A DNA stretch of 64,000 bases from Sphingomonas sp. NFR15 (GTDB taxonomy: Bacteria > Pseudomonadota > Alphaproteobacteria > Sphingomonadales > Sphingomonadaceae), in the NCBI RefSeq assembly GCF_900103265.1, contig NZ_FMWX01000006.1, positions 1 through 64,000 on the forward strand, given 5' to 3'. Position numbers and translations under genes: made by a program. Each line of letters begins with the position of its first letter. Position 1 is the first letter of the stretch. A model generated the notes under the pieces. It ran no database searches. It was not told the origin of the DNA and was given only the letters and a program-made list of their open reading frames with translations. Shown one piece after another: positions 1 to 64,000 of this stretch.

Positions 1-38
1 GACAAGATGACAGGCGTGATCGGCGTCGAAGACGGCAT
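1..38 (-). CDS. N-terminus of a probable mannose-1-phosphate guanylyltransferase (cut by window edge)
   Basis: Only the first 12-13 codons are inside the window. They read MPSSTPITPVILS, preceded at a good distance by GGAGA (complement of about 44-49). The TPVILS string matches the very start of the ManC/AlgA/CpsB nucleotidyltransferase family, which continues with the GGSGTRLWP motif; that continuation lies outside the window. It follows the GMC oxidoreductase gene on the same strand after about 110 bases. If right, it would make GDP-mannose or a related nucleotide sugar for surface polysaccharide. The call rests on six residues and is tentative. Confidence 0.4.
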   Translation of the reverse strand, partial: MPSSTPITPVIL

Positions 39-151
39 CGGGGATTCTCCAGACAGGATTTCGGCGAGGTCGTTCCACGCGCGTAGCAGAATGCGCGGTG
101 AAGGGAAAATGTTGCAATGCGAGGTACGATCGGACCGAAAGTTCGGCCGGA

Positions 152-2161
152 TCAAAATGGATCATGCTCGGTCGCGTAGTACGCCATCGCCATCGTCGTC
201 ATCTGGGCGTTGACGCGAATGCAACTGGTGAAGGTGCTGGCATCGGTAACGAGCACGTTGGCGACGCCGTGGACGCGGCAATCGAGATCGACCACGCTTG
301 TCGCGGGATCGGTGCCGCGCGCGTTGCCGCCATGCGGGTGCGAGGTGGAAAGCGTCACGTCGTCCGCCTCACGCACGTACCGCTCGAAGAACGCATCGAT
401 GTCCTCGTCGCGCCGGAGCGTCGTACCGCGCGCGAGCGCAGGATAGACTTCCAGCGCGCCGGCCGCGAAATGGACACGGGACAGCGTCGCGAGCGCGCGA
501 CGTAGGTTGGGCAGTTCCACATCCGCGCGCAGCTTGAGATGCAATGCGCCGTCGATCAGCGAACCCTGCCGATCGACCGGAATCAACACGCCCGCCGAGG
601 CGAGCCGATCGTAATTGCGCATCCGCTGCGCATGATCGCCGATCCAGCCGGGCATCAGCGTCGACATGCTCATCGGCGGCTGGAAGTGCGATTCGAGCAG
701 GAAATCGCGCGCATCGACATAGGTGGCCATCTGGTCCTCGTCCCAGCTCCTCACCGCGTTCGGCATCAGCGCGACCACCGGGCAGGCCATGTTGAACGAC
801 AGGCCGGTGCCCGCCTGGCCGATGCCGCTCGCCTGGAGCAGCCGGCTCGATGCCATCGCGCCGCCCGCCACCACCACGCCCTTGCGCGCGCGGACCACGC
901 GCTCATCGCCGCCGGCGAGCGTGACGGTCACCCCGTCGGCGACATGACGGCCATCCTGCCGGTCGTCGCGCCACAGGATCGCCTCGGCCTTGGCTTCGGC
1001 GAGGATGCGGGCGCCTTGCGCGCGTGCATCGAGCAAGAATGACTGCGCCATGCCTTGTTTGCGGCCATAGGGGCAGCCGGTGTTGCAATAGCCACAATAG
1101 GCGCATTCGGCCGGGCCATTGGGTGGCCCGAAATTCTTGCTGAACCACACCGCCGGCGCCGCCTTGTCGATCGGATCGGCGCTCTCCGCCGCATAGGCCG
1201 CCCAGCCCCTGAGCAGATGCGGGCCGTTGTTCCGCCCGGCGCGGTGCGCGATCGGCTGGATCGAGAGTCGCTCGGTGATCGCATCATAAGCGGCGTGGAA
1301 GCGCGCGCGATCGACCGGCGCACCGAGGCTCGCCCACCGTTCAAACACGTCGTCGGCTTGCGGATGCGTCAGGCCGTCGCGGTTGACCGGCAAGCAGATG
1401 CCATTGTTGATGACGGTCGAGCCGCCGACACAGCGCCCCTGGAACACGATCACATCATGGTCGCGGCTCGACTGCAGCCCGCCGTCGATGAACAGCCGCG
1501 AGGTCATCCGACGTTCTTCGTGGCTGAGATCGCGCGACGCCCATAAAGCGCCCGCCTCGACGATCAGCACGTCGTGCCCCTGCCGCGCGAGATTGGCGGC
1601 GGCGACCGCGCCACCGGCGCCCGAGCCGATCACGATGACATCGACTTCCTCGGGCACGTTCGCGTGGTCGACCAGGTCGGCATGGCTCAGGTCGCGCTTG
1701 TCGTAATGCGTGATCGGCATCTCGCCCGCGCCGCGTTCGCGGAAATACGGGAGCGTGAAGCCGATCTGCGCAAGCACCGGGTTGTCTGCGTTGTCGATCT
1801 GCCCTTGCTCGTTCGTCTGCGAGGCGCCCTGCCAGTGGCCGTAATAGCCCGCGTAGATGACGCCACGGATGCGCGCGAGATCCTGCATCAGATCATTCTG
1901 TGATCGCTCGAGCCGCCGCGCGATCTTGCGAGCCCCCCAGCCCGGCCCGAGCAACAGGAAAAGCGGACCGCCGAGGGCGAGACAGACAAGATACAACGTG
2001 AGCCCGATCTCGCGAGGCTTCCCGCCCTCCATCAAACCAAATTGATGTTGTAGATTGGCCACCACCTGACCGGGCGTGATCGCCATTTCGACCTTGTGGA
2101 ACAGCGCCTTGGTCAGCGCTTTGAGGATACTCGCCTGCAAGACATTGAACGGTTTCTTCAT
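152..2161 (-). CDS. GMC-family FAD-dependent oxidoreductase, long-chain alcohol oxidase-like
   Basis: The 669-residue protein has a dinucleotide-binding motif GSGAGG at residues 179-184 in the context VDVIVIGSGAGGAVAA, then the GMC signature region RCVGGSTVINNG near 243-254. The C-terminal block DASTFTSCIRVNAQMTT fits the FAD-binding end of GMC enzymes. A cysteine cluster CAYCGYCNTGC at 353-363 is typical of the fatty-alcohol oxidase and cholesterol oxidase-like branch rather than of choline dehydrogenases. A hydrophobic stretch near residues 53-73 could tether it to the membrane; there is no cleavable signal. It probably oxidises a primary or secondary alcohol group. The substrate cannot be read from the sequence. 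It is divergent from the thiolase gene. Confidence 0.8.
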   Translation of the reverse strand: MKKPFNVLQASILKALTKALFHKVEMAITPGQVVANLQHQFGLMEGGKPREIGLTLYLVCLALGGPLFLLLGPGWGARKIARRLERSQNDLMQDLARIRGVIYAGYYGHWQGASQTNEQGQIDNADNPVLAQIGFTLPYFRERGAGEMPITHYDKRDLSHADLVDHANVPEEVDVIVIGSGAGGAVAAANLARQGHDVLIVEAGALWASRDLSHEERRMTSRLFIDGGLQSSRDHDVIVFQGRCVGGSTVINNGICLPVNRDGLTHPQADDVFERWASLGAPVDRARFHAAYDAITERLSIQPIAHRAGRNNGPHLLRGWAAYAAESADPIDKAAPAVWFSKNFGPPNGPAECAYCGYCNTGCPYGRKQGMAQSFLLDARAQGARILAEAKAEAILWRDDRQDGRHVADGVTVTLAGGDERVVRARKGVVVAGGAMASSRLLQASGIGQAGTGLSFNMACPVVALMPNAVRSWDEDQMATYVDARDFLLESHFQPPMSMSTLMPGWIGDHAQRMRNYDRLASAGVLIPVDRQGSLIDGALHLKLRADVELPNLRRALATLSRVHFAAGALEVYPALARGTTLRRDEDIDAFFERYVREADDVTLSTSHPHGGNARGTDPATSVVDLDCRVHGVANVLVTDASTFTSCIRVNAQMTTMAMAYYATEHDPF

Positions 2162-2314
2162 GACGCCCCCCCGCGATCATCACGCTTCCATAGCATGATG
2201 TCCCGGCGGTTACGATCGCGACATCGCGCTATCGCAAACCGCCGTCGGATCCCCTATCTCGCGCGCAACAGGAGCACGCCCATCAGCGCGCCCGATCCTT
2301 CGAGAGAGATGTTC

Positions 2315-3496
2315 ATGACCGATCCCGTCGTCATCGCCAGCTATGCCCGCACGCCGATGGGCGGCTTCCAGGGCGCGCTCAGCCCGCTCAAGGCGACCGA
2401 ATTGGGGTCGATCGCAGTCGCTGCGGCGGTCGCGCGCGCCGGCGTGGCGCCCGACGCGATCGAACGCATCTACATGGGGTGCGTGCTGCCGGCTGGCCTC
2501 GGGCAAGCGCCGGCGCGGCAGGCAGCGATCGGCGCGGGCCTGCCCGTTTCGGTCGAGGCGACGACGGTCAACAAGATGTGCGGATCGGGCATGCAGGCGG
2601 CGATCATGGCCTATGACGCGCTGGCCGCCGGCTCGGTCGACATCGCGGTGGCGGGCGGCATGGAGAGCATGACCAACGCGCCGTACCTGTTGACCAAGCA
2701 TCGCGGCGGGGCGCGGATCGGCCATGATGCGATGTACGACAGCATGATGCTCGACGGACTGGAGGATGCCTATCAGCCGGGTACCCCGATGGGGGTGTTC
2801 GCCGAGGATGCCGCGCGCGAATATCAGCTCACCCGCGCCCATCAGGACGACTATGCGCTGCGCTCGCTCGCTCGCGCGCAGGATGCGATCGCGGGCGGCG
2901 CGTTCGACCGCGAAATCACGCCCGTCACCGTCAAGGGGCGTGGCGGTGACACCGTGATCGACATCGACGAGCAGCCCGGCAAGGCCAAGCCCGAAAAGAT
3001 CCCGGCGCTCAAGCCGGCGTTCGTCAAGGACGGCACGGTGACGGCGGCCAACGCTTCGTCGATCTCGGACGGCGCGGCCGCGCTGGTGATGACGCGGCAG
3101 AGCGTCGCCGAAAAGCTCGGACTGCCCGTGATCGCGCGGGTCGTCGCCACGGCCGCGCACGCGCAGGAGCCCGCGAAATTCACCAGCGCGCCGGTACCGG
3201 CGATCCGCAAGGTGCTCGCCAAGGCGGGTTGGAACGCGGACGAGGTCGATCTGTTCGAGGTCAACGAGGCGTTCGCGGTCGTGGCGATGATCGCCGCACG
3301 CGAACTCGCGATTCCCGCCGAGAAGCTCAACGTCAACGGCGGTGCGACCGCGCTCGGCCACCCGATCGGCGCATCGGGCGCGCGGATCATGGCGACGTTG
3401 CTCGGTGCGCTCGAGGCGCGCGGGCTGAAGAAGGGCGTGGCGAGCCTGTGTATCGGCGGCGGCGAGGCGACCGCTGTGGCACTGGAACGGGTGTGA
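2315..3496 (+). CDS. Acetyl-CoA C-acetyltransferase (thiolase)
   Basis: This 393-residue protein is a full-length thiolase of the PhaA/AtoB type. The nucleophilic cysteine is Cys89 in NKMCGSG, the second motif NGGATALGHPIGASG supplies the histidine, and CIGGGEATAV near the end carries the acid/base cysteine. The GMES motif is also present (GGMESMTNAP). It condenses two acetyl-CoA to acetoacetyl-CoA or cleaves 3-ketoacyl-CoA in the cytoplasm. I chose the ATG at 2315 over the ATG at 2309 because GAGAG at 2302-2307 is correctly spaced only from 2315. The gene stands alone, so whether it serves polyhydroxyalkanoate synthesis or degradation is open. Confidence 0.93.
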   Translation: MTDPVVIASYARTPMGGFQGALSPLKATELGSIAVAAAVARAGVAPDAIERIYMGCVLPAGLGQAPARQAAIGAGLPVSVEATTVNKMCGSGMQAAIMAYDALAAGSVDIAVAGGMESMTNAPYLLTKHRGGARIGHDAMYDSMMLDGLEDAYQPGTPMGVFAEDAAREYQLTRAHQDDYALRSLARAQDAIAGGAFDREITPVTVKGRGGDTVIDIDEQPGKAKPEKIPALKPAFVKDGTVTAANASSISDGAAALVMTRQSVAEKLGLPVIARVVATAAHAQEPAKFTSAPVPAIRKVLAKAGWNADEVDLFEVNEAFAVVAMIAARELAIPAEKLNVNGGATALGHPIGASGARIMATLLGALEARGLKKGVASLCIGGGEATAVALERV

Positions 3497-3502
3497 CCTG
3501 AG

Positions 3503-3591
3503 CGTCGCCTCGGCGCAGGCCGGGGCCGGCATATGACGTGGCGCCCGGCTCGCCAAACGATGCGGCGGCCCCCGCCTGCGCTGGGGCGGCG
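3503..3591. repeat. Intergenic inverted repeat between convergent genes
   Basis: Two arms of about 25 bases face each other between the stop codons of the thiolase and the DUF2126 gene. Arm one contains GGCGCAGGCCGGGGCC (ending at 3527) and arm two contains GGCCCCCGCCTGCGC (starting at 3567). The arms match with a few mismatches and a small gap. A hairpin here could end transcription from both sides. It looks like a mobile or dispersed palindromic element, but only one copy is seen in the window. Confidence 0.6.
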
Positions 3592-3597
3592 ATGGAA

Positions 3598-6500
3598 TCA
3601 GCGCAGGTTCGCCGGTCGCCTTAGATCGAGCGTGAGCGGGAACTCGCCTGGAGGTTCCTCCGGCGGCACCGGGACTGGACCGGGGGTGTGCCCATAATCC
3701 TGGAACCGCGCCTTGCGGCGCGCCTCCGCCTCGAAGCCGTTGACCGGCACTTCGTCGTAATTGCGCCCGCCGGGATGCGCGACATGATAGACGCACCCGC
3801 CGAGCGAGCGCTGGCTCCACGTATCCAGCACGTCGAACGTCAACGGCGCGTTGACGGGCAAGCGCGGGTGCAGGCAGTCGGCCGGCGCCCATGCCTTGTA
3901 GCGCACGCCGCCGACCACCTCGCCCGGCACGCCGGTCGGCACCATCGGGATGCGGCGACCGTTGCAGGTCAGCACGTGCCGCCCGGCGGTGAGATTGCTC
4001 GCCCGCACCTGCAAGCGCTCGGTCGAGCTATCGACATACCGCACCGTACCGCCGATCGCACCCGTTTCGCCCAGGACATGCCACGGTTCGAGCGCATGCG
4101 AGATCTCGAGGCTGACGCCACCGGCGTCGATCGTGCCGTGGATCGGGAAGCGGAACTGCCGCTGCGCCTCGAACCACGCCGGATCGAACGGATAGCCCGC
4201 GCGGCCGAGATCCCCGAGCACGTCGAGCAGATCCGCCCACACGAAATGCGGCAGCATGAAGCGGTCGTGCAGCGCGGTGCCCCAACGGGTGAGTTGGCCA
4301 TGCTGCGGCTCGCGCCAGAACCACGCGGTCAGCGCGCGTAGCAGCAGTTGCTGGGCCAGGCTCATCCGCGCGTCTGGCGGCATCTCGAACGCGCGAAACT
4401 CGACGAGGCCGAGTCGTCCGGTCGGGCCGTCGGGCGAGAAGAACTTGTCGATGCAGATTTCGGTACGGTGCGTGTTGCCGGTCACATCGACGAGCAGGTT
4501 GCGAAACAGCCGATCGACGATCCACGCCGGCGGCTGCTCCCCCGCGACCGGCCCCGGCACCTGCGCGAGCGCGATCTCCAGCTCGTAGAGACCGTCATGC
4601 CGCGCCTCGTCGATACGCGGGGCCTGGCTGGTCGGGCCGATGAACATCCCCGAGAACAGATAGCTGAGCGCAGGGTGGCGCTGCCAATAGAGCACGAAGC
4701 TCTTGAGCAGATCGGGCCTGCGCACGAACGGCGAATCGTACAGCGACGGCCCACCCAACACGATGTGATTTCCGCCGCCGGTGCCGATCGCACGACCGTC
4801 GAGCATGAACTTGTCGGCGGTCATGCCGGCTTTGCGGGCAATGTCGTACAGCGTCTCGGTGATCGCACTGGTCTCGGCCCAACTTGCCGCGGGGTGGACG
4901 TTGACCTCCACCACACCGGGGTCGGGCGTGACCTTGAGCACTTTGAGGCGCGGGTCGGGGGGCGGCGCATAGCCTTCGATCCGCACGGGCACGCCGAGCG
5001 TGGCCGCCGCCGCCTCGATCTCGGCAATCAGCTCGAGATAGTCGTCGATCGCGCGCACCGGCGGCATGAAGACCGACAGGAAATGTCCGCGCGGTTCCGC
5101 GGTGACGGCGGTACGGACGGCGCCGGCGACGATCTCCTGCTCGACGCGCTCCTGCGGCTGCGCGCCCGAGATCGGCGCACGCTGCGTGATCCGCTGTTCG
5201 GTGGCGGGCGCCGCCTCGCGCGCCATCGCGGGGCGCTGGGTGCGGAAATCGGGCAGAGGCTCGCGCGGCTCGCTGGTGTCGCGCGGGTTGATGTAAGGAT
5301 ATTCGGACGGCGGCACATAAGGCAAAGAGCCGAGCGGCAGGCGATAGCCGAGCGCGCTGTCGCCCGGCACCGTATAGAGCTTGCCGCGCCGCAGCTTCCA
5401 TTGCTCGGTCAGCCACCCCCGCTCCACCTTGCTCTGCCATTTCTGCACCGGCAGCACATAGCCGATCGGCGTGGAGAGCCCGCGCTCGAACGCGCGCACC
5501 ATGCGGCTGCGCGCTTCCGGATCGTCGATCTTGGGGTCGTCAGGCGAGGTGTTGACCGGCAGTTCGGCTTCCTTGAGCGACCAGGCGAGCGGATCTTCAT
5601 AGGCCGGCACGACGTGACCTTGGGGCAGTCCCAGCCCGGAGGCGAGCAGATCGAGGAAGCGTTCGGCCGTCTCGGCCGTCACGGCCGGCTTGCCGGTGCC
5701 GTCCTCCTCGGCGATCAGCCCGGCATCGCGCCAGATCGGAACGCCGTCATCACGCCAATACGCGGCATAAGCCCAGCGCGGCAGCGTCTCGCCAGGATAC
5801 CATTTGCCCTGACCGTGATGGAGCAGCCCACCGGGCGCGAACCGGGCGCGCAAATCCCGGATCAGCGTGTCGGCATAAGCCGCCTTGGTGGGACCGACCG
5901 CATCGCCGTTCCATTCCGGCGCCGAACCGCCGTTCGCCGCGACGAAGGTGGGTTCGCCGCCGATCGTGAGGCGGACGTCCTGCGTCACGAGATCGGCATC
6001 GACGCGGTGCCCCAGGGCATCGAGCGCCGCCCAGCGATCATCGGTGAACGGCCGCGTGATCCGTACCGCTTCGGCGATGCGCGACACGCTCATCTCGAAA
6101 TGGAAGTCGACCTCCGCAGGCTCGGCCATGCCGCTGATCGGTGCGGCTGACCGGTAGTGCGGCGTCGCGCAGAGCGGGATGTGCCCTTCGCCAGCGAACA
6201 TCCCGGACGTCGCATCGAGACCGATCCAGCCGGCGCCCGGGATATACACCTCGGCCCAGGCATGCAGATCGACCACGTCTTGGGCGACTCCCTTCGGCCC
6301 TTCGACCGGTTCGACATCGGCGACGAGTTGGATCGAATACCCCGACACGAAGCGCGCCGCGAAACCGAGCCGGCGCAGCAACTGCACCAGCAACCACGCG
6401 CTGTCACGGCACGAACCCTGGCCGATCTCGAGCGATTCCTCCGGCGTCTGCACGCCGCTCTCCATGCGGATGATGTAGCCGATCCGCTCCTGGAGCTTCG

Positions 6501-6945
6501 CATTGATATCGACGAGGAAGTCGATCGTCCGGCCGCGGTGCTGGGCGTGCTGCGCCACCAGTGCTTCGAACAGCGGCCCTTGCGGTTCGAGGTCGAAATA
6601 GGCGGCGAGATCGATCCTCAGCGCATCGTCATAGTGAAACGGGTAGTTTTCGGCATAATCCTCGACGAAGAAGTCGAACGGATTGATGACGTCGAGATCG
6701 GCGAGCAGATCGACCTCGATCGTGAAATGATCGACCGGATCGGGAAATACGATTCGCGCGAGCCAATTGGCGTGCGGATCCTGCTGCCAGTTGAGGAAAT
6801 GGCCGGCCGGCTCGATCTTCAACGCATAATTCGGCACCTTGGTGCGGCTGTGGGGCGCCGGGCGCAGCCGGATCACCTGCGGCCCGAGCCGGATCGGGCG
6901 GCTGTACTTATAGGCGGTGAGATGGTGAAGACCGGCTTTGAGCAT
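3598..6945 (-). CDS. Large transglutaminase-like protein with DUF2126 domain
   Basis: The 1115-residue protein starts with the bacterial transglutaminase N-terminal block (ending IRLRPAP near 30) and contains a complete transglutaminase core with Cys179 in [10 protein letters not shown], His228 in DLHAWAEVY and Asp244 in GLDATSG. From about residue 300 onward it is the long DUF2126 region, with conserved strings such as TIGGEPTFV and GTGGGNHIV. Length and order match the family. The open frame continues upstream of 6945 for 500 codons, but that part is the complement of the neighbouring metallopeptidase gene and lacks family similarity, so ATG 6945 is the start. The family is often found with alpha-E and ATP-grasp-like partners, which are absent here. 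The substrate is unknown; protein or peptide modification is likely. Confidence 0.87.
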
Positions 6946-7065
6946 GAGACCAAACAGACGGCATGCGTTGCTGCTATGCAACCAAAATCTTGAAAAGCTT
7001 TCCTGAAGCGAAACTCGCGTCGCCGGGTCGCGTTGAGCGGGAACAATCCCAATCGGAGACTGCGA

Positions 7066-8214
7066 GTGGCCGCATATACCTGCCCCAATTGCCGGCAGCG
7101 TCTCCATTTCGAATCGCGCGTCTGCCCGAGTTGCGCGCATCCGCTCGGCTTCGCGCCCGTCGCCAACCGCTTCCTTCACCTCGACGTCGCCGATGGCGCG
7201 TGGCAGGACGCGAGCGGCGCGGCCGCGATGGTGCAGCCGTGCGCGAACACGCGGTACGGCGTGTGCAACTGGGTGGTCGATCGTGGCGACCCCCAATCGA
7301 TGTGCCTCGCCTGCCGGCACAACCGCACGATCCCGGACCTCGGCGTGCCCGGCGTGCTCGAACGCTGGACCCGGATCGAGGACGCCAAGCGCCGCGTGCT
7401 GCATGGGCTGATGCGTCTCGGGCTCAAACTGGAAACCAAGGCGCAGAACATCCACGGCCTCGCCTTCGATTTCCTCTACGATCCTTCCGCGGAGCAAGGT
7501 TATGCGCCCCGGCATTTCACCGGCCATGAAAACGGCCTCATCACGCTCAACCTGGTCGAAGCCGACGATGCGCAACGCGAACGCATCCGCCGCCAGATGG
7601 GTGAGCCGTACCGAACCCTGGTCGGGCATTTCCGGCACGAAATCGGCCATTATGTATGGTCGCGGCTGATCGAATTCGGGCCGGACCTCATCCCGTTCCG
7701 CGCGCTGTTCGGCGACGAGCGCGCCGATTATCAGGCGGCGCTGCAGGCGCATTACACCAATCCACCCCGCCCCGGCTGGGAGGACCATTATGTCTCGGCC
7801 TACGCGACGATGCACCCGTGGGAGGATTTCGCCGAAACCTTCGCGCACCATTCGCACATTGTCGATACGCTCGCGACGATCGGCGAGTTCGGCACCCGGC
7901 TCGATCCGATGCCCGCGGCAGCGCCGGGCACGCCCGACAGCGTGATCGACTTCGATCCCTACAGCGCCGACACCGCGACGCTGACTGCCCACTGGATTCC
8001 GTTCGCGTTCGCGATCAACGAGATCAACCGCAGCATGGGCCAGCCCGATCTCTACCCGTTCCGGCTGTCGCCGGGGGTGGTCCTGAAGCTCGATTTCGTC
8101 AACCGGCTGGTCGCCTTCTACGCCGGCCGCTGGGCGCCGGGCGAAGCCGAAGCGAGCGACATCAGGGCGCTGGCGGCGACGCTCGGGCAAGGTGTCGAAC
8201 TGGGCGCGGGCTGA
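7066..8214 (+). CDS. Putative zinc-binding metallopeptidase with N-terminal zinc ribbon
   Basis: The 382-residue protein opens with two CxxC pairs (CPNC and CPSC) that form a zinc ribbon, followed by a second cysteine set (CANT..CNW and CLAC). HEIGH at residues 191-195 is an HExxH zinc-metallopeptidase motif, and [12 protein letters not shown] downstream may give the third ligand. This arrangement fits the uncharacterised zinc-binding metallopeptidase family that accompanies transglutaminase/DUF2126 genes. I chose GTG 7066 because GGAG at 7055-7058 lies seven bases upstream; a TTG at 7033 is in frame but has no ribosome binding site. There is no signal peptide, so it should act in the cytoplasm. 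It is divergent from the DUF2126 gene, sharing about 120 bases of promoter region. Confidence 0.8.
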
Positions 8215-8265
8215 CGCGGAAACGGCCGCGGCATTCGCGCGTTTTGTCGGGTGAAGGAGAGTGCC

Positions 8266-8559
8266 ATGCCGCGCGGAGACAAGGACGCTTATACCGACAA
8301 GCAGAAGCGCAAGGCCGAGCATATCGAGGAAAGTTATGAGGATCGCGGCGTTCCCAGGAAGGAAGCGGAGGCGCGCGCCTGGGCGACGGTGAACAAGGAA
8401 TCGGGCGGCGGCAACAAATCCGGCTCGGGGCGCGGCAAGCCCGACACGCATGTCTCGTCATCGCGCGGCGGCAAGGCGCACGCATCCGGTTCGGCCGAAC
8501 AACGCTCGGCGGCGGCGCGCAAGGGCTGGGTGACACGGCGCAAGAACGTCGGCGGCTGA
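8266..8559 (+). CDS. Small KGG-type basic protein of unknown function
   Basis: This 97-residue hydrophilic protein begins [20 protein letters not shown] and continues with a Gly/Ser/Lys-rich middle and a basic tail ending [13 protein letters not shown]. Proteins like this are often annotated as plasmid stabilisation proteins, a name I do not take as a function. The first 50 residues look helical and charged, the rest disordered. The ATG at 8266 is preceded by a strong GAAGGAGAG; the GTG at 8251 overlaps that site and is unlikely. It follows the metallopeptidase gene by 51 bases on the same strand. DNA or RNA binding is possible from its charge, but nothing shows it directly. Confidence 0.65.
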
Positions 8560-8586
8560 GGCTGTCGCACTAACGGGGTACGGAAT

Positions 8587-10614
8587 TTATCTTCCGAACC
8601 GCACGCCGATCCACAAGGTACGCGGCGTTCCTAAGTCCATCGATCCCGCCTGGTTGCGCGTCACCACCGTCGCGTCGAGCAGGTTTTCCGCGCGCGCTAT
8701 TACCGCGAGGCCCTTGCGCACGGGTAGCTTGGCGAAAGCGTCAACGGTGGTCGCCGCGCGCAGCACGTCGGTCTGGAGATCATCCTCATATTGCTTGCCG
8801 ACATAGCGCGCGGTGAGCGAGGCGAGCCACGCCGAACGCGGCCGCCACGCCAGTGTCGCGCTCGCGGTGTGTCGTGGGCTCTGGGCCGGGACCAAGCCAT
8901 CGAACGCCATACCGGGCGCATCGACCGCGCTATCGCTGAACGCATAGCTCGCTGATAGGTCGATCGCGCCACGCCGCCAGTCGAAGCTCGCCTCGACACC
9001 TTTGGCGACGACCGCGTTGACGTTGCCGCGTCGCCGAAGCGTGGGCGATATCGTCAGGTTGGCGATCGCGTCGCCGAGCCGGTTGTAGAAGCCGGTCAGG
9101 CTCACCGTCATGCCCGGCAGCGGACGCGCGTCGATACCGCCCTCGACTCCGCGCAATCGCTCGGGCGATAGATTGGCATTGGCCTGCGTCGTCACCGGGA
9201 ACACGGTGAAAGGCCGGTACAGCTCATTGAGCGTCGGCAGCCGGAAGCCGGTATAGCCGGCCAGCCGCAGATCCACAGCGCCGAGCGTGAACAATGCCCC
9301 CGCACGCCCCGTCGCCTCGGTACCGTCGCGATCGGGGAAGATCGTGTCGGTGGTGAGCAGGCCGGCGGCATCGCGCTGGCGAAAGCGCCCGTTGGTGATC
9401 GTCCAGTGATCGGCGCGCACCCCGCCGGTCAACACTAGCCGCCCGAGCGTCCAGTCATCCTCGATGAATAGTCCGGCGACACGCGTGTCGCCGCCGGCGT
9501 TGCGCCGCGCGGTGACGAGGCCGGTCGCGCCGTAGGCATCTTCGAACAATTGCCCGTCCGCGAGGCGAAAGTCGCCGCCGACACGCAGCACGTGATCCGC
9601 GCCGACCGGTGGACGCAATTCGATCTTGCCGCCGATACCGGTCGAAGGTGTGTTGCGCTGGTCGAGCGTGAGCTTGAAGGTGGACGAACTGATGACCTTG
9701 TTCGCGAAGTTGCGGGCCTGCACATAGGCAAGCACATCGACCTGCCAGACCCCGCGCGAGATCAGCCGTACGCTGGCGTCCTCGCCGCTCGAAGCCGAAT
9801 CGGCGCCGGCGAAGCGCAGCGTGCGATTGTCGCCGAACACGAGCCCGCGAAACTGAACCTCGCTGTCCGGCCCGAGCGGCGCGACCGCGCGCAACCCCGC
9901 CGACCAGTCACGGTAGCGCGCTGGCACGCTGGCGACGGTCCGCTGATCGGCAGGCGTGGTCTGGAAGCCGTCGCCGCGATCGAACTGGCCGGATAGGGCG
10001 ACGAAGCCGCTGCCGACCGTGGGCGCGATGGTGGCACTGAGCGCCTGCGCGTTGCGGCTGCCGTACAGCGCCTCCCCCGAGACGGGCGGCAGATCGGCGC
10101 GGCTGGCGCTCGTCATCTCGATCGTGCCCGCCACCGCCCCCGCACCGAACGGCCCCGATCCGCCGCCGCGCGTCACGCGGATGCCGCCAAGACGGGCGTT
10201 GACAACGGCATTGAACGGGATGTAGCCGAAGAACGGGTCGGCGATCGGCACGCCGTCGAGCAGCACCAAAGTCCGGCTCGACGCGTTGCCGCCAAGCGCG
10301 CGCAGCGTCGCGCCTTGCGCGGACGGATTGGCCGAACGACTGTCGGAGCGGCGGAACTGCTGAAAACCCGCGACATCGAGCAGCACGTCCTCGACCCGGC
10401 CGGATGCGTCGTTGGTCAGCCGCGCGCGGTCGATCGTCATCGAGCCGTAAGCCGGGGTGCCCGGCGGCAGATCGAGCCCGCGCCCGAGCACGACGATATC
10501 GCCGGTCGCCGGATCGACGGCCTGGGCGTGTGCGTTCGCTGCGCTCAGAAGCCCCGCGAGCAGCATCGGCACGCGCATCGCGCGGGGCATCGTGATAGTG
10601 TACGCCGCCATCAT
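8587..10614 (-). CDS. TonB-dependent outer membrane receptor
   Basis: A 675-residue receptor with a signal peptide (MRVPMLLAGLLSAANAHAQA within the first 35 residues), a plug domain with the motifs VLLDGVPI and GSGPFGAGAVAGTIEM, and a C-terminal 22-strand barrel region ending LWIGVRFGR. The plug string DIVVLGRGLDLPPG may be the TonB box region. Size and organisation resemble BtuB/vitamin B12 or metal-type receptors rather than the larger sugar receptors, but the ligand cannot be called. The start is uncertain: ATG at 10614, 10611, 10590 and 10578 are all in frame and none has a clear ribosome binding site. It is divergent from the NYN gene, about 50 bases away. Confidence 0.85.
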   Translation of the reverse strand: MMAAYTITMPRAMRVPMLLAGLLSAANAHAQAVDPATGDIVVLGRGLDLPPGTPAYGSMTIDRARLTNDASGRVEDVLLDVAGFQQFRRSDSRSANPSAQGATLRALGGNASSRTLVLLDGVPIADPFFGYIPFNAVVNARLGGIRVTRGGGSGPFGAGAVAGTIEMTSASRADLPPVSGEALYGSRNAQALSATIAPTVGSGFVALSGQFDRGDGFQTTPADQRTVASVPARYRDWSAGLRAVAPLGPDSEVQFRGLVFGDNRTLRFAGADSASSGEDASVRLISRGVWQVDVLAYVQARNFANKVISSSTFKLTLDQRNTPSTGIGGKIELRPPVGADHVLRVGGDFRLADGQLFEDAYGATGLVTARRNAGGDTRVAGLFIEDDWTLGRLVLTGGVRADHWTITNGRFRQRDAAGLLTTDTIFPDRDGTEATGRAGALFTLGAVDLRLAGYTGFRLPTLNELYRPFTVFPVTTQANANLSPERLRGVEGGIDARPLPGMTVSLTGFYNRLGDAIANLTISPTLRRRGNVNAVVAKGVEASFDWRRGAIDLSASYAFSDSAVDAPGMAFDGLVPAQSPRHTASATLAWRPRSAWLASLTARYVGKQYEDDLQTDVLRAATTVDAFAKLPVRKGLAVIARAENLLDATVVTRNQAGSMDLGTPRTLWIGVRFGR

Positions 10615-10664
10615 GCCGGAATGCTTGGCCACCCGCCGCACTTCGGTCAACAAAAGGAATTCGC

Positions 10665-11474
10665 TTGGAAAAAGACCAACCCGCCGCGCCGGCCCCGGAT
10701 CGCCGCATCGCGCTGCTGATCGATGCCGACAACGTATCGCACAGCAACATCGCGGCGATGCTGGCGGAACTGTCGAAATACGGCACCGCCAACATCCGAC
10801 GCGCCTATGGCGACTGGGGCAGCGCCGGCCTCAAGGGCTGGCGCGACAAGCTCCACGAATTCGCGATTCGGCCAATCCAGCAGTTCAGCTATTCGGCCGG
10901 CAAGAACGCGACCGACATCGCGCTCGTCATCGATGCGATGGAATTGCTCTACACGCAGAAGCCGGACGCATTTTGCATCGCATCGAGCGACGCCGATTTC
11001 ACGCCGCTGGTGATGCAGTTGAAGGCCAATGGTCACGATGTGTACGGGTTCGGTGAACGCAAGACCCCGTCGCCGTTCGTCAATGCCTGCACCACCTTCC
11101 TGTATCTCGACAGCCTCGATGGCGGCGCGGCGAAGGACGCGGCCGCCGAACCGGCCGCCAAGCCCAAGGCGAACAAGAAAGCCGCCGACAAACCTGCCGC
11201 TACGGCCAAATCGCTGACCCAGGACGCCAAACTGATCGCGCTGCTGCGCGGCGCGGTCGAGGCGTCCGCCTGGGACGATGGCTGGGCGTCGATGTCGGCG
11301 GCTGGCAGCACCGCCAAACGCCAGGCGCCGATCGACCCGCGCAACTATGGCGTGAAGAACTTCCCAGCCTTGTTCGAGGCGACCGGCGCGTTCGAGATCG
11401 TCAAGGGCGACAACGGCCAGACCTATGTCGCCGACAAGCGCAACGCGGACCGGACGCCCAAGCCGGCGCTATAA
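10665..11474 (+). CDS. NYN-domain protein with C-terminal OST-HTH/LOTUS domain
   Basis: The 269-residue protein has a PIN-like NYN nuclease domain at about 12-150. Candidate metal ligands are the aspartates in LLIDADNVS, NATDIALVIDAMELL and SSDADFTPL. A low-complexity Ala/Lys linker at about 152-185 leads to an OST-HTH (LOTUS) domain at about 188-258, with the features NYGVKNFPALFEA and FEIVKGDNGQTYV. Such LabA/DUF88 proteins are thought to bind or cut RNA. The start is TTG 10665 with AAAGGAA seven bases upstream; no better start exists. There is no signal peptide, so it is cytoplasmic. Confidence 0.82.
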   Translation: MEKDQPAAPAPDRRIALLIDADNVSHSNIAAMLAELSKYGTANIRRAYGDWGSAGLKGWRDKLHEFAIRPIQQFSYSAGKNATDIALVIDAMELLYTQKPDAFCIASSDADFTPLVMQLKANGHDVYGFGERKTPSPFVNACTTFLYLDSLDGGAAKDAAAEPAAKPKANKKAADKPAATAKSLTQDAKLIALLRGAVEASAWDDGWASMSAAGSTAKRQAPIDPRNYGVKNFPALFEATGAFEIVKGDNGQTYVADKRNADRTPKPAL

Positions 11475-11481
11475 CCCAACC

Positions 11482-11552
11482 CCGTTCGTCCCGAGCGAAG
11501 TCGAGGGACGTACCCCAGGCGCAGGTGTCTCGACTTCGCTCGACACGAACGG
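11482..11552. repeat. Dispersed palindromic repeat, family A, long form
   Basis: An outer arm CCGTTCGTCCCGAGCGAAGT at the left faces ACTTCGCTCGACACGAACGG at the right, giving a long imperfect hairpin around a spacer of about 15 bases. It sits directly downstream of the NYN gene. Related copies occur at 15757-15835, 19771-19846 and 49339-49410, with short forms at 17046-17079 and inside mutS. Confidence 0.85.
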
Positions 11553-11586
11553 TTGAGGTATGTCCGGCGGATCGGCAGCACTCATA

Positions 11587-11682
11587 CGTCATGCCGGACG
11601 TGTTCCGGCATCCACCGTTCCGCACATCGATCCGCGGCGGGTCTCGCGGGACCGTGGATCCCGGAACAGTCCGGGATGACGG
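11587..11682. repeat. Dispersed palindromic repeat, family B
   Basis: The left arm CGTCATGCCGGACGTGTTCC with CCGGCATCCACC, and the right arm GTGGATCCCGGAACAG with TCCGGGATGACGG, form a long imperfect inverted repeat of about 96 bases. It lies 35 bases from the family A repeat and just beyond the end of the convergent UbiH-family gene. It fills most of the 238-base gap between the NYN gene and that gene. Only one copy occurs in the window. Confidence 0.8.
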
Positions 11683-11712
11683 ATCAATGCGTGAGAAACG
11701 GCGCTATAGCCC

Positions 11713-12930
11713 TCAAACCGTCATCCCTTGCAACAGCTTGGGCACATCGCCGCTCTCGCCGCGGGCCTCGGCCATGAAGCGATTCTTGAGCGGCGGCAGC
11801 CGGTCGACCGCCGACAGGCCGAAGCGACGCACAGCGTTCGCGGCCTTGCCCGGAATGCCGAACAGGTGCGTCAGCCCGTCGGTCGCCGCCGCGACCATGA
11901 ACGTATCGAGACTGCGCCAGCGTTCGTAGCGCGTCAGCACCTGCCGGTCACCGAGATCGAGTCCGGTGCGCTTCGCCTCGACCAGCACCTCGACCAACGT
12001 CGCCACATCGCGGAAGCCAACGTTGACACCCTGCCCGGCGATCGGGTGGATGCCGTGGGCGGCGTCTCCCACGAGCGCGAGCCGCTCGGCGGTGATCGTC
12101 GCGGCATGGTGGAAGCCGAGCGGATAGCTCTGCCGCTGACCTAGCGGCCCGAGCTTGCCGAGGAACCCACCCATCTTCTTGTCGCATTCGGCGAGGAAGC
12201 CACGCTCGGACAGTTTGATCATGCCCGGCGCCTCGTGGCGTTTCACCGACCAGACGATCGCGGAGCGATGGCCCTGATCGTCGTCGTTGAGCGGCAGGAT
12301 CGCGAACGGGCCCTGCGGGTAGAAGATTTCGAACGCGATATTCTCGTGAGGATGTTCGTGGTGGAGCGAGGTGACGATCGCCGCGTGATCGTACTGCCAG
12401 CGTGCGACCTTGAGGCCAGCCGCTTCGCGCGTCGGCGACGCGCGCCCCTCGGCCGCGATCAGCAGCGGTGCGCTAATGACTTCGCCCGACGACAAGGTGA
12501 CCGAGACGCCGTTCGCGTCGCGCGTGGTGGCGACCGCGCGGGTCTTCATTCGCACCTCGACCCCGTCCGCCGCCCGCGCCGCCTCATAGAGGGCGCGGCG
12601 CAGCAGGCGGTTCTCGAACATCGTGCCGAGCGCGCCCTCGCCGGGTTCGGGTGCGAAATCGAGCTTGCCCGGGGCGAGACCGTCGCTGACGCGGATGCCC
12701 TCGATGGGGCACCCCATTCCGTCGAGCCGGTCGAGCACGCCGATCGCACCGAGCAGACGGGTCGGCGCGCTGGCGATCGCCGAGGCGCGCCCGTCGAAAC
12801 CGGCGGCGAGGATCACGTCGGGATCGGCGATGTCGATCACGATCGCGCTCAGCTTGTGCGCCGACAGCGCCACGGCGAGCGCGCTGCCGACCAGCCCGCC
12901 ACCCAGAATGATTACGTCCGCTCGGTTCAT
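11713..12930 (-). CDS. UbiH/UbiF/COQ6-family FAD-dependent monooxygenase
   Basis: This 405-residue flavoprotein has the N-terminal FAD motif ADVIILGGGLVGSALAVAL, a DGRASAI-type motif (GFDGRASAIAS), and the second FAD-binding motif LALVGDAAHGIHPIAGQGVN. It belongs to the ubiquinone-biosynthesis hydroxylases, which add ring hydroxyls during coenzyme Q synthesis at the inner membrane. Which ring carbon it acts on cannot be told. I start it at ATG 12930; the frame is open further upstream but that region is not family-like. It lies downstream of msrB on the same strand, 59 bases away. Confidence 0.87.
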   Translation of the reverse strand: MNRADVIILGGGLVGSALAVALSAHKLSAIVIDIADPDVILAAGFDGRASAIASAPTRLLGAIGVLDRLDGMGCPIEGIRVSDGLAPGKLDFAPEPGEGALGTMFENRLLRRALYEAARAADGVEVRMKTRAVATTRDANGVSVTLSSGEVISAPLLIAAEGRASPTREAAGLKVARWQYDHAAIVTSLHHEHPHENIAFEIFYPQGPFAILPLNDDDQGHRSAIVWSVKRHEAPGMIKLSERGFLAECDKKMGGFLGKLGPLGQRQSYPLGFHHAATITAERLALVGDAAHGIHPIAGQGVNVGFRDVATLVEVLVEAKRTGLDLGDRQVLTRYERWRSLDTFMVAAATDGLTHLFGIPGKAANAVRRFGLSAVDRLPPLKNRFMAEARGESGDVPKLLQGMTV

Positions 12931-12989
12931 GCCGTTCGCTCTAGCGTTCCTGAAGGCCGGTGCCAAACCCTGAACGCGCGCCACACCGC

Positions 12990-13475
12990 TCAGGCGGGCG
13001 TGAACCTGAGCGCGACGCCGTTCATGCAATAGCGCTTGCCGGTCGGCGGCGGCCCGTCGTCGAAGACATGGCCGAGATGCCCGCCGCAGCGGCGGCAATG
13101 CACCTCGGTGCGCGACATGCCGAGCGATGCGTCGTTGCGGGTCCGCACCGCATTCGGCAGCGGCGCCCAGAAGCTCGGCCAGCCGGTGCCGCTGTCGAAC
13201 TTGGTCCTGGACGAAAACGCCGGCAGCGCGCAGCCGGCGCAGGCGAACACGCCCTTGCGATGCTCTTCGTTGAGCGGGCTGGTGAAGGGGCGTTCGGTGC
13301 CTTCATGGCGCAGCACGGTATAGGCGGCGGGGGAGAGCTTCGCCTTCCACTGAGCGTCCGACAGGGCGATCTCGAAATGCTCGGGCGGGGCGGCGGCGGC
13401 GCCACGGCACCCGAACAACAGGAACGCTCCCGCGCCCGAGGCGGAGAGCGTCAGGAACTGTCTGCGATCGTGCAT
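12990..13475 (-). CDS. msrB: Peptide-methionine (R)-S-oxide reductase with Tat-type signal
   Basis: The 161-residue protein reduces methionine-R-sulfoxide in proteins. The zinc ligands are Cys79, Cys82, Cys127 and Cys130, the catalytic cysteine is Cys150 in RYCMNG, and the core string GTGWPSFW is intact. The N-terminus MHDRRQFLTLSASGAGAF has a twin-arginine motif followed by a hydrophobic segment and a cysteine at position 23 (LLFGC), so export by Tat, perhaps as a lipoprotein, is likely. The lipobox is imperfect because of the phenylalanine before Gly. ATG 13475 has AAAGG about ten bases upstream. The periplasmic location suggests repair of oxidised envelope proteins. Confidence 0.92.
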   Translation of the reverse strand: MHDRRQFLTLSASGAGAFLLFGCRGAAAAPPEHFEIALSDAQWKAKLSPAAYTVLRHEGTERPFTSPLNEEHRKGVFACAGCALPAFSSRTKFDSGTGWPSFWAPLPNAVRTRNDASLGMSRTEVHCRRCGGHLGHVFDDGPPPTGKRYCMNGVALRFTPA

Positions 13476-13562
13476 TCCAGAGAACCTTTTCGAAGGATGG
13501 AAAGCATATAGGTACGCGGGGCGCGAATGCACGGATGCGCGCCGCGCACCAGCGAGCGGCGA

Positions 13563-14822
13563 TCAGGGCGTGGGCGTTCCGCTGAGCGCCTCGCCCACCG
13601 TTGCGACACGACGCTTGAACCAGCTCCCGCTCCCCGATTGCAGCACGCCACGCCGAAACGCGCGCGCACCGATCGTGATCGCGATTCCCACCCACAGCGC
13701 CTGCCACGCCAGCGCGAGCAGATGCGGCCACACGTGCGGGAAGTTGGCCGCATGTGCCGCCATCGCGAACGGCGAGCTGAACGGAAAAATCTCGGCGAAG
13801 CGCGTCACCCAATTGTCCGCGCCGCCGGCCGCGCGCAGCGCCAGGCTGAACATCAGCACCTGGACGATCGTGATCGGCAGCGACAGCATCTGAAGCTCGC
13901 GCGGCGTGGTCGCCTGCGCGCCGACCCCGAGGAACACCGCGCCGAGCAGCATGTAGGCCATGGCGAAATAGGCGAAGAACAATGGCACGAAGAGCGGCAG
14001 GCCGATCGCCGGACCGATCTCGCCCAGGCCGCCCGCCATGCTCGCCGGCAGGATCGCGGTGAGCTGGCTGGCGAGCGTGCCCCAGAAGCCGACGAACAAC
14101 ACCGCCGAGCCGAACATGCCGAGTAACTTGCCGAAGAACACCGCCTCCAGCGGCACCGCGGCGGCGAGGATTTCGATCACCTTGTTGTTACGCTCCTCGG
14201 CCATCGTGCCGACCGCTTGGCCGGACAGCAGCAGCGACAGGAAAAAGATACCGAACACGCTGAAGAACGCCGCCTGGCTGTGTCCGCCCGACGAGGCGCG
14301 TTCGCGTGCGATGGGGGTGAAGGTGGCCGCTGAGAGCGGGCGCGCGCCGCTCGCCGCGGCGCGCAGCGTTCCCTCGGAGAGTTCGGCGAGATAGCGCGAA
14401 TCGCCGCGCCCCTGCGCGCCGTAGAGGATCGTGGGAGCCGCGAGATCGCCATAAAGCGCGGCGGTGGTGTCCGGCCCCGCGCCGGCGAACACCGCACGCG
14501 CTTGCGTGGCGGGCGTGGTGCCGGGCGTCTCGAACGTCAGCACCGGGGGCTGATCGGAACGGCCGAACAATTTGCGCAGCCGCGCATCCGTGGCGCGCAT
14601 CGCCGCCTGCCGCTCGGGCGCGACGATCGCGACGATTTGCGCCTTGTCGGCGGCGTTGGTCGCCATCGACGTCGCGCCCCCTGCGCCGACCAGTCCGAAC
14701 GACAGCATGATGATCGGCGAGAGCAGGAACAGCAGGAAGGTCGGCGTGAACACGGTCGCGACGAAATCGCGGCGCGCGATCGTCAGCGTCTGGCGGACGA
14801 TGCGGTTGGACCTGACGCTCAT
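13563..14822 (-). CDS. ABC-2 type transporter permease (NatB-like)
   Basis: This 419-residue membrane protein has one N-terminal transmembrane helix (FLLFLLSPIIMLSFGLVGAG), a periplasmic domain of about 150 residues, and five or so helices in the C-terminal half (including FFSVFGIFFLSLLLSGQAVG and FVPLFFAYFAMAYMLLGAVF). The motif TMAEERNNKVIEIL is typical of the NatB/ABC-2 permease family. Its ATG overlaps the TGA of the upstream ATP-binding subunit gene as ATGA, so the two are translationally coupled. It probably exports an ion, drug or lipid; the substrate is not visible. Confidence 0.87.
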   Translation of the reverse strand: MSVRSNRIVRQTLTIARRDFVATVFTPTFLLFLLSPIIMLSFGLVGAGGATSMATNAADKAQIVAIVAPERQAAMRATDARLRKLFGRSDQPPVLTFETPGTTPATQARAVFAGAGPDTTAALYGDLAAPTILYGAQGRGDSRYLAELSEGTLRAAASGARPLSAATFTPIARERASSGGHSQAAFFSVFGIFFLSLLLSGQAVGTMAEERNNKVIEILAAAVPLEAVFFGKLLGMFGSAVLFVGFWGTLASQLTAILPASMAGGLGEIGPAIGLPLFVPLFFAYFAMAYMLLGAVFLGVGAQATTPRELQMLSLPITIVQVLMFSLALRAAGGADNWVTRFAEIFPFSSPFAMAAHAANFPHVWPHLLALAWQALWVGIAITIGARAFRRGVLQSGSGSWFKRRVATVGEALSGTPTP

Positions 14823-15748
14823 GCCGAAATCTCCTGCGTCGCGTCGAGCGCACTGGCGCCGACGATGCGGACGAAGGCGTCATGCAGCCCCGGTCGCTCG
14901 ATCGAGAGTCCGGCGATGCCGTGACCCCCGTCGATCAGCCGGCGTAGCGCCGCCTCGACGCCGCCATCCGGCACCGGAAAGTGCCAGCCATCGCGCTGAT
15001 GCACCGCACCGTCCGGGAGGTAGGCGGCCAGGCCGGGCTCGTCGCGGTCGGGTACGTAATGGGCGCGCATCGGCAGCAATCCGCGTGCCTCGGCGACGGT
15101 GCCTTCGAAACGATGCCTGCCGCCGGCGATGATGGTCAGCCGGTCGCAAAGCCGCTCGGCGTGCGCCATGACGTGGGTCGACATGACGATCGTCGCGCCA
15201 CGATCGCGCTCGGCGAGGATCAGCGTTTCGAGCCGCTCCTGATTGACCGGGTCCAGCCCGGAGAAAGGCTCGTCGAGCACGAGCAGTTCGGGTTGGTGGA
15301 CAACCGAGCCGAGCAATTGGACGAACTGCGCCATGCCCTTCGACAGCTTGCGGATCCTGGTGTCGGCGGCATGGCCGAGGCCCGCGCCTTCCATCAGCGT
15401 GACGGCACGCTTGCGCCCGGCCTTCAGATCGAGGCCGCGCAAGGCGCCCATGAACGCGATCGCATCCCTGGCGCGCATTCCCGGATACAGGCCGCGCTCC
15501 TCGGGGAGATAGCCGACCCGGTCGCTCGCGTCGCGCGGGTGGGTGTGGCCGAGCAGCGTGCGATGCCCGCCGTCGGGCTCTATGATGCCGAGCAGCATGC
15601 GCAACGTCGTGGTCTTGCCCGCGCCGTTTGGCCCGAGCACGCCGTAGATCGCGCCGCGCGGCACGGCGACGTCGACGCCATCGACCACACGCTTTCCGCC
15701 GAAGTTCTTGACCAGCCCTGTCGCATGGATGGCAAACGCGTTCGTCAA
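14819..15748 (-). CDS. ABC transporter ATP-binding subunit (NatA-like)
   Basis: The 309-residue ATPase has Walker A GPNGAGKTT, the Q-loop region YLPEERGLYPGM, a signature region LSKGMAQFVQL and Walker B LLVLDEPFSGLDP, followed by the H-loop (MSTHVMAHAE). A C-terminal extension after residue 230 fits the NatA/DUF4162 type. The start is TTG 15748 with GGAGG five bases upstream. The ribosome binding site overlaps the end of a family A repeat (15757-15835). It forms an operon with the overlapping permease gene and perhaps with msrB and the UbiH-family gene beyond. Confidence 0.9.
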   Translation of the reverse strand: MTNAFAIHATGLVKNFGGKRVVDGVDVAVPRGAIYGVLGPNGAGKTTTLRMLLGIIEPDGGHRTLLGHTHPRDASDRVGYLPEERGLYPGMRARDAIAFMGALRGLDLKAGRKRAVTLMEGAGLGHAADTRIRKLSKGMAQFVQLLGSVVHQPELLVLDEPFSGLDPVNQERLETLILAERDRGATIVMSTHVMAHAERLCDRLTIIAGGRHRFEGTVAEARGLLPMRAHYVPDRDEPGLAAYLPDGAVHQRDGWHFPVPDGGVEAALRRLIDGGHGIAGLSIERPGLHDAFVRIVGASALDATQEISA

Positions 15749-15756
15749 ACCTACCT

Positions 15757-15835
15757 CCGTTCGTCCCGAGCGATGCCGAGGACGGGGCGCAACCGAGCGT
15801 CCAGCAGGTGTCTCGACTTCGCTCGACACGAACGG
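15757..15835. repeat. Dispersed palindromic repeat, family A, long form
   Basis: Arms CCGTTCGTCCCGAGCGA and TCTCGACTTCGCTCGACACG(AACGG) flank a diverged centre. The repeat lies between the divergent ABC transporter and queG genes. On the minus strand its end (…CGAACGG) runs directly into AGGTAGGT and the TTG start of the ATP-binding subunit, so two bases of the GGAGG site come from the repeat. Confidence 0.85.
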
Positions 15836-15875
15836 GAGGGGTGATGGCGCCGCGCCGCCGTGGTAGCGGGCATTG

Positions 15876-17021
15876 ATGAACGAACACAACCCGCTGGCGG
15901 GCCAATCGGTTGCCGCGCGGCTCAAGGCCAAGGCGGCGGAGCTCGGCTTCGTCGCCTGCGGAGTCGCGTCCGCCGATGCGACCCCGCGTGCGGGCGAGCG
16001 ACTGCGCCAATGGCTCGCACAAGGCATGCATGGCGACATGCTATGGATGGCCGAGCGCGCGGCACAGCGCGAAAGCCCTGCGGCCTTGTGGCCGGCGGTC
16101 CGCAGCGTGGTCGCGCTCGGCATGAGCTACGCGCCCGCCGCCGATCCGCTCGCGCTGGCCCATGTCGGGGACATCGGCCGCATCTCGGTCTATGCACAGG
16201 GCGGTGATTATCACGATGTCGTCAAACGCGCGCTGAAGGCACTGGCGCGGTGGCTGGTGGCGGAGGCGCCCGGCGCGGATGTGAAAGTGTTCGTCGATAC
16301 CGCGCCGGTGATGGAGAAGCCCCTCGCCGAAGCCGCCGGGCTGGGCTGGCAGGGCAAACACACCAATATCGTCAGCCGCGAGGCCGGGAGTTGGCTGTTC
16401 CTCGGCGCCATCTACACAACGCTCGATCTGGAAGCGGATGCGGGCGGGCGCGACACTTGCGGATCGTGCGACGCCTGCCAGCGCGCCTGCCCGACCGACG
16501 CCTTCCCCGCGCCCTACCGGCTCGATGCCAGGCGGTGCATTTCGTATCTGACGATCGAACATGCGGGGCCAATCCCGCGCGCGCTTCGCGCGGGAATCGG
16601 CAACCGCATCTATGGTTGCGACGATTGCCTCGCGGTATGCCCGTGGAACAAGTTCGCAACCGCCGCCGCCGCCAACCGCGCCTTCCTGCCGCGCGCGGAA
16701 CTTGCCGCGCCGGAGCTCGCCGATCTGCTCGCGCTCGACGACGCGGATTTCCGCACCGTTTTCGCGGGATCGCCGATCAAGCGGATCGGGCGGGACCGGA
16801 TGGTGCGCAACTGCCTTATCGCAGCGGGCAACAGCGGCGTGGCGGCGTTGATTGCGCCGGTCGCGAGGCTGCTCGATGATCCCGCGCCTGTGGTGCGCGG
16901 TGCTGCGGTGTGGGCGCTCGGGCGGCTTGCTCCTGACCAAGCGGCGGCAGCGCGCACGCTCCGGATGTCAGCCGAAACGGATGCCGACGTTTACGCCGAA
17001 TGGGCCGCGCTCGCTCCCTGA
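15876..17021 (+). CDS. queG: Epoxyqueuosine reductase
   Basis: This 381-residue enzyme carries out the last step of queuosine synthesis in tRNA, reducing epoxyqueuosine with a cobalamin cofactor. The catalytic aspartate lies in VDTAPVMEK. Two [4Fe-4S] sites are formed by [12 protein letters not shown] and CDDCLAVCP. The C-terminal HEAT-like segment that grips tRNA is present ([20 protein letters not shown]). I start it at ATG 15876; a TTG at 15873 directly precedes it. No cobalamin or other queuosine genes are nearby. Confidence 0.95.
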
Positions 17022-17045
17022 CCGGCGCCGCGCGATCACCCCTTT

Positions 17046-17079
17046 CCGTTCGTGCTGAGCGAAGTCGAAGGACGAACGG
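17046..17079. repeat. Dispersed palindromic repeat, family A, short form
   Basis: A 34-base element with perfect 8-base outer arms CCGTTCGT and ACGAACGG around a centre containing GCTGAGCGAAGTCGAAGG. It lies between the convergent ends of queG and the symporter gene. A second small hairpin follows at 17077-17094 (CGGCTC and GAGCCG arms). Together they could end transcription from both sides. Confidence 0.8.
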
Positions 17080-17122
17080 CTCTTGGAGGAGCCGCGCGAT
17101 CGTAGACGGCTCTTACGCGAGA

Positions 17123-18352
17123 TCATCCGGTCGCCCGCGCCCGGCCCAGCCCGACCGTGATCGCGATGTCCATCGTCACGTTGCCGACGGTGCGGAACAG
17201 GTCGGGGATCGTCTCGACGGCGATCAGCAGCCCGAGCGCCTCGATCGGCACGCCCATCGCGAACGCGACCGGCGCGACCGAGGCGATATAGCTGATCGTG
17301 CCGGGCAGGCTGACCGAACCCATCGTCGTGATCGCCGCCGTACACACGCCCGCCGCGAGCGCGCCCGGCCCGATCGCGACGCCCAGCCAATGTGCGATGT
17401 AGAGCGCCACCGCGAGGTTCATCGCCGGGCTGGTCGCACGGAACACCGCGACCGCGAGCGGAAGCACGATCCCCGCCGCAGCGGGCGCCGCTCCGAGCGA
17501 TTCGCTCGCCGCCAGCATCGTCGGCAGTGTGGCGAGCGAGGATTGCGTCGAGATCGCCACCGCCTGCGCGGGTGCCGCCGCGCGCGCGAACCGCAGCACC
17601 GAGACGCGGCCGAACACCGCCGCGACCGGATAGGCCGACAGCAGAACGACGAAGCCGATCGCCGAGACGATGACGATATAGTGCAGCAGCGCGCCGAACG
17701 CCGCCGCCCCCGTCCGCGCACCCACCCCATAAGCAAGCGCGCCGACGCCGATCGGCGCGAGCCTGAGCACCCAGGCGATGATGATGAGCAACGCATCGGT
17801 GATCGCCTGGAACCAGCGGGTCAGCATCGCGCGCGGTTCCGGCGCGAGCTGGGTGATCGCGAAGGCGAGCGCGAGCGCGAACACGGTGAGCGGCAGGAAC
17901 GAATCGCCCGCCGCCGCGCTCACGACGTTCGACGGGACGATCGTCTCGAAGAACGCGCCGAGCGTCGGCACGGTGCCAACCGGTTGCGCGCCGGTTAGCG
18001 CCTGCCGCAGCGCCGCCGACCAATGCGCAGGGAGTGGCCACACATCGAGCAGCAGCGGCGTCGCGATCGCCGACATCACCGTCGTCGACCACAGGATGAC
18101 GATCATCGTCAGCACCGCGCGCAAGGCGAGCTTGCCCGCCCGCGCGGCATCGGCGGCCGCACCGACACCGGTCACGAGCAAACCGATGATCAGCGGCACG
18201 ATCACCATCTGCAAGCCATGCAGCCAGGCAAGGCCGATCGGCTGCGTGAAGCCGGTGATCGCCAATGCGAGCCTGGAATCGATCGCGACGAGCGCGATGC
18301 CGATCAGCAGCCCGCTTACGAGCGCCAGCAAAATGCGTGTTGGCTGTGACAT
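17123..18352 (-). CDS. Dicarboxylate/amino acid:cation symporter (DAACS family)
   Basis: The 409-residue protein has about eight hydrophobic segments and the family motifs: the serine-rich hairpin region (AISTQSSLATLPTM, residues about 270-283), PLAVAVFRATSPAMNLAVA and ATTMGS-like AITTMGSVSLPG. It therefore belongs with GltP/DctA-type transporters, moving C4-dicarboxylates or acidic amino acids with H+ or Na+ into the cell. Some key motifs are diverged, so the substrate is uncertain. ATG 18352 has GGGGGA seven bases upstream and is preferred over the TTG at 18376. Confidence 0.85.
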   Translation of the reverse strand: MSQPTRILLALVSGLLIGIALVAIDSRLALAITGFTQPIGLAWLHGLQMVIVPLIIGLLVTGVGAAADAARAGKLALRAVLTMIVILWSTTVMSAIATPLLLDVWPLPAHWSAALRQALTGAQPVGTVPTLGAFFETIVPSNVVSAAAGDSFLPLTVFALALAFAITQLAPEPRAMLTRWFQAITDALLIIIAWVLRLAPIGVGALAYGVGARTGAAAFGALLHYIVIVSAIGFVVLLSAYPVAAVFGRVSVLRFARAAAPAQAVAISTQSSLATLPTMLAASESLGAAPAAAGIVLPLAVAVFRATSPAMNLAVALYIAHWLGVAIGPGALAAGVCTAAITTMGSVSLPGTISYIASVAPVAFAMGVPIEALGLLIAVETIPDLFRTVGNVTMDIAITVGLGRARATG

Positions 18353-18474
18353 GCCTGTTCCCCCGTTAGCGCTCAACGAACGGGGAACGCGCTAAAATGG
18401 CAAGCGGATTGTGGATTTCGGAGGGTGCGAGGTCTCCGGACCGGAGCATCAAGCAGCCGGCGCCCGGGCGTTGC

Positions 18475-18506
18475 GCCGTATCAGGAATCAGCCGTATCAG
18501 GAATCA
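18475..18506. repeat. 16-base tandem duplication
   Basis: GCCGTATCAGGAATCA occurs twice head to tail (18475-18490 and 18491-18506) in the 190-base gap between the symporter and CHAP genes. The rest of that gap holds nothing I can identify. Confidence 0.9.
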
Positions 18507-18545
18507 GGAGCCGCAGTCCCGCGCCGCCCGCCAATGAGGAGGCGC

Positions 18546-19097
18546 TTAAAAGCTCGCGGTCTCGTACGCGCCGGTCTGAACGCTCGCCAGGGTCATCTTG
18601 GGGGCGGGGGTGTCGGTGGCCGGCTCGGCATCGGCATTGCCGGCGTGGTCGGAGTAGATGAAGCCCTTGGTCGGATAGGCGGTGGAGCCGAGATCGTGCT
18701 GCGGGCCGTACCAGACCTTGACCATGCTCCAGTCGCCGTTCGCCGAGACATCGATCGCACGAACATTGGTCTCGATGCGGCCACGGCGCGACCAGTTGGC
18801 ATGGGTGAGCAGCACTTCGCGGTCGTTCACCACCGCGCTCACCATTGCGACGTGGCCGAGCCGCATGTGCCCCGTCGAGGCGAAGGCGAGCACCGCGCCG
18901 ACCTTCGGCGCGCGGCCACGGTCATAGCGACCGGCGGCCTGACCCCACCAAGTGTTGGCATTACCGCGAATCTGGATGCCGGAGATGGTGCGGGCATAGG
19001 GGGCGCACTGCCAAAACTGGGCGGCCGCAGGAGCCGTTGCCGTCAGGGCGCAAGACAACACCAGCGCGGAACGCGCTGCAAACGACTTGAAATTCAT
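18546..19097 (-). CDS. Secreted CHAP-domain hydrolase
   Basis: The 183-residue protein has a Sec signal peptide (MNFKSFAARSALVLSCALTA, cleaved near AAAQ at 24-27) and a CHAP domain at about 28-140. The likely catalytic cysteine is Cys31 (QCAPYAR) and the histidine His82 (LGHVAMVS); HANW at 99-102 fits the third active-site position. CHAP enzymes cleave peptidoglycan peptides as amidases or endopeptidases. The last 40 residues are Pro/Ala-rich. The start ATG 19097 has only a run of G upstream. I extended no further because the upstream frame is not protein-like. Confidence 0.83.
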   Translation of the reverse strand: MNFKSFAARSALVLSCALTATAPAAAQFWQCAPYARTISGIQIRGNANTWWGQAAGRYDRGRAPKVGAVLAFASTGHMRLGHVAMVSAVVNDREVLLTHANWSRRGRIETNVRAIDVSANGDWSMVKVWYGPQHDLGSTAYPTKGFIYSDHAGNADAEPATDTPAPKMTLASVQTGAYETASF

Positions 19098-19298
19098 GCG
19101 ACCCCCCAAGGTCTTTGGCTTCGTTGAGCCTATTGAGCAGGTCGCGGACGCGATGAAAACCCGGCCACGCCGACGAATGGAACCTTTTCCGATGAAGCGT
19201 GTTTCAGCGACGATAACTGCCCCACGGCACCGTGCTTCGGCGCGAACGGCGGGCGTCTGCGCTCGCCATAACGCTGCGGACGCTGTAGAATCATCGCC

Positions 19299-19757
19299 AT
19301 GAAACGCGCCGCTCTGGCTCTTTGCCTGCTCTCGCTCGCCTGTTCCCCGCGTGGCGGGAGTGGCGACGCCGACGCAATCTACAACGCCGGCGAGCAAGAA
19401 GCCCAGCTTTCGCCCGGCGTACAGCCGGTTCGGATCGGCGAGGGCGGCCCCGGCTTCGCCGCGTGCGCGGCGGCGGGAACGGTCGTCAATCTTTCGCCAC
19501 AAGACCAGCCCTACCTGCCGATCCGCGCCGCGCCGTTCGCAGAGGCGAGCGAGATCGGGCGGCTTGAAAACGGCGCGCCGCTCCTGCTGTGCTCACACTC
19601 ACTCGATCAGCGCTGGCAGGGCGTGGTGGTGCCGCCGGCGGGCGGAACCCCGGCCGATTGCGGCGTCGCCGCGCCGGTCTCAGCGCCACGAGGTTATGCC
19701 GGGCCGTGTCGCTCGGGCTGGGTGTCGTCGGCCTTCGTGCGGGCACGGGCCGGGTAA
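19299..19757 (+). CDS. Small exported protein with SH3-like segment
   Basis: This 152-residue protein has an N-terminal signal (MKRAALALCLLSLACSPRGG). Cys15 could be lipidated, but the lipobox is weak (SLAC). Residues about 70-148 (YLPIRAAPFAEASEIGRL ... CRSGWVSSAFVR) look like a bacterial SH3 domain, with a pair of cysteines that may form a disulfide. Function unknown; cell-wall association is plausible. It is divergent from the CHAP hydrolase gene with a 200-base gap, so the two could share regulation. Confidence 0.6.
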   Translation: MKRAALALCLLSLACSPRGGSGDADAIYNAGEQEAQLSPGVQPVRIGEGGPGFAACAAAGTVVNLSPQDQPYLPIRAAPFAEASEIGRLENGAPLLLCSHSLDQRWQGVVVPPAGGTPADCGVAAPVSAPRGYAGPCRSGWVSSAFVRARAG

Positions 19758-19770
19758 GTTTCGAAGCTCA

Positions 19771-19846
19771 CCGTTCGTCCCGAGCGAAGTCGAGGGACAA
19801 CTCCCGCGCGTAACGCAAGGTGTCTCGACTCGCTCGACACGAACGG
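19771..19846. repeat. Dispersed palindromic repeat, family A, long form
   Basis: Arms CCGTTCGTCCCGAGCGAAGT and GTCTCGACTCGCTCGACACG(AACGG) lie between the convergent ends of the SH3-like protein gene and maeB. One base is missing in the right arm relative to the copy at 11482-11552. It may serve as a bidirectional terminator. Confidence 0.85.
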
Positions 19847-19854
19847 CTGAAGAC

Positions 19855-22113
19855 CTACCGGGCGATTCCGCCCGCCGCCAGCACCGCCAGCGTCACCAGT
19901 TCGCTCGCGGTCGAGGTCATCGGCGCGATCTGCACGCTCTTCTCCATGCCGACGAGCATCGGCCCGATCACCGCGTCGCCGCCGAGCTCGCGCAGCAGCT
20001 TGGCGGAGATGTTGGCCGATTGCAGCCCTGGCATGACCAATACGTTGGCCTGACCCGACAAGCGCGCGAACGGGAAATTGGCTAGCTGCTTGGGGTTGAG
20101 CGCGACATCCGCCGCCATCTCGCCCTCATATTCGAAGCTCACCTGCCGCCCGTCGAGTACCGTCACCGCGTCGCGGATATTGTCGAGGAAGGCGCCACCC
20201 GGGTTGCCGAAGGTCGAATAGCTGAGGAACGCCACGCGCGGCTCATGCCCCATGCGGCGGGCGACCTGCGCGGTATCCTCGGCGATATCGGCGAGTTCCT
20301 CGGCGGTCGGCCGTTCGTTGACGGTGGTGTCGGCGAGGAAGACCGTGTGGCTCTGGCCGACCATCAGATGAATACCGAACGGCGTACGTCCCGCCGCCGG
20401 ATCGATCACGCGACGGATTTCGCGCATCGTGTGCGCATAGGTCCGCGTCGTGCCGGTGATCATCGCGTCGGCCTCGCCGAGCTGGAGCAGCACCGCGCCG
20501 AAGATGTTGCGGTCCTGGTTTATCATCCGTTCGCAATCGCGGCGCAGATAGCCGCGCCGCTGGAGCCGCTCGTAGAGGAAATCGACCATGCGCGGCACCA
20601 GCGGCGAGTTGCGGCTGTTGTGCAGTTCATAGGTCGAAGGATCGGTCACGCCGAGCGCACGCAGCCGATCGGGCACGTCGTCGCGGCCGACCAGCACCGG
20701 CACGCCGTAGCCGCCGTCCTTGAACGCGATCGCGGCACGCAGCACCGTCTCTTCCTCGCCCTCGGCGAACAGCACGCGCTTCGGGTGCGCCTTGGCGCCC
20801 TCATAGGCGAGCGTCAGCACCGAAGTGGTCGGGTTGAGCCGCGCCTTGAGGCTCTGGCGATAGGCTTCGAGATCGAGGATCGGCTTGGTGGCGACGCCCG
20901 AATCCATCGCCGCCTTGGCGACCGCGACCGGCACGATCTCCATCAGCCGCGGATCGAACGGCGCGGGGATGATATAATCGGGGCCGAAGCTGTGCTGGAC
21001 GCCATATGCCTGCGCGACCTCCTCGGCGACCTGCTGGCGCGCGAGCGCGGCGAGCGCCTGCGCGGCGGCGACCTTCATCTCGTCGTTGATCGTCGTCGCG
21101 CGCACATCGAGCGCGCCCCGGAAGATGAAGGGAAAGCCCAGTACGTTGTTGACCTGGTTCGGATAATCCGACCGGCCGGTCGCGATGATGACATCGGGGC
21201 GCACCCGCTTCGCCTCGGGCGGGCTGATCTCGGGATCGGGATTGGCCATCGCGAAGATGATCGGCTTGGGTGCCATCTTGGCGAGATATTCGGCGGGCAG
21301 CGCGCCGGCGGCGGAGAGGCCGAGGAACACGTCGGCGCCGTCGAGCGCTTCCTCGAGCGTGCGTCGATCGGTGACGGCGGCGTGCGCCGACTGCCACTGG
21401 TTCACATTGTCCCGGCCCTGGTAGATCACGCCAGTGCGGTCGCACATCAGCAGATTGTTGCCGGGCAGCCCCATCGCCTTGATGAGCGCGGCGCAGGCGA
21501 TCGCGGCGGCGCCCGCGCCATTGACGACGATCTTGGTGGTTTTGATGTCGCGGCCGGTCAGGAACAGCGCGTTGATGAGGCCGGCGGCGGCGATGATCGC
21601 GGTGCCGTGCTGATCGTCATGGAACACCGGGATGTTCATGCGCTCGCGCAGGGTCTGCTCGATCACGAAGCATTCCGGCGCCTTGATGTCCTCGAGGTTG
21701 ATGCCGCCGAAGCTCGGCTCCATCAGTTCGACCGCGTCGATGAAGCGATCGACGTCCTCGGTCTTGAGTTCGAGATCGATCGAATCGACGTCGGCGAAGC
21801 GCTTGAACAGCACCGCCTTGCCCTCCATCACCGGCTTCGAGGCAAGCGCGCCGAGATTCCCCAGGCCGAGGATAGCGGTACCATTTGAAATCACGGCGAC
21901 GAGATTGCCCTTGGCGGTATAATCATATGCGGTCGCCGGATCCTGCGAGATCGCCAACACCGGCACGGCGACGCCGGGCGAATAGGCGAGCGCGAGATCG
22001 CGCTGCGTCGCCATCGGCTTGGAGGCGATGATCTCGATCTTGCCGGGGCGTCCCTCGGAGTGGAACAGCAGCGCCTCGCGCTCGGAAAACTGGACGTTCG
22101 ATTCGTTCGACAT
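19855..22113 (-). CDS. maeB: NADP-dependent malic enzyme with phosphotransacetylase-like domain
   Basis: The 752-residue protein is a two-domain malic enzyme. The N-terminal malic part (about 1-425) contains [26 protein letters not shown]-type substrate region, [20 protein letters not shown] and the dinucleotide motif [13 protein letters not shown]. The C-terminal part (about 430-750) resembles phosphotransacetylase and is typically regulatory, responding to acetyl-CoA. It decarboxylates malate to pyruvate with NADP in the cytoplasm. The ATG is preceded by GGAGAAGG. It is divergent from mutS across a 290-base gap. Confidence 0.93.
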
Positions 22114-22173
22114 TGGGCAGCCTTCTCCAGAAGCGTCTAGCCCTTAGTGTCACTCTCTGGGAAAGGGAACGCC

Positions 22174-22197
22174 ACTATCCCATTTTGCGCGTGTCAA
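22174..22197 (-). promoter_or_regulatory. Possible maeB promoter
   Basis: On the minus strand TTGACA (complement of 22192-22197) is followed after 12 bases by GATAGT (complement of 22174-22179). The spacing is short for a classical promoter but within the range seen in some Alphaproteobacteria. It lies about 60 bases upstream of the maeB start. Confidence 0.35.
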
Positions 22198-22357
22198 AGT
22201 CTTGCCGGGTGCGGTCGATCTTGGCGTCGGCCACGGTCCCAAACGCCGCAGAGCCCCTCGCGCAAGCCGTGACCGCGGTCGTCGGACGGCAATCGACGTG
22301 CGGCGGATGACCGGGCACGGCGCGTATAAGCGAACCGTCGCGGTCCATCGCGCTCGA

Positions 22358-22378
22358 CCAGCGGCATTGAGCCGCTGG
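22358..22378. promoter_or_regulatory. Perfect hairpin in the mutS upstream region
   Basis: CCAGCGGC and GCCGCTGG form a perfect 8-base-pair stem with the loop ATTGA, ending 25 bases before the mutS start. It has no U-run, so it is not a plain terminator. It may lie in the mutS leader and affect translation, or be a binding site. The rest of the 22114-22403 gap shows nothing else clear. Confidence 0.5.
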
Positions 22379-22403
22379 CGCCGAGCCTCTATCGGCTGGA
22401 CGC

Positions 22404-25037
22404 GTGACCGATCCCGTTTCCGCTCCCACGCCGATGATGGCGCAATATCTCGCCCTGAAGGCGCAGGCGCAGGACTGCCTGCTCTTCTATCGGATGGGCG
22501 ATTTCTTCGAGATGTTCTTCGAAGACGCGAAGATCGCCGCCGCCTGTCTCGACATCGCGCTCACCGCGCGTGGCGAGCATGGCGGCGCGGCGATCCCGAT
22601 GTGCGGCGTGCCGGTCCATTCGGCCGAAGGGTATCTCGCGCGGCTCATCAAGGCCGGCCACCGCGTCGCCATCGCCGACCAGACCGAAACCCCCGCCGAG
22701 GCGAAGAAGCGCGGCGGCTCCAAGGCTCTCGTCGCGCGCGGGATCATCCGCGTGGTAACGGCGGGTACGCTGACCGAGGAAGCCTTGCTCGATGCGCGCG
22801 CGGCCAATTGGTGCGTCGCGATCGGAGAGGCGGGCGGCGGCGTCGCGCTGGCCGCCGCGGATATTTCCACCGGCCGGTTCGAGCTGATCGAAACGAGCGC
22901 CGCGAGCCTGACCACCGAGCTCGCGCGACTGAACCCCGCCGAGACGATCGCCGCCGAGGACAGCGCTTTCGCCGAGGTCACCACCTCGCTGCGGCCGAAG
23001 CCCGGCTTCGACAGCGCGCGTGGCGAGGCCCGGCTGCGCGATCTCTACGGCGTCGCCACGCTCGATGGCTTCGGCCAGTTCAGCCGCGCGGCGCTCGCGG
23101 CTGCGGGCGGCCTGGTCGCGTATCTGGATCACAATGCCAAGGGTGCGCTACCGTTCCTGCGGCCGCCGGTGCTGCGCCTGAGCGCACAGGCGATGGCCAT
23201 CGACGCGGCGACGCGCGAGAGCCTCGAACTCACCGCCACGACATCGGGGTCGCGCAAGGGCAGTCTGCTCGACGCGGTCGATCGCACCGTGACGGGCGCG
23301 GGCGCGCGGGCGCTCGCCGCCGACATCGGCGCGCCGCTGGTGGACCGGGCCGCGATCGAGGCGCGGCTCGATCTCGTTCAGTTGCTGTGCGAAGATGGTG
23401 GCTTGCGCGAGTCGCTGCGCGCCACACTGCGCGCGCTCCCCGATATCGGCCGCGCACTGGGGCGGCTAGCGGCGGGACGCGGATCGCCGCGCGATCTCGG
23501 GCAGTTGCGCGACGGTCTGGATGGCGCATGGCGGCTCGGCGAGAAGCTGGAGGACCTCCTCTCCCCCGTTCGTCCTTCGACAGGCTCAGCACGAACGGGG
23601 ATGGAACTCCTCACCGATCTGGCCCCCCGGCTGCGCGGCCATGGCGCGCTGATCGACCTGCTCACCCGCGCGCTGGTGGCGTCACCGCCGATCGACGCTT
23701 CCGACGGCGGCTATATCGCGCCTGGCTATGACGCCGCGCTCGACGATCTGCGCGACGCCGGCGCCGGTGGGCGGCGCGCGATCGCGGCGCTGGAAGCGGA
23801 TTATCGTGCGCGTACCGGCATCGCCGCGCTGAAGATCAAGCATAACGGCGTCCTCGGCTATCATATCGAGGTCGCCGCGCGCGTGGCGGATGCGCTGATG
23901 GCGCCCGACAGCGGTTTCACCCACCGCCAGACGCTCGCGGGCGTCGTACGCTTCAACGCACCCGAACTACACGAGGTCGCGGTGAAAGTGTCGCAGGCCG
24001 GAGCGCACGCGCTCGCGGCGGAGGCGGCGCATCTCGAAGACCTAACGCATGCCGCGCTCGACCGGCGCGAGGCGATCGCCGCCACCGCCGATGCGCTTGC
24101 CCGGCTCGACGCCTCGGCCGGCTTGGCCGAGCGCGCGTGCGAGGGCGGCTGGGTGCGGCCGACGCTGGTCGATCATGCCTGTTTCGACGTCGAAGGCGGC
24201 CGTCATCCGGTGGTCGAGGATGCGCTGGCGAAGCGCGGCGAGCGCTTCGTCGCCAACGACTGCAAGCTGTCCGAAGACTCGCGATTGTGGCTCGTCACCG
24301 GCCCGAACATGGGCGGCAAATCGACCTTCCTGCGCCAGAACGCGCTCATCGCCGTGCTCGCCCAGGCCGGCAGCTACGTTCCCGCGAACGCGGCGACGCT
24401 CGGGCTGGTCGACCGATTGTTCAGCCGCGTCGGAGCATCGGACAATCTCGCGCGCGGCCGCTCGACCTTCATGGTCGAGATGGTCGAGACCGCCGCGATC
24501 CTGGCGCAAGCGACTCCGCGCAGCTTCGTCATCCTCGACGAAGTCGGACGGGGGACTTCGACCTATGACGGGCTCGCGATCGCCTGGGCGGTGGTCGAGG
24601 CGATCCACGAGGACAATCGCTGCCGCTGCCTGTTCGCGACGCACTACCACGAACTGACCCGCCTCGCCGAACGCTGCGAAGCGTTGAGCCTCCACCACGT
24701 CCGGGCGCGCGAGTGGAAGGGCGATCTGGTGCTGCTCCATGAGGTCAGCGAGGGGCCGGCGGATCGAAGCTACGGCCTCGCGGTCGCGCGGCTGGCGGGA
24801 TTGTCCCCCGCGACACTCGCGCGCGCCAAGGCCGTCCTGGCGAAGCTCGAGGCGGGCCGCGCAAAGACCGGCGGCATCGCGGCCGGACTCGACGACCTCC
24901 CGCTCTTCGCCGCCGCGCGTGAGGAGGAAACGCCGCCGGCCGATCCGGTGCGCGACACGCTTGCCGCGATCGATGTCGATGCGCTCACCCCGCGCGACGC
25001 GCTCGAGCAGCTCTACCGGCTGAAAGGGCTGCTATAG
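22404..25037 (+). CDS. mutS: DNA mismatch repair protein MutS, with a repeat-derived in-frame insert
   Basis: This 877-residue ATPase recognises mismatches and starts methyl-independent or MutL-dependent repair. The mismatch-binding motif near residue 30 is present (YRMGDFFEMFFEDA, containing FFE rather than the FYE of E. coli), as are Walker A GPNMGGKST at 633-641, the DEVGRGTSTYDG block and the ATHYHELT motif. The start is GTG 22404; no strong ribosome binding site is seen and ATG 22434 is an alternative. Residues 387-399 (SPVRPSTGSARTG) are encoded by a 37-base palindromic repeat (23564-23600) in the lever/core region. The frame stays open and all catalytic motifs follow, so the protein is probably functional. 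Confidence 0.95.
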   Translation: MTDPVSAPTPMMAQYLALKAQAQDCLLFYRMGDFFEMFFEDAKIAAACLDIALTARGEHGGAAIPMCGVPVHSAEGYLARLIKAGHRVAIADQTETPAEAKKRGGSKALVARGIIRVVTAGTLTEEALLDARAANWCVAIGEAGGGVALAAADISTGRFELIETSAASLTTELARLNPAETIAAEDSAFAEVTTSLRPKPGFDSARGEARLRDLYGVATLDGFGQFSRAALAAAGGLVAYLDHNAKGALPFLRPPVLRLSAQAMAIDAATRESLELTATTSGSRKGSLLDAVDRTVTGAGARALAADIGAPLVDRAAIEARLDLVQLLCEDGGLRESLRATLRALPDIGRALGRLAAGRGSPRDLGQLRDGLDGAWRLGEKLEDLLSPVRPSTGSARTGMELLTDLAPRLRGHGALIDLLTRALVASPPIDASDGGYIAPGYDAALDDLRDAGAGGRRAIAALEADYRARTGIAALKIKHNGVLGYHIEVAARVADALMAPDSGFTHRQTLAGVVRFNAPELHEVAVKVSQAGAHALAAEAAHLEDLTHAALDRREAIAATADALARLDASAGLAERACEGGWVRPTLVDHACFDVEGGRHPVVEDALAKRGERFVANDCKLSEDSRLWLVTGPNMGGKSTFLRQNALIAVLAQAGSYVPANAATLGLVDRLFSRVGASDNLARGRSTFMVEMVETAAILAQATPRSFVILDEVGRGTSTYDGLAIAWAVVEAIHEDNRCRCLFATHYHELTRLAERCEALSLHHVRAREWKGDLVLLHEVSEGPADRSYGLAVARLAGLSPATLARAKAVLAKLEAGRAKTGGIAAGLDDLPLFAAAREEETPPADPVRDTLAAIDVDALTPRDALEQLYRLKGLL
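23564..23600. repeat. Family A short palindrome inside mutS
   Basis: Perfect 10-base arms CCCCGTTCGT and ACGAACGGGG surround a 17-base centre (CCTTCGACAGGCTCAGC). The sequence matches the short family A repeat at 17046-17079 read on the other strand. It is fully inside the mutS coding region and in frame. Confidence 0.9.
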
Positions 25038-25121
25038 CCGCATCGGTCGGAGCCGCGAACGCGGCCTCGCGCGCCCTTGAGCGCGACGAACCGACGCGAT
25101 ATTCGCCCGCGATACCTCTCG

Positions 25122-25916
25122 ATGGAGAGTGGAGTGAACTGGAAAGACACGGTAAATGCGCGCGGCTGGAAGGTGCCGTTCGTCAACAAATCGCTGTTTC
25201 AGATCGGCAAGGAACTGGTGCCGCGGATCGACGCGATCATCATGCGCCGCTCGCTCGTTCCCGACCAACCGGTGATGGACAAGGCGTATTTCGCCTGGAT
25301 TCCCGAGCTTGAGGCGCATTGGCGCGAAATCCAGGCCGAGGCGATCGCGATCCGGACCGAGGAAATACCCTCGCTCGGCGACATTTCGTTCGATCATGGC
25401 CGGATCGCCAAAGACCGTCGCTGGAAATCGCTGTTCCTCAAGGGTTATGGCTACCGTCTGACCGGCAATGCCGCGCGGGCTCCGGTCACCGCGGCGCTGA
25501 TCGAGCGGGTTCCTGGGCTGGTGACCGCATGTTTTTCGGTGCTGGAGGCCGGCGGCCAGATCCCGCGTCACCACGGCATGACCAAGGGCATGCTGACCTA
25601 TCATCTCGGGCTGAAAGTGCCGGCCGAACGCACGAAGTGCTATATGACCATAGAAGAGGGCGACGCGCGTCACGTCCTTCCCTGGGGCGAGGGCGAGTCA
25701 CTGTTGTTCGACGATCTCTACAATCACCAGGTCGCGAACGACACCGACGAGGATCGCTACATTCTGCTCATCCAGATCAAGCGGCCCTGCCGGGGGGTGG
25801 CCAACGTGATCCAGAACGCCTTCCTGTTCGGTGTGCGGCACTCCCGCTTCGTGCAGGATATCGTGCGCAACATCGAAAAAGCGCAACACGCGACCATCGG
25901 CGCGCCGGGCCGATAA
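25122..25916 (+). CDS. Aspartyl/asparaginyl beta-hydroxylase family protein (LpxO-like)
   Basis: This 264-residue protein belongs to the Fe(II)/2-oxoglutarate dioxygenases of the aspartyl beta-hydroxylase fold. The iron-binding histidine is probably in PRHHGMTKG, with the second in YNHQVANDTDEDR; the following arginine would bind 2-oxoglutarate. The family includes LpxO, which puts a 2-hydroxyl on a lipid A acyl chain. No clear membrane helix is present, unlike LpxO. The start could be ATG 25122 or GTG 25134; only the GTG has a nearby GGAGAG. It lies between mutS and glnD on the same strand. The substrate here is unknown. Confidence 0.8.
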   Translation: MESGVNWKDTVNARGWKVPFVNKSLFQIGKELVPRIDAIIMRRSLVPDQPVMDKAYFAWIPELEAHWREIQAEAIAIRTEEIPSLGDISFDHGRIAKDRRWKSLFLKGYGYRLTGNAARAPVTAALIERVPGLVTACFSVLEAGGQIPRHHGMTKGMLTYHLGLKVPAERTKCYMTIEEGDARHVLPWGEGESLLFDDLYNHQVANDTDEDRYILLIQIKRPCRGVANVIQNAFLFGVRHSRFVQDIVRNIEKAQHATIGAPGR

Positions 25917-25982
25917 ACCCGCTCGGCGGGTGCCCCGGCATCGGCGCGTGACGGGGCGATCCCAAGCCTCTATCCCGGCTGC

Positions 25983-28739
25983 ATGCCAGCCCGTTTCGAC
26001 TCCCTCCCGCAACGCCGCGCGATCATCGACCGGCGCGCCCTCGCCGATGCGCTCGCCGCGCTTGAGGGGAGCGATCCGGTGCCGCTGCGCGCCGCCGGCA
26101 CCGCGCTCCTGAAGGCCGCGCTTGATGCCGGCCGTACCGAAATCGGACGGCGGCTGATCGAGTACCCCTCGCGCGGGCTGGAGATCGCCGCCGCGCAGGC
26201 GTTCCTGGTCGATCAGTTGATCCGGCTGCTCTATGATTTCACCACCCAGCGGCTGTACCCGGTCCACAATCCGACCGCGGCCGAGCGCCTCACCGTGATC
26301 GCGGTCGGCGGCTATGGGCGCGGCGAAATGGCACCCTATTCGGACGTCGATATCGGCTTCCTCACCCCCTGGGAGCAGACGGCGTGGGCGGAGCAGGTCA
26401 TCGAATCGATGCTCTATGCGCTGTGGGATCTCGGGCTCAAGGTGGGCCATTCGAGCCGCTCGCTCGACGAGATGGTACGCCAGGCGAAAAGCGACGTAAC
26501 CATCCGCACCGCGCTTCTGGAGGCGCGCTATGTCTGGGGCGACCAGCCGCTCTATGACGAGGCCGCACGGCGCTTCAAGGTCGAGGTGCAGGCCGATACG
26601 GTGCGCAGCTTCATCGCCGAGAAGCTTGCCGAGCGGAACACCCGCCACAAGCGGATGGGCGACACGCGCTATGCGGTCGAACCCAACGTCAAGGAGGCCA
26701 AGGGCGGCCTGCGCGACCTCCACACGCTCTTCTGGATCGGCAAATACGCCTACAACGTGTCCGAACCGGGCGAGCTGGTCGAGGCCGGGTTGCTCAGCCG
26801 CGCCGAATATCGCCAGTTCAACCGCGCCGAGAATTTCCTGTGGGCGGTGCGTTGCCACCTGCACAGCATCGCGCGGCGCGCCGAGGACCGGCTCACTTTC
26901 GACATGCAGGCCGAGATCGCCCGTCGCATGCGCTTCGCCGACCGTACCGGAAAGTCCAAGGTCGAGCGCTTCATGCATTATTACTTTCTGCAGGCGAAGC
27001 GCGTCGGCGACCTGACGGGTGTGTTCCTCGCGCATCTCGACGAGAAGTTCGCCGCGCGCGGCCGGCGCTTCGGGCTGCCGATGCTCGGCCGCGGCCGGGC
27101 ACCGCGCAAGCTGCACGGCTTCGTGATCGAGCGCGGCCGGCTCGCGATCCCGTCGGACGATTTCTTCCAGGCCGATCCCGTGCGGCTGATCGAACTCTTC
27201 GCGCTCGCCGACCAGAACGGGCTCGAAATTCACCCGCTGACGATGCGCACCGCCGCGCGCGACGCCAAGCTCGCCGACGACATCCGGCAGGAACCGCGCG
27301 CCAACGCGCTGTTCCTCGACGTGCTGGCCTCGCAGCGCGACCCCGAGACCGTGCTGCGCTGGATGAACGAGGCGGGCGTGTTCGGTCGCTTCATTCCCGA
27401 TTTCGGCCGCGTCGTCGCGCAGATGCAGTTCGACATGTACCACCATTACACCGTGGATGAGCATACCATTCGCGCGATCGGGCTGTTGTCGGCGATCGAG
27501 AAGCAGACGCTCGCCGACGATCATCCGCTCGCGAGCGCGGTGTTCGACCAGATCGTGTCCCGCCGCGCGCTATATGTCGCGGTGCTGCTCCACGATATCG
27601 CCAAAGGGCGCGGCGGCGATCACTCGATCCTCGGCGCGGAGGTCGCACATCGGCTGTGCCCGCGGCTGGGGATGAGCGAGGCGGAGACCGAAACGGTCGC
27701 CTGGCTGGTGCGCTATCATCTGCTGATGTCCGCCACCGCGTTCAAGCGCGACCTGTCGGACTTCAAGACGATCCTAGACTTCGCCGAAACGGTCCAGAGC
27801 CCGGAACGGCTGCGGCTGCTGCTGTTGCTCACCGTCGTCGATATCCGCGCGGTCGGCCCCGGCGTATGGAATAGCTGGAAGCGGCAGTTGCTGACCGATC
27901 TGTACGAATCGGCGGAGGAGGTGCTGCGGCTGGGGCACAAGCAGAAGGGCCGTGAAGAGCGGATCGCGGCGAAACAGGCCAGTCTGCGCGCGGCGCTCGA
28001 CTGGGACGACGCGAAGTTCGCCGCCCTGCTTCGGCGCATGCCCGATCCCTATTGGGTGGCGGAACCCGACGAGGTACTGGTGCAGAACGCGCATCTGGTC
28101 GATCGCGCCGGCGCGGCCCAGCTTTCGATCGACACCCGGCCCGATCCCGATCGCGGCGCGACGCTCGTCTCGGTCTACGCCGCCGACCATCCCGGACTGT
28201 TCTACCGCATCGCCGGCGCGATCAGCCTCGCGGGCGGCAACATCATCGACGCGCGCATCCACACCACCCGCGACGGCATGGCGCTCGACAATTTCGTCGT
28301 GCAAGACCCGATGGGCGGACCGTTCGAGGACGACATGCAGCTCAAGCGGCTGCGGATGGGAATCGAGGACGCGCTCGCCGCACGCGGCGGGCGGCTGGTC
28401 GACAAACTGCTCGCCAAGCCGCTGTCACGGCCGCGTGCGACTGCCTTCCCGATCGCGCCCAACGTGCTGATCGAGAACAAGGCATCGAACCGCTTCACCG
28501 TGATCGAGGTCAACGCGCGCGACCGGCCGGCGCTGCTCCATCAGCTTGCCCACGCTCTGTTCGATTCGAAGGTGACGATCCACTCGGCGCACGTTGCCAC
28601 CTATGGCGAGCGCGCGGTCGATACCTTCTATCTGACCGACCTGACCGGCGAGAAGATTTCCAACGCCACCCGGCTGCGCGGCATCGAACGCCGTCTGCTC
28701 GTCGCCGCGAGCGGGGAGAAGTTACGCACTGCCGCCTGA
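25983..28739 (+). CDS. glnD: [Protein-PII] uridylyltransferase/uridylyl-removing enzyme
   Basis: The 918-residue protein has the nucleotidyltransferase motif GGYGRGEMAPYSDVD at residue 109 onward, an HD hydrolase domain (YVAVLLHDIAKGRGGDHS near 535), and two C-terminal ACT domains, at about 730-790 and 835-890. It adds UMP to PII protein under nitrogen limitation and removes it when glutamine is high, so controlling glutamine synthetase. The length matches alphaproteobacterial GlnD. No ribosome binding site is obvious before ATG 25983. Confidence 0.95.
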   Translation: MPARFDSLPQRRAIIDRRALADALAALEGSDPVPLRAAGTALLKAALDAGRTEIGRRLIEYPSRGLEIAAAQAFLVDQLIRLLYDFTTQRLYPVHNPTAAERLTVIAVGGYGRGEMAPYSDVDIGFLTPWEQTAWAEQVIESMLYALWDLGLKVGHSSRSLDEMVRQAKSDVTIRTALLEARYVWGDQPLYDEAARRFKVEVQADTVRSFIAEKLAERNTRHKRMGDTRYAVEPNVKEAKGGLRDLHTLFWIGKYAYNVSEPGELVEAGLLSRAEYRQFNRAENFLWAVRCHLHSIARRAEDRLTFDMQAEIARRMRFADRTGKSKVERFMHYYFLQAKRVGDLTGVFLAHLDEKFAARGRRFGLPMLGRGRAPRKLHGFVIERGRLAIPSDDFFQADPVRLIELFALADQNGLEIHPLTMRTAARDAKLADDIRQEPRANALFLDVLASQRDPETVLRWMNEAGVFGRFIPDFGRVVAQMQFDMYHHYTVDEHTIRAIGLLSAIEKQTLADDHPLASAVFDQIVSRRALYVAVLLHDIAKGRGGDHSILGAEVAHRLCPRLGMSEAETETVAWLVRYHLLMSATAFKRDLSDFKTILDFAETVQSPERLRLLLLLTVVDIRAVGPGVWNSWKRQLLTDLYESAEEVLRLGHKQKGREERIAAKQASLRAALDWDDAKFAALLRRMPDPYWVAEPDEVLVQNAHLVDRAGAAQLSIDTRPDPDRGATLVSVYAADHPGLFYRIAGAISLAGGNIIDARIHTTRDGMALDNFVVQDPMGGPFEDDMQLKRLRMGIEDALAARGGRLVDKLLAKPLSRPRATAFPIAPNVLIENKASNRFTVIEVNARDRPALLHQLAHALFDSKVTIHSAHVATYGERAVDTFYLTDLTGEKISNATRLRGIERRLLVAASGEKLRTAA

Positions 28740-28746
28740 GCGGGCG

Positions 28747-29508
28747 CTACTTCGCCTCGCGCCGGGTGAAGTAGATGTGGATTCGCACCCACGCGCCGAC
28801 CATCGGCTTGCCCCCGACACGCGGCGGGCGGACGAGGAACTGCCAGGAGGCGAGCCGCATTGCGCGCGCCAGCCCCGAACCGATTGGCGATTCGCCCAGC
28901 GAGCGGCAGTTATCGACATGGTAGTTGGCGATCGTCTGGCAGGCGATGTCGGCATATTCGGGATTGTCGACCTTGGGCATGTAGCCGCCGAGTTCGGCGT
29001 CGGTCGGTTCGCGATACCATTCCGCGTTGAACAGCCGCTGGCCCCCCGGCCCGTCGCCCGGCCCATAGGCCGCGCCGCCATTATTGCCGCCGCTCGCTTT
29101 GTCATCGCCGCTGTCGCTGCCGTGCGTCGGCAGCTTCGAGATGTCGGTTGCGGCGTAATCGTCCTGGCTCAGCGTGATCATCTTCGGCGGCACGGGCACG
29201 GGCGGGACCGGCGGCGTGATTTCGGGCTTGGGCTTGGTGATCTTGGGCGCAGTCGCCTTGGCAGCATGTTGCACCGGCGACTTCGGCCCTTTGGCGGCGG
29301 CCTGCTTGGCGGGGTCCGGGAGTTCCGAGGGCACGAACACCCGAAGCTCGCTCGGCTTGGGTGCCGGCGGCGCCGGGCGTTGCATGCTCCACAGCACGAC
29401 CAACAAGGCGATGAGCAATTCGAGCGCGAGCGCCAGCCCGAACGCGATAGCGCGCCGCCGGAACGACGGATCGTGCCATCGCCAATAATCGTAATCGCTT
29501 GCCGCCAT
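28747..29508 (-). CDS. TonB-like membrane-anchored protein
   Basis: The 253-residue protein has a single N-terminal membrane anchor (IAFGLALALELLIALLVVLW, about 19-40), then a Pro/Lys-rich periplasmic spacer (KPKPEITPPVPPVPVPPK) and a Gly/Asp-rich stretch. The last 45 residues (GLARAMRLASWQFLVRPPRV and AWVRIHIYF) match the second half of a TonB C-terminal domain. The first half is unusual and contains two cysteines (IACQTIANYHVDNC). It could pass energy to an outer membrane receptor or be a TonB relative with another job. It runs convergent to glnD with only 7 bases between stop codons. No ExbB/ExbD genes are near. Confidence 0.65.
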   Translation of the reverse strand: MAASDYDYWRWHDPSFRRRAIAFGLALALELLIALLVVLWSMQRPAPPAPKPSELRVFVPSELPDPAKQAAAKGPKSPVQHAAKATAPKITKPKPEITPPVPPVPVPPKMITLSQDDYAATDISKLPTHGSDSGDDKASGGNNGGAAYGPGDGPGGQRLFNAEWYREPTDAELGGYMPKVDNPEYADIACQTIANYHVDNCRSLGESPIGSGLARAMRLASWQFLVRPPRVGGKPMVGAWVRIHIYFTRREAK

Positions 29509-29696
29509 TCGCGTAAAAGACCCAACGCCCCGTTTCGACGCGCACCGTGACCCGGCGTCCGTCACGTCAACGGATCACCGAGCCATAGGAGGCAGGATTG
29601 TGCGCCGCAACGCATATGCCGCCTTACATGGATGCGAGGCGACGGTGAAATGACGTTCCCGTCACGTCGGCCGCGCTCGCGTCCAGGTTATGGCGA

Positions 29697-30263
29697 TCAC
29701 TCGCGTTCGGGCACCGGCACGTTGAAGCCGTTGAGCGTCATCGATACCAACGCATACAGGCCGACCAGGTAAATCAACTCGTTGGCGCCATGCTGGCCGA
29801 ACGTGTCGATGGCGAGCGCATAGCAGGGTTCGGGCAGCACGCCGCCGTTCACCAGCGCGAAGGCGACATCATAAGCGACGCTCTCTTGGCGGTCGAGATC
29901 AGCGGGCTTGATGTTGGCACACAGCGCGGAGAGTCGCGCGGCGCTCATCTTCTCGCGTTCGGCGACGGCGATATGCGCGTAGATTTCATAGGCGGCATTG
30001 AAATGCGCGCCCGTCACCAGGATCGCGATCTGGCGGGCCGGATCGGGCAAGGTCGCCTGCATCGACATCGCCTTGGTGAGATCCCACACCGCCTTGCCGA
30101 TCACGGGCTCGTGCAGCCACGGGTTCCACGGTCCCATCAGCGCGCCATCGTCGGCGAGCACCTTGAAGTCATTGAAGTTGGTGGCGATGCCCGCCTTCAT
30201 GTCCTCATAGAGCGGCTTTTGAGCATCGGTCAGGTCGGCGGGGGCGATCAATGGCAAGCGCAC
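29697..30263 (-). CDS. Carboxymuconolactone decarboxylase-family protein
   Basis: The 188-residue protein contains a CMD/AhpD-like domain with the conserved helix [17 protein letters not shown]. The CxxC redox pair of AhpD is absent, so a peroxidase role is unlikely; it may be a lactone decarboxylase-like or uncharacterised enzyme. The start is GTG 30263 with AAGGAG eight bases upstream. It is divergent from recF. The 190-base gap towards the TonB-like gene (29509-29696) shows nothing I can identify. Confidence 0.75.
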
Positions 30264-30365
30264 GGGCGGTCTCCTTGGGCTGAGGCGACTCGCGCTATAG
30301 CCGCTTCGGTGCGGCGGTTGCGTGAAACTGGCGTCATGGTCGCGAAAACCGCTAAGGCCCGGAGG

Positions 30366-31523
30366 ATGCTGTCACGCCTCGTCCTCACCGATTTCCGCAA
30401 CCACGCCGATCTCACGCTCGTGCCCGGCGGCGGCTTCGTGGTGCTGACCGGCGAGAATGGCGCGGGCAAGACCAACGTCATCGAGGCGGTGTCGCTGCTT
30501 GCGCCGGGACGCGGATTACGCGCGGCACCGCTCGGTGAAATGGCGCGGCAAGGCGGCAAGGGCGGGTTCGGCGTCGCGGCGACGCTGGAGACGACGCACC
30601 CCCAATCCCCCTCCCACGTGTGGGAGGGGCTAGGGGAGGGCTTGTCACGAGGCGGACAGGCGGGAGCGGAGGATCCTGCGGGAGGAGAGATTTCGATCGC
30701 CACCGGCACGATCGCCACCGCGCCCGAACGGCGGATCGTACGCATTCAGGGTGCGACCGCTCCCGCCACCGCGCTCGCCGAATGGCTGACGGTGCTTTGG
30801 CTGACCCCGGCGATGGACCGGCTGTTCGTCGAGCCTGCGTCCGAACGCCGCCGCTTTCTCGATCGCCTCACGCTGGCACTCGCGCCGGGCCATGCCGTCC
30901 ATAGCAGCCGTTACGATGCGGCGATGCGCGCGCGCAACCGGCTGCTCGGCGAAGCATCGGAGGGCGCGCCGCTCGATGCCGATTGGATCGCCGCGCTGGA
31001 GGCGCAGATGGCCGAGCATGGCGCCGCTATCGATACGGCACGGCGCGAGACGGTCGCCGCGCTCGGCCTTCGGCTTGCCGAGCAACCCGACGGACCGTTC
31101 GCGCGCGCCGGGCTCGCGCTGGAAGGCTGGACCGGCGCCGGCGAAACGCTCGCCGGCGATCTCGCCACCGGGCGGCGGCGCGACATGGCGGCGGGCCGGA
31201 CGTTGATCGGCCCGCACCGCACCGATCTCGCGGTCAGCCATCTCGGCAAGGCCCAGCCCGCCGCCTTATGCTCGACTGGCGAACAGAAGGCGCTGTTGCT
31301 CGGTATCGTGCTCGCGCATGCGGAGCTCGTGGCGGAGCGCACCGGGCGGCATCCGGTGCTGCTGCTAGACGAAGTCGCCGCGCACCTCGATCCGCGCCGT
31401 CGCGCCGCCTTGTTCGCGGCGCTGGCGGGCAAGGGACAGGTGTGGATGACCGGCACGGAGGCGGCGCTGTTCGCGGAACTGCATGGCGAAGCCTCGCACG
31501 TAGCGCTGCCGTTCGTGCGCTGA
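30366..31523 (+). CDS. recF: DNA replication and repair protein RecF, with an in-frame repeat insert
   Basis: This 385-residue SMC-like ATPase loads RecA at gaps with RecO and RecR. It has Walker [10 protein letters not shown] near residue 29, the signature-type motif [12 protein letters not shown] and Walker [13 protein letters not shown] near the end. ATG 30366 matches the usual RecF start and has AAGG upstream; ATG 30336 is less likely. Residues about 76-107 have no counterpart in typical RecF and are encoded by a palindromic repeat plus flank (about 30591-30686). The frame is intact and conserved motifs follow. dnaA, dnaN and gyrB are not adjacent. Confidence 0.92.
30591..30686. repeat. 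Palindromic repeat (family C) embedded in recF
   Basis: The core is a perfect palindrome CCCCTCCCAC-GT-GTGGGAGGGG at 30608-30629, followed by CTAGGGGAGGGCTTGTCACG, a string I associate with dispersed proteobacterial repeats. The limits are set by where RecF similarity stops and resumes, so they are approximate. Confidence 0.75.
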
Positions 31524-31568
31524 ATGCCCTGAGCCGCTGCGGGCAGAGGCGCCGCACTGCGATGCGGC

Positions 31569-31593
31569 CCTCGGCGTCGCTCGGGACGAACGG
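31569..31593. repeat. Half copy of the family A repeat
   Basis: CCTCGGCGTCGCTCGGGACG followed by AACGG resembles one arm of the long family A repeat with two mismatches; the other arm is missing. It lies between the convergent ends of recF and aguA. Confidence 0.65.
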
Positions 31594-31600
31594 GAGGTGT

Positions 31601-32572
<972 letters not shown>

Positions 32573-32581
32573 TCGGGATTC

Positions 32582-34207
<1,626 letters not shown>

Positions 34208-34273
34208 ACGAACTCCGCTGAAGAGGATGCGCCTGTCTTGGCAGCGCGCCGCGCCGAGCGCAACGCGCGCCGG

Positions 34274-36307
34274 TCAGAACAGCTTCAGCTCGGCGAGACG
34301 GACTTGCTTGCCCTGCGGCTTGCGGATCGCGAGGCGGATCGCATCGGTGCGGACCGGCTGCCAGGTGAGCGTATCGGTGGCGTTCGCGCGCGGTGCCGCG
34401 CCGCGCGTGTCGAGCGGTCGCCATGCGCCATCGACACGATATTCGAGCCGGTAGCTGTCCGGTGCTCCGAACGCACCGCCCGCGAAGAACGACACTTCGC
34501 CGCGCCCGAGCGTGACCGGCTTGCCGAAATCGACCGCGAACCATTCGTCCTGCGCCGCGCCGGTCGAATCCCAGCCGTTGGGCAGTTCGGGCATGAACCA
34601 CACGCGCCCGTCGATACCCTGGTGCAGCCGCTCGGGATCGGTGCCGCTCGATGCGCTCGGCTTTGGGTAATCGGTGCGGACGAGACTGATCGACTGGGCG
34701 ATCGGCCGATCCACCGGTGGATTGGCCTTGGCCGCGACCGGCACGACCAGCTTGCCGAGCGTCGGGCGCGATGCCGCCAGCGCGCCATCGACATAGACGC
34801 GCAGACCCGCACCGCCGCGATACCGCCGCCCGTCTTCGTCATAGACCACCGACAGCAGCCGGCCGTGATACGGCACGTCCTGCGCCGCGAACCAGCGGAG
34901 GCGATCCCTGGCGCGATTCTTGGCGGGCAGCAGCGGATCGACCACGACGCTGTCGCCGGGCTGCGGCGTGATGCCGGCGAGGCCGGAGATCACCAGATCG
35001 TCGAAGCCGCTGTGGAAATAATGGTGGCTGCGCGGCAGCCCGACAATCGGCTTGCCGGTGGCGGGATCGTAATCTTCCTCCAGATCGAGCCGGTCGCCCT
35101 GATAGTGCATCCGCGCATATTGGCGCAGCAGCCGCAGGTAATCGCCGCGCCCGATCGTGCCGTCCGGTCCAGCATGGAGGCGGTTGGCGAGCCCGGTCAG
35201 CACCTGCGTGGTCTGGAACGGCCACACCGGCCCGTTCCACTGGCATTCGCGCAAGGCGGTCGCGGCGTCATAGCGGTATTGCCGCATGTAATATTGGTAG
35301 CTCGGCTCGGTGGTGCGCAGCCCGGCGGGGCCGGCGAGCTCGTTCGTCGACAGGATATGCGTCCAGGCGCGATCGAACTTGGCGTCGGCGCCGATCAGCC
35401 CGAACGTCCAGGGCAAATAGCCGACCAGCTCGCGGCCGCGGATCTGATCCCAGTATTTCACATGATCGTTGCTGACCTTGTAGCGGTCGATGAAATGGCC
35501 GAACCTGTCGCTCCACAACGCATCGAGCACGCGACCGCGCAACCGCTCGGCGCGCGCGGCATAGTCCGCCGCCGTCGCGGTGTCGCCCGCGAGCGCCGAC
35601 AGCCGGCTGATCGCCATCGCATTGGCATATTGGAAGCTGTTGATCGACGGGCGGAACGCATCGCCGCCGCGAAACCCGTCCTTGCCGCCCGACGCATCGA
35701 TCGACGAGATCGTATATTCGGTCGCGTCGAGCAGCGGCTCGATCCAGTACAGCCCCTTGGTGAAGTCGAAGCGATCGTCCCACAGGCCGTACACCAGCCG
35801 CATCGCCGGCAGCAGCCGCACCGCGCCGTCGCGGTCGTGATCGACGAGGTAGCGGCCCCACACCGCATCGGCGATGCTTTCGCTGAAATGACGGTCGTTG
35901 CCGCCGTCGAGATAGAGGAAATTGATATAATCGTCGGCGAAGCGGCGGTCGCGCAGCCAGCGCCCCTCGTTGATGTGGAAGGCGGTGGCGTCGTTGAGGC
36001 TGGCATAGGGCTCGCGCTGCCAACCCACGTCGTTGAGGAACTCGGTGGAGATGAACCCCTTGGCGCCGAGATCGCGCTGGTGTGCGCGGAACACCTGCCA
36101 GCGGTAATAATAGACCGCGTCGAGCGTCGCGTCCGAGCTGTCGAACAGCGGGATGCGATCGCGATACCAGTCGGCGTCGTTGCCGTACTGCCGCGCGAGG
36201 ATCGCGTCGCGATCGAGCCGCGGGGCGGGCGCGGGCGCGGCGGCGATCAGCGTGAGCGGTGCTGCGCAAAGGAGCGCGGCCCGCAGCCTGCGTTTCAGGG
36301 CGATCAT
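34274..36307 (-). CDS. Exported (alpha/alpha)6 glycosidase of the MGH1/GH63 type with C-terminal discoidin-like module
   Basis: The 677-residue protein has a Sec signal (MIALKRRLRAALLCAAPLTL) and a toroid glycosidase domain at about 40-520, with motifs such as SINSFQYANAMAISRL, ECQWNGPVWPFQTTQ and DLEEDYDPATGKP. These fit the MGH1-like domain shared by GH63, GH37 and GH142-type enzymes. A C-terminal region (about 560-675, ending RLAELKLF) looks like an F5/8-type carbohydrate-binding module. In this neighbourhood a role in removing arabinose or another side-chain sugar is likely, but the bond cleaved is not known. Only 4 bases separate it from the GH27 gene, so they are co-transcribed. Confidence 0.75.
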   Translation of the reverse strand: MIALKRRLRAALLCAAPLTLIAAAPAPAPRLDRDAILARQYGNDADWYRDRIPLFDSSDATLDAVYYYRWQVFRAHQRDLGAKGFISTEFLNDVGWQREPYASLNDATAFHINEGRWLRDRRFADDYINFLYLDGGNDRHFSESIADAVWGRYLVDHDRDGAVRLLPAMRLVYGLWDDRFDFTKGLYWIEPLLDATEYTISSIDASGGKDGFRGGDAFRPSINSFQYANAMAISRLSALAGDTATAADYAARAERLRGRVLDALWSDRFGHFIDRYKVSNDHVKYWDQIRGRELVGYLPWTFGLIGADAKFDRAWTHILSTNELAGPAGLRTTEPSYQYYMRQYRYDAATALRECQWNGPVWPFQTTQVLTGLANRLHAGPDGTIGRGDYLRLLRQYARMHYQGDRLDLEEDYDPATGKPIVGLPRSHHYFHSGFDDLVISGLAGITPQPGDSVVVDPLLPAKNRARDRLRWFAAQDVPYHGRLLSVVYDEDGRRYRGGAGLRVYVDGALAASRPTLGKLVVPVAAKANPPVDRPIAQSISLVRTDYPKPSASSGTDPERLHQGIDGRVWFMPELPNGWDSTGAAQDEWFAVDFGKPVTLGRGEVSFFAGGAFGAPDSYRLEYRVDGAWRPLDTRGAAPRANATDTLTWQPVRTDAIRLAIRKPQGKQVRLAELKLF

Positions 36308-36311
36308 CCGC

Positions 36312-37655
36312 TCAACTCCGCTGGCGAACGTGCAACAGGCTGGCGCCGTGCGAGGGCAGATCCCGCGCCACTGCCCCGGTCATGTCGGCGAGCGGCGTCC
36401 GTTCCCACAGGTCGCGCGCGGATACCATGCCACGCACGCCGAGCCGATCGAGCGGCAGCGCCACCCGGCGAGGCTTTCCCGACGTGTTGAACAGCGCGAC
36501 ATAATGCCCGCCGGCGGGTGCGGTCGCGCTCCACAGATGCGTGCCGTCTTCGAGGATGTGCGGCCGGTTGTCCGAACTCGCCTGGTTGACCGCGATCACC
36601 TCGGGGTTGGTCAGCAGCGCCAGCGTCGCCGCGTCGAGGTGGCGCAGATCGCCGCCCATAATGAGCGGCGAACGCGCGATCGACCATAAGGTCATCAGCG
36701 TGCGTTGCTCGTCGGGGGTGAAACGCGAATCGCGCGCGCCGAGCGCGAGCCGGCCGAGCGGCAGCATGTCGCCATCGGGCCAGCGGCCGCCGCCGATATG
36801 CGGGCTCCAGGTTTCGAAGCGGGTGAACTGCGCGGTGAGCTGCGGCCATTCGTCCCAAAAATCATCGGCGATCCGCCACATCTCGGCATGACGGCGGACG
36901 TGATCGGCGCGGATCACCGGCGTCTCGCCGGGCGAGAGGCTGAGCACCATCGGGCGACCCGAGCGTTTGATCGCCAGCGCGACCGCTTCGATCTCGGGTG
37001 CATGCGCATCATAGGGGCGGCTCATGTCGTCGACCTTGACGAAATCGACGCCCCAGCGCGCATATTGCGCGAACACGCTGTCGTAATAGGCTTGCGCGCC
37101 GGGTTCGCGCATATCGACGCCGTACATGTCGGGGTTCCACGAACACACGCTGGTCACGTCGGCGACATCGCGCGCGCGATACTGCGTGCCGAGCACCGGC
37201 AGATTGCGTTCGACCGCGAGCCGGGGAATGCCGCGCATGACATGGATGCCGAACCGCAAGCCGAGCGCATGAACCCGTGCGGCGAGCGGGGCAAAGCCAA
37301 GACCGCCAGCGCTCGACGGGAAACGATTCAACGCAGGGAGCAGCCGGCCGTTGGCGTCGATCACCGGCACCGGCTTGGCGTTATACTCGTAGCTCTTCGC
37401 GTCGGGATCATACCATTGGATATCGACCGTGAAGATGTCGTAGCCGGCGGGCAGCAGCTTTGCCGCCATGATGCCGGCGGTCTCGATCGCCTGCGCCTCG
37501 GTGATGGTGGTGGCGAAGCTGTTCCAGCTATTCCACCCCATCGGCGGCCTCGGCGCGAGCGAAGCGGCGGCGCGCGGCGTGGCGCTGGTGGCGCCCGGCA
37601 GAGCTACCGCCGCCGCGCCGGCGACGAGCACCGTGCGGCGATCGATACCGCTCAT
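36312..37655 (-). CDS. GH27 glycosidase (alpha-galactosidase or beta-L-arabinopyranosidase)
   Basis: The 447-residue enzyme has a Tat-type signal (DRRTVLVAGAAAVALPGA) and a GH27 barrel starting PPMGWNSWNSF. The nucleophile is the aspartate in DFVKVDDM and the acid/base the aspartate in RIADDFWDEW. The string FGIHVMRGIPR occurs in the GH27 branch that includes arabinopyranosidases. It would remove terminal alpha-galactose or beta-arabinopyranose from side chains in the periplasm. Its ATG overlaps the TGA of the GH43 gene as ATGA. A C-terminal beta-sandwich domain is present. Confidence 0.87.
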   Translation of the reverse strand: MSGIDRRTVLVAGAAAVALPGATSATPRAAASLAPRPPMGWNSWNSFATTITEAQAIETAGIMAAKLLPAGYDIFTVDIQWYDPDAKSYEYNAKPVPVIDANGRLLPALNRFPSSAGGLGFAPLAARVHALGLRFGIHVMRGIPRLAVERNLPVLGTQYRARDVADVTSVCSWNPDMYGVDMREPGAQAYYDSVFAQYARWGVDFVKVDDMSRPYDAHAPEIEAVALAIKRSGRPMVLSLSPGETPVIRADHVRRHAEMWRIADDFWDEWPQLTAQFTRFETWSPHIGGGRWPDGDMLPLGRLALGARDSRFTPDEQRTLMTLWSIARSPLIMGGDLRHLDAATLALLTNPEVIAVNQASSDNRPHILEDGTHLWSATAPAGGHYVALFNTSGKPRRVALPLDRLGVRGMVSARDLWERTPLADMTGAVARDLPSHGASLLHVRQRS

Positions 37656-38692
37656 ACCCGCAGCACCCCGTTGGCCACCGGCGCGCCGAAATCGGGCGTG
37701 CCGTCCGGCGCGTAGCGGATCGGCTGTACGCGGGTGTGGCGGTTAGGATCGAACAAGGGATCCCCCTTGATCTCGGCGTAATCGCGCGCGTGATAGACCA
37801 GCATGTCGCGACCTCGTTCGTCGGTGGTGAAACTGTTGTGGCCGGGGCCGTAAACCTTGTGCGCGGGCGACGACCGGAACACCGGCAGCGGTGCTTTCGA
37901 CCAATTCGCCGCGTCCATGATGTCCGCATCCTCGCGGCAGGTCAGCATGCCGAAACAATAGCGCGCATCCGTGGCGCTCGCCGAATAGGTCATGAACAAA
38001 CGCCCGTTGCGTGTCAGTACCGCCGGGGCCTCGTTGACCTTGTAACCGCGCACTTCCCAGTCGAGCGTCGGGACGGACAAGCGCACCTGCTGCGCGGCGA
38101 GTGTCAGCGGGGTCTTCAAAGGCGCGAGGTAGAGATTGCTGTTGGTGTCGATCCCCGGCTCGCGTTGCGCCCATGCCAGGTAGCGCTGACCCTTGTGGAC
38201 GAACGAGGTCGAATCGAGATTGAAACTGTCCCATGCGGTCTGAAGCTGGCCGAGCACCGCCCAGTTGCCCGTCATCGGGTCCGCCCCGTCGCACACCACC
38301 GCATAGGTGCGGATGCGGAACACGTCCTCGCCACCGCCGCTGGGGCCAGCGGCGAAATACATCGTCCAGCGCCCGTCGACCAGATGCAGCTCAGGCGCCC
38401 AGAGGAAACCCGACATCGGCCCGGACGTTTCATGCCGCCATACCACTCGCTCCGACGCGGTCGCGAGCCCGGCGAGCGTCTTCGCACGGCGCAAGACCAG
38501 CCGGTCATATTCGGGCACCGATCCGGTCATGTAGTAAATGCCGTCGGTATGGCGGAAGATCTGCGCATCCGCGCGGTTCCTGACCAGCGGATTGGTGATT
38601 GCCGCTTCTGTCCGGATTCGCGCCGCGCCGGGGGCGGCGACGAGCGTGGCGGCCGCGCCACCAACGAAGCCACGACGGGTCAGCTCAATCAT
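37652..38692 (-). CDS. GH43-family glycosidase with Tat signal
   Basis: The 346-residue enzyme has a twin-arginine signal (TRRGFVGGAAATLVAAPGA) and a five-bladed GH43 propeller. The general base is probably the aspartate in NRADAQIF, the pKa-tuning aspartate lies in NLDSTSF, and the acid is the glutamate in VNEAPAVL. Members act on alpha-L-arabinofuranosides or beta-xylosides; with GH51 beside it, an arabinofuranosidase is the best guess. ATG 38692 has AGAGGA seven bases upstream. It is coupled to the GH27 gene. Confidence 0.85.
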   Translation of the reverse strand: MIELTRRGFVGGAAATLVAAPGAARIRTEAAITNPLVRNRADAQIFRHTDGIYYMTGSVPEYDRLVLRRAKTLAGLATASERVVWRHETSGPMSGFLWAPELHLVDGRWTMYFAAGPSGGGEDVFRIRTYAVVCDGADPMTGNWAVLGQLQTAWDSFNLDSTSFVHKGQRYLAWAQREPGIDTNSNLYLAPLKTPLTLAAQQVRLSVPTLDWEVRGYKVNEAPAVLTRNGRLFMTYSASATDARYCFGMLTCREDADIMDAANWSKAPLPVFRSSPAHKVYGPGHNSFTTDERGRDMLVYHARDYAEIKGDPLFDPNRHTRVQPIRYAPDGTPDFGAPVANGVLRV

Positions 38693-38717
38693 GTGCGATC
38701 CTCTGCTTGCGGGTCTG

Positions 38718-38748
38718 GCGGGCGCTCGCGGAATCCGCGAGCGCCCGC
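38718..38748 (-). promoter_or_regulatory. Strong intercistronic hairpin between GH51 and GH43 genes
   Basis: A perfect 14-base-pair stem (GCGGGCGCTCGCGG / CCGCGAGCGCCCGC) with a 3-base loop lies in the 102-base gap between the two genes. No U-run follows on the minus strand, so simple termination is unlikely. It may stabilise the upstream mRNA end after processing or lower readthrough into GH43. Confidence 0.65.
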
Positions 38749-38794
38749 GCGGTGACGGCGAGGACGATTTCCGCCCGCGCCGTCTCGTCACCGG

Positions 38795-40354
38795 CTATTG
38801 CAGGTCGAGCATCACCACCGACTTGGACGGCAGCGCCACCGTCAGCGTCGTGCCGTCGATCCGCGCACCGGTGAAGGCGGCGGGCGCGATGGCGTTCGGC
38901 GTCGTGAAGTCGTTATGCGCGTTCATCGTCGCCGCGGTGAGGATGCGGCCCGAGACGCTGCTCGCGCTCACTCCGCCAAGCGCGACGCTGACCGTGGCGG
39001 GCTTGTTCGGATCGAGGTTCGACAGCGCGACGTGGACCTTGCCGGCCTTGTCGCGCACCGCTGAGGCGGACACGCCCGGCATCGTCCACTGGTCCTTGTT
39101 GTACCACGGCGCCTTGATGTCGAGCGGCAGCACGGTCGCGTCCATGTAGGGCTTGTACATCTCATAGACGTAATAGGTCGGCGTCTTCACCATCTTGGCG
39201 CCGTCGGTGAGGATCATCGCCTGGAGCACGTTGACCATCTGCGCGATCGCGGTGACACGGACGCGATCGGCATGCTTGGCGAAGATGTCGAGATGGACCG
39301 AGGCGACCAGCGCGTCGCGCAGCGTGTTCTGCTGGCGCAGGAAGCCGGGATTGGTGCCCTCCTGCGCCTTGAACCAGGTGCCCCATTCATCGACCGCGAG
39401 GAACAGCTTCTTCTGCGGATCGAACTTGTCCATCATCGCGCTGTGCTTGGCGACGAGCTCTTCCATATGCGACGCGTCGGCAAGCGTGTGCGCCCAGCCG
39501 GCCTCGTCGAATTCGGTCGCCGACGCGCTCGGCGGCCAGCCGCCCGTCATCGTGTAATAATGGAGCGATACGCCGTCGATCTGCTTCGCGGCGTCGCGCA
39601 TCATGGTTTCGGTCCACTTGTAATCGTCGCCGTTGGCGCCCGATGCGACCTTGAGAATTCGGGTGCCCTCCGGCGCGACGACGAAGGTGGCATAGCGCTT
39701 GGTCTCATCGGCGGCATAGGCCGCGCTCATGTTGCCGCCGCAGCCCCACAGCTCGTTGCCGATGCCGAAATAGGGCACCTTCCACGGCGCCTTGTGGCCG
39801 TTCCTCGCGCGCTCATCGGCCAGGCTGCCGGCGGGCGAGGTCATATATTCGACCCACTCGGCCATTTCGCGCGGCGTGCCATTGCCGACATTGCCCGAGA
39901 TGTACGCTTCGGACCCGATCTGATCCATCAGGTCCATGAACTCGTGGGTGCCGACCTCATTCGGTTCGGTGACGCCGCCCCAATGCGTGTTGATCTTGAC
40001 CGGGCGCTTGGCCTGCGGGCCGATGCCTTCGCGCCAGTGATATTCGTCGGCGAAACAGCCGCCCGGCCAGCGCACCATCGGCACGCCGAGTTCCTTGAGC
40101 GCGCCGACCACGTCGTTGCGGAAGCCGCGCGTGTTGGGGATCTTCGAATTCTTGCCGACCCACAGCCCGCCATAGATGCCGTTGCCGAGATGCTCCGCGA
40201 ACTGGGTGAAGATGTGACGATCATAGATCGGCCCCGGCGTCTCACCGTGCAGCGTCACCGTCGCCGTGTCGGGTGCTGCCTGCTGCGCCACACTCCCGGT
40301 GGCCGCCCCGGCGATCGCGATACCGCCCAGCAGCATGCGTAAAAGTCTTCTCAT
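38795..40354 (-). CDS. GH51 alpha-L-arabinofuranosidase, exported
   Basis: The 519-residue enzyme carries a Sec signal (MRRLLRMLLGGIAIAGAATG, cleaved near VAQ). The GH51 acid/base glutamate is in GIGNELWGCGG and the nucleophile in LAVDEWGTW; RWPGGCFADEYHW is the conserved substrate loop. It removes alpha-L-arabinofuranosyl residues from arabinan, arabinoxylan or arabinogalactan. Many GH51 enzymes are cytoplasmic, so the signal peptide is notable. GGGAGG lies shortly before the start. It begins 14 bases after the sugar dehydrogenase gene. Confidence 0.93.
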   Translation of the reverse strand: MRRLLRMLLGGIAIAGAATGSVAQQAAPDTATVTLHGETPGPIYDRHIFTQFAEHLGNGIYGGLWVGKNSKIPNTRGFRNDVVGALKELGVPMVRWPGGCFADEYHWREGIGPQAKRPVKINTHWGGVTEPNEVGTHEFMDLMDQIGSEAYISGNVGNGTPREMAEWVEYMTSPAGSLADERARNGHKAPWKVPYFGIGNELWGCGGNMSAAYAADETKRYATFVVAPEGTRILKVASGANGDDYKWTETMMRDAAKQIDGVSLHYYTMTGGWPPSASATEFDEAGWAHTLADASHMEELVAKHSAMMDKFDPQKKLFLAVDEWGTWFKAQEGTNPGFLRQQNTLRDALVASVHLDIFAKHADRVRVTAIAQMVNVLQAMILTDGAKMVKTPTYYVYEMYKPYMDATVLPLDIKAPWYNKDQWTMPGVSASAVRDKAGKVHVALSNLDPNKPATVSVALGGVSASSVSGRILTAATMNAHNDFTTPNAIAPAAFTGARIDGTTLTVALPSKSVVMLDLQ

Positions 40355-40368
40355 CCTCGTCCTCCCGG

Positions 40369-41298
40369 TTAATCGTTGAATGGTTCGACCACATCGCGCC
40401 GTGCGCGCAGAAACGCGTCGGCGACCAGCTTGAGCGGCCCGGTATCGATATCGCTACGCCCGCTGCGAATCAGCGTGGCGAAGCGCGCGTACAGCCCTCG
40501 ATATTCGCGGTCCTCATGATGCTCGTCGCCGCTCGGCAGCGTCAGCACCGCGCCGCCGCGCGACAATCTGCAGGTGCCCGCGTCGGTTTCGACGATGATG
40601 TCCCAGCTTTGCGCGCCAGTCTGGCGCCAGTCCAGATCCAGGTGGATTTCAGCACCCGCGCTATCGGAGAAGCTGAGATCGGCGGCGATCGGCGCGGCGC
40701 GGTTGGCGGGAATGGCGATCGTACCCGACCGCAAGAAGAACGGGCGCGGCAGGATATGCGTCGCGATCGACAGCGCGTTGATGCCGGGATCGAAAACACC
40801 GAGTCCGCCCGGTTCCCAAATCCACGCCTGCCCGGGATGCCAGACGCGGACATCCTCGCGCCATATGATCGAGACGCGTTCGATACGCCGTTCCGCCAGC
40901 CATGCGCGCGCCGGAGCGACGCCTGCCGCGAAGCGCGAGTGCCATGCCGTGAACAGCGACGCGCCCGTTTTGACCGCCCGCGCTTCCAGCGCATCGACTT
41001 CGGCCAGCGTCGCGCCCGGCGGCTTTTCGAGAAGCACGTGGATACCGCGCGCGAGCGCATGCGCGGCGAGATCGTAGCGGACTTGCGGCGGGGTGCAGAG
41101 CGCGATCGCATCGACCGCAGGGCCTTGCGCCAGCAGCGCGTCCAGACTCGGCAGGTGCGGCACGCCGGCCACGTTCTGATCGGCGATCGGGCTCACCGTC
41201 GCGGCAAGGCTGAACGCCGCATCGCCACGAATCGCGGGCAGATGCTGATCGCGCGCGATCTTGCCCATGCCGACGATGCCGATACGAAAGGGGTTCAC
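40369..41298 (-). CDS. Gfo/Idh/MocA-type L-arabinose/D-galactose 1-dehydrogenase
   Basis: The 309-residue enzyme has a Rossmann motif FRIGIVGMGKIARDQHLPAI and the family motif EKPPGATLAE (lysine is catalytic). VRVWHPGQAWIWEPGG and GVFDPGINALSI match the NAD(P) sugar 1-dehydrogenases known from Azospirillum (L-arabinose) and Pseudomonas (galactose). It oxidises L-arabinose or D-galactose to the 1,4-lactone in the cytoplasm, the first step of non-phosphorylating catabolism. The start is GTG 41298, four bases after the end of a possible 25-codon reading frame. It is the first main gene of the leftward set. Confidence 0.88.
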   Translation of the reverse strand: MNPFRIGIVGMGKIARDQHLPAIRGDAAFSLAATVSPIADQNVAGVPHLPSLDALLAQGPAVDAIALCTPPQVRYDLAAHALARGIHVLLEKPPGATLAEVDALEARAVKTGASLFTAWHSRFAAGVAPARAWLAERRIERVSIIWREDVRVWHPGQAWIWEPGGLGVFDPGINALSIATHILPRPFFLRSGTIAIPANRAAPIAADLSFSDSAGAEIHLDLDWRQTGAQSWDIIVETDAGTCRLSRGGAVLTLPSGDEHHEDREYRGLYARFATLIRSGRSDIDTGPLKLVADAFLRARRDVVEPFND

Positions 41299-41301
41299 CG
41301 A

Positions 41302-41379
41302 TCAGAGCACCTTGGCGATGGCGGGACGAAAGCCGGACGCGGTTCGGTGCTGCAACCGGCACAGGGCCATGCGATCCAT
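41302..41379 (-). CDS. Possible 25-residue leader peptide
   Basis: An open frame MDRMALCRLQHRTASGFRPA… of 25 codons ends four bases before the GTG of the sugar dehydrogenase. A GAGAGAGAGG run precedes its ATG but touches it, so the spacing is poor. It may be a coupling leader or chance. Confidence 0.25.
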   Translation of the reverse strand: MDRMALCRLQHRTASGFRPAIAKVL

Positions 41380-41463
41380 CCTCTCTCTCGTCACGGGCAA
41401 ACACCGTGCCTTTTCAGCCCGTTCGCACGGCCATCCAATTACTCCTACTTATTTCCGCAAGCG

Positions 41464-41517
41464 GCGAAACGCAATCTTTCGTTTTGCAAAGCCGAAACGG
41501 CTGTTACGGCTTCGCAA
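41464..41517. promoter_or_regulatory. Two overlapping inverted repeats upstream of the GntR regulator
   Basis: GCGAAACG (41464-41471) faces CGTTTTGC (41480-41487) with one mismatch. TTGCAAAGCCG (41484-41494) faces CGGCTTCGCAA (41507-41517) with one mismatch. They share bases 41484-41487, so only one can pair at a time. They end ten bases before the regulator start. They could be operators for autoregulation or alternative hairpins in the leader. Confidence 0.5.
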
Positions 41518-41527
41518 GGAGACGAGG

Positions 41528-42283
41528 ATGACCGAACACGGCGAGGACGTCGAAGGCATGGCGATGGAGCGGACGCCGCGCGGAACTGGGCGGCGGCTGC
41601 ACGGGTCGATCGCGCACAAGATCGGCGTGGCGATCGTTTCGGGCACCTATGCGCCCGGTGATATCCTGTCGAGCGAAGTGGATTTCTCCGAGGCGCTCGA
41701 TGTGTCGCGCGGGGCCTACCGGGAGGCGATCCGCGCGCTCGCCGCCAAGGGACTCGTCGAGAGCCGGCCCAAGGCGGGAACGCGCGTGCTGCCCCGCGCG
41801 CGCTGGAATCTGCTCGATCCCGACGTGCTGACCTGGGCGTTCGCGGGCGAGCCTGACGCACAATTCGTCCGCAACCTGTTCGAATTGCGCGCCGTCGTCG
41901 AACCTGCCGCCGCCGGCTTCGCCGCCGAACGGCGCGACCGCGAAGACCTGCGCGTCCTCAAGGAGGCGCTCGCCCAGATGCGCCGCCATTCGCTCGCTAC
42001 CGAGGCGGGCCGGATCGCCGACCGCGACTTCCACGATGCGATCCTGCGTGCAACCCGCAACGACGCGATGATGGTGCTGGCGGCGAGCATCGGCGCGGCG
42101 GTGAGCTGGACCACGCAGTACAAGCAGCGCGCGCGCGCCTTGCCTCGCAATCCGATCCCCGACCATGCTCGCGTCTACGAAGCCATTGCGGCCGGGGATG
42201 CGGCCGGCGCCAGCGCGGCGATGCGCGTGCTGGTCGATCTCGCGCTTCAGGATACCGCCAGCGCGATGGGCGCCCCCGTCTAA
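41528..42283 (+). CDS. GntR/FadR-family transcriptional regulator
   Basis: The 251-residue protein has an N-terminal winged helix (about 20-95, with ILSSEVDFSEALDVSRGAYR and GLVESRPKAGTRV) and a C-terminal FCD helical domain (about 110-240) whose metal ligands could be the aspartate/histidine in DRDFHDAIL and the later histidine in PDHARVYEAI. FCD regulators bind small acids or sugar lactones and release DNA. ATG 41528 has AAGGAG six bases upstream. Its position between divergent sugar genes makes it the likely local regulator, with sugar acid or lactone as inducer. Confidence 0.88.
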   Translation: MTEHGEDVEGMAMERTPRGTGRRLHGSIAHKIGVAIVSGTYAPGDILSSEVDFSEALDVSRGAYREAIRALAAKGLVESRPKAGTRVLPRARWNLLDPDVLTWAFAGEPDAQFVRNLFELRAVVEPAAAGFAAERRDREDLRVLKEALAQMRRHSLATEAGRIADRDFHDAILRATRNDAMMVLAASIGAAVSWTTQYKQRARALPRNPIPDHARVYEAIAAGDAAGASAAMRVLVDLALQDTASAMGAPV

Positions 42284-42316
42284 TCGTCCACGATCAAAGC
42301 CTTGCCCTGACAATTT

Positions 42317-42327
42317 TGGTCCGACTA
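42317..42327. promoter_or_regulatory. Candidate FadR-type operator upstream of galM
   Basis: TGGTCCGACTA differs by one base from the palindrome TGGTC-N-GACCA bound by many GntR/FadR-subfamily regulators. It lies between the regulator gene and the aldose epimerase gene, close to TATAAG. It may be the site through which the neighbouring regulator controls galM. Confidence 0.45.
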
Positions 42328-42384
42328 TAAGCCGCATGCAAACGGCGTCGCGCTTTTCAGGCGCGCTATGAGGGAACACAGAGG

Positions 42385-43533
42385 ATGCTGAAGATGATGC
42401 GCGTCGGCGTGGTGGCACTGGCCGCCGCTACCGCTCTCACGCCGTACGCGGCCAACGCGGCGGAGGCAAAACGCGAAGCGGCCGGCAAGCTCAGCGACGG
42501 CTCGACGATCGAGGCGATCACGCTCTCGAACGGTCGCGGCGTTTCCGCGCGCATCCTCACCTATGGCGCGACGCTCCAGTCGCTGATCGCACCCGACCGG
42601 GACGGCAAGCTCGCCGATGTCGCGCTCGGCTATGATGACGCCGCGACGTACCAGAGCCATCCGAATTATTTCGGTGCCACCATCGGCCGCTATGCGAACC
42701 GCATCGCCGGCGGCCGATTCACGCTTGATGGCAAGACGTATCAATTGCCGCTCAACGACAAGGTCAATTCGTTGCACGGCGGCGGCAAGGGCTTCGACAA
42801 GCAGCTCTGGAAGATCGTTTCGGTCAAGTCCGGCCCTGTCGCCTCGGTGGTGCTCGCCTATTCGAGCCCCGATGGCGACGCTGGCTATCCCGGCGCGCTC
42901 GACGTGACGGTGACCTACGCGCTCGACGAAAGCGGCGCGCTGAAGGTCAGCTATGACGCCAAGACCACCAAGCCGACCGTCGTCAACATCACCAACCACA
43001 GCTTCTTCAATCTCGCCGGCGAAGGCGCGCCGGCTGGTGCGACCTTCCACACGCTGGTGATTCCCGCGCAGACCTATACGCCCGTCGATGCGCACCTGAT
43101 CCCGACCGGCGAACGCCGTCCGGTCGCCGGCACCGTTTTCGATTTCCGCAAACCGCGTGTGATCGCCGATGGCATTCGCGACGGGCGCGATGAACAGATT
43201 CGCTTCGGCCAGGGCTACGATCACAATTTCGCGCTCGACAAGGGTTTGACCGCGACACCCCAGCTCGCCGCGCGACTGGAAGATCCCGCCTCGGGCCGAG
43301 TCCTCGAGATTCTGAGCACCGAACCGGGCGTGCAATTCTACACCGGCAACTTCCTCGACGGCACCTTCGTCGGCAAGGGTGGGCACGTGTACCGGATGGG
43401 CGATTCGGTCTCGCTCGAACCGCAGAAGTTCCCGGACTCGCCCAACCATCCCGATTTCGTCTCGGCGCGGGTCGATCCGGGCAAGCCGTACCATAGCGAG
43501 ATGATCTTCAAGCTGTCGGTCGCGCGGCGCTGA
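42385..43533 (+). CDS. galM: Aldose 1-epimerase (mutarotase), exported
   Basis: The 382-residue enzyme has a signal peptide (MMRVGVVALAAATALTPYAA, cleaved near ANA). The galactose mutarotase fold motifs are present: GRYANRIAGGRF, LHGGGKGFD, the catalytic histidine in TNHSFFNL and the glutamate in STEPGVQFYTGNF. It interconverts alpha and beta anomers of galactose, arabinose or glucose released by the glycosidases. Export to the periplasm fits the Tat/Sec glycosidases on the other side of the regulator. Confidence 0.92.
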   Translation: MLKMMRVGVVALAAATALTPYAANAAEAKREAAGKLSDGSTIEAITLSNGRGVSARILTYGATLQSLIAPDRDGKLADVALGYDDAATYQSHPNYFGATIGRYANRIAGGRFTLDGKTYQLPLNDKVNSLHGGGKGFDKQLWKIVSVKSGPVASVVLAYSSPDGDAGYPGALDVTVTYALDESGALKVSYDAKTTKPTVVNITNHSFFNLAGEGAPAGATFHTLVIPAQTYTPVDAHLIPTGERRPVAGTVFDFRKPRVIADGIRDGRDEQIRFGQGYDHNFALDKGLTATPQLAARLEDPASGRVLEILSTEPGVQFYTGNFLDGTFVGKGGHVYRMGDSVSLEPQKFPDSPNHPDFVSARVDPGKPYHSEMIFKLSVARR

Positions 43534-43547
43534 TCTCGCCGCTCCCA

Positions 43548-43563
43548 TGTTCCACGTGAAAAC
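43548..43563. promoter_or_regulatory. parS-like palindrome
   Basis: TGTTCCACGTGAAAAC matches the ParB-binding consensus TGTTTCACGTGAAACA at 13 of 16 positions, with an intact central CCACGTGAAA-type core. It is intergenic and directly abuts the galM terminator hairpin. It may be a genuine chromosomal centromere site or chance. Confidence 0.35.
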
Positions 43564-43597
43564 GGGCGATCTGCTTGATCGAGCAGGTGGCCCGTTT
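43560..43597 (+). terminator. Probable galM terminator
   Basis: AAACGGGC (43560-43567) pairs with GCCCGTTT (43590-43597), with an inner CTGCT/AGCAG stem. The arms end in a short T-run. It starts 26 bases after the galM stop. Confidence 0.6.
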
Positions 43598-43677
43598 GCT
43601 ATCGAAGCACATACAGCCCCGCTTTACGCCCTTCATCGCCAAGGCTAATTTCGCGATGGGGACATTCAGGGGGCGAT

Positions 43678-45663
43678 ATGAAATACGCGTATTGGGCCGG
43701 CTTGGCGCTGCTATCAACCGCGTCGCAAGCCGGGGCGGCGAGCGATGCGGCACTGCGTTTCGGCGCGCGCGAGGATGTCCGCCAGATCAGCATATCACCC
43801 GACGGCAAGCGGATCGCGTATATCGCGCCGACCGGCACGCGCGGCGATACCGTAATAATCGCGACCGTGGCGACCGGCGAACTGAAGGCGATCACCGCAT
43901 CTTCCGGTAATCCGGACCGACTGCAATCCTGTCATTGGACCACCGATACGCGGCTGACATGCGCGATCTATATGGTGGTTACGGACAGCCGCCAGCGCAT
44001 TTTACCCTTCTCGCGCATCTTCGCTCTTGATGCCGATGGCAAGCGCTCGACTATGCTGAGCGCGCGCACGAACGACCGCACGCTCGGATTTTCGCTGGGC
44101 GGCGGCGAGATCATCGACTGGCAGCCTGACAAAGCCGACGGCAGCGTGCTGATGACGCACACCTACATCCCGGAAGCGACGACCGGCAGCCTCGTTGCTT
44201 CTACCCAAGAGGGTCTTGGCGTCGACCGCATCGACACCGTGACTCTGAAGCATACGATGGTGGAGCCGCCGCGCCGCGGGGCCGAGGGCTATATCAGCGA
44301 CGGGCATGGCACGGTGCGGATCATGGAAGTTCGGGGTGAAACGAACACCGGTTACATGAAGGACACGGTCAATGTCCTCTATCGCACGCCAGACAGCCGC
44401 CAGTGGAAGCCGCTCAGCACCGTGAAGCAATCCGGCGGTGTCAGCACCGGGTTCGATCCGGTCGCGGTGGATCGCGACAAGAACGTGGCATATGGCTTCG
44501 ACACCGTCGGCGGTCGCAACGCTCTGTATTCGGTGGCGCTTGATGGATCGCTCAAGCGCGAACTGGTGCTGGCACGCCCCGATGTCGATGTCGACGATCT
44601 CGTGTCGGTGGGACGGCAGAATCGCATGGTCGGTGTCGGCTTCGCCACCGACAAGCGTCAGACCGTATATTTCGATCCAGAACTCGCCAAGCTGTCCGCC
44701 TCGCTGTCCAAGGCGTTGCCAGGCCTTCCATTGGTCAACATCGTCGATGCCACCGGAGACGAGAGCAAGCTGGTGATCTTCGCCGGCAGCGATGTCGATC
44801 CCGGGCGGTACTACCTCTATGATAAGGCAACCCGCAAACTGGCGGAGCTGCTGCCGTTGCGGCAGGCGCTGGCAAAGACGCCTTTGGCAAGCGTGAAGCC
44901 CGTCAACGTGATTGTCGCCGATGGCACGACGATCCCTGCCTATCTGACACTACCGCCGGGTGGGGCGGCCAAGGGGCTGCCCGCGATCGTCATGCCGCAC
45001 GGCGGCCCGGATGCGCGGGACGAATGGGGCTTCGACTGGCTGGCGCAGTTCTTCGCCAACCGCGGCTATGCGGTGCTCCAGCCCAATTTTCGTGGATCGA
45101 CTGGTTATGGCGTCGCCTTCTTCGAGAAAAACGGCTTCCAGTCCTGGCCTGTCGCCGTCGGCGACGTGAACGACAGCGGGCGCTGGCTGATCAAACAAGG
45201 CATCGCCGATCCGGCGAAGCTCGCGGTGGTCGGCTGGTCGTACGGCGGCTATGCCGCATTGCAATCCGCGGTTCTCGATCCTGCTCTGTTCAAAGCGATC
45301 GTCGCGGTCGCACCGGTCACGGATTTGGAAAGCCGCCGGGAGGAATGGCACGAGTTCACCAACTATTCGCTGGTCGACACGCAAATCGGCCATGGTCCGC
45401 ATGTCCAGGCCGGCTCGCCCGCCCAACATGCCGACCACTTCACGGCGCCGGTGCTGCTGTTCCACGGCGACCTCGATCGCAACGTGGCGGTCGCCGAGTC
45501 ACGCTTGATGGCATCCCGTCTCAAGGGCGCGCACAAAGCCGTGACCTATGTGGAGTATCCCGCGCTCGACCATCAGCTCGAGGACAATGCGGTGCGGGCG
45601 GACATGCTCGACAAGATGGATGGCTTCCTGCGTACGACCTTGGTGTTGCCCTCCGCGCCGTGA
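43678..45663 (+). CDS. S9-family (prolyl oligopeptidase-type) serine peptidase, exported
   Basis: The 661-residue protein has a signal peptide (MKYAYWAGLALLSTASQAGA). An N-terminal beta-propeller (about 25-400, starting DVRQISISPDGKRIAY) precedes an alpha/beta-hydrolase domain. The nucleophile is the serine in GWSYGGYA, the acid the aspartate in HGDLDRNV, and the histidine lies in ALDHQLED. It should cleave short peptides in the periplasm. GGGGG lies four bases before the ATG. It follows galM after a terminator-like hairpin, so it is probably a separate unit. Confidence 0.9.
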   Translation: MKYAYWAGLALLSTASQAGAASDAALRFGAREDVRQISISPDGKRIAYIAPTGTRGDTVIIATVATGELKAITASSGNPDRLQSCHWTTDTRLTCAIYMVVTDSRQRILPFSRIFALDADGKRSTMLSARTNDRTLGFSLGGGEIIDWQPDKADGSVLMTHTYIPEATTGSLVASTQEGLGVDRIDTVTLKHTMVEPPRRGAEGYISDGHGTVRIMEVRGETNTGYMKDTVNVLYRTPDSRQWKPLSTVKQSGGVSTGFDPVAVDRDKNVAYGFDTVGGRNALYSVALDGSLKRELVLARPDVDVDDLVSVGRQNRMVGVGFATDKRQTVYFDPELAKLSASLSKALPGLPLVNIVDATGDESKLVIFAGSDVDPGRYYLYDKATRKLAELLPLRQALAKTPLASVKPVNVIVADGTTIPAYLTLPPGGAAKGLPAIVMPHGGPDARDEWGFDWLAQFFANRGYAVLQPNFRGSTGYGVAFFEKNGFQSWPVAVGDVNDSGRWLIKQGIADPAKLAVVGWSYGGYAALQSAVLDPALFKAIVAVAPVTDLESRREEWHEFTNYSLVDTQIGHGPHVQAGSPAQHADHFTAPVLLFHGDLDRNVAVAESRLMASRLKGAHKAVTYVEYPALDHQLEDNAVRADMLDKMDGFLRTTLVLPSAP

Positions 45664-45702
45664 GCGGCGCGGAAAGCTTGATCCACGCGAAGGCAAGACA
45701 CG

Positions 45703-45734
45703 AAAAAGGGCGGCCGTCGCGGGCCGCCCTTTTT
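45703..45734. terminator. Strong bidirectional terminator
   Basis: AAAAAGGGCGGCC (45703-45715) and GGCCGCCCTTTTT (45722-45734) form a perfect 13-base-pair stem with a six-base loop. The A-run and T-run make it work in both directions, ending the S9 peptidase gene and the convergent rpsD gene. Confidence 0.92.
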
Positions 45735-45750
45735 TGATTCGGAGCGCGAC

Positions 45751-45836
45751 GCGGGCGAAGCCCGCATCGTCGGTCGGCGCCTTGGCGCCGCCGGCCGCTC
45801 GCGCTGTGCGTTTCTCGATTTAGCTTCGCCAAATCT
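45751..45836. repeat. Cluster of three short palindromes downstream of rpsD
   Basis: GCGGGC-GAA-GCCCGC (45751-45765), CGGCGCC-TT-GGCGCCG (45775-45790) and an imperfect GATTTAGC / GCCAAATC hairpin (45817-45835) follow one another between the terminator and the rpsD stop codon. They would form successive hairpins in the rpsD 3' leader-out RNA. Confidence 0.7.
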
Positions 45837-45839
45837 CGA

Positions 45840-46454
45840 TCAGCGCGAGTAGAACTCGACCACCAGGTTCGGTTCCATCTTCACCGGATAGGGCACTTCG
45901 TCGAGTGTCGGAACGCGCGTGAAGGTCACCTTCGCCGCGCCGTCCGGCGCGACATAATCAGGGATGTCGCGCTCGGACAGGGTCTGCGCTTCCATCACCA
46001 GCGCCATTTCCTGCGCCTTGCTGCCCAGCGTGATCTCTTCGCCGGCGAACACGCGACGCGACGCGATGTTGCACTTCACACCGTTGACGCGGACGTGGCC
46101 GTGCGAGACGAGCTGGCGCGCGGCGAAGATCGTCGGCGCGAACTTGGCGCGATAGACGATCATGTCGAGGCGCTGCTCGAGCAGGCCGATCAGGTTCTGG
46201 CTGGTGTCGCCCTTCATGCGCGCGGCTTCGGTGTAGCAAGCGCGGAACTGCTTCTCGGTGACGTCGCCGTAATAGCCCTTGAGCTTCTGCTTGGCGCGAA
46301 GCTGCAGACCGTAATCCGAAACCTTGCCCTTGCGGCGCTGGCCGTGCTGACCGGGACCGTATTCGCGCTTGTTGACAGGCGACTTGGGGCGACCCCAGAT
46401 ATTCTCGCCCATGCGGCGATCGATCTTGTGCTTGGCGCTGGAGCGCTTCGACAT
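45840..46454 (-). CDS. rpsD: 30S ribosomal protein S4
   Basis: The 204-residue protein is a full-length alphaproteobacterial S4, starting [20 protein letters not shown] and ending with the S4 RNA-binding region ([19 protein letters not shown]). It nucleates assembly of the small subunit on 16S rRNA. GGAAGAG lies six bases before ATG 46454. It stands alone rather than in the alpha operon. The N-terminal frame continues upstream but without family similarity. Confidence 0.97.
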
Positions 46455-46590
46455 ATTCTCTTCCTTGCAAATGCCAATAACGAGACCGGCGCCGCCACGC
46501 GGGCGGTGCCGATCAGATCCCGGTAATCGCTCCGGCACGGATGCCGGGGCCACCGCTTCACCGGGGTGCGGGGCCAAATGCGAAGGGGGC

Positions 46591-46618
46591 CGTTAGCGGG
46601 GGCGCGCGTGCGAGTCAA
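46591..46618 (-). promoter_or_regulatory. Probable rpsD promoter
   Basis: On the minus strand TTGACT (complement of 46613-46618) is followed after about 15 bases by GCTAACG (complement of 46591-46597). This fits the alphaproteobacterial housekeeping pattern (TTGAC plus GCTAN). It lies about 140 bases before the rpsD start. The remaining divergent gap to topA shows no other clear site. Confidence 0.5.
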
Positions 46619-46732
46619 GCCAATCGATCCGGAGACGAAGCCGGCCGCAGCCGCTAAGGGAGCGCCGCTCTTGACGCCACCCCGCCGCCCCTTCCACCCT
46701 CGCGCGTACACGTAAGGATGTGACTCAACGCC

Positions 46733-49321
46733 ATGCAGCTCGTCATCGTCGAATCGCCCGCCAAGGCGAAAACCATCGAGAAATACCTCGGCTCCGACTA
46801 CCGGGTGCTGGCAAGCTACGGCCATGTCCGCGATCTGCCGCCCAAGGACGGCTCGGTCGATCCCGACGCGGGCTTCGCGATGGAATGGGAAAATTACGCC
46901 GACAAGGCGCGGCAGCTCAAGGCGATCACCGACGAAGCCAAGCACGCCGACCGCTTGATCCTCGCGACCGACCCGGATCGCGAGGGCGAGGCGATTTCGT
47001 GGCACGTGCAGGAGGTGCTGCGCGGGCGCAAGGCGCTGCCCAAGGACGTGCAGCGCGTGACGTTCAACGCCATCACCAAGGCGACCGTCACCGAAGCGAT
47101 GAAGCACCCGCGCGAACTCGATACCGATCTGATCGACGCCTACCGTGCGCGCCGCGCGCTCGATTATCTGGTCGGCTTCACGCTCTCGCCGGTGCTGTGG
47201 CGCAAGCTGCCCGGTGCGAAGTCGGCGGGCCGGGTCCAGTCGGTCGCGCTGCGGTTGATCGTCGAGCGCGAGCGCGAGATCGAGGCGTTCCGCGCACAGG
47301 AATATTGGTCGGTGACCGCGCAGATGGAGCACGACGGCACGCCGTTCGTCGCGCGGCTCACCCGCTGGAACGGCGACAAGCTCGATCGGCTGTCGATCGG
47401 CGACGAAGGCACCGCGCTGCGCGCCAAGGCCGATGTCGAGCAGGGCCGGTTCACCGTCGATACGGTCGAGACCAAGCCCGCCACGCGCAACCCGCCACCG
47501 CCGTTCACCACCTCGACCTTGCAGCAGGAGGCCGCGCGCAAACTCGGCTTCTCGGCCGATCACACGATGCGGATCGCGCAAGGGCTCTACGAGGACGGCG
47601 CGATCACCTATATGCGGACCGACGGCGTGCAGATGGACGGCAGCGCGATCTCGGCCGCGCGGCTCGCGATCGCTAACCGCTATGACGCGCATTATGTGCC
47701 CGACAAGCCGCGCCAGTACACGTCCAAGGCCAAGAACGCGCAGGAAGCGCACGAGGCGATCCGCCCGACCGATTTCAGCAAGGACCGCGCCGGCTCGGGC
47801 GATCATGCCCGCCTGTACGATCTGATCTGGAAGCGCGCGCTCGCCAGTCAGATGGCGTCGGCGCGGCTCGAGCGCACCACGGTCGAACTCGCCGAAGGGA
47901 CTGGCCGCACCGCCTTGCGCGCGACCGGGCAGGTCGTGCTGTTTCCCGGCTATCTCGCGCTGTACGAGGAAGGCACCGACGACAGCCAGGACGAGGACGC
48001 CCGCCGTCTGCCGCGCATGCGCGAAGGCGATGCGCCCGCCAAGAAGGCGGTCGATGCCGAGCAGCATTTCACCCAGCCGCCGCCGCGCTTCTCCGAGGCG
48101 AGCCTGGTCAAGCGGCTCGAGGAACTCGGCATCGGCCGGCCATCGACCTATGCGTCGATCATCAAGACGCTCAAGGATCGCGCCTATGTGCGCACCGAGA
48201 AGAACCGCTTCTTCGCCGAGGAGAGCGGCCGGCTGGTGACGGCGTTCCTCGAACGCTTCTTCGAACGCTATGTCGGCTATGATTTCACCGCTGGCCTCGA
48301 GGACGAACTCGACGAAGTCTCCGGCGGGCGCGCGCAGTGGCAGGCGGTGCTCGAAGCGTTCTGGAAGGACTTCAAGCCACGCACCACCGAGGTGATGGAG
48401 CAAAAGCCCTCCGAGGTGACCGCCGAACTCGACAAGTTCCTCGCGCCCTATCTGTTCCCGGAACGCGCGGACGGCGGCGATCCGCGGCTGTGCCCGAGCT
48501 GCGGCAAGGGGCAGCTCGCGCTGCGCGGCGGCAAGTTCGGCGCCTTCGTGGCGTGCTCCAATTACCCGGACTGCAAATATACCCGCCGCTTCGGCCAGGG
48601 CGGAGCGGCCGAGGATGGCGCCGCGCTCGAGAATGAGATTCTCGGCAACGATCCCGAGACCGGGCTGCCGGTCGAGCGCAAGTCGGGGCGGTTTGGGCCA
48701 TATATCCAGCTCGGCGAGGGCAAGGAGGCGAAGCGCGCGTCGATTCCCAAGGACGTGCCCAAGCTCGATCTCGAATGGGCGCTAAAGCTGCTCTCGCTGC
48801 CGCGCACGATCGGCACGCACCCCGAGACCGGGCTGCCGATCACCGCGTCGATCGGGCGCTATGGTCCGTATCTGGTGCACGACGGCAAATATGCCCGGCT
48901 GACCTCGACCGCCGACGTGTTCGAGACCGGCATGAACGCTGCCGTCGTCAAGCTCGCCGAGGCAGCGGCGGGCGGCGGACGACCGCAACGCGGTGCCGCC
49001 CGCGAACCGCTCAAGGTTCTCGGCAAACATCCGCGCACCGAGGCCGAGATCAAGCTGATGGAGGGTCGCTACGGCGCCTATGTCACCGACGGCGAGACCA
49101 ACGCGACCCTGCCCAAGTCGATCGAAAAGGACGCGCTGACGCTTGAGGAGGCCGCGCAACTGATCGACGCGCGCGCCGCCGCGGCACCGGCCAAGCCCAA
49201 GAAGAAGGCGCCTGCCAAAAAGGCGGCGCCTAAGAAGCCGGCGGCGAGCAAGGCTGCTGCCAAGCCCGCCGCGAAAGCACCCGCCAAGAAGGCGGCGCCC
49301 AAGGCCGCCAAGAAACCCTGA
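46733..49321 (+). CDS. topA: DNA topoisomerase I
   Basis: This 862-residue type IA enzyme relaxes negative supercoils. The Toprim domain opens it (MQLVIVESPAKAKTIEKYLG, DPDREGEAISWH), the active-site tyrosine is Tyr293 in TYMRTDGVQMD, and a four-cysteine zinc motif is seen (CPSCGKGQ … CSNYPDC). Further C-terminal repeats follow, and the last 45 residues are a Lys/Ala/Pro-rich tail similar to histone-H1-like tails, which should raise DNA affinity. It is divergent from rpsD. Confidence 0.96.
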   Translation: MQLVIVESPAKAKTIEKYLGSDYRVLASYGHVRDLPPKDGSVDPDAGFAMEWENYADKARQLKAITDEAKHADRLILATDPDREGEAISWHVQEVLRGRKALPKDVQRVTFNAITKATVTEAMKHPRELDTDLIDAYRARRALDYLVGFTLSPVLWRKLPGAKSAGRVQSVALRLIVEREREIEAFRAQEYWSVTAQMEHDGTPFVARLTRWNGDKLDRLSIGDEGTALRAKADVEQGRFTVDTVETKPATRNPPPPFTTSTLQQEAARKLGFSADHTMRIAQGLYEDGAITYMRTDGVQMDGSAISAARLAIANRYDAHYVPDKPRQYTSKAKNAQEAHEAIRPTDFSKDRAGSGDHARLYDLIWKRALASQMASARLERTTVELAEGTGRTALRATGQVVLFPGYLALYEEGTDDSQDEDARRLPRMREGDAPAKKAVDAEQHFTQPPPRFSEASLVKRLEELGIGRPSTYASIIKTLKDRAYVRTEKNRFFAEESGRLVTAFLERFFERYVGYDFTAGLEDELDEVSGGRAQWQAVLEAFWKDFKPRTTEVMEQKPSEVTAELDKFLAPYLFPERADGGDPRLCPSCGKGQLALRGGKFGAFVACSNYPDCKYTRRFGQGGAAEDGAALENEILGNDPETGLPVERKSGRFGPYIQLGEGKEAKRASIPKDVPKLDLEWALKLLSLPRTIGTHPETGLPITASIGRYGPYLVHDGKYARLTSTADVFETGMNAAVVKLAEAAAGGGRPQRGAAREPLKVLGKHPRTEAEIKLMEGRYGAYVTDGETNATLPKSIEKDALTLEEAAQLIDARAAAAPAKPKKKAPAKKAAPKKPAASKAAAKPAAKAPAKKAAPKAAKKP

Positions 49322-49338
49322 CGGTCTATCGCTTCAGA

Positions 49339-49410
49339 CCCGTTCGTCCGGAGCGAAGTGGAGGGATGGCGCCGTGCGCAGGTGCCTCGACTTCGCTCGG
49401 CACGAACGGG
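49339..49410. repeat. Dispersed palindromic repeat, family A, long form
   Basis: Arms CCCGTTCGTCCGGAGCGAAG and GACTTCGCTCGGCACGAACG(GG) lie between the convergent ends of topA and panC. The sequence is somewhat diverged from the other copies. It fills about half of the gap. Confidence 0.85.
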
Positions 49411-49456
49411 TAGCTAGACTGGCGAGATCAGGTTTGGCGGGCGCGCATCGCCGCGA

Positions 49457-50308
49457 TCAGGCGCTCGTCTGCATCTCCACCGCGACATTGTCGATCAGTC
49501 GCGTGGTGCCGAGCCGCGCGGCGGCGAGCAGCCGCAACGGCCGGCCCGGCTCGGGATGCTCGGTCAGCGTCTCGGCATCGACCAGCGCGACATAATCGAT
49601 CGCGAAACCCGCCGCGTTCAGCATGTCATGCGCGCTCGCCATCGCCGTGGCGACGTCACCGCCTCGCCCGATCTCGCGCGCCGCGATACCGAGCGCGCGC
49701 GGAAGCGCGACCGCGCGGGCACGTTCGGCCTCGTCGAGGTAGATATTGCGTGAGGACAGCGCCAAGCCGTCATCCTCGCGCTGGGTCGGCACACCGATGA
49801 TCTCGATGCCGAAATCGAGATCGGCGACCAGCCGGCGGATCACCGCGAGCTGCTGGAAATCCTTCTCGCCGAACAGGGCGACATCGGGCCGAACCTGGTT
49901 GAACAGCTTGGTGACGACGGTCGCGACGCCGTCGAAATGCCCAGGCCGCGCCGCGCCATCGAGACCGTCGCTGACCCCGGAGACCGAGATGTTGGTGGCG
50001 AAGCCGGCTGGATACATCTCCTCGACGGTGGGTGCCCAGAGCACGTCGCAGCCGGCGCGGGTGAGCATCTGTGAATCGGTGCCTTCGCGGCGCGGATAGC
50101 GCGACAGATCCTCGCCTGCGCCGAACTGGCGGGGGTTGACGAAGATCGACGCGACGATCCGCCGCCCCGGCCGCTTCGCCGCCTCGATCAACGCGATATG
50201 CCCGGCGTGGAGCGCGCCCATCGTCGGCACCAGCGCGACCGACTCTCCCGCGGCACGGAAAGCGGCGACGGCATCGCGCAGCACGGCGATTTGACGGATG
50301 GTTTGCAC
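49457..50308 (-). CDS. panC: Pantothenate synthetase
   Basis: The 283-residue enzyme joins pantoate and beta-alanine using ATP. The motifs are VPTMGALHAGHIALI (HxGH), the FVNPRQFG pantoate loop, FGEKDFQQL and the KMSKS-like LALSSRNIYL. The start is GTG 50308 with GGAGG about ten bases upstream. It is divergent from mipZ. The other pantothenate genes are not in the window. Confidence 0.95.
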   Translation of the reverse strand: MQTIRQIAVLRDAVAAFRAAGESVALVPTMGALHAGHIALIEAAKRPGRRIVASIFVNPRQFGAGEDLSRYPRREGTDSQMLTRAGCDVLWAPTVEEMYPAGFATNISVSGVSDGLDGAARPGHFDGVATVVTKLFNQVRPDVALFGEKDFQQLAVIRRLVADLDFGIEIIGVPTQREDDGLALSSRNIYLDEAERARAVALPRALGIAAREIGRGGDVATAMASAHDMLNAAGFAIDYVALVDAETLTEHPEPGRPLRLLAAARLGTTRLIDNVAVEMQTSA

Positions 50309-50387
50309 GGGCGTCGAGCCTCCGGTAAGAATGGCTGGGCCTTCTATGGGCGGTAGCCCGAACGGGCAATAAGAGGAATTTGAGACA

Positions 50388-51182
50388 TTGCCGGGTGACG
50401 GGAAAAAGCCGCACATCATCGTCTTCGCCAACGAAAAGGGCGGCACGGGGAAATCGACCACCGCGGTCCACGTCGCCATCGCGCTGGCGATGAAGGGCGG
50501 CCGTGTCGCCGCGTTCGATCTAGACCACCGTCAGCGCACCGTCGGGCGCTATCTCGACAATCGCGCCGTAACCGCGAAGCGCACCGAGCGCGAACTCATC
50601 ACGCCGCGCCATGCCACGCATGACGGCAAGACCGACACTAAGTTCGAGGACTTGTTCGCGTCCTTGTCCGAAAATGCCGATTTCCTCGTCATCGACACGC
50701 CCGGTCGCGACGATCCGTTCGCACGGATGGCGGCGCAGCGCGCCGACACGCTGGTGACGCCGATGAACGACAGTTTCGTCGACTTCGATCTGATCGGTCA
50801 GGTCGATCCCGACACCTACAAAGTGACCCGCCCGAGCTTCTATGCCGAGCTGATCTGGGAGGCGCGCAAGGTGCGCGCCCGCACCGATGGCGCGACGATC
50901 GACTGGGTGGTGTTGCGCAACCGCGTCCAACATATCGAGGCACGCAACATGCGGCGCGTATCCGAAGCGCTCGACCAGCTTTCCAAGCGCGTCGGCTTCC
51001 GCATCATCCCGGGACTGGGCGAGCGGGTGATCTACCGCGAGCTGTTTCCAAAGGGGCTGACAATGCTCGATTCGGGCGCGTTCGGCGAGATGGGGCTGAG
51101 CCATGTCGCCGCGCGGCAGGAGCTGCGCGAGATGATGAACGCCCTTTCCTTGCCCGATCCGGCCGTGCCGATGTTCGCCTGA
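50388..51182 (+). CDS. mipZ: Division plane positioning ATPase MipZ
   Basis: The 264-residue ParA/MinD-type ATPase has the deviant Walker A NEKGGTGKST near residue 16, DLDHRQRTVGRYLDNR, and the MipZ-specific strings VTPMNDSFVDFD and WVVLRNR. MipZ is held near the poles by ParB and blocks FtsZ ring assembly there, placing division at mid-cell. The start is TTG 50390-region (50388) with GAGGAA nine bases upstream. Its stop overlaps the start of the J-domain gene (TGATG). A small palindrome GCCCGAACGGGC lies at 50356-50367 in the leader. Confidence 0.93.
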   Translation: MPGDGKKPHIIVFANEKGGTGKSTTAVHVAIALAMKGGRVAAFDLDHRQRTVGRYLDNRAVTAKRTERELITPRHATHDGKTDTKFEDLFASLSENADFLVIDTPGRDDPFARMAAQRADTLVTPMNDSFVDFDLIGQVDPDTYKVTRPSFYAELIWEARKVRARTDGATIDWVVLRNRVQHIEARNMRRVSEALDQLSKRVGFRIIPGLGERVIYRELFPKGLTMLDSGAFGEMGLSHVAARQELREMMNALSLPDPAVPMFA

Positions 51183-51436
51183 TGACGAAGTTCCTGCTCC
51201 TGGCCGCGTTACTCGCAGCCGGATGGCATTTTTTCCTGCGCCGTTCCAACGCCAAGCCTCGGATCGACGAGCGGGAGGCGCGTGCGATCCTCGGCGTGAG
51301 CGCCTCCGCTGACGCCGAGACGATCCGCGCCGCGCACCGCCGCCTCGTTTCCGCCGTCCATCCCGATCGCGACGGCGGTTCGCCGGAGCTTGCGCGGCGG
51401 ATCAACGCGGCGCGCGACCTGCTGCTCAAGCGGTGA
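51182..51436 (+). CDS. Membrane-anchored J-domain protein
   Basis: The 84-residue protein has an N-terminal membrane helix (FLLLAALLAAGWHFFL) followed by a short J-domain with the HPD motif (VHPDRDGG). This topology resembles Tim14/Pam18-type co-chaperones, which stimulate an Hsp70 at a membrane. Its ATG overlaps the mipZ stop, so it is translated together with mipZ. The partner Hsp70 is not in the window. Confidence 0.85.
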   Translation: MTKFLLLAALLAAGWHFFLRRSNAKPRIDEREARAILGVSASADAETIRAAHRRLVSAVHPDRDGGSPELARRINAARDLLLKR

Positions 51437-51446
51437 CGCCACGCCC

Positions 51447-52814
51447 GTGAGCCACCGTTTCGATCCGACGATCCTGCGCGAATACGACGTGCGCGGAGTG
51501 GTCGGGACAACGCTCCACGAGAGCGATGCCCATGCGATCGGACGCGGGTTCGCGACCCGCGTGCGGCGGGCGGGCGGCGCACGCATCGCGGTCGGCTATG
51601 ACGGGCGGCTGTCCTCGCCCGCGCTCGAAGCGGCGCTGGTCGCGGGGTTGACGGCAGGCGGGGTCGATGTCGTGCGGATCGGCCTAGGACCGACGCCGAT
51701 GCTCTATTACGCCGAGGCGCATCTTGGCGTGGATGGCGGCATCCAGATCACCGGCAGCCACAATCCGGCCGATCAGAACGGCTTCAAATTCGTGCTGAGG
51801 CATGCACCCTTCTTCGGGGCCGAACTTCAAGACCTCGCGACGCTCGCGCGGGAAGGCGGCTGGAGCGAGGGCGCGGGAGCCGTCTCCGACGCGGACGTGC
51901 TCGACGCCTATGTCGATCGGCTGATGATGGGCCATTCGGGCGGCGCGTACCGGATCGGCTGGGATACGGGCAACGGCGCATCCGGCCCGGTGATCGAGCG
52001 ATTGGTGCAACGCCTGCCCGGCGAGCATCATCTGTTGTTCACCACGGTCGATGGCAGCTTTCCCAACCATCATCCCGACCCATCCGAGGCGGAGAATCTC
52101 GCCGATCTCAAAGCATTGGTCCTGCGCGAAGGTCTGGATTTCGGTTTCGCTTTCGACGGCGACGGAGACCGGATCGGCGCGATCGACGCGCGGGGCCGCA
52201 TCCTGGCGGGCGATCAGATTCTCGCCGTGCTCGCCGAACCGGTACTGAGTGACCTGCCGGGCGCGACGATCATCGGCGACGTGAAGATGAGTGGCACCGT
52301 GTTCGATCGCGTGCGCGATCTCGGCGGCGTGCCGCTGATGTGGAAGACGGGCCACAGCCACATGAAGGCGAAGCTCGCCGAAACCGGCGCGCCACTCGCC
52401 GGCGAGCTGACCGGGCATATCTTCTTCGGGCAAGACTTTTATGGCGTCGACGACGCGCACTACGCCGCAGTGCGGTTGATCGATGCGATCCACCGCTCCG
52501 GGCGCTCGCTCGCTGCCTTGCGCGACGCGATGCCGGTAATGGTGAACACGCCGGAGCTACGCTTTCCGGTGGATGAGGCGCGCAAATTCGCGGTTGTCGA
52601 GGACGTGCTCGCCCGCCTCGCCGCCAACGGCGCCACCGTGGATCGCACAGACGGCGCGCGTGTCGATACCGCGGAGGGCTGGTGGCTGCTACGCGCATCG
52701 AACACGCAAAACGCGCTGGTGGCGCGGGCCGAGGCGCGCGACCAGGCTGCGCTCGACCGGCTGCTCGCGCAGATCGACGCACAGCTCGCGGCGAGCGGCA
52801 TCGCGCGGACCTGA
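51447..52814 (+). CDS. Phosphomannomutase/phosphoglucomutase
   Basis: The 455-residue enzyme has the phosphoserine loop GIQITGSHNPADQNGFK, the metal-binding motif FAFDGDGDRIG, and the sugar-binding loop GELTGHIFF. It interconverts hexose 6- and 1-phosphates for exopolysaccharide or glycolipid sugars, in the AlgC/ManB manner. The start is GTG 51447, 10 bases after the J-domain gene, so it joins the mipZ operon. Confidence 0.92.
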   Translation: MSHRFDPTILREYDVRGVVGTTLHESDAHAIGRGFATRVRRAGGARIAVGYDGRLSSPALEAALVAGLTAGGVDVVRIGLGPTPMLYYAEAHLGVDGGIQITGSHNPADQNGFKFVLRHAPFFGAELQDLATLAREGGWSEGAGAVSDADVLDAYVDRLMMGHSGGAYRIGWDTGNGASGPVIERLVQRLPGEHHLLFTTVDGSFPNHHPDPSEAENLADLKALVLREGLDFGFAFDGDGDRIGAIDARGRILAGDQILAVLAEPVLSDLPGATIIGDVKMSGTVFDRVRDLGGVPLMWKTGHSHMKAKLAETGAPLAGELTGHIFFGQDFYGVDDAHYAAVRLIDAIHRSGRSLAALRDAMPVMVNTPELRFPVDEARKFAVVEDVLARLAANGATVDRTDGARVDTAEGWWLLRASNTQNALVARAEARDQAALDRLLAQIDAQLAASGIART

Positions 52815-52918
52815 TGAACGCTCCCGCTCGTGCCGAGCGAAGACGGGCACGGACGTGAGCGCATTAGGGTAGAGTTAAGGGACTGGCTTTTCGCCGCTCG
52901 AGCCGCCACCTAAGTGGC

Positions 52919-53683
52919 ATGCCCCCTCCCCCGCCCCCGCCGATGATCCGGGTCGTCGATCTTGAAACCACCGGCCCCGCCCCGCCCGCGCACGGCGTCT
53001 GTGAGATCGGCTGGCAGGATCTCGCGCAGGGCGCCGACGGCCGTTGGGAGTTGATCGGCGAAGGCGGTTCGAGGTTGGTTAACCCCGGTCGATCGATGCC
53101 GCCGATCACGCAGGCGATCCACCATATCCTCGATGAGCAGGTCGCGGACGCGCCAATGTGGCATGATGTCGCGCGCCAGGCGCTCGATCCGTGGCCGCGC
53201 CGGCTCGCGCTCGCCGCGCATCGTGCCGATTTCGAGCAGCAATTCTGCACGCCCGCGCTCACCCGTAGCGCTGAATGGATTTGCACGTGGAAATGCGCGA
53301 TGCGGCTGTGGCCCGACGCGCCGAGCTTCTCCAATCAGGTGCTGCGCTATTGGCGCAAGCCCGAAGGCATCGAGCATGAACGCGGCCTGCCCGCGCATCG
53401 CGCCTTCCCCGACGCATATGTGACCGCGTTCCATCTGCGCGACATGATCAATTTGGTCGGTGTCGAGCAGTTGCTCGAATGGTCGCGACTGCCCGGCCTG
53501 CTGCCGCGCGTGCGCTTCGGCCCCGATCGCGGCAAGGAATGGCACGAGATCGAGGATGAATCGCTCGCCAAGTTTCTTGGTGACCGCGATATCGACGTGC
53601 GTTTCACGGCGGAGACCGAACTCGCGCGCCGTCAGGGCGGCGGCTTCGTCGGACGGCAGACGTTGCAAGATCGACTATTGTAA
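52919..53683 (+). CDS. ExoX-like 3'-5' exonuclease
   Basis: The 254-residue protein has a DEDD-type exonuclease domain (IRVVDLETTG, LAAHRADFE, HRAFPDA) at about 8-180, and a C-terminal ExoX-like module (RFGPDRGKEWHEIEDESLAK) at about 200-240. It should degrade single-stranded DNA from 3' ends in repair. ATG 52919 gives an odd leader of eight prolines; ATG 52943 would start directly at the nuclease core and may be the true start. Neither has a clear ribosome binding site. The 104-base gap before it holds only a degenerate repeat-like segment (about 52826-52860). Confidence 0.85.
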   Translation: MPPPPPPPMIRVVDLETTGPAPPAHGVCEIGWQDLAQGADGRWELIGEGGSRLVNPGRSMPPITQAIHHILDEQVADAPMWHDVARQALDPWPRRLALAAHRADFEQQFCTPALTRSAEWICTWKCAMRLWPDAPSFSNQVLRYWRKPEGIEHERGLPAHRAFPDAYVTAFHLRDMINLVGVEQLLEWSRLPGLLPRVRFGPDRGKEWHEIEDESLAKFLGDRDIDVRFTAETELARRQGGGFVGRQTLQDRLL

Positions 53684-53757
53684 GCGTTTGCTATGTTGAT
53701 CCACATCAAGGTGGGGCGGCTGGTGTTTTGCGCCGACGCCCTCTACCACCCCGCACG

Positions 53758-55287
53758 ATGATCCGGCGAGCGCTACGAATATTCGGCGAAAGCGAAGGTG
53801 CGATCGGCCGCCTTTTGATCACCTGTATGAGTATCGGTTTCGCCGCGCTGCTCGCGGCGGGCGTAGCTGCGGTGTGGACGACGATGCGCAGCCAAGCGCA
53901 TACCGACATGGTCAACCACACCTATACGGTCAAACTCGCGATCGCGCACACGCAGACGCTGATCGAACAGGGCGAAACGGCGCGGCGTGGCTATCTGCTG
54001 ACCGGCGATCCTGATTACCGGCATAATTACGACGTGGCGGCGCTGCAGACCGCGCCCGAAATCGCGCGGATCGCAAGGCTTACCGGCGACAATCCGGTTC
54101 AGCGGCGGAACCTCGCGACACTCCGGCCCTATCTGCGCGCGCTGTTTGCGCAACGCGCCTCCACGAACGGCCAGATCGCGCGGGGTGACAAGGCGGACGC
54201 GCTCACCAGTTTCCTCAACGAAAAGGGCGCGCGTCGGATGTACCATATCCGTGCCGTCCTCGCCGCGATGGGCGATGAGGAAACGCGATTGCTCGGCGTT
54301 CGTGACATGGAGCAGCGCAACACCGTGCGCGCTTTCTACGGCGTGCTCGCGGCGGCGGGCGTGTTGCTGATGATCGTCGCGCTGCTCTCGATCACGACCG
54401 TGCAACGCTATACGCGCGACCTCGCCCAATCGCGCGACACGCTGCGCGACTTCGCGGATTCGCTGGAGGATCTCGTCGCCGAGCGCACCACCGAACTGAC
54501 CCGCGCCAACGAGGAGGTGCAGCGCTTCGCCTATATCGTCAGCCACGATCTGCGCTCACCACTCGTCAACGTGATGGGCTTCACCGCCGAACTGGAAGCG
54601 GCGACCGCGACGATCACCGGGCTGATCGACCGAGCCGAGCAGGACGCCCCCGAGATCCTGAGCGACGAGGTGCGGCTGGCCGCGCGCGAGGATCTGCCCG
54701 AGGCGATCGGCTTCATCCGCACGTCGACGCAGAAGATGGACCGGCTCATCAACGCGATCCTCAAGCTGTCGCGCCAGGGCCGCCGGGTGATCACGCCCGA
54801 GCCGCTCGACACGGGTGCGTTGGCGGCGACGGTCCGGGCCAGCGTGCAGCATCTGCTCGACGACCGCGGTGCTGAGCTCGAGATCGCGCAGCCGATGCTC
54901 GCGATCGTCAGCGATCGTCTGGCGCTCGAGCAGATCTTCTCGAACCTGATCGAGAACGCGGTCAAGTATCTCGATCCCAAGCGGCCCGGTCGCATCATCG
55001 TGCGCAGCCGTCGCGAAGGCGTGCGCGCGATCTTCGAGATCGAAGACAATGGCCGTGGCATCGCGCCTGCCGATCATGCCCGCATCTTCGACCTGTTCCG
55101 CCGCTCCGGCCAGCAAGACCAACCCGGCGAGGGCATCGGCCTCGCGCATGTTCGCGCCTTGGCGTACCGGCTCGGCGGGACTATCGACGTGGCGTCCGAG
55201 CTGGGCCGCGGCTCGACCTTCCGCATCAACCTTCCCATCACCTATGTCGAAGCCCCGACCACTCGAACCGAGCGAGACCCCGCATGA
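53758..55287 (+). CDS. CHASE3-domain sensor histidine kinase
   Basis: This 509-residue kinase has two membrane helices (about 18-38 and 195-217) flanking a CHASE3 periplasmic domain. A coiled-coil linker (TTELTRANEEVQRFAYIV) leads to the HisKA phospho-site SHDLRSPLVN and an HATPase_c domain with NLIENAVKYL, DNGRGIAP and GEGIGLAHVRALA. This kinase type resembles the phytochrome-like/CHASE3 group with Rcp1-type partners. ATG 53758 is chosen over TTG 53728. Its stop overlaps the next gene's ATG. Confidence 0.9.
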   Translation: MIRRALRIFGESEGAIGRLLITCMSIGFAALLAAGVAAVWTTMRSQAHTDMVNHTYTVKLAIAHTQTLIEQGETARRGYLLTGDPDYRHNYDVAALQTAPEIARIARLTGDNPVQRRNLATLRPYLRALFAQRASTNGQIARGDKADALTSFLNEKGARRMYHIRAVLAAMGDEETRLLGVRDMEQRNTVRAFYGVLAAAGVLLMIVALLSITTVQRYTRDLAQSRDTLRDFADSLEDLVAERTTELTRANEEVQRFAYIVSHDLRSPLVNVMGFTAELEAATATITGLIDRAEQDAPEILSDEVRLAAREDLPEAIGFIRTSTQKMDRLINAILKLSRQGRRVITPEPLDTGALAATVRASVQHLLDDRGAELEIAQPMLAIVSDRLALEQIFSNLIENAVKYLDPKRPGRIIVRSRREGVRAIFEIEDNGRGIAPADHARIFDLFRRSGQQDQPGEGIGLAHVRALAYRLGGTIDVASELGRGSTFRINLPITYVEAPTTRTERDPA

Positions 55288-55727
55288 ACGACCACCGTTC
55301 CGTCAGCATCGTGATGATCGAGGACGATGAAGGCCACGCGCGCCTGATCGAGAAGAACATCCGTCGTGCCGGCATCCTCAACGACATCACCCATTTCACC
55401 GACGGCACCACCGCGCTCGACTATTTGTTCAACCATGCCGACGGCCCGGCCCACAATGGCCCCGCCCTGGTGCTGCTCGATCTGAACCTGCCCGATATGA
55501 GCGGGACCGCCATCCTCGCTAAGATCAAGAGCACCCCGGCCCTCAAGCGCACGCCGGTGGTTGTGCTCACCACCACCGACGACAAGGTCGAGATCCAGCG
55601 CTGCTATGATCTCGGCTGCAACGTCTACATCACCAAGCCCGTGAATTATGAGAGCTTCGCGCAGGCGATCCGTCAGCTCGGCCTGTTCCTGTCGGTGATC
55701 CAGGTGCCGGAGATCGAAGGCAACTGA
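55284..55727 (+). CDS. Single-domain response regulator (Rcp1/CheY-like)
   Basis: The 147-residue protein is a receiver domain only. The acidic pair is in IVMIEDDEGH, the phospho-aspartate in LVLLDLNLPDMSG, the threonine in VVVLTTTDD and the lysine in YITKPVNYESF. It overlaps the kinase gene by ATGA and should be its direct target. It has no output domain, so it acts by protein contact, possibly on the third gene's product. Confidence 0.9.
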   Translation: MNDHRSVSIVMIEDDEGHARLIEKNIRRAGILNDITHFTDGTTALDYLFNHADGPAHNGPALVLLDLNLPDMSGTAILAKIKSTPALKRTPVVVLTTTDDKVEIQRCYDLGCNVYITKPVNYESFAQAIRQLGLFLSVIQVPEIEGN

Positions 55728-56767
55728 TGGCCGATACGCCGCCCACCTATGTGCTCTACATCGACGACGATGCCGGCCTGCGCCGCCTCGCCTCGCGGTC
55801 GCTCGCGCGGCACGGGTTCGTCGTCACGGTGGCGGAAGGCGGCGCCGAGGGGGTCGCGCTCGCGCGGGAACAGCGGTTCGACCTGATCGCGGTCGACCAT
55901 TACATGCCCGGAATGGATGGGCTGGAAACGCTCGGACACCTGACCGCGCTGCCCGACGCGCCGCCGGTCGTCTATGTCACCGGCTCGGAAGAAGGCCGCA
56001 TCGCGGTCGCCGCGCTGAAAGCCGGCGCGGCAGATTACGTCGTGAAGTCGGTGGGCGCCGATTTCTTCGATCTGCTTGCCTCCGCGTTCGCACAGGTGCT
56101 CGAACGCGCCAAGCTCGAACGCGACAAGCACGCCGCCGAGCAGATGCTGCGCGCGAGCAATGCGCGGCTCGAAGCACTGTTGCGCGAGGTCAACCACCGC
56201 GTCGCCAACAGCCTGCAGATCGTCTCGGCGATGGTGCGGATGCAATCGACCGCGCTCGCCGACGAGAATGCGCGCGCCGCGCTGGAGGATACGCAGCGCC
56301 GCATCACCGCGATCGCGCAGGTGCACCGCCGGCTCTACACCACCAACGACGTCGAACAGGTCGATATGCGCGAATATCTGCGCGCGCTGGTCGACGAACT
56401 CGGCGAGACATGGTCGAGCGACGCCGAGCCGCGCACGCTCAGCCTGTCGGCCGAACCGATTCGTCTCGCGACCGACCGTGCGGTCTCGCTCGGCGTGATC
56501 GTCACCGAGCTGGTCAGCAACGCGTGCAAATATGCGTATCCGCTCCAGGCCGGCGAGGTGCGGATCGCGCTGTCGCAGGTCGATGGTGACCAGTTCCAGC
56601 TCGCGGTCGAGGACGATGGCGTCGGCATGGACGTCGCCGCGCCGGCGCGCGGCACGGGCGTCGGCACCAAGCTCATCCGGGCTATGGCGCAGAGCCTCCA
56701 TACGATCGTCGAATATGATGTCGGGCACCGGGGCGTGCGCGCGACGCTACGCGCCGCGCTGGGGTAA
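55727..56767 (+). CDS. Hybrid receiver-HisKA_2 histidine kinase
   Basis: The 346-residue protein has an N-terminal receiver domain (about 5-120; YIDDDAGLRRL, DLIAVDHYMPGMDG, VVKSVGADFF) joined to a HisKA_2 kinase module (LLREVNHRVANSLQIVSAM) and an HATPase domain (ELVSNACKYAYP, DDGVGM). It has no sensor or membrane segment, so its activity is probably controlled by phosphorylation of the receiver. Its ATG overlaps the stop of the Rcp1-type gene. HisKA_2 kinases often feed the general stress response in Alphaproteobacteria. Confidence 0.88.
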   Translation: MADTPPTYVLYIDDDAGLRRLASRSLARHGFVVTVAEGGAEGVALAREQRFDLIAVDHYMPGMDGLETLGHLTALPDAPPVVYVTGSEEGRIAVAALKAGAADYVVKSVGADFFDLLASAFAQVLERAKLERDKHAAEQMLRASNARLEALLREVNHRVANSLQIVSAMVRMQSTALADENARAALEDTQRRITAIAQVHRRLYTTNDVEQVDMREYLRALVDELGETWSSDAEPRTLSLSAEPIRLATDRAVSLGVIVTELVSNACKYAYPLQAGEVRIALSQVDGDQFQLAVEDDGVGMDVAAPARGTGVGTKLIRAMAQSLHTIVEYDVGHRGVRATLRAALG

Positions 56768-56773
56768 ACCTCA

Positions 56774-57664
56774 TCAGTCCGTGGATAGTCCGTGCGCCGC
56801 GTCCGCGAGTCCGCCGTCGGCGGGCCGCTCGCCAAGGACGGTAACGATACTGCCGACGATGATCATCGTGCCGCCGACGAGGATCGTCGCCCCCGCCGGA
56901 TCGCCGAAGAAGCCGATGCCGAGGATCGACCCGACCAGCGGCTCGATGTTGATGAACACGCCCGCGGCCGCGCTGCCGACCCGGCTCGCGCCGATGTTCC
57001 ACGCGACCGTGGCGAGGAAGGTCGAAAGCAGGCCCTGACCGGCGATTCCGGCCCACGCCGCCGCCGACATCCGCAGCGGCGGCGCGCCATGCAGCAGCAG
57101 CGCGATCGGAAACACGGCCAGGGCGGCGATGACAACGGTAACGGCGGGCACCGCCATCGCGCTCGCGGTCTTGGGCGCCCGCCGCAAAGCGAGCAGCCAC
57201 GCGAGGAAGATCAACAGCGCGATCAGCGACAGTGCGATGCCGAGCGGCGTGCCGGAGCCGTCGGGCTTGCCGGCGATCAGCACCGCGCCGAGCGTCGCGG
57301 CGGCCACGCCGATCCACGATGCGCGACTCACCCGCTCGCGCAGCAGGAACGCCGCGATCGCGATCAGCGCTGGCATCGCGCCGACCAGCAACGCGGCGAG
57401 CGTGACGGTGACGCGCGCCAGCCCCTCGAACTGCACCACGAACGCGACGCCATAGCAGATGCCGGCGATCACGACCGGCGCCGAGCGGAACAGCGCGCGC
57501 GCCTCGCGCGAAGCCAGCGCGAAGGGCAGCGAGACGACCGCGGCGATCGCGAAGCGCAGCAGCACCATATGCGCCGCCCCCATCTCGTGCAGCGCGATCT
57601 TGCCGAGCGGGAAGCCGAGCCCCCAGAAGATGCCCGCGAGGGCGAGGAACAGGAAGGGCAGCAT
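56774..57664 (-). CDS. EamA/DMT-family transporter
   Basis: The 296-residue protein has about ten hydrophobic segments in two EamA repeats (first WGLGFPLGKIAL, second AGQGLLSTFLATVAWNIG and VFINIEPLVGSILG). Such carriers export metabolites, amino acids or drugs. The start at ATG 57664 has no good ribosome binding site; a GTG at 57703 is possible. It runs convergent to the kinase cassette, 6 bases apart, and is divergent from the MFS gene. Confidence 0.83.
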   Translation of the reverse strand: MLPFLFLALAGIFWGLGFPLGKIALHEMGAAHMVLLRFAIAAVVSLPFALASREARALFRSAPVVIAGICYGVAFVVQFEGLARVTVTLAALLVGAMPALIAIAAFLLRERVSRASWIGVAAATLGAVLIAGKPDGSGTPLGIALSLIALLIFLAWLLALRRAPKTASAMAVPAVTVVIAALAVFPIALLLHGAPPLRMSAAAWAGIAGQGLLSTFLATVAWNIGASRVGSAAAGVFINIEPLVGSILGIGFFGDPAGATILVGGTMIIVGSIVTVLGERPADGGLADAAHGLSTD

Positions 57665-57799
57665 CGCCGCACCGTCGCACAGGAGCGGAGCCGATGCCAC
57701 CACCGCGTGCTACCACCGCGGTGACGATTGCGGCACCGGGCCGCGCGCTTGCAACCCCTGCGGTTGACGCTGCACCGCAGCATAGCCACGTGAGGCAGT

Positions 57800-58999
57800 A
57801 TGAATGCCCCCGCCCATTTCGCCCCGATCGTCGCCGAGCGCCCCGCCGCGCCAGTCGCGCTGGTCCATTTCGCCCTCGCAATGGGCGGGTTCGCGATCGG
57901 CACCACCGAATTCGCCACGATGAGCCTCGTCCCCTATTTCGCCAAGGGGCTCGGCATCGACGAGCCGACGGCAGGGCATGTCATCAGCGCCTATGCGCTC
58001 GGTGTGGTGGTCGGCGCACCATTGCTCGCGGTGGCGGCAGCCAAGCTGTCGCGGCGGACCTTGCTGATCCTGTTGATGACTGCGTTCGCGCTGTTCAACG
58101 GGCTGAGCGCGCTCGCGCCGACCTATCACTGGATGCTGCTGTTTCGCTTTCTCAGCGGCCTGCCGCACGGTGCCTATTTCGGCATCGCGGCGCTGGTCGC
58201 GGCATCGCTGGTGCCGACCAACCAACGCTCGCAGGCGGTTGGGCGCGTAATGCTCGGGCTCACCGTCGCGACGATTCTCGGCGTCCCGCTCGCCAATTGG
58301 CTCGGGCAGGCGGTGGGCTGGCGCTGGGGGTTCGGCGTGGTCGCGGTGCTGGCGTTGCTCACGGTGACGCTGGTCGCGCTGTTCGCACCCCGCGACAAAC
58401 CTGAGCCGGGGGTGAGTCCGCTCACCGAACTCGGCGCGCTCGCCAACAAGCGCGTGTGGCTGACGCTCGCGATCGGCGCGATCGGCTTTGGCGGGATGTT
58501 CTGCGTGTACACCTACCTCGCCTCGACGCTGTTCGAGGTGACGCGCGTCTCCGCGGCGATGCTGCCGGTCGTGCTGATGGTTTTCGGCGTCGGGCTGACC
58601 TTGGGCAACATCGTCGCGCCGCGCTTCGCCGACAAGGCGCTGATGCCGACCGGCGCGGTGTTGCTCGTCGGCAGCATCGTGAGCCTCGCGCTCTATCCGC
58701 TCGCCGCGACGCACTTCTGGTCGATCTGCGTCGATGTCTTCGCGATCGGCTTCACCGGCGCGCTCGGCACGGTGTTGCAGACGCGGCTGATGGACGTGGC
58801 GGGCAAGGCGCAGGCGCTCGCCGCCGCGCTCAACCATTCGGCGTTCAACACCGCCAACGCGCTCGGGCCGTGGCTCGGCGGCATCGCGATCGCGGCGGGT
58901 TACGGCTGGACGTCGACCGGCTGGGTCGGCGCGCTTCTCGCTTTGGGCGGATTAACCGTGCTCGGCGTCGCAATGCTCGACGACCGCAGGACCGCGTAG
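57800..58999 (+). CDS. Major facilitator superfamily exporter (AraJ/YdhP-like)
   Basis: The 399-residue protein has twelve predicted helices and the DHA1-type start FAIGTTEFATMSLVPYFA, the loop RFLSGLPHGAYFGIA and a second half QTRLMDVAGKAQALAAALNH. This resembles E. coli AraJ/YdhP, whose substrates are mostly unknown; sugar or drug efflux is typical. GAGG lies five bases before the ATG. Its last 100 bases overlap nhaA on the other strand. Confidence 0.85.
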   Translation: MNAPAHFAPIVAERPAAPVALVHFALAMGGFAIGTTEFATMSLVPYFAKGLGIDEPTAGHVISAYALGVVVGAPLLAVAAAKLSRRTLLILLMTAFALFNGLSALAPTYHWMLLFRFLSGLPHGAYFGIAALVAASLVPTNQRSQAVGRVMLGLTVATILGVPLANWLGQAVGWRWGFGVVAVLALLTVTLVALFAPRDKPEPGVSPLTELGALANKRVWLTLAIGAIGFGGMFCVYTYLASTLFEVTRVSAAMLPVVLMVFGVGLTLGNIVAPRFADKALMPTGAVLLVGSIVSLALYPLAATHFWSICVDVFAIGFTGALGTVLQTRLMDVAGKAQALAAALNHSAFNTANALGPWLGGIAIAAGYGWTSTGWVGALLALGGLTVLGVAMLDDRRTA

Positions 59000-60162
59000 C
59001 CCCCCACCGCCGACAGCAGCGAGCCGAGTAGCACGCCCACCTTCACCTCGTCCTGCAGCGCGGCCGCGCCGGGGAAGGCGAGTCCACCGATGAACAGGCT
59101 CATCGTGAACCCGATCCCGGCAAGCAGCGCGACGCCGTAAAGCTGCCGCCAGCTCGCGCCCTTGGGCCGCTCGGCGATGCCAAGCCGCTGGGCGAGCGCG
59201 ACCCCGCCGAAGATGCCGGCTTGCTTGCCGAAGAACAGCCCGAGCGTCACCGCGATCACCAACGGCGCGCGCAACACGCCCGCCGGCAACCCGCCTAGCG
59301 CAATCCCGGCGTTCGCGAACGCGAACAGCGGCACGATCGCGAACGCGACCCAGGGCGAGAGCGCATGTTCGAGCCGATGCAGCGGTGAATCCGCGGCGTC
59401 GGGCGCGCCCGGCGAGCGCGTGATCGGGATCAGCGCCGCCGCAAGCACCCCGGCCACCGTCGCGTGCGCGCCCGACAGCAGCACCAGCCACCAGAGCAGC
59501 GCGAACGCGATCAGATAGGGCGTGAGACGCTTGACCCCTCGCCGATTGAGCGCCGCCATCACCAGCAGCATGCCCGCCGCGCCCGCGAGCGCGATCCAGT
59601 CGATTTCCCCAGTATAGGCGACCGCGATGATCGCGACCGCGCCCATGTCATCAACGATCGCGACGGTGGTCAGGAACAGCTTGAGCGAGGGTGGCACGCG
59701 CTTGCCGAGCAACGCCATCACCCCGATCGCGAAGGCGATATCGGTCGCGGCCGGAATAGCCCAGCCGGGGCGCAGCGCCGTGTCGCCGCCTGTCACCGCG
59801 AGGAAGACCAAAGCGGGCATCACCATCCCCGCCACCGCCGCGATCACCGGCAGCCGCCGTCGCGCTGGGCTGCACAATTGCCCGTCGATCAGCTCGCGTT
59901 TGATCTCCAGCCCGACGTAGAGGAAAAACAGCGCCATTAGCGCGTCGTTGATCCACAGATGCACCGTCATCGGCCCGATCATGGGCGCGAGCACCGGGCC
60001 AGTGCGCACGTGAAGCAGATCGAAGTAACCGGCGCCGAGCGGGGAATTGGCGATTATCAGCGCGAGTGCCGCCGCCACCATCAGCACGATGCCGCCCGCC
60101 GCTTCCCGTCGCAACAAATCGCGCAGCGCCGATCGCGCTTTCTTCGTGATCGACTTCGCCAT
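58900..60162 (-). CDS. nhaA: Na+/H+ antiporter NhaA
   Basis: The 420-residue protein has twelve helices and the NhaA signature residues: the aspartate in AATDIAFAIGV and the aspartate pair in VAIVDDMGAVAI. LNRRGVKRLTPYL and GFTMSLFIGGLAF are typical. It expels sodium in exchange for protons and supports pH and salt tolerance. The family normally ends near SAVGGYAVLR; here about 28 further residues (ending PVDVQP) are read from the complement of the MFS gene end. Confidence 0.93.
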   Translation of the reverse strand: MAKSITKKARSALRDLLRREAAGGIVLMVAAALALIIANSPLGAGYFDLLHVRTGPVLAPMIGPMTVHLWINDALMALFFLYVGLEIKRELIDGQLCSPARRRLPVIAAVAGMVMPALVFLAVTGGDTALRPGWAIPAATDIAFAIGVMALLGKRVPPSLKLFLTTVAIVDDMGAVAIIAVAYTGEIDWIALAGAAGMLLVMAALNRRGVKRLTPYLIAFALLWWLVLLSGAHATVAGVLAAALIPITRSPGAPDAADSPLHRLEHALSPWVAFAIVPLFAFANAGIALGGLPAGVLRAPLVIAVTLGLFFGKQAGIFGGVALAQRLGIAERPKGASWRQLYGVALLAGIGFTMSLFIGGLAFPGAAALQDEVKVGVLLGSLLSAVGGYAVLRSSSIATPSTVNPPKARSAPTQPVDVQP

Positions 60163-60233
60163 GCCCGACCCTAACCGATTGAAGGAGGCGACGAAACCAA
60201 AACCGGTCGCCGCGCCGTCGATGGGCCGACCCG

Positions 60234-61466
60234 CTATCGCCGCTCCGGCCCGAAATTGAGCCGCCGCGTGACGTTATAATCGAGCACGGTCATCACGAAG
60301 AACGCCGCCGCCTGCTTCGTGCGCGTCCACCACCCGCTGCGCGACGCGTAAAGTTCAGGCGTGATCGCCTCGGAATCGGCGACTTCGCCATCGAAATACG
60401 CGCGGACATGCGCGGCGAACGCCGCGTCATCGATCCGCAGCATCATCTCCAGGTTGAGGAACAGGCTGCGCACATCGTAATTGGCCGAACCGATATACAC
60501 CACGTCGTCGATCAGGAAGAGCTTGGTGTGCAATTTGGTCGGCTGGTATTCGTAGATCTCGACGCGCTTGCGCAACAGCCCGGCATAGGTGAAGCGCGAC
60601 GCCCAGATCGCGGCGCCGTGGTCGTTCTTCGAGGCGAGCACGATCCGCACGCGTCCGCGCATCCCTACCCTGTCGAGCCGCCTGAGCATGCCGGGATTTG
60701 GCGCGAAATAGGCGGCGATCAACCCGATCTCGCGTGCGCCCTCCATGTCGCGCTTGACCGCGCGCGCCCAAGGCGACAGCCGCCGCGTCGGCCCGCCGAA
60801 CAGCCAGCGCACCGTGCCTTGCGGCTCGCTCCAGTTCGACAGCGCGCGCCTAAGCGAGCGCAGTGGTGGCTTGGGCTGCTTCGCCCAGGCTGACAGCGTG
60901 TCGAAATAGCCGGTGATGCGATGCGCGGCATCGCCCTCCACCAGCAGGCCGAGATCGCGCCACGCTTGTTCCGCCGGCGTGCCGAAATACCCGTCCTCGA
61001 CGTTGAACCCGCCGATGATCGCGCGCGCCGTATCCGCCCGTTCACCGTCGGCAAGCGCGAGCTTCTGATGGTTGCGCAGCAGATACCGCCGCCCCCAGCG
61101 TGGCACGAACCGGCAGACGGTCACGCCCGCATCGCGCATCGGGTCGAAGAAATGGCGCTGCTCGGCATGTTCGCTGCCGAGACCATCGACGATCAGCGAA
61201 ACCCGCACGCCGCGCTCGGCCGCGCGGATCAGCGCGGCGCGGACGGCTTCGCCGGCGCGATCATCGACATAGATGTAATAGAGCATCCGCAGCGTCGCCC
61301 GCGCCTCGTCGATCAGCGCGACGAGCGTCTCGAGCCGTTCCGGGCCGTTGACGAGCATCCGCAACCGGTTGCCATCGACGGTGAAGACGGGCTGTGGCGC
61401 GGGACGATCCATGTCGGCGTCGTGGCGCGCGGCGGGCCGGCGCGCAAGCAGGGTATCGGGCTTCAC
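60234..61466 (-). CDS. Phospholipase D-family protein (cardiolipin synthase-like)
   Basis: The 410-residue protein has two HKD-type motifs: the first [10 protein letters not shown] (near residue 130) and the second [10 protein letters not shown] with GSANYD (near 315). This fits cardiolipin synthases of the ClsB/YbhO group, which transfer phosphatidyl groups between phospholipids at the membrane. No strong N-terminal helix is seen, unlike ClsA. The start GTG 61466 is uncertain; ATG 61412 is also in frame. It is divergent from rpoZ. Confidence 0.85.
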
Positions 61467-61519
61467 ATTGGGTCAACGCGAGCGCACGCGGAGGTTTCCA
61501 TGCCTGGCGGGGCGTTTTC

Positions 61520-61548
61520 TTGACTCTTCGGCAGGGCGGGACTACAGC
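61520..61548 (+). promoter_or_regulatory. rpoZ promoter
   Basis: TTGACT at 61520-61525 and TACAGC at 61543-61548 are separated by 17 bases. The start codon of rpoZ follows 43 bases later, leaving room for a short leader. Confidence 0.65.
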
Positions 61549-61591
61549 GCTTGGCTTATCCTTTCAGCATTATCCACGAAGGAAGCCATTC

Positions 61592-61936
61592 ATGGCGCGC
61601 GTCACCGTCGAAGATTGCGTCGACAAGATTCCGAACCGGTTCGATCTGGTGCTGCTCGCCGCGCAGCGCGCACGGCAGATTTCGGGCGGCGCCGAGCTGA
61701 CGCTCGATCGTGACCGCGACAAGAACCCCGTCGTCGCCTTGCGCGAGATCGCCGAGGAAACCGTCCGTCCCGATCATCTCGAGGAGTCGGTCGTGTCGGG
61801 TCTCCAGAAGGTCCAGGTCGATGATGAGGACGCTCCGGATGAGGTCGGTTCGCTCGCGGCTTCGGCCGAGGCGCTTCGCCTCACGGCCGCCGCGCCCCCG
61901 CGCAACCAGAATCTCGGCGCCGATTACGACGGCTGA
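61592..61936 (+). CDS. rpoZ: RNA polymerase omega subunit
   Basis: The 114-residue protein matches omega, with the conserved core [20 protein letters not shown] and [11 protein letters not shown], and [10 protein letters not shown]. It helps assemble the beta-prime subunit of RNA polymerase and binds ppGpp with it. AAGGAAG lies seven bases before ATG 61592. The tail is acidic then Ala/Pro-rich. spoT/relA, common neighbours elsewhere, are not seen. Confidence 0.96.
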
Positions 61937-61960
61937 GCCGAAAATCTTCCCGATCACGAG

Positions 61961-61990
61961 AGGGCGGCCGTTCGCGCGGTCGCCCTTTTT
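61961..61990 (+). terminator. rpoZ terminator
   Basis: AGGGCGGCCG (61961-61970) pairs with CGGTCGCCCT (61977-61986) with one mismatch, around the loop TTCGCG, followed by a T-run. It starts 25 bases after the rpoZ stop. Confidence 0.85.
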
Positions 61991-62082
61991 CATGTCGTAC
62001 GTCCGAAGCATTTCACCGCGCGGGCGCTGAACACACCAGCTTGTTCGGCCCCCGTTAAGCGCGTATTCGCTTGGGCCATCGC

Positions 62083-64000
62083 ATGGCCAGATCTTCCAAA
62101 GCCCGTTCCCGCACGCAAGGCGCGCGGGTGTCCGACAAGCCGCTCTGGCGTCGTCGTCTTATCCTGCTGATCCAGATCGGGTTCGGCATCGCCGCACTGG
62201 CGCTCGCCGCGCTGGCGATCACGGTCTACGTGACGCGCGCGCAATTGCCGAGCTTCGAGCAGCTCAAATCCTCGCCCAATGGCCAGATGATCCGCGTCCA
62301 TGCCGCCGACGGCACCGTGATCGTGTCGCTCGGGCCGAGCTACGGCGACTGGCTGAGCTACGACCAGATTCCGGCGGTGATGCGCGAAGCGATGATCTCG
62401 GTCGAGGATCGCCGGTTCCGGTCGCACCTCGGCGTCGATCCGATCGGCATGGCACGCGCGATCCGCTTGGGCATCGCCAATCGCGGCACCGGGCGGCGTC
62501 AGCAAGGCGCATCGACGATCACGCAGCAGGTCGCGCGTACGATCTTCCTTTCCAACAAATATGATCTTGGCCGCAAGATGCGCGAGGGGTTCCTCGCTCT
62601 CGCGCTGGAGCGCAAGTTCAGCAAGGACGAGATCCTCGAACTGTATCTCAACAAGGTCTATTTCGGTGGCGGCGCCTACGGCATCGATGCGGCAAGCCGC
62701 AAATTCTTCGGCCACGGCGCCGAGCATTTGACGCTGGCCGAGGCCGCGATCATTGCCGGCCTGGTCAAGGCCCCCTCTGTCTATTCGCCGACCGCCGACG
62801 AAGCCGCCGCGAAAGACCGCGCCGGTGTCGTCCTCTCGCTGATGGAGGAAACCGGCGCGATCACCCCGCAGCAAGCCGCCGACGCCGACGTGCAGAACGT
62901 GACGTTCGCGCCGGAACCCAAACAGAACAGCGTGCGCTACTTCACCGACTGGGCGCTGCCGCAGCTCGCGACGTTGATCGACGAGCCGAGCCGGCCGCTC
63001 GAAGTCTGGACGACGCTCGATCTCGGCATGCAGCGCGCCGCCGATGCGGCGGTGCGCAAGAATGCGCCCGCGGGTGCGCAAGGCGCGCTGGTCGCGATCG
63101 ACCGCGATGGCGCGGTGCGCGCGATGGTCGGCGGCAAGGATTACGTCTCGTCGATCTACAACCGCGCAACACAGGCGGTGCGTCAGCCGGGATCGGCGTT
63201 CAAGCTGTTCGTCTATCTCGCCGCCCTGGAAGCCGGGCACAAGCCCGAGGATTCGATCGTCGATGAGCCGGTGACGATCGACGGATGGAGTCCGCGCAAC
63301 GACTCACGCCGCAACATCGGCGCGACGACGCTCCGCACCGCCTTCGCCTATTCGATCAACACGGTCGCGGCCAAGCTCGGTCAGCAGGTCGGCTTCAGCA
63401 CCGTCGCCGACATGGCGCGGCGTTTCGGCATCACCACGCCGGTCAACACGCATCCCTCGATGGTGCTCGGTACGTCGGAAGTACGGCTGCTCGACCTAAC
63501 GCGTGCGTTCGCGAGTGTCGGCAACAAGGGTGTCGCGGTGACGCCCTACGGCATCACCAAGGTGACGGCGGCGGGGGAGACGATCTACACGCAGCAGATC
63601 GACACCAGCCACGTTCTCGTCGCGCCCTATGTCGCCGCCGAGATGACCGATCTGCTCCAGACCACGGTCAACACCGGCACGGGCAAGGCCGCGCAGATCG
63701 GCCGCCCGGTCGCGGGCAAGACCGGGACGACCACGTCGAGCAAGGACGGCTGGTTCCTCGGCTTCTCGAGCGGCCTCACGACGGGCGTGTGGATGGGCCG
63801 CGACGACGCCAAGCCGATCGCCGGGCTGCACGGCGGCACCGCGCCGGCACGCGCCTTCCATGATTTCATGGCGGTCGCGGTGGCGAACCGCCCGGTCGAG
63901 CAGTTCGAGACGCAGGTGACTTTGCCCGACATGTCGATGGAACCCGACGAGGAAAGCTATTTCGGCGCGCCGGACAATGGCGTCTTCGTCGATGACGACG
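62083..64000 (+). CDS. Class A penicillin-binding protein 1A (partial, cut by window end)
   Basis: The first 639 residues are in the window. A membrane anchor (about 25-50; LILLIQIGFGIAALALAALA) leads to the GT51 glycosyltransferase domain with the catalytic glutamate at residue 108 (SVEDRRF) and QGASTITQQVAR. The transpeptidase domain follows, with the nucleophile Ser371 in PGSAFK, the SxN motif at 424-426 and KTGTT from residue 546. It polymerises and cross-links peptidoglycan in the periplasm. The gene is open to the last base, and the length seen is close to a full short class A enzyme. No clear ribosome binding site precedes ATG 62083. Confidence 0.93.
   Translation, partial: MARSSKARSRTQGARVSDKPLWRRRLILLIQIGFGIAALALAALAITVYVTRAQLPSFEQLKSSPNGQMIRVHAADGTVIVSLGPSYGDWLSYDQIPAVMREAMISVEDRRFRSHLGVDPIGMARAIRLGIANRGTGRRQQGASTITQQVARTIFLSNKYDLGRKMREGFLALALERKFSKDEILELYLNKVYFGGGAYGIDAASRKFFGHGAEHLTLAEAAIIAGLVKAPSVYSPTADEAAAKDRAGVVLSLMEETGAITPQQAADADVQNVTFAPEPKQNSVRYFTDWALPQLATLIDEPSRPLEVWTTLDLGMQRAADAAVRKNAPAGAQGALVAIDRDGAVRAMVGGKDYVSSIYNRATQAVRQPGSAFKLFVYLAALEAGHKPEDSIVDEPVTIDGWSPRNDSRRNIGATTLRTAFAYSINTVAAKLGQQVGFSTVADMARRFGITTPVNTHPSMVLGTSEVRLLDLTRAFASVGNKGVAVTPYGITKVTAAGETIYTQQIDTSHVLVAPYVAAEMTDLLQTTVNTGTGKAAQIGRPVAGKTGTTTSSKDGWFLGFSSGLTTGVWMGRDDAKPIAGLHGGTAPARAFHDFMAVAVANRPVEQFETQVTLPDMSMEPDEESYFGAPDNGVFVDDD

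Follow-up and report, generated by a model that had tools for sequence, protein, structure and literature searches.

The mutS gene of Sphingomonas sp. NFR15 and its palindromic insert

The window analyzed here, a 64,000-nucleotide stretch of the Sphingomonas sp. NFR15 genome (G000), encodes an intact mutS gene (Table 1). The predicted protein contains the Pfam domains MutS_I, II, III, IV and V, all above the cut-off, and its AlphaFold model (mean pLDDT 87.1) aligns with E. coli MutS (3zlj_B) over 736 residues, with a Z score of 42.8 and an rmsd of 2.5, so that both the domain composition and the fold identify it as a MutS. A 37-bp palindrome, CCCCGTTCGTCCTTCGACAGGCTCAGCACGAACGGGG, lies wholly within this gene and corresponds to codons 387-399, exactly as an earlier note on this DNA had stated; the location in the lever/core region ahead of the ATPase, given in the same note, agrees with the domain boundaries (MutS_III, residues 269-575; MutS_V, 629-816). 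It is the sole palindrome of its type in the window (0.00 in shuffled sequence) and folds as single-stranded DNA with -12.3 kcal/mol (z -3.66). The RNA fold of its 141-nt surroundings was not better than those of shuffled sequences (z -0.10).

The respective loop, measured from the DLGQLRDGL motif to the next conserved helix in 166 MutS rows, in which some species are perhaps represented twice, comprises 49 residues in 132 of these rows and 60 residues in NFR15, a net gain of 33 nt. Loops of repeat-free relatives also vary in length (46-55 residues) and lack the extra residues, as in G198 (L260), where a short variable turn reads RPPALL, and there is no family-wide conservation of the segment. 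The mutS palindrome is a true in-frame insert and a member of a dispersed repeat family, in line with the earlier view of an insertion that the reading frame tolerated. The local gain or loss of bases that was thought necessary to balance a length of 37 is not required: the insertion adds 33 nt net, and the palindrome includes adjoining bases. Given the loop lengths of the aligned relatives and the match to a dispersed family, the idea that these are ordinary MutS residues, palindromic by chance, is refuted for all practical purposes.

In the model, the insert forms a coil (residues 387-397) between the helices 362-386 and 398-410, and its site aligns opposite approximately residues 387-391 of E. 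coli MutS. The mean pLDDT of residues 391-400 is 58; the repeat-bearing loop is predicted to be a low-confidence turn that joins two core helices.

Table 1. Positions of mutS, the palindromic insert and REP sequences in the window, and of the REP-bearing mtaB gene
Feature	Position	Strand	Remarks
mutS	22404..25037	+	ORF, 877 codons, 877 aa; GTG start, ATG at 22434 alternative
37-bp REP palindrome	23564..23600	.	two 10-bp arms around one hairpin body; in-frame residues 387-399
Net 33-nt (11-codon) insert	23566..23598	+	relative to repeat-free relatives; edges not fixable to the base
CTCCTC, left direct-repeat copy	23556..23561	+	6 bp, 51 nt from right copy
CTCCTC, right direct-repeat copy	23607..23612	+	seen in the sequence; flanks palindrome
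Head-to-head REP pair (REPIN-like), 71 bp	11482..11552	.	intergenic
REP pair with 2 mismatches in its left half	15758..15834	.	intergenic
REP with one hairpin carrying both outer arms	17047..17078	.	intergenic; form like the mutS copy
REP half-unit	19772..19793	-	intergenic
REP half-unit, 2 mismatches	31571..31592	+	intergenic
REP pair	49341..49408	.	intergenic
mtaB, 472-aa ORF	C15:281610-283025 (L177:1610-3025)		own genome; holds in-frame REP pair

The REP family of the NFR15 genome

The unit of the repeat family consists of CCGTTC followed by the hairpin GTGCTGAGC..GTCGAAGCAC. The window contains 8 copies of the 9-mer CCCGTTCGT, compared with 0.92 expected. Across the NFR15 genome, the core CTTCGACARGCTCAG is found in 99 places (at most 1 mismatch; 2 for the backwards pattern) and a sister core, TCGACTTCGCTCNNNACGAACG, yields 280 matches (0 in the control), the abundance of a short palindromic unit that is typical of REPs. 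Among the 61 genomes searched, the two cores were detected in 51 and 23, respectively. By inspection of the NFR15 unit, no GTAG or CGTC end motif was seen next to the hairpin; such motifs mark super-families in PMC3733652, with a CCA-like tail in the CGTC one. The outer flanks of the NFR15 REPs are G-rich.

The distribution of the half-units was assessed by a plain mismatch scan of 759 kb (695 kb of the NFR15 genome plus the window) that contain 619 genes called by a simple codon-usage model, with 87% of the sequence coding. At up to 2 mismatches, 165 half-units were identified (reversed-sequence control, 0), of which 160 are intergenic, 2 overlap gene edges and 3 lie wholly within genes; the family is therefore mainly extragenic, as expected of REPs, in a sequence that is mostly coding. 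The nine further half-units in the window conform to this pattern, with none inside or overlapping predicted genes, and the earlier note had rightly placed the same family in intergenic gaps. Of the three intragenic half-units, one is the mutS copy and the other two form a single pair in another gene, which encodes MtaB, the tRNA t6A37 methylthiotransferase (TIGR01579, 395 bits vs a cut-off of 357). This pair is located near the C-terminus, after the radical SAM core, reads VRAEPVEA...PSTSSGRT and has its reading frame in common with the inserts of mutS. Thus, the mutS loop is a rare, though not the sole, exception to the strong exclusion of the REP family from genes. Allowing 3 mismatches added 11 matches, 5 intergenic and 6 inside genes; the latter 6 have neither a second arm nor a partner and were set aside as chance matches although the reversed control was again 0.

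At up to 3 mismatches, 148 of the 176 units are arranged head to head in 74 pairs, with a span of 64-89 bp in 72 of them, and all 18 pairs that were folded form hairpins. This is the arrangement of REPINs, that is, inverted REPs around a spacer that fold as one hairpin. Units in which one hairpin carries both outer arms are rare: 6 of the 176 by rule, 4 of them clear cases, including the mutS copy and the intergenic copy of the same form in the window (Table 1). A search with PF01797, which covers the Y1 transposases and not other transposase families, detected none in the NFR15 genome (5 of the 14 control genomes were positive), so that a RAYT in the genome, as in REPIN systems, was not found by this search. 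The genome contains hundreds of REP copies and yet no PF01797 transposase.

Recurrence of REP insertions in one MutS loop

A 160-aa MutS stretch was compared with 295 genomes of the same genus, yielding a match in 284 and none in 11; for most of these 284 genomes, the result is the net length of the stretch, taken from match coordinates that were read by eye. A REP is present in the loop in 6 of the 284, namely NFR15 and five others, with net gains of 81 nt in G673, 93 nt in G668, 99 nt in G170, 105 nt in G140 and 114 nt in G696. The DNA of the five other carriers contains REP pairs of the same family as the NFR15 repeat, and the inserts are read in a common frame, as (P)VR or AR followed by [AP]EPVE. 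The window copy does not qualify as a REPIN doublet, having one hairpin body and two outer arms, and is read as a remnant. The insert of G696 includes additional repeat sequence beside the pair. In G170 (L149), the second half of the pair is degenerate and contains CCCCGGATCAAGTCCGGGG, a nested palindrome that looks like a different repeat family.

Across 203 mutS rows, among them partial genes and genes from other genera, the loop of the six carriers is the only place with a REP at up to 2 mismatches; a 3-mismatch match at codon 840 of the L049 mutS was taken as chance. We also examined 399 kb of sequence around mutS in 20 relatives, with 311 predicted genes; five of these relatives had been picked as carriers. 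Of the 30 half-units detected there with no more than 2 mismatches, 20 are intergenic, 9 belong to the mutS genes of the five carriers and 1 is located in an ORF of G673 (reversed control, 0). The last-mentioned ORF (L278, 16976-18241, 422 aa) has the half-unit close to its end, at residue 401, and its last ~20 residues pass into it (PFVPSEVEG).

Several other candidates were rejected, namely G253 because of a run of N, G004 and G220 because of contig ends, and G161 (L150) and G033 (L002), where 12 nt (4 residues) are gained beside the REP site. The four-residue gain in G161 resembles a tandem duplication of RLGE. Also rejected was a clade with a gain of 18 nt and no REP letters. The loops of L023, L024, L206, L207, L246, L248, L249 and L250 are six residues longer without REP letters, and the carriers of REP pairs G668 and G696 are found among these in the tree.

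The family-wide search matched 390 of the 397 genomes, and coordinates were read for the ~155 matches listed plus 57 genomes. The loop of G290 (L221), a member of the family from another genus, has gained 45 nt and contains a palindrome of a different kind. This palindrome, CCTCCCC..GGGGAGGGGGACCG..CGGTGGAGGGG, is present in two copies in one mutS, at codon 147 and, in the loop that hosts the REPs, at codon 401. These are its only two matches in 110,630 bases, with 2 also in the reversed control.

Number of independent acquisitions

A quick tree with SH-aLRT support was constructed from 127 MutS rows with the loop removed. Forcing the six carriers into one clade lowers lnL by 881 (p-AU 8e-66), and a single common origin of the six alleles is rejected. 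G140 is the sister of the repeat-free G007 (L028; SH-aLRT 100), G170 groups with the repeat-free L010 and L013 (SH-aLRT 97), and the window, G673 and the repeat-free G198 form a clade (SH-aLRT 94). Inside that clade, the quick tree pairs G673 with G198 (SH-aLRT 96), as do the site counts (61 vs 31 and 26); the AU test does not reject a tree in which the window and G673 are sisters (p 0.73), which does not by itself demonstrate sisterhood. The quick tree does not pair G668 with G696; a tree that unites them is not rejected either (p 0.83), and sites near the loop favor their union (10 vs 3 and 2) where the counts for the whole gene are 44 vs 63 and 21.

The quick tree requires at least 6 changes, and 4 suffice under the two unrejected groupings. 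Given that neither the union of G668 with G696 nor that of the window with G673 is rejected, at least four separate gains of a REP in the MutS loop is the least number that can be defended. One gain for the window and G673 is favored here because both junctions of the insert are common to them (see below). Such a single gain entails no loss if the two are sisters; otherwise, loss or conversion in G198 would be required.

Selective constraint on the carrier proteins

Outside the loop, dN/dS values are 0.044-0.190 for pairs that include a carrier and 0.081-0.218 for pairs that do not, and the two ranges overlap within each group: 0.077-0.081 for the window, G673 and G198 compared with L261; 0.080 and 0.099 for G170 compared with L010 and L013 (0.100 between the latter two); 0.082-0.107 in the G668/G696 group; and 0.105-0.218 in the G140 group. 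These values indicate that carrier MutS is subject to purifying selection similar to that in its repeat-free sisters. End branches of the carriers show no consistent lengthening overall: 0.029 for the window and 0.026 for G673 vs 0.021 for the repeat-free G198, 0.077 vs 0.062 for G140, and 0.063 vs 0.062 and 0.090 for G170; those of G668 (0.073) and G696 (0.030) exceed the 0.005-0.021 of five repeat-free relatives. We conclude from these comparisons that the insert is probably tolerated and that MutS function is unlikely to have been lost. The mutS repeat is most likely a tolerated selfish insertion.

Origin of the window copy and alternative scenarios

The alleles of the window and of G673 (L219) share the junctions LSP..RTGMELL, and among the carriers the right flank GMELL is common only to these two. 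The G673 allele reads CCC GCT CGT, then 16 codons ending in GCA CGT, and then CCT TCG ACA ... CGA ACG GGG ATG; without these 16 codons, it reproduces the window arrangement codon for codon. Given this match, a 48-nt deletion between CGT trinucleotides would be the simplest origin of the window allele, and the most plausible reading of the window copy is that of a REP pair that collapsed through such a deletion. Thus, of the history suggested in the earlier note, the insertion itself holds, and what entered was probably a longer REP pair, of which the window copy is the remnant, not a 37-bp unit inserted as such.

The scenario that we favor, with a probability of roughly 0.8, starts with a REPIN-like, presumably non-autonomous REP pair that would have entered the turn in the MutS core domain, in frame, in an ancestor shared by G673 and the NFR15 species. 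The 48-nt deletion between two CGT trinucleotides would then have removed one hairpin together with the spacer in the lineage of the window, with the outcome that both outer arms came to flank a single hairpin, the present 33-nt insert. The turn would accommodate the extra hydrophilic residues so that MutS keeps working, and selection would purge most insertions elsewhere in genes; tolerance at this turn combined with purging elsewhere could explain why at least four lineages within the genus captured REP pairs separately in the same turn. What counts against this explanation is the placement of G198, the 6 changes on the quick tree and the lack of a PF01797 transposase in G000.

Alternatively, the window copy could stem from the entry of a single unit of 33 nt that was independent of the G673 pair, with the common flanks being part of the element or a coincidence. 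The site counts that make the repeat-free G198 the sister of G673 fit this scenario, as does the recurrence of LSP-like left flanks in unrelated carriers, so that this flank can be the element's own; moreover, single units with both arms do exist, with 4 clear cases in 759 kb including the mutS copy and 6 exact sites genome-wide. The rarity of such units and the restriction of the GMELL flank to the window and G673 nevertheless make single-unit entry unlikely. The recurrence itself could reflect a DNA-level hotspot for REP movement, regardless of protein tolerance, given that the insertions begin at, or a few codons from, one place and that the outer flanks of NFR15 REPs are G-rich. Because the DNA of the loop differs between clades, G290 from another genus carries a different palindrome there and repeat-free loops vary in length as well, we consider a hotspot of this kind rather improbable.

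A role for selection has to be weighed as well, in the form of a REP that alters mismatch repair from within the MutS core and creates a mutator or conditional mutator, along the lines of a speculation in PMC3733652. Repair genes are prominent REP targets in that work, one loop of one repair gene acquired REPs repeatedly, and mutS and mtaB are the only genes in the 759 kb that wholly contain REPs. The dN/dS values of the carriers are, however, as low as those of their sisters, the end branches are not consistently longer, G668 and G696 notwithstanding, and the single loop position is explained equally well by tolerance, so that selected insertion appears very unlikely. Going further, one could imagine the loop as a recurrent docking site kept by selection, where REP pairs tune mismatch repair and hairpin-driven shrinkage from 81 to 33 nt resets it, a slow mutation-rate switch; we regard this as a long shot. 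Tolerated insertion of REP pairs remains our preferred reading.

Relationship to known palindromic elements

The Rickettsia palindromic elements (RPE) of Ogata et al. in 2000 and 2002 are reportedly the classic precedent for such inserts. Like RPE, which are described in PMC10969869 as palindromic elements lying in frame within protein genes and forming part of the reading frame, the mutS repeat is an in-frame insert in an otherwise conserved protein and is absent from relatives. Unlike RPE, which are ~150 bp long and common in genes, the NFR15 family is nearly excluded from genes, with 3 of the 165 half-units in two genes. REPINs are characterized in PMC3116915 as inverted REP doublets with a spacer that fold as one hairpin, singlets being doublet remnants. 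The predominance of pairs of uniform span in NFR15 and the presence of a pair in five of the six mutS carriers fit this description; the lack of a RAYT-type Y1 transposase in G000, as judged by PF01797, does not.

REPs located in frame inside the repair genes uvrA, recB, polA and dnaE2 have been reported (Di Nocera et al. 2013, PMC3733652), along with REP-tagged tRNA pseudouridine synthase genes; in many species, the only tagged genes are those for repair or tRNA modification, and the recB genes of two Xanthomonas species carry a REP at about the same site. These elements, as described there, resemble the NFR15 family in being short palindromes, mostly intergenic and in frame in repair genes, and the combination of a repair gene (mutS) with a tRNA modification gene (mtaB) in NFR15 parallels that list. 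The difference is that the NFR15 family has reached one loop in four or more separate lineages within one genus. The main text of PMC3733652 does not contain the term mutS, and our literature search, judged by title, found no publication dealing with this repeat core or describing REPs in mutS. REPs inside repair genes are already known from PMC3733652; the new, testable element is that a single MutS loop has been used repeatedly.

PMC3733652 raised the question of whether the REPs of repair genes are there by chance or help to create mutators. The mutS loop bears on it as a set of natural replicates, with six alleles, at least four acquisitions as counted here, and repeat-free relatives. It also shows that one protein loop can be remodelled repeatedly by selfish DNA and provides candidate states before and after the arrival and collapse of a REP pair at one site (81 nt, 33 nt and none). 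Given that the two CTCCTC copies are positioned 51 nt apart around the mutS palindrome, slippage between them could excise the palindrome in frame.
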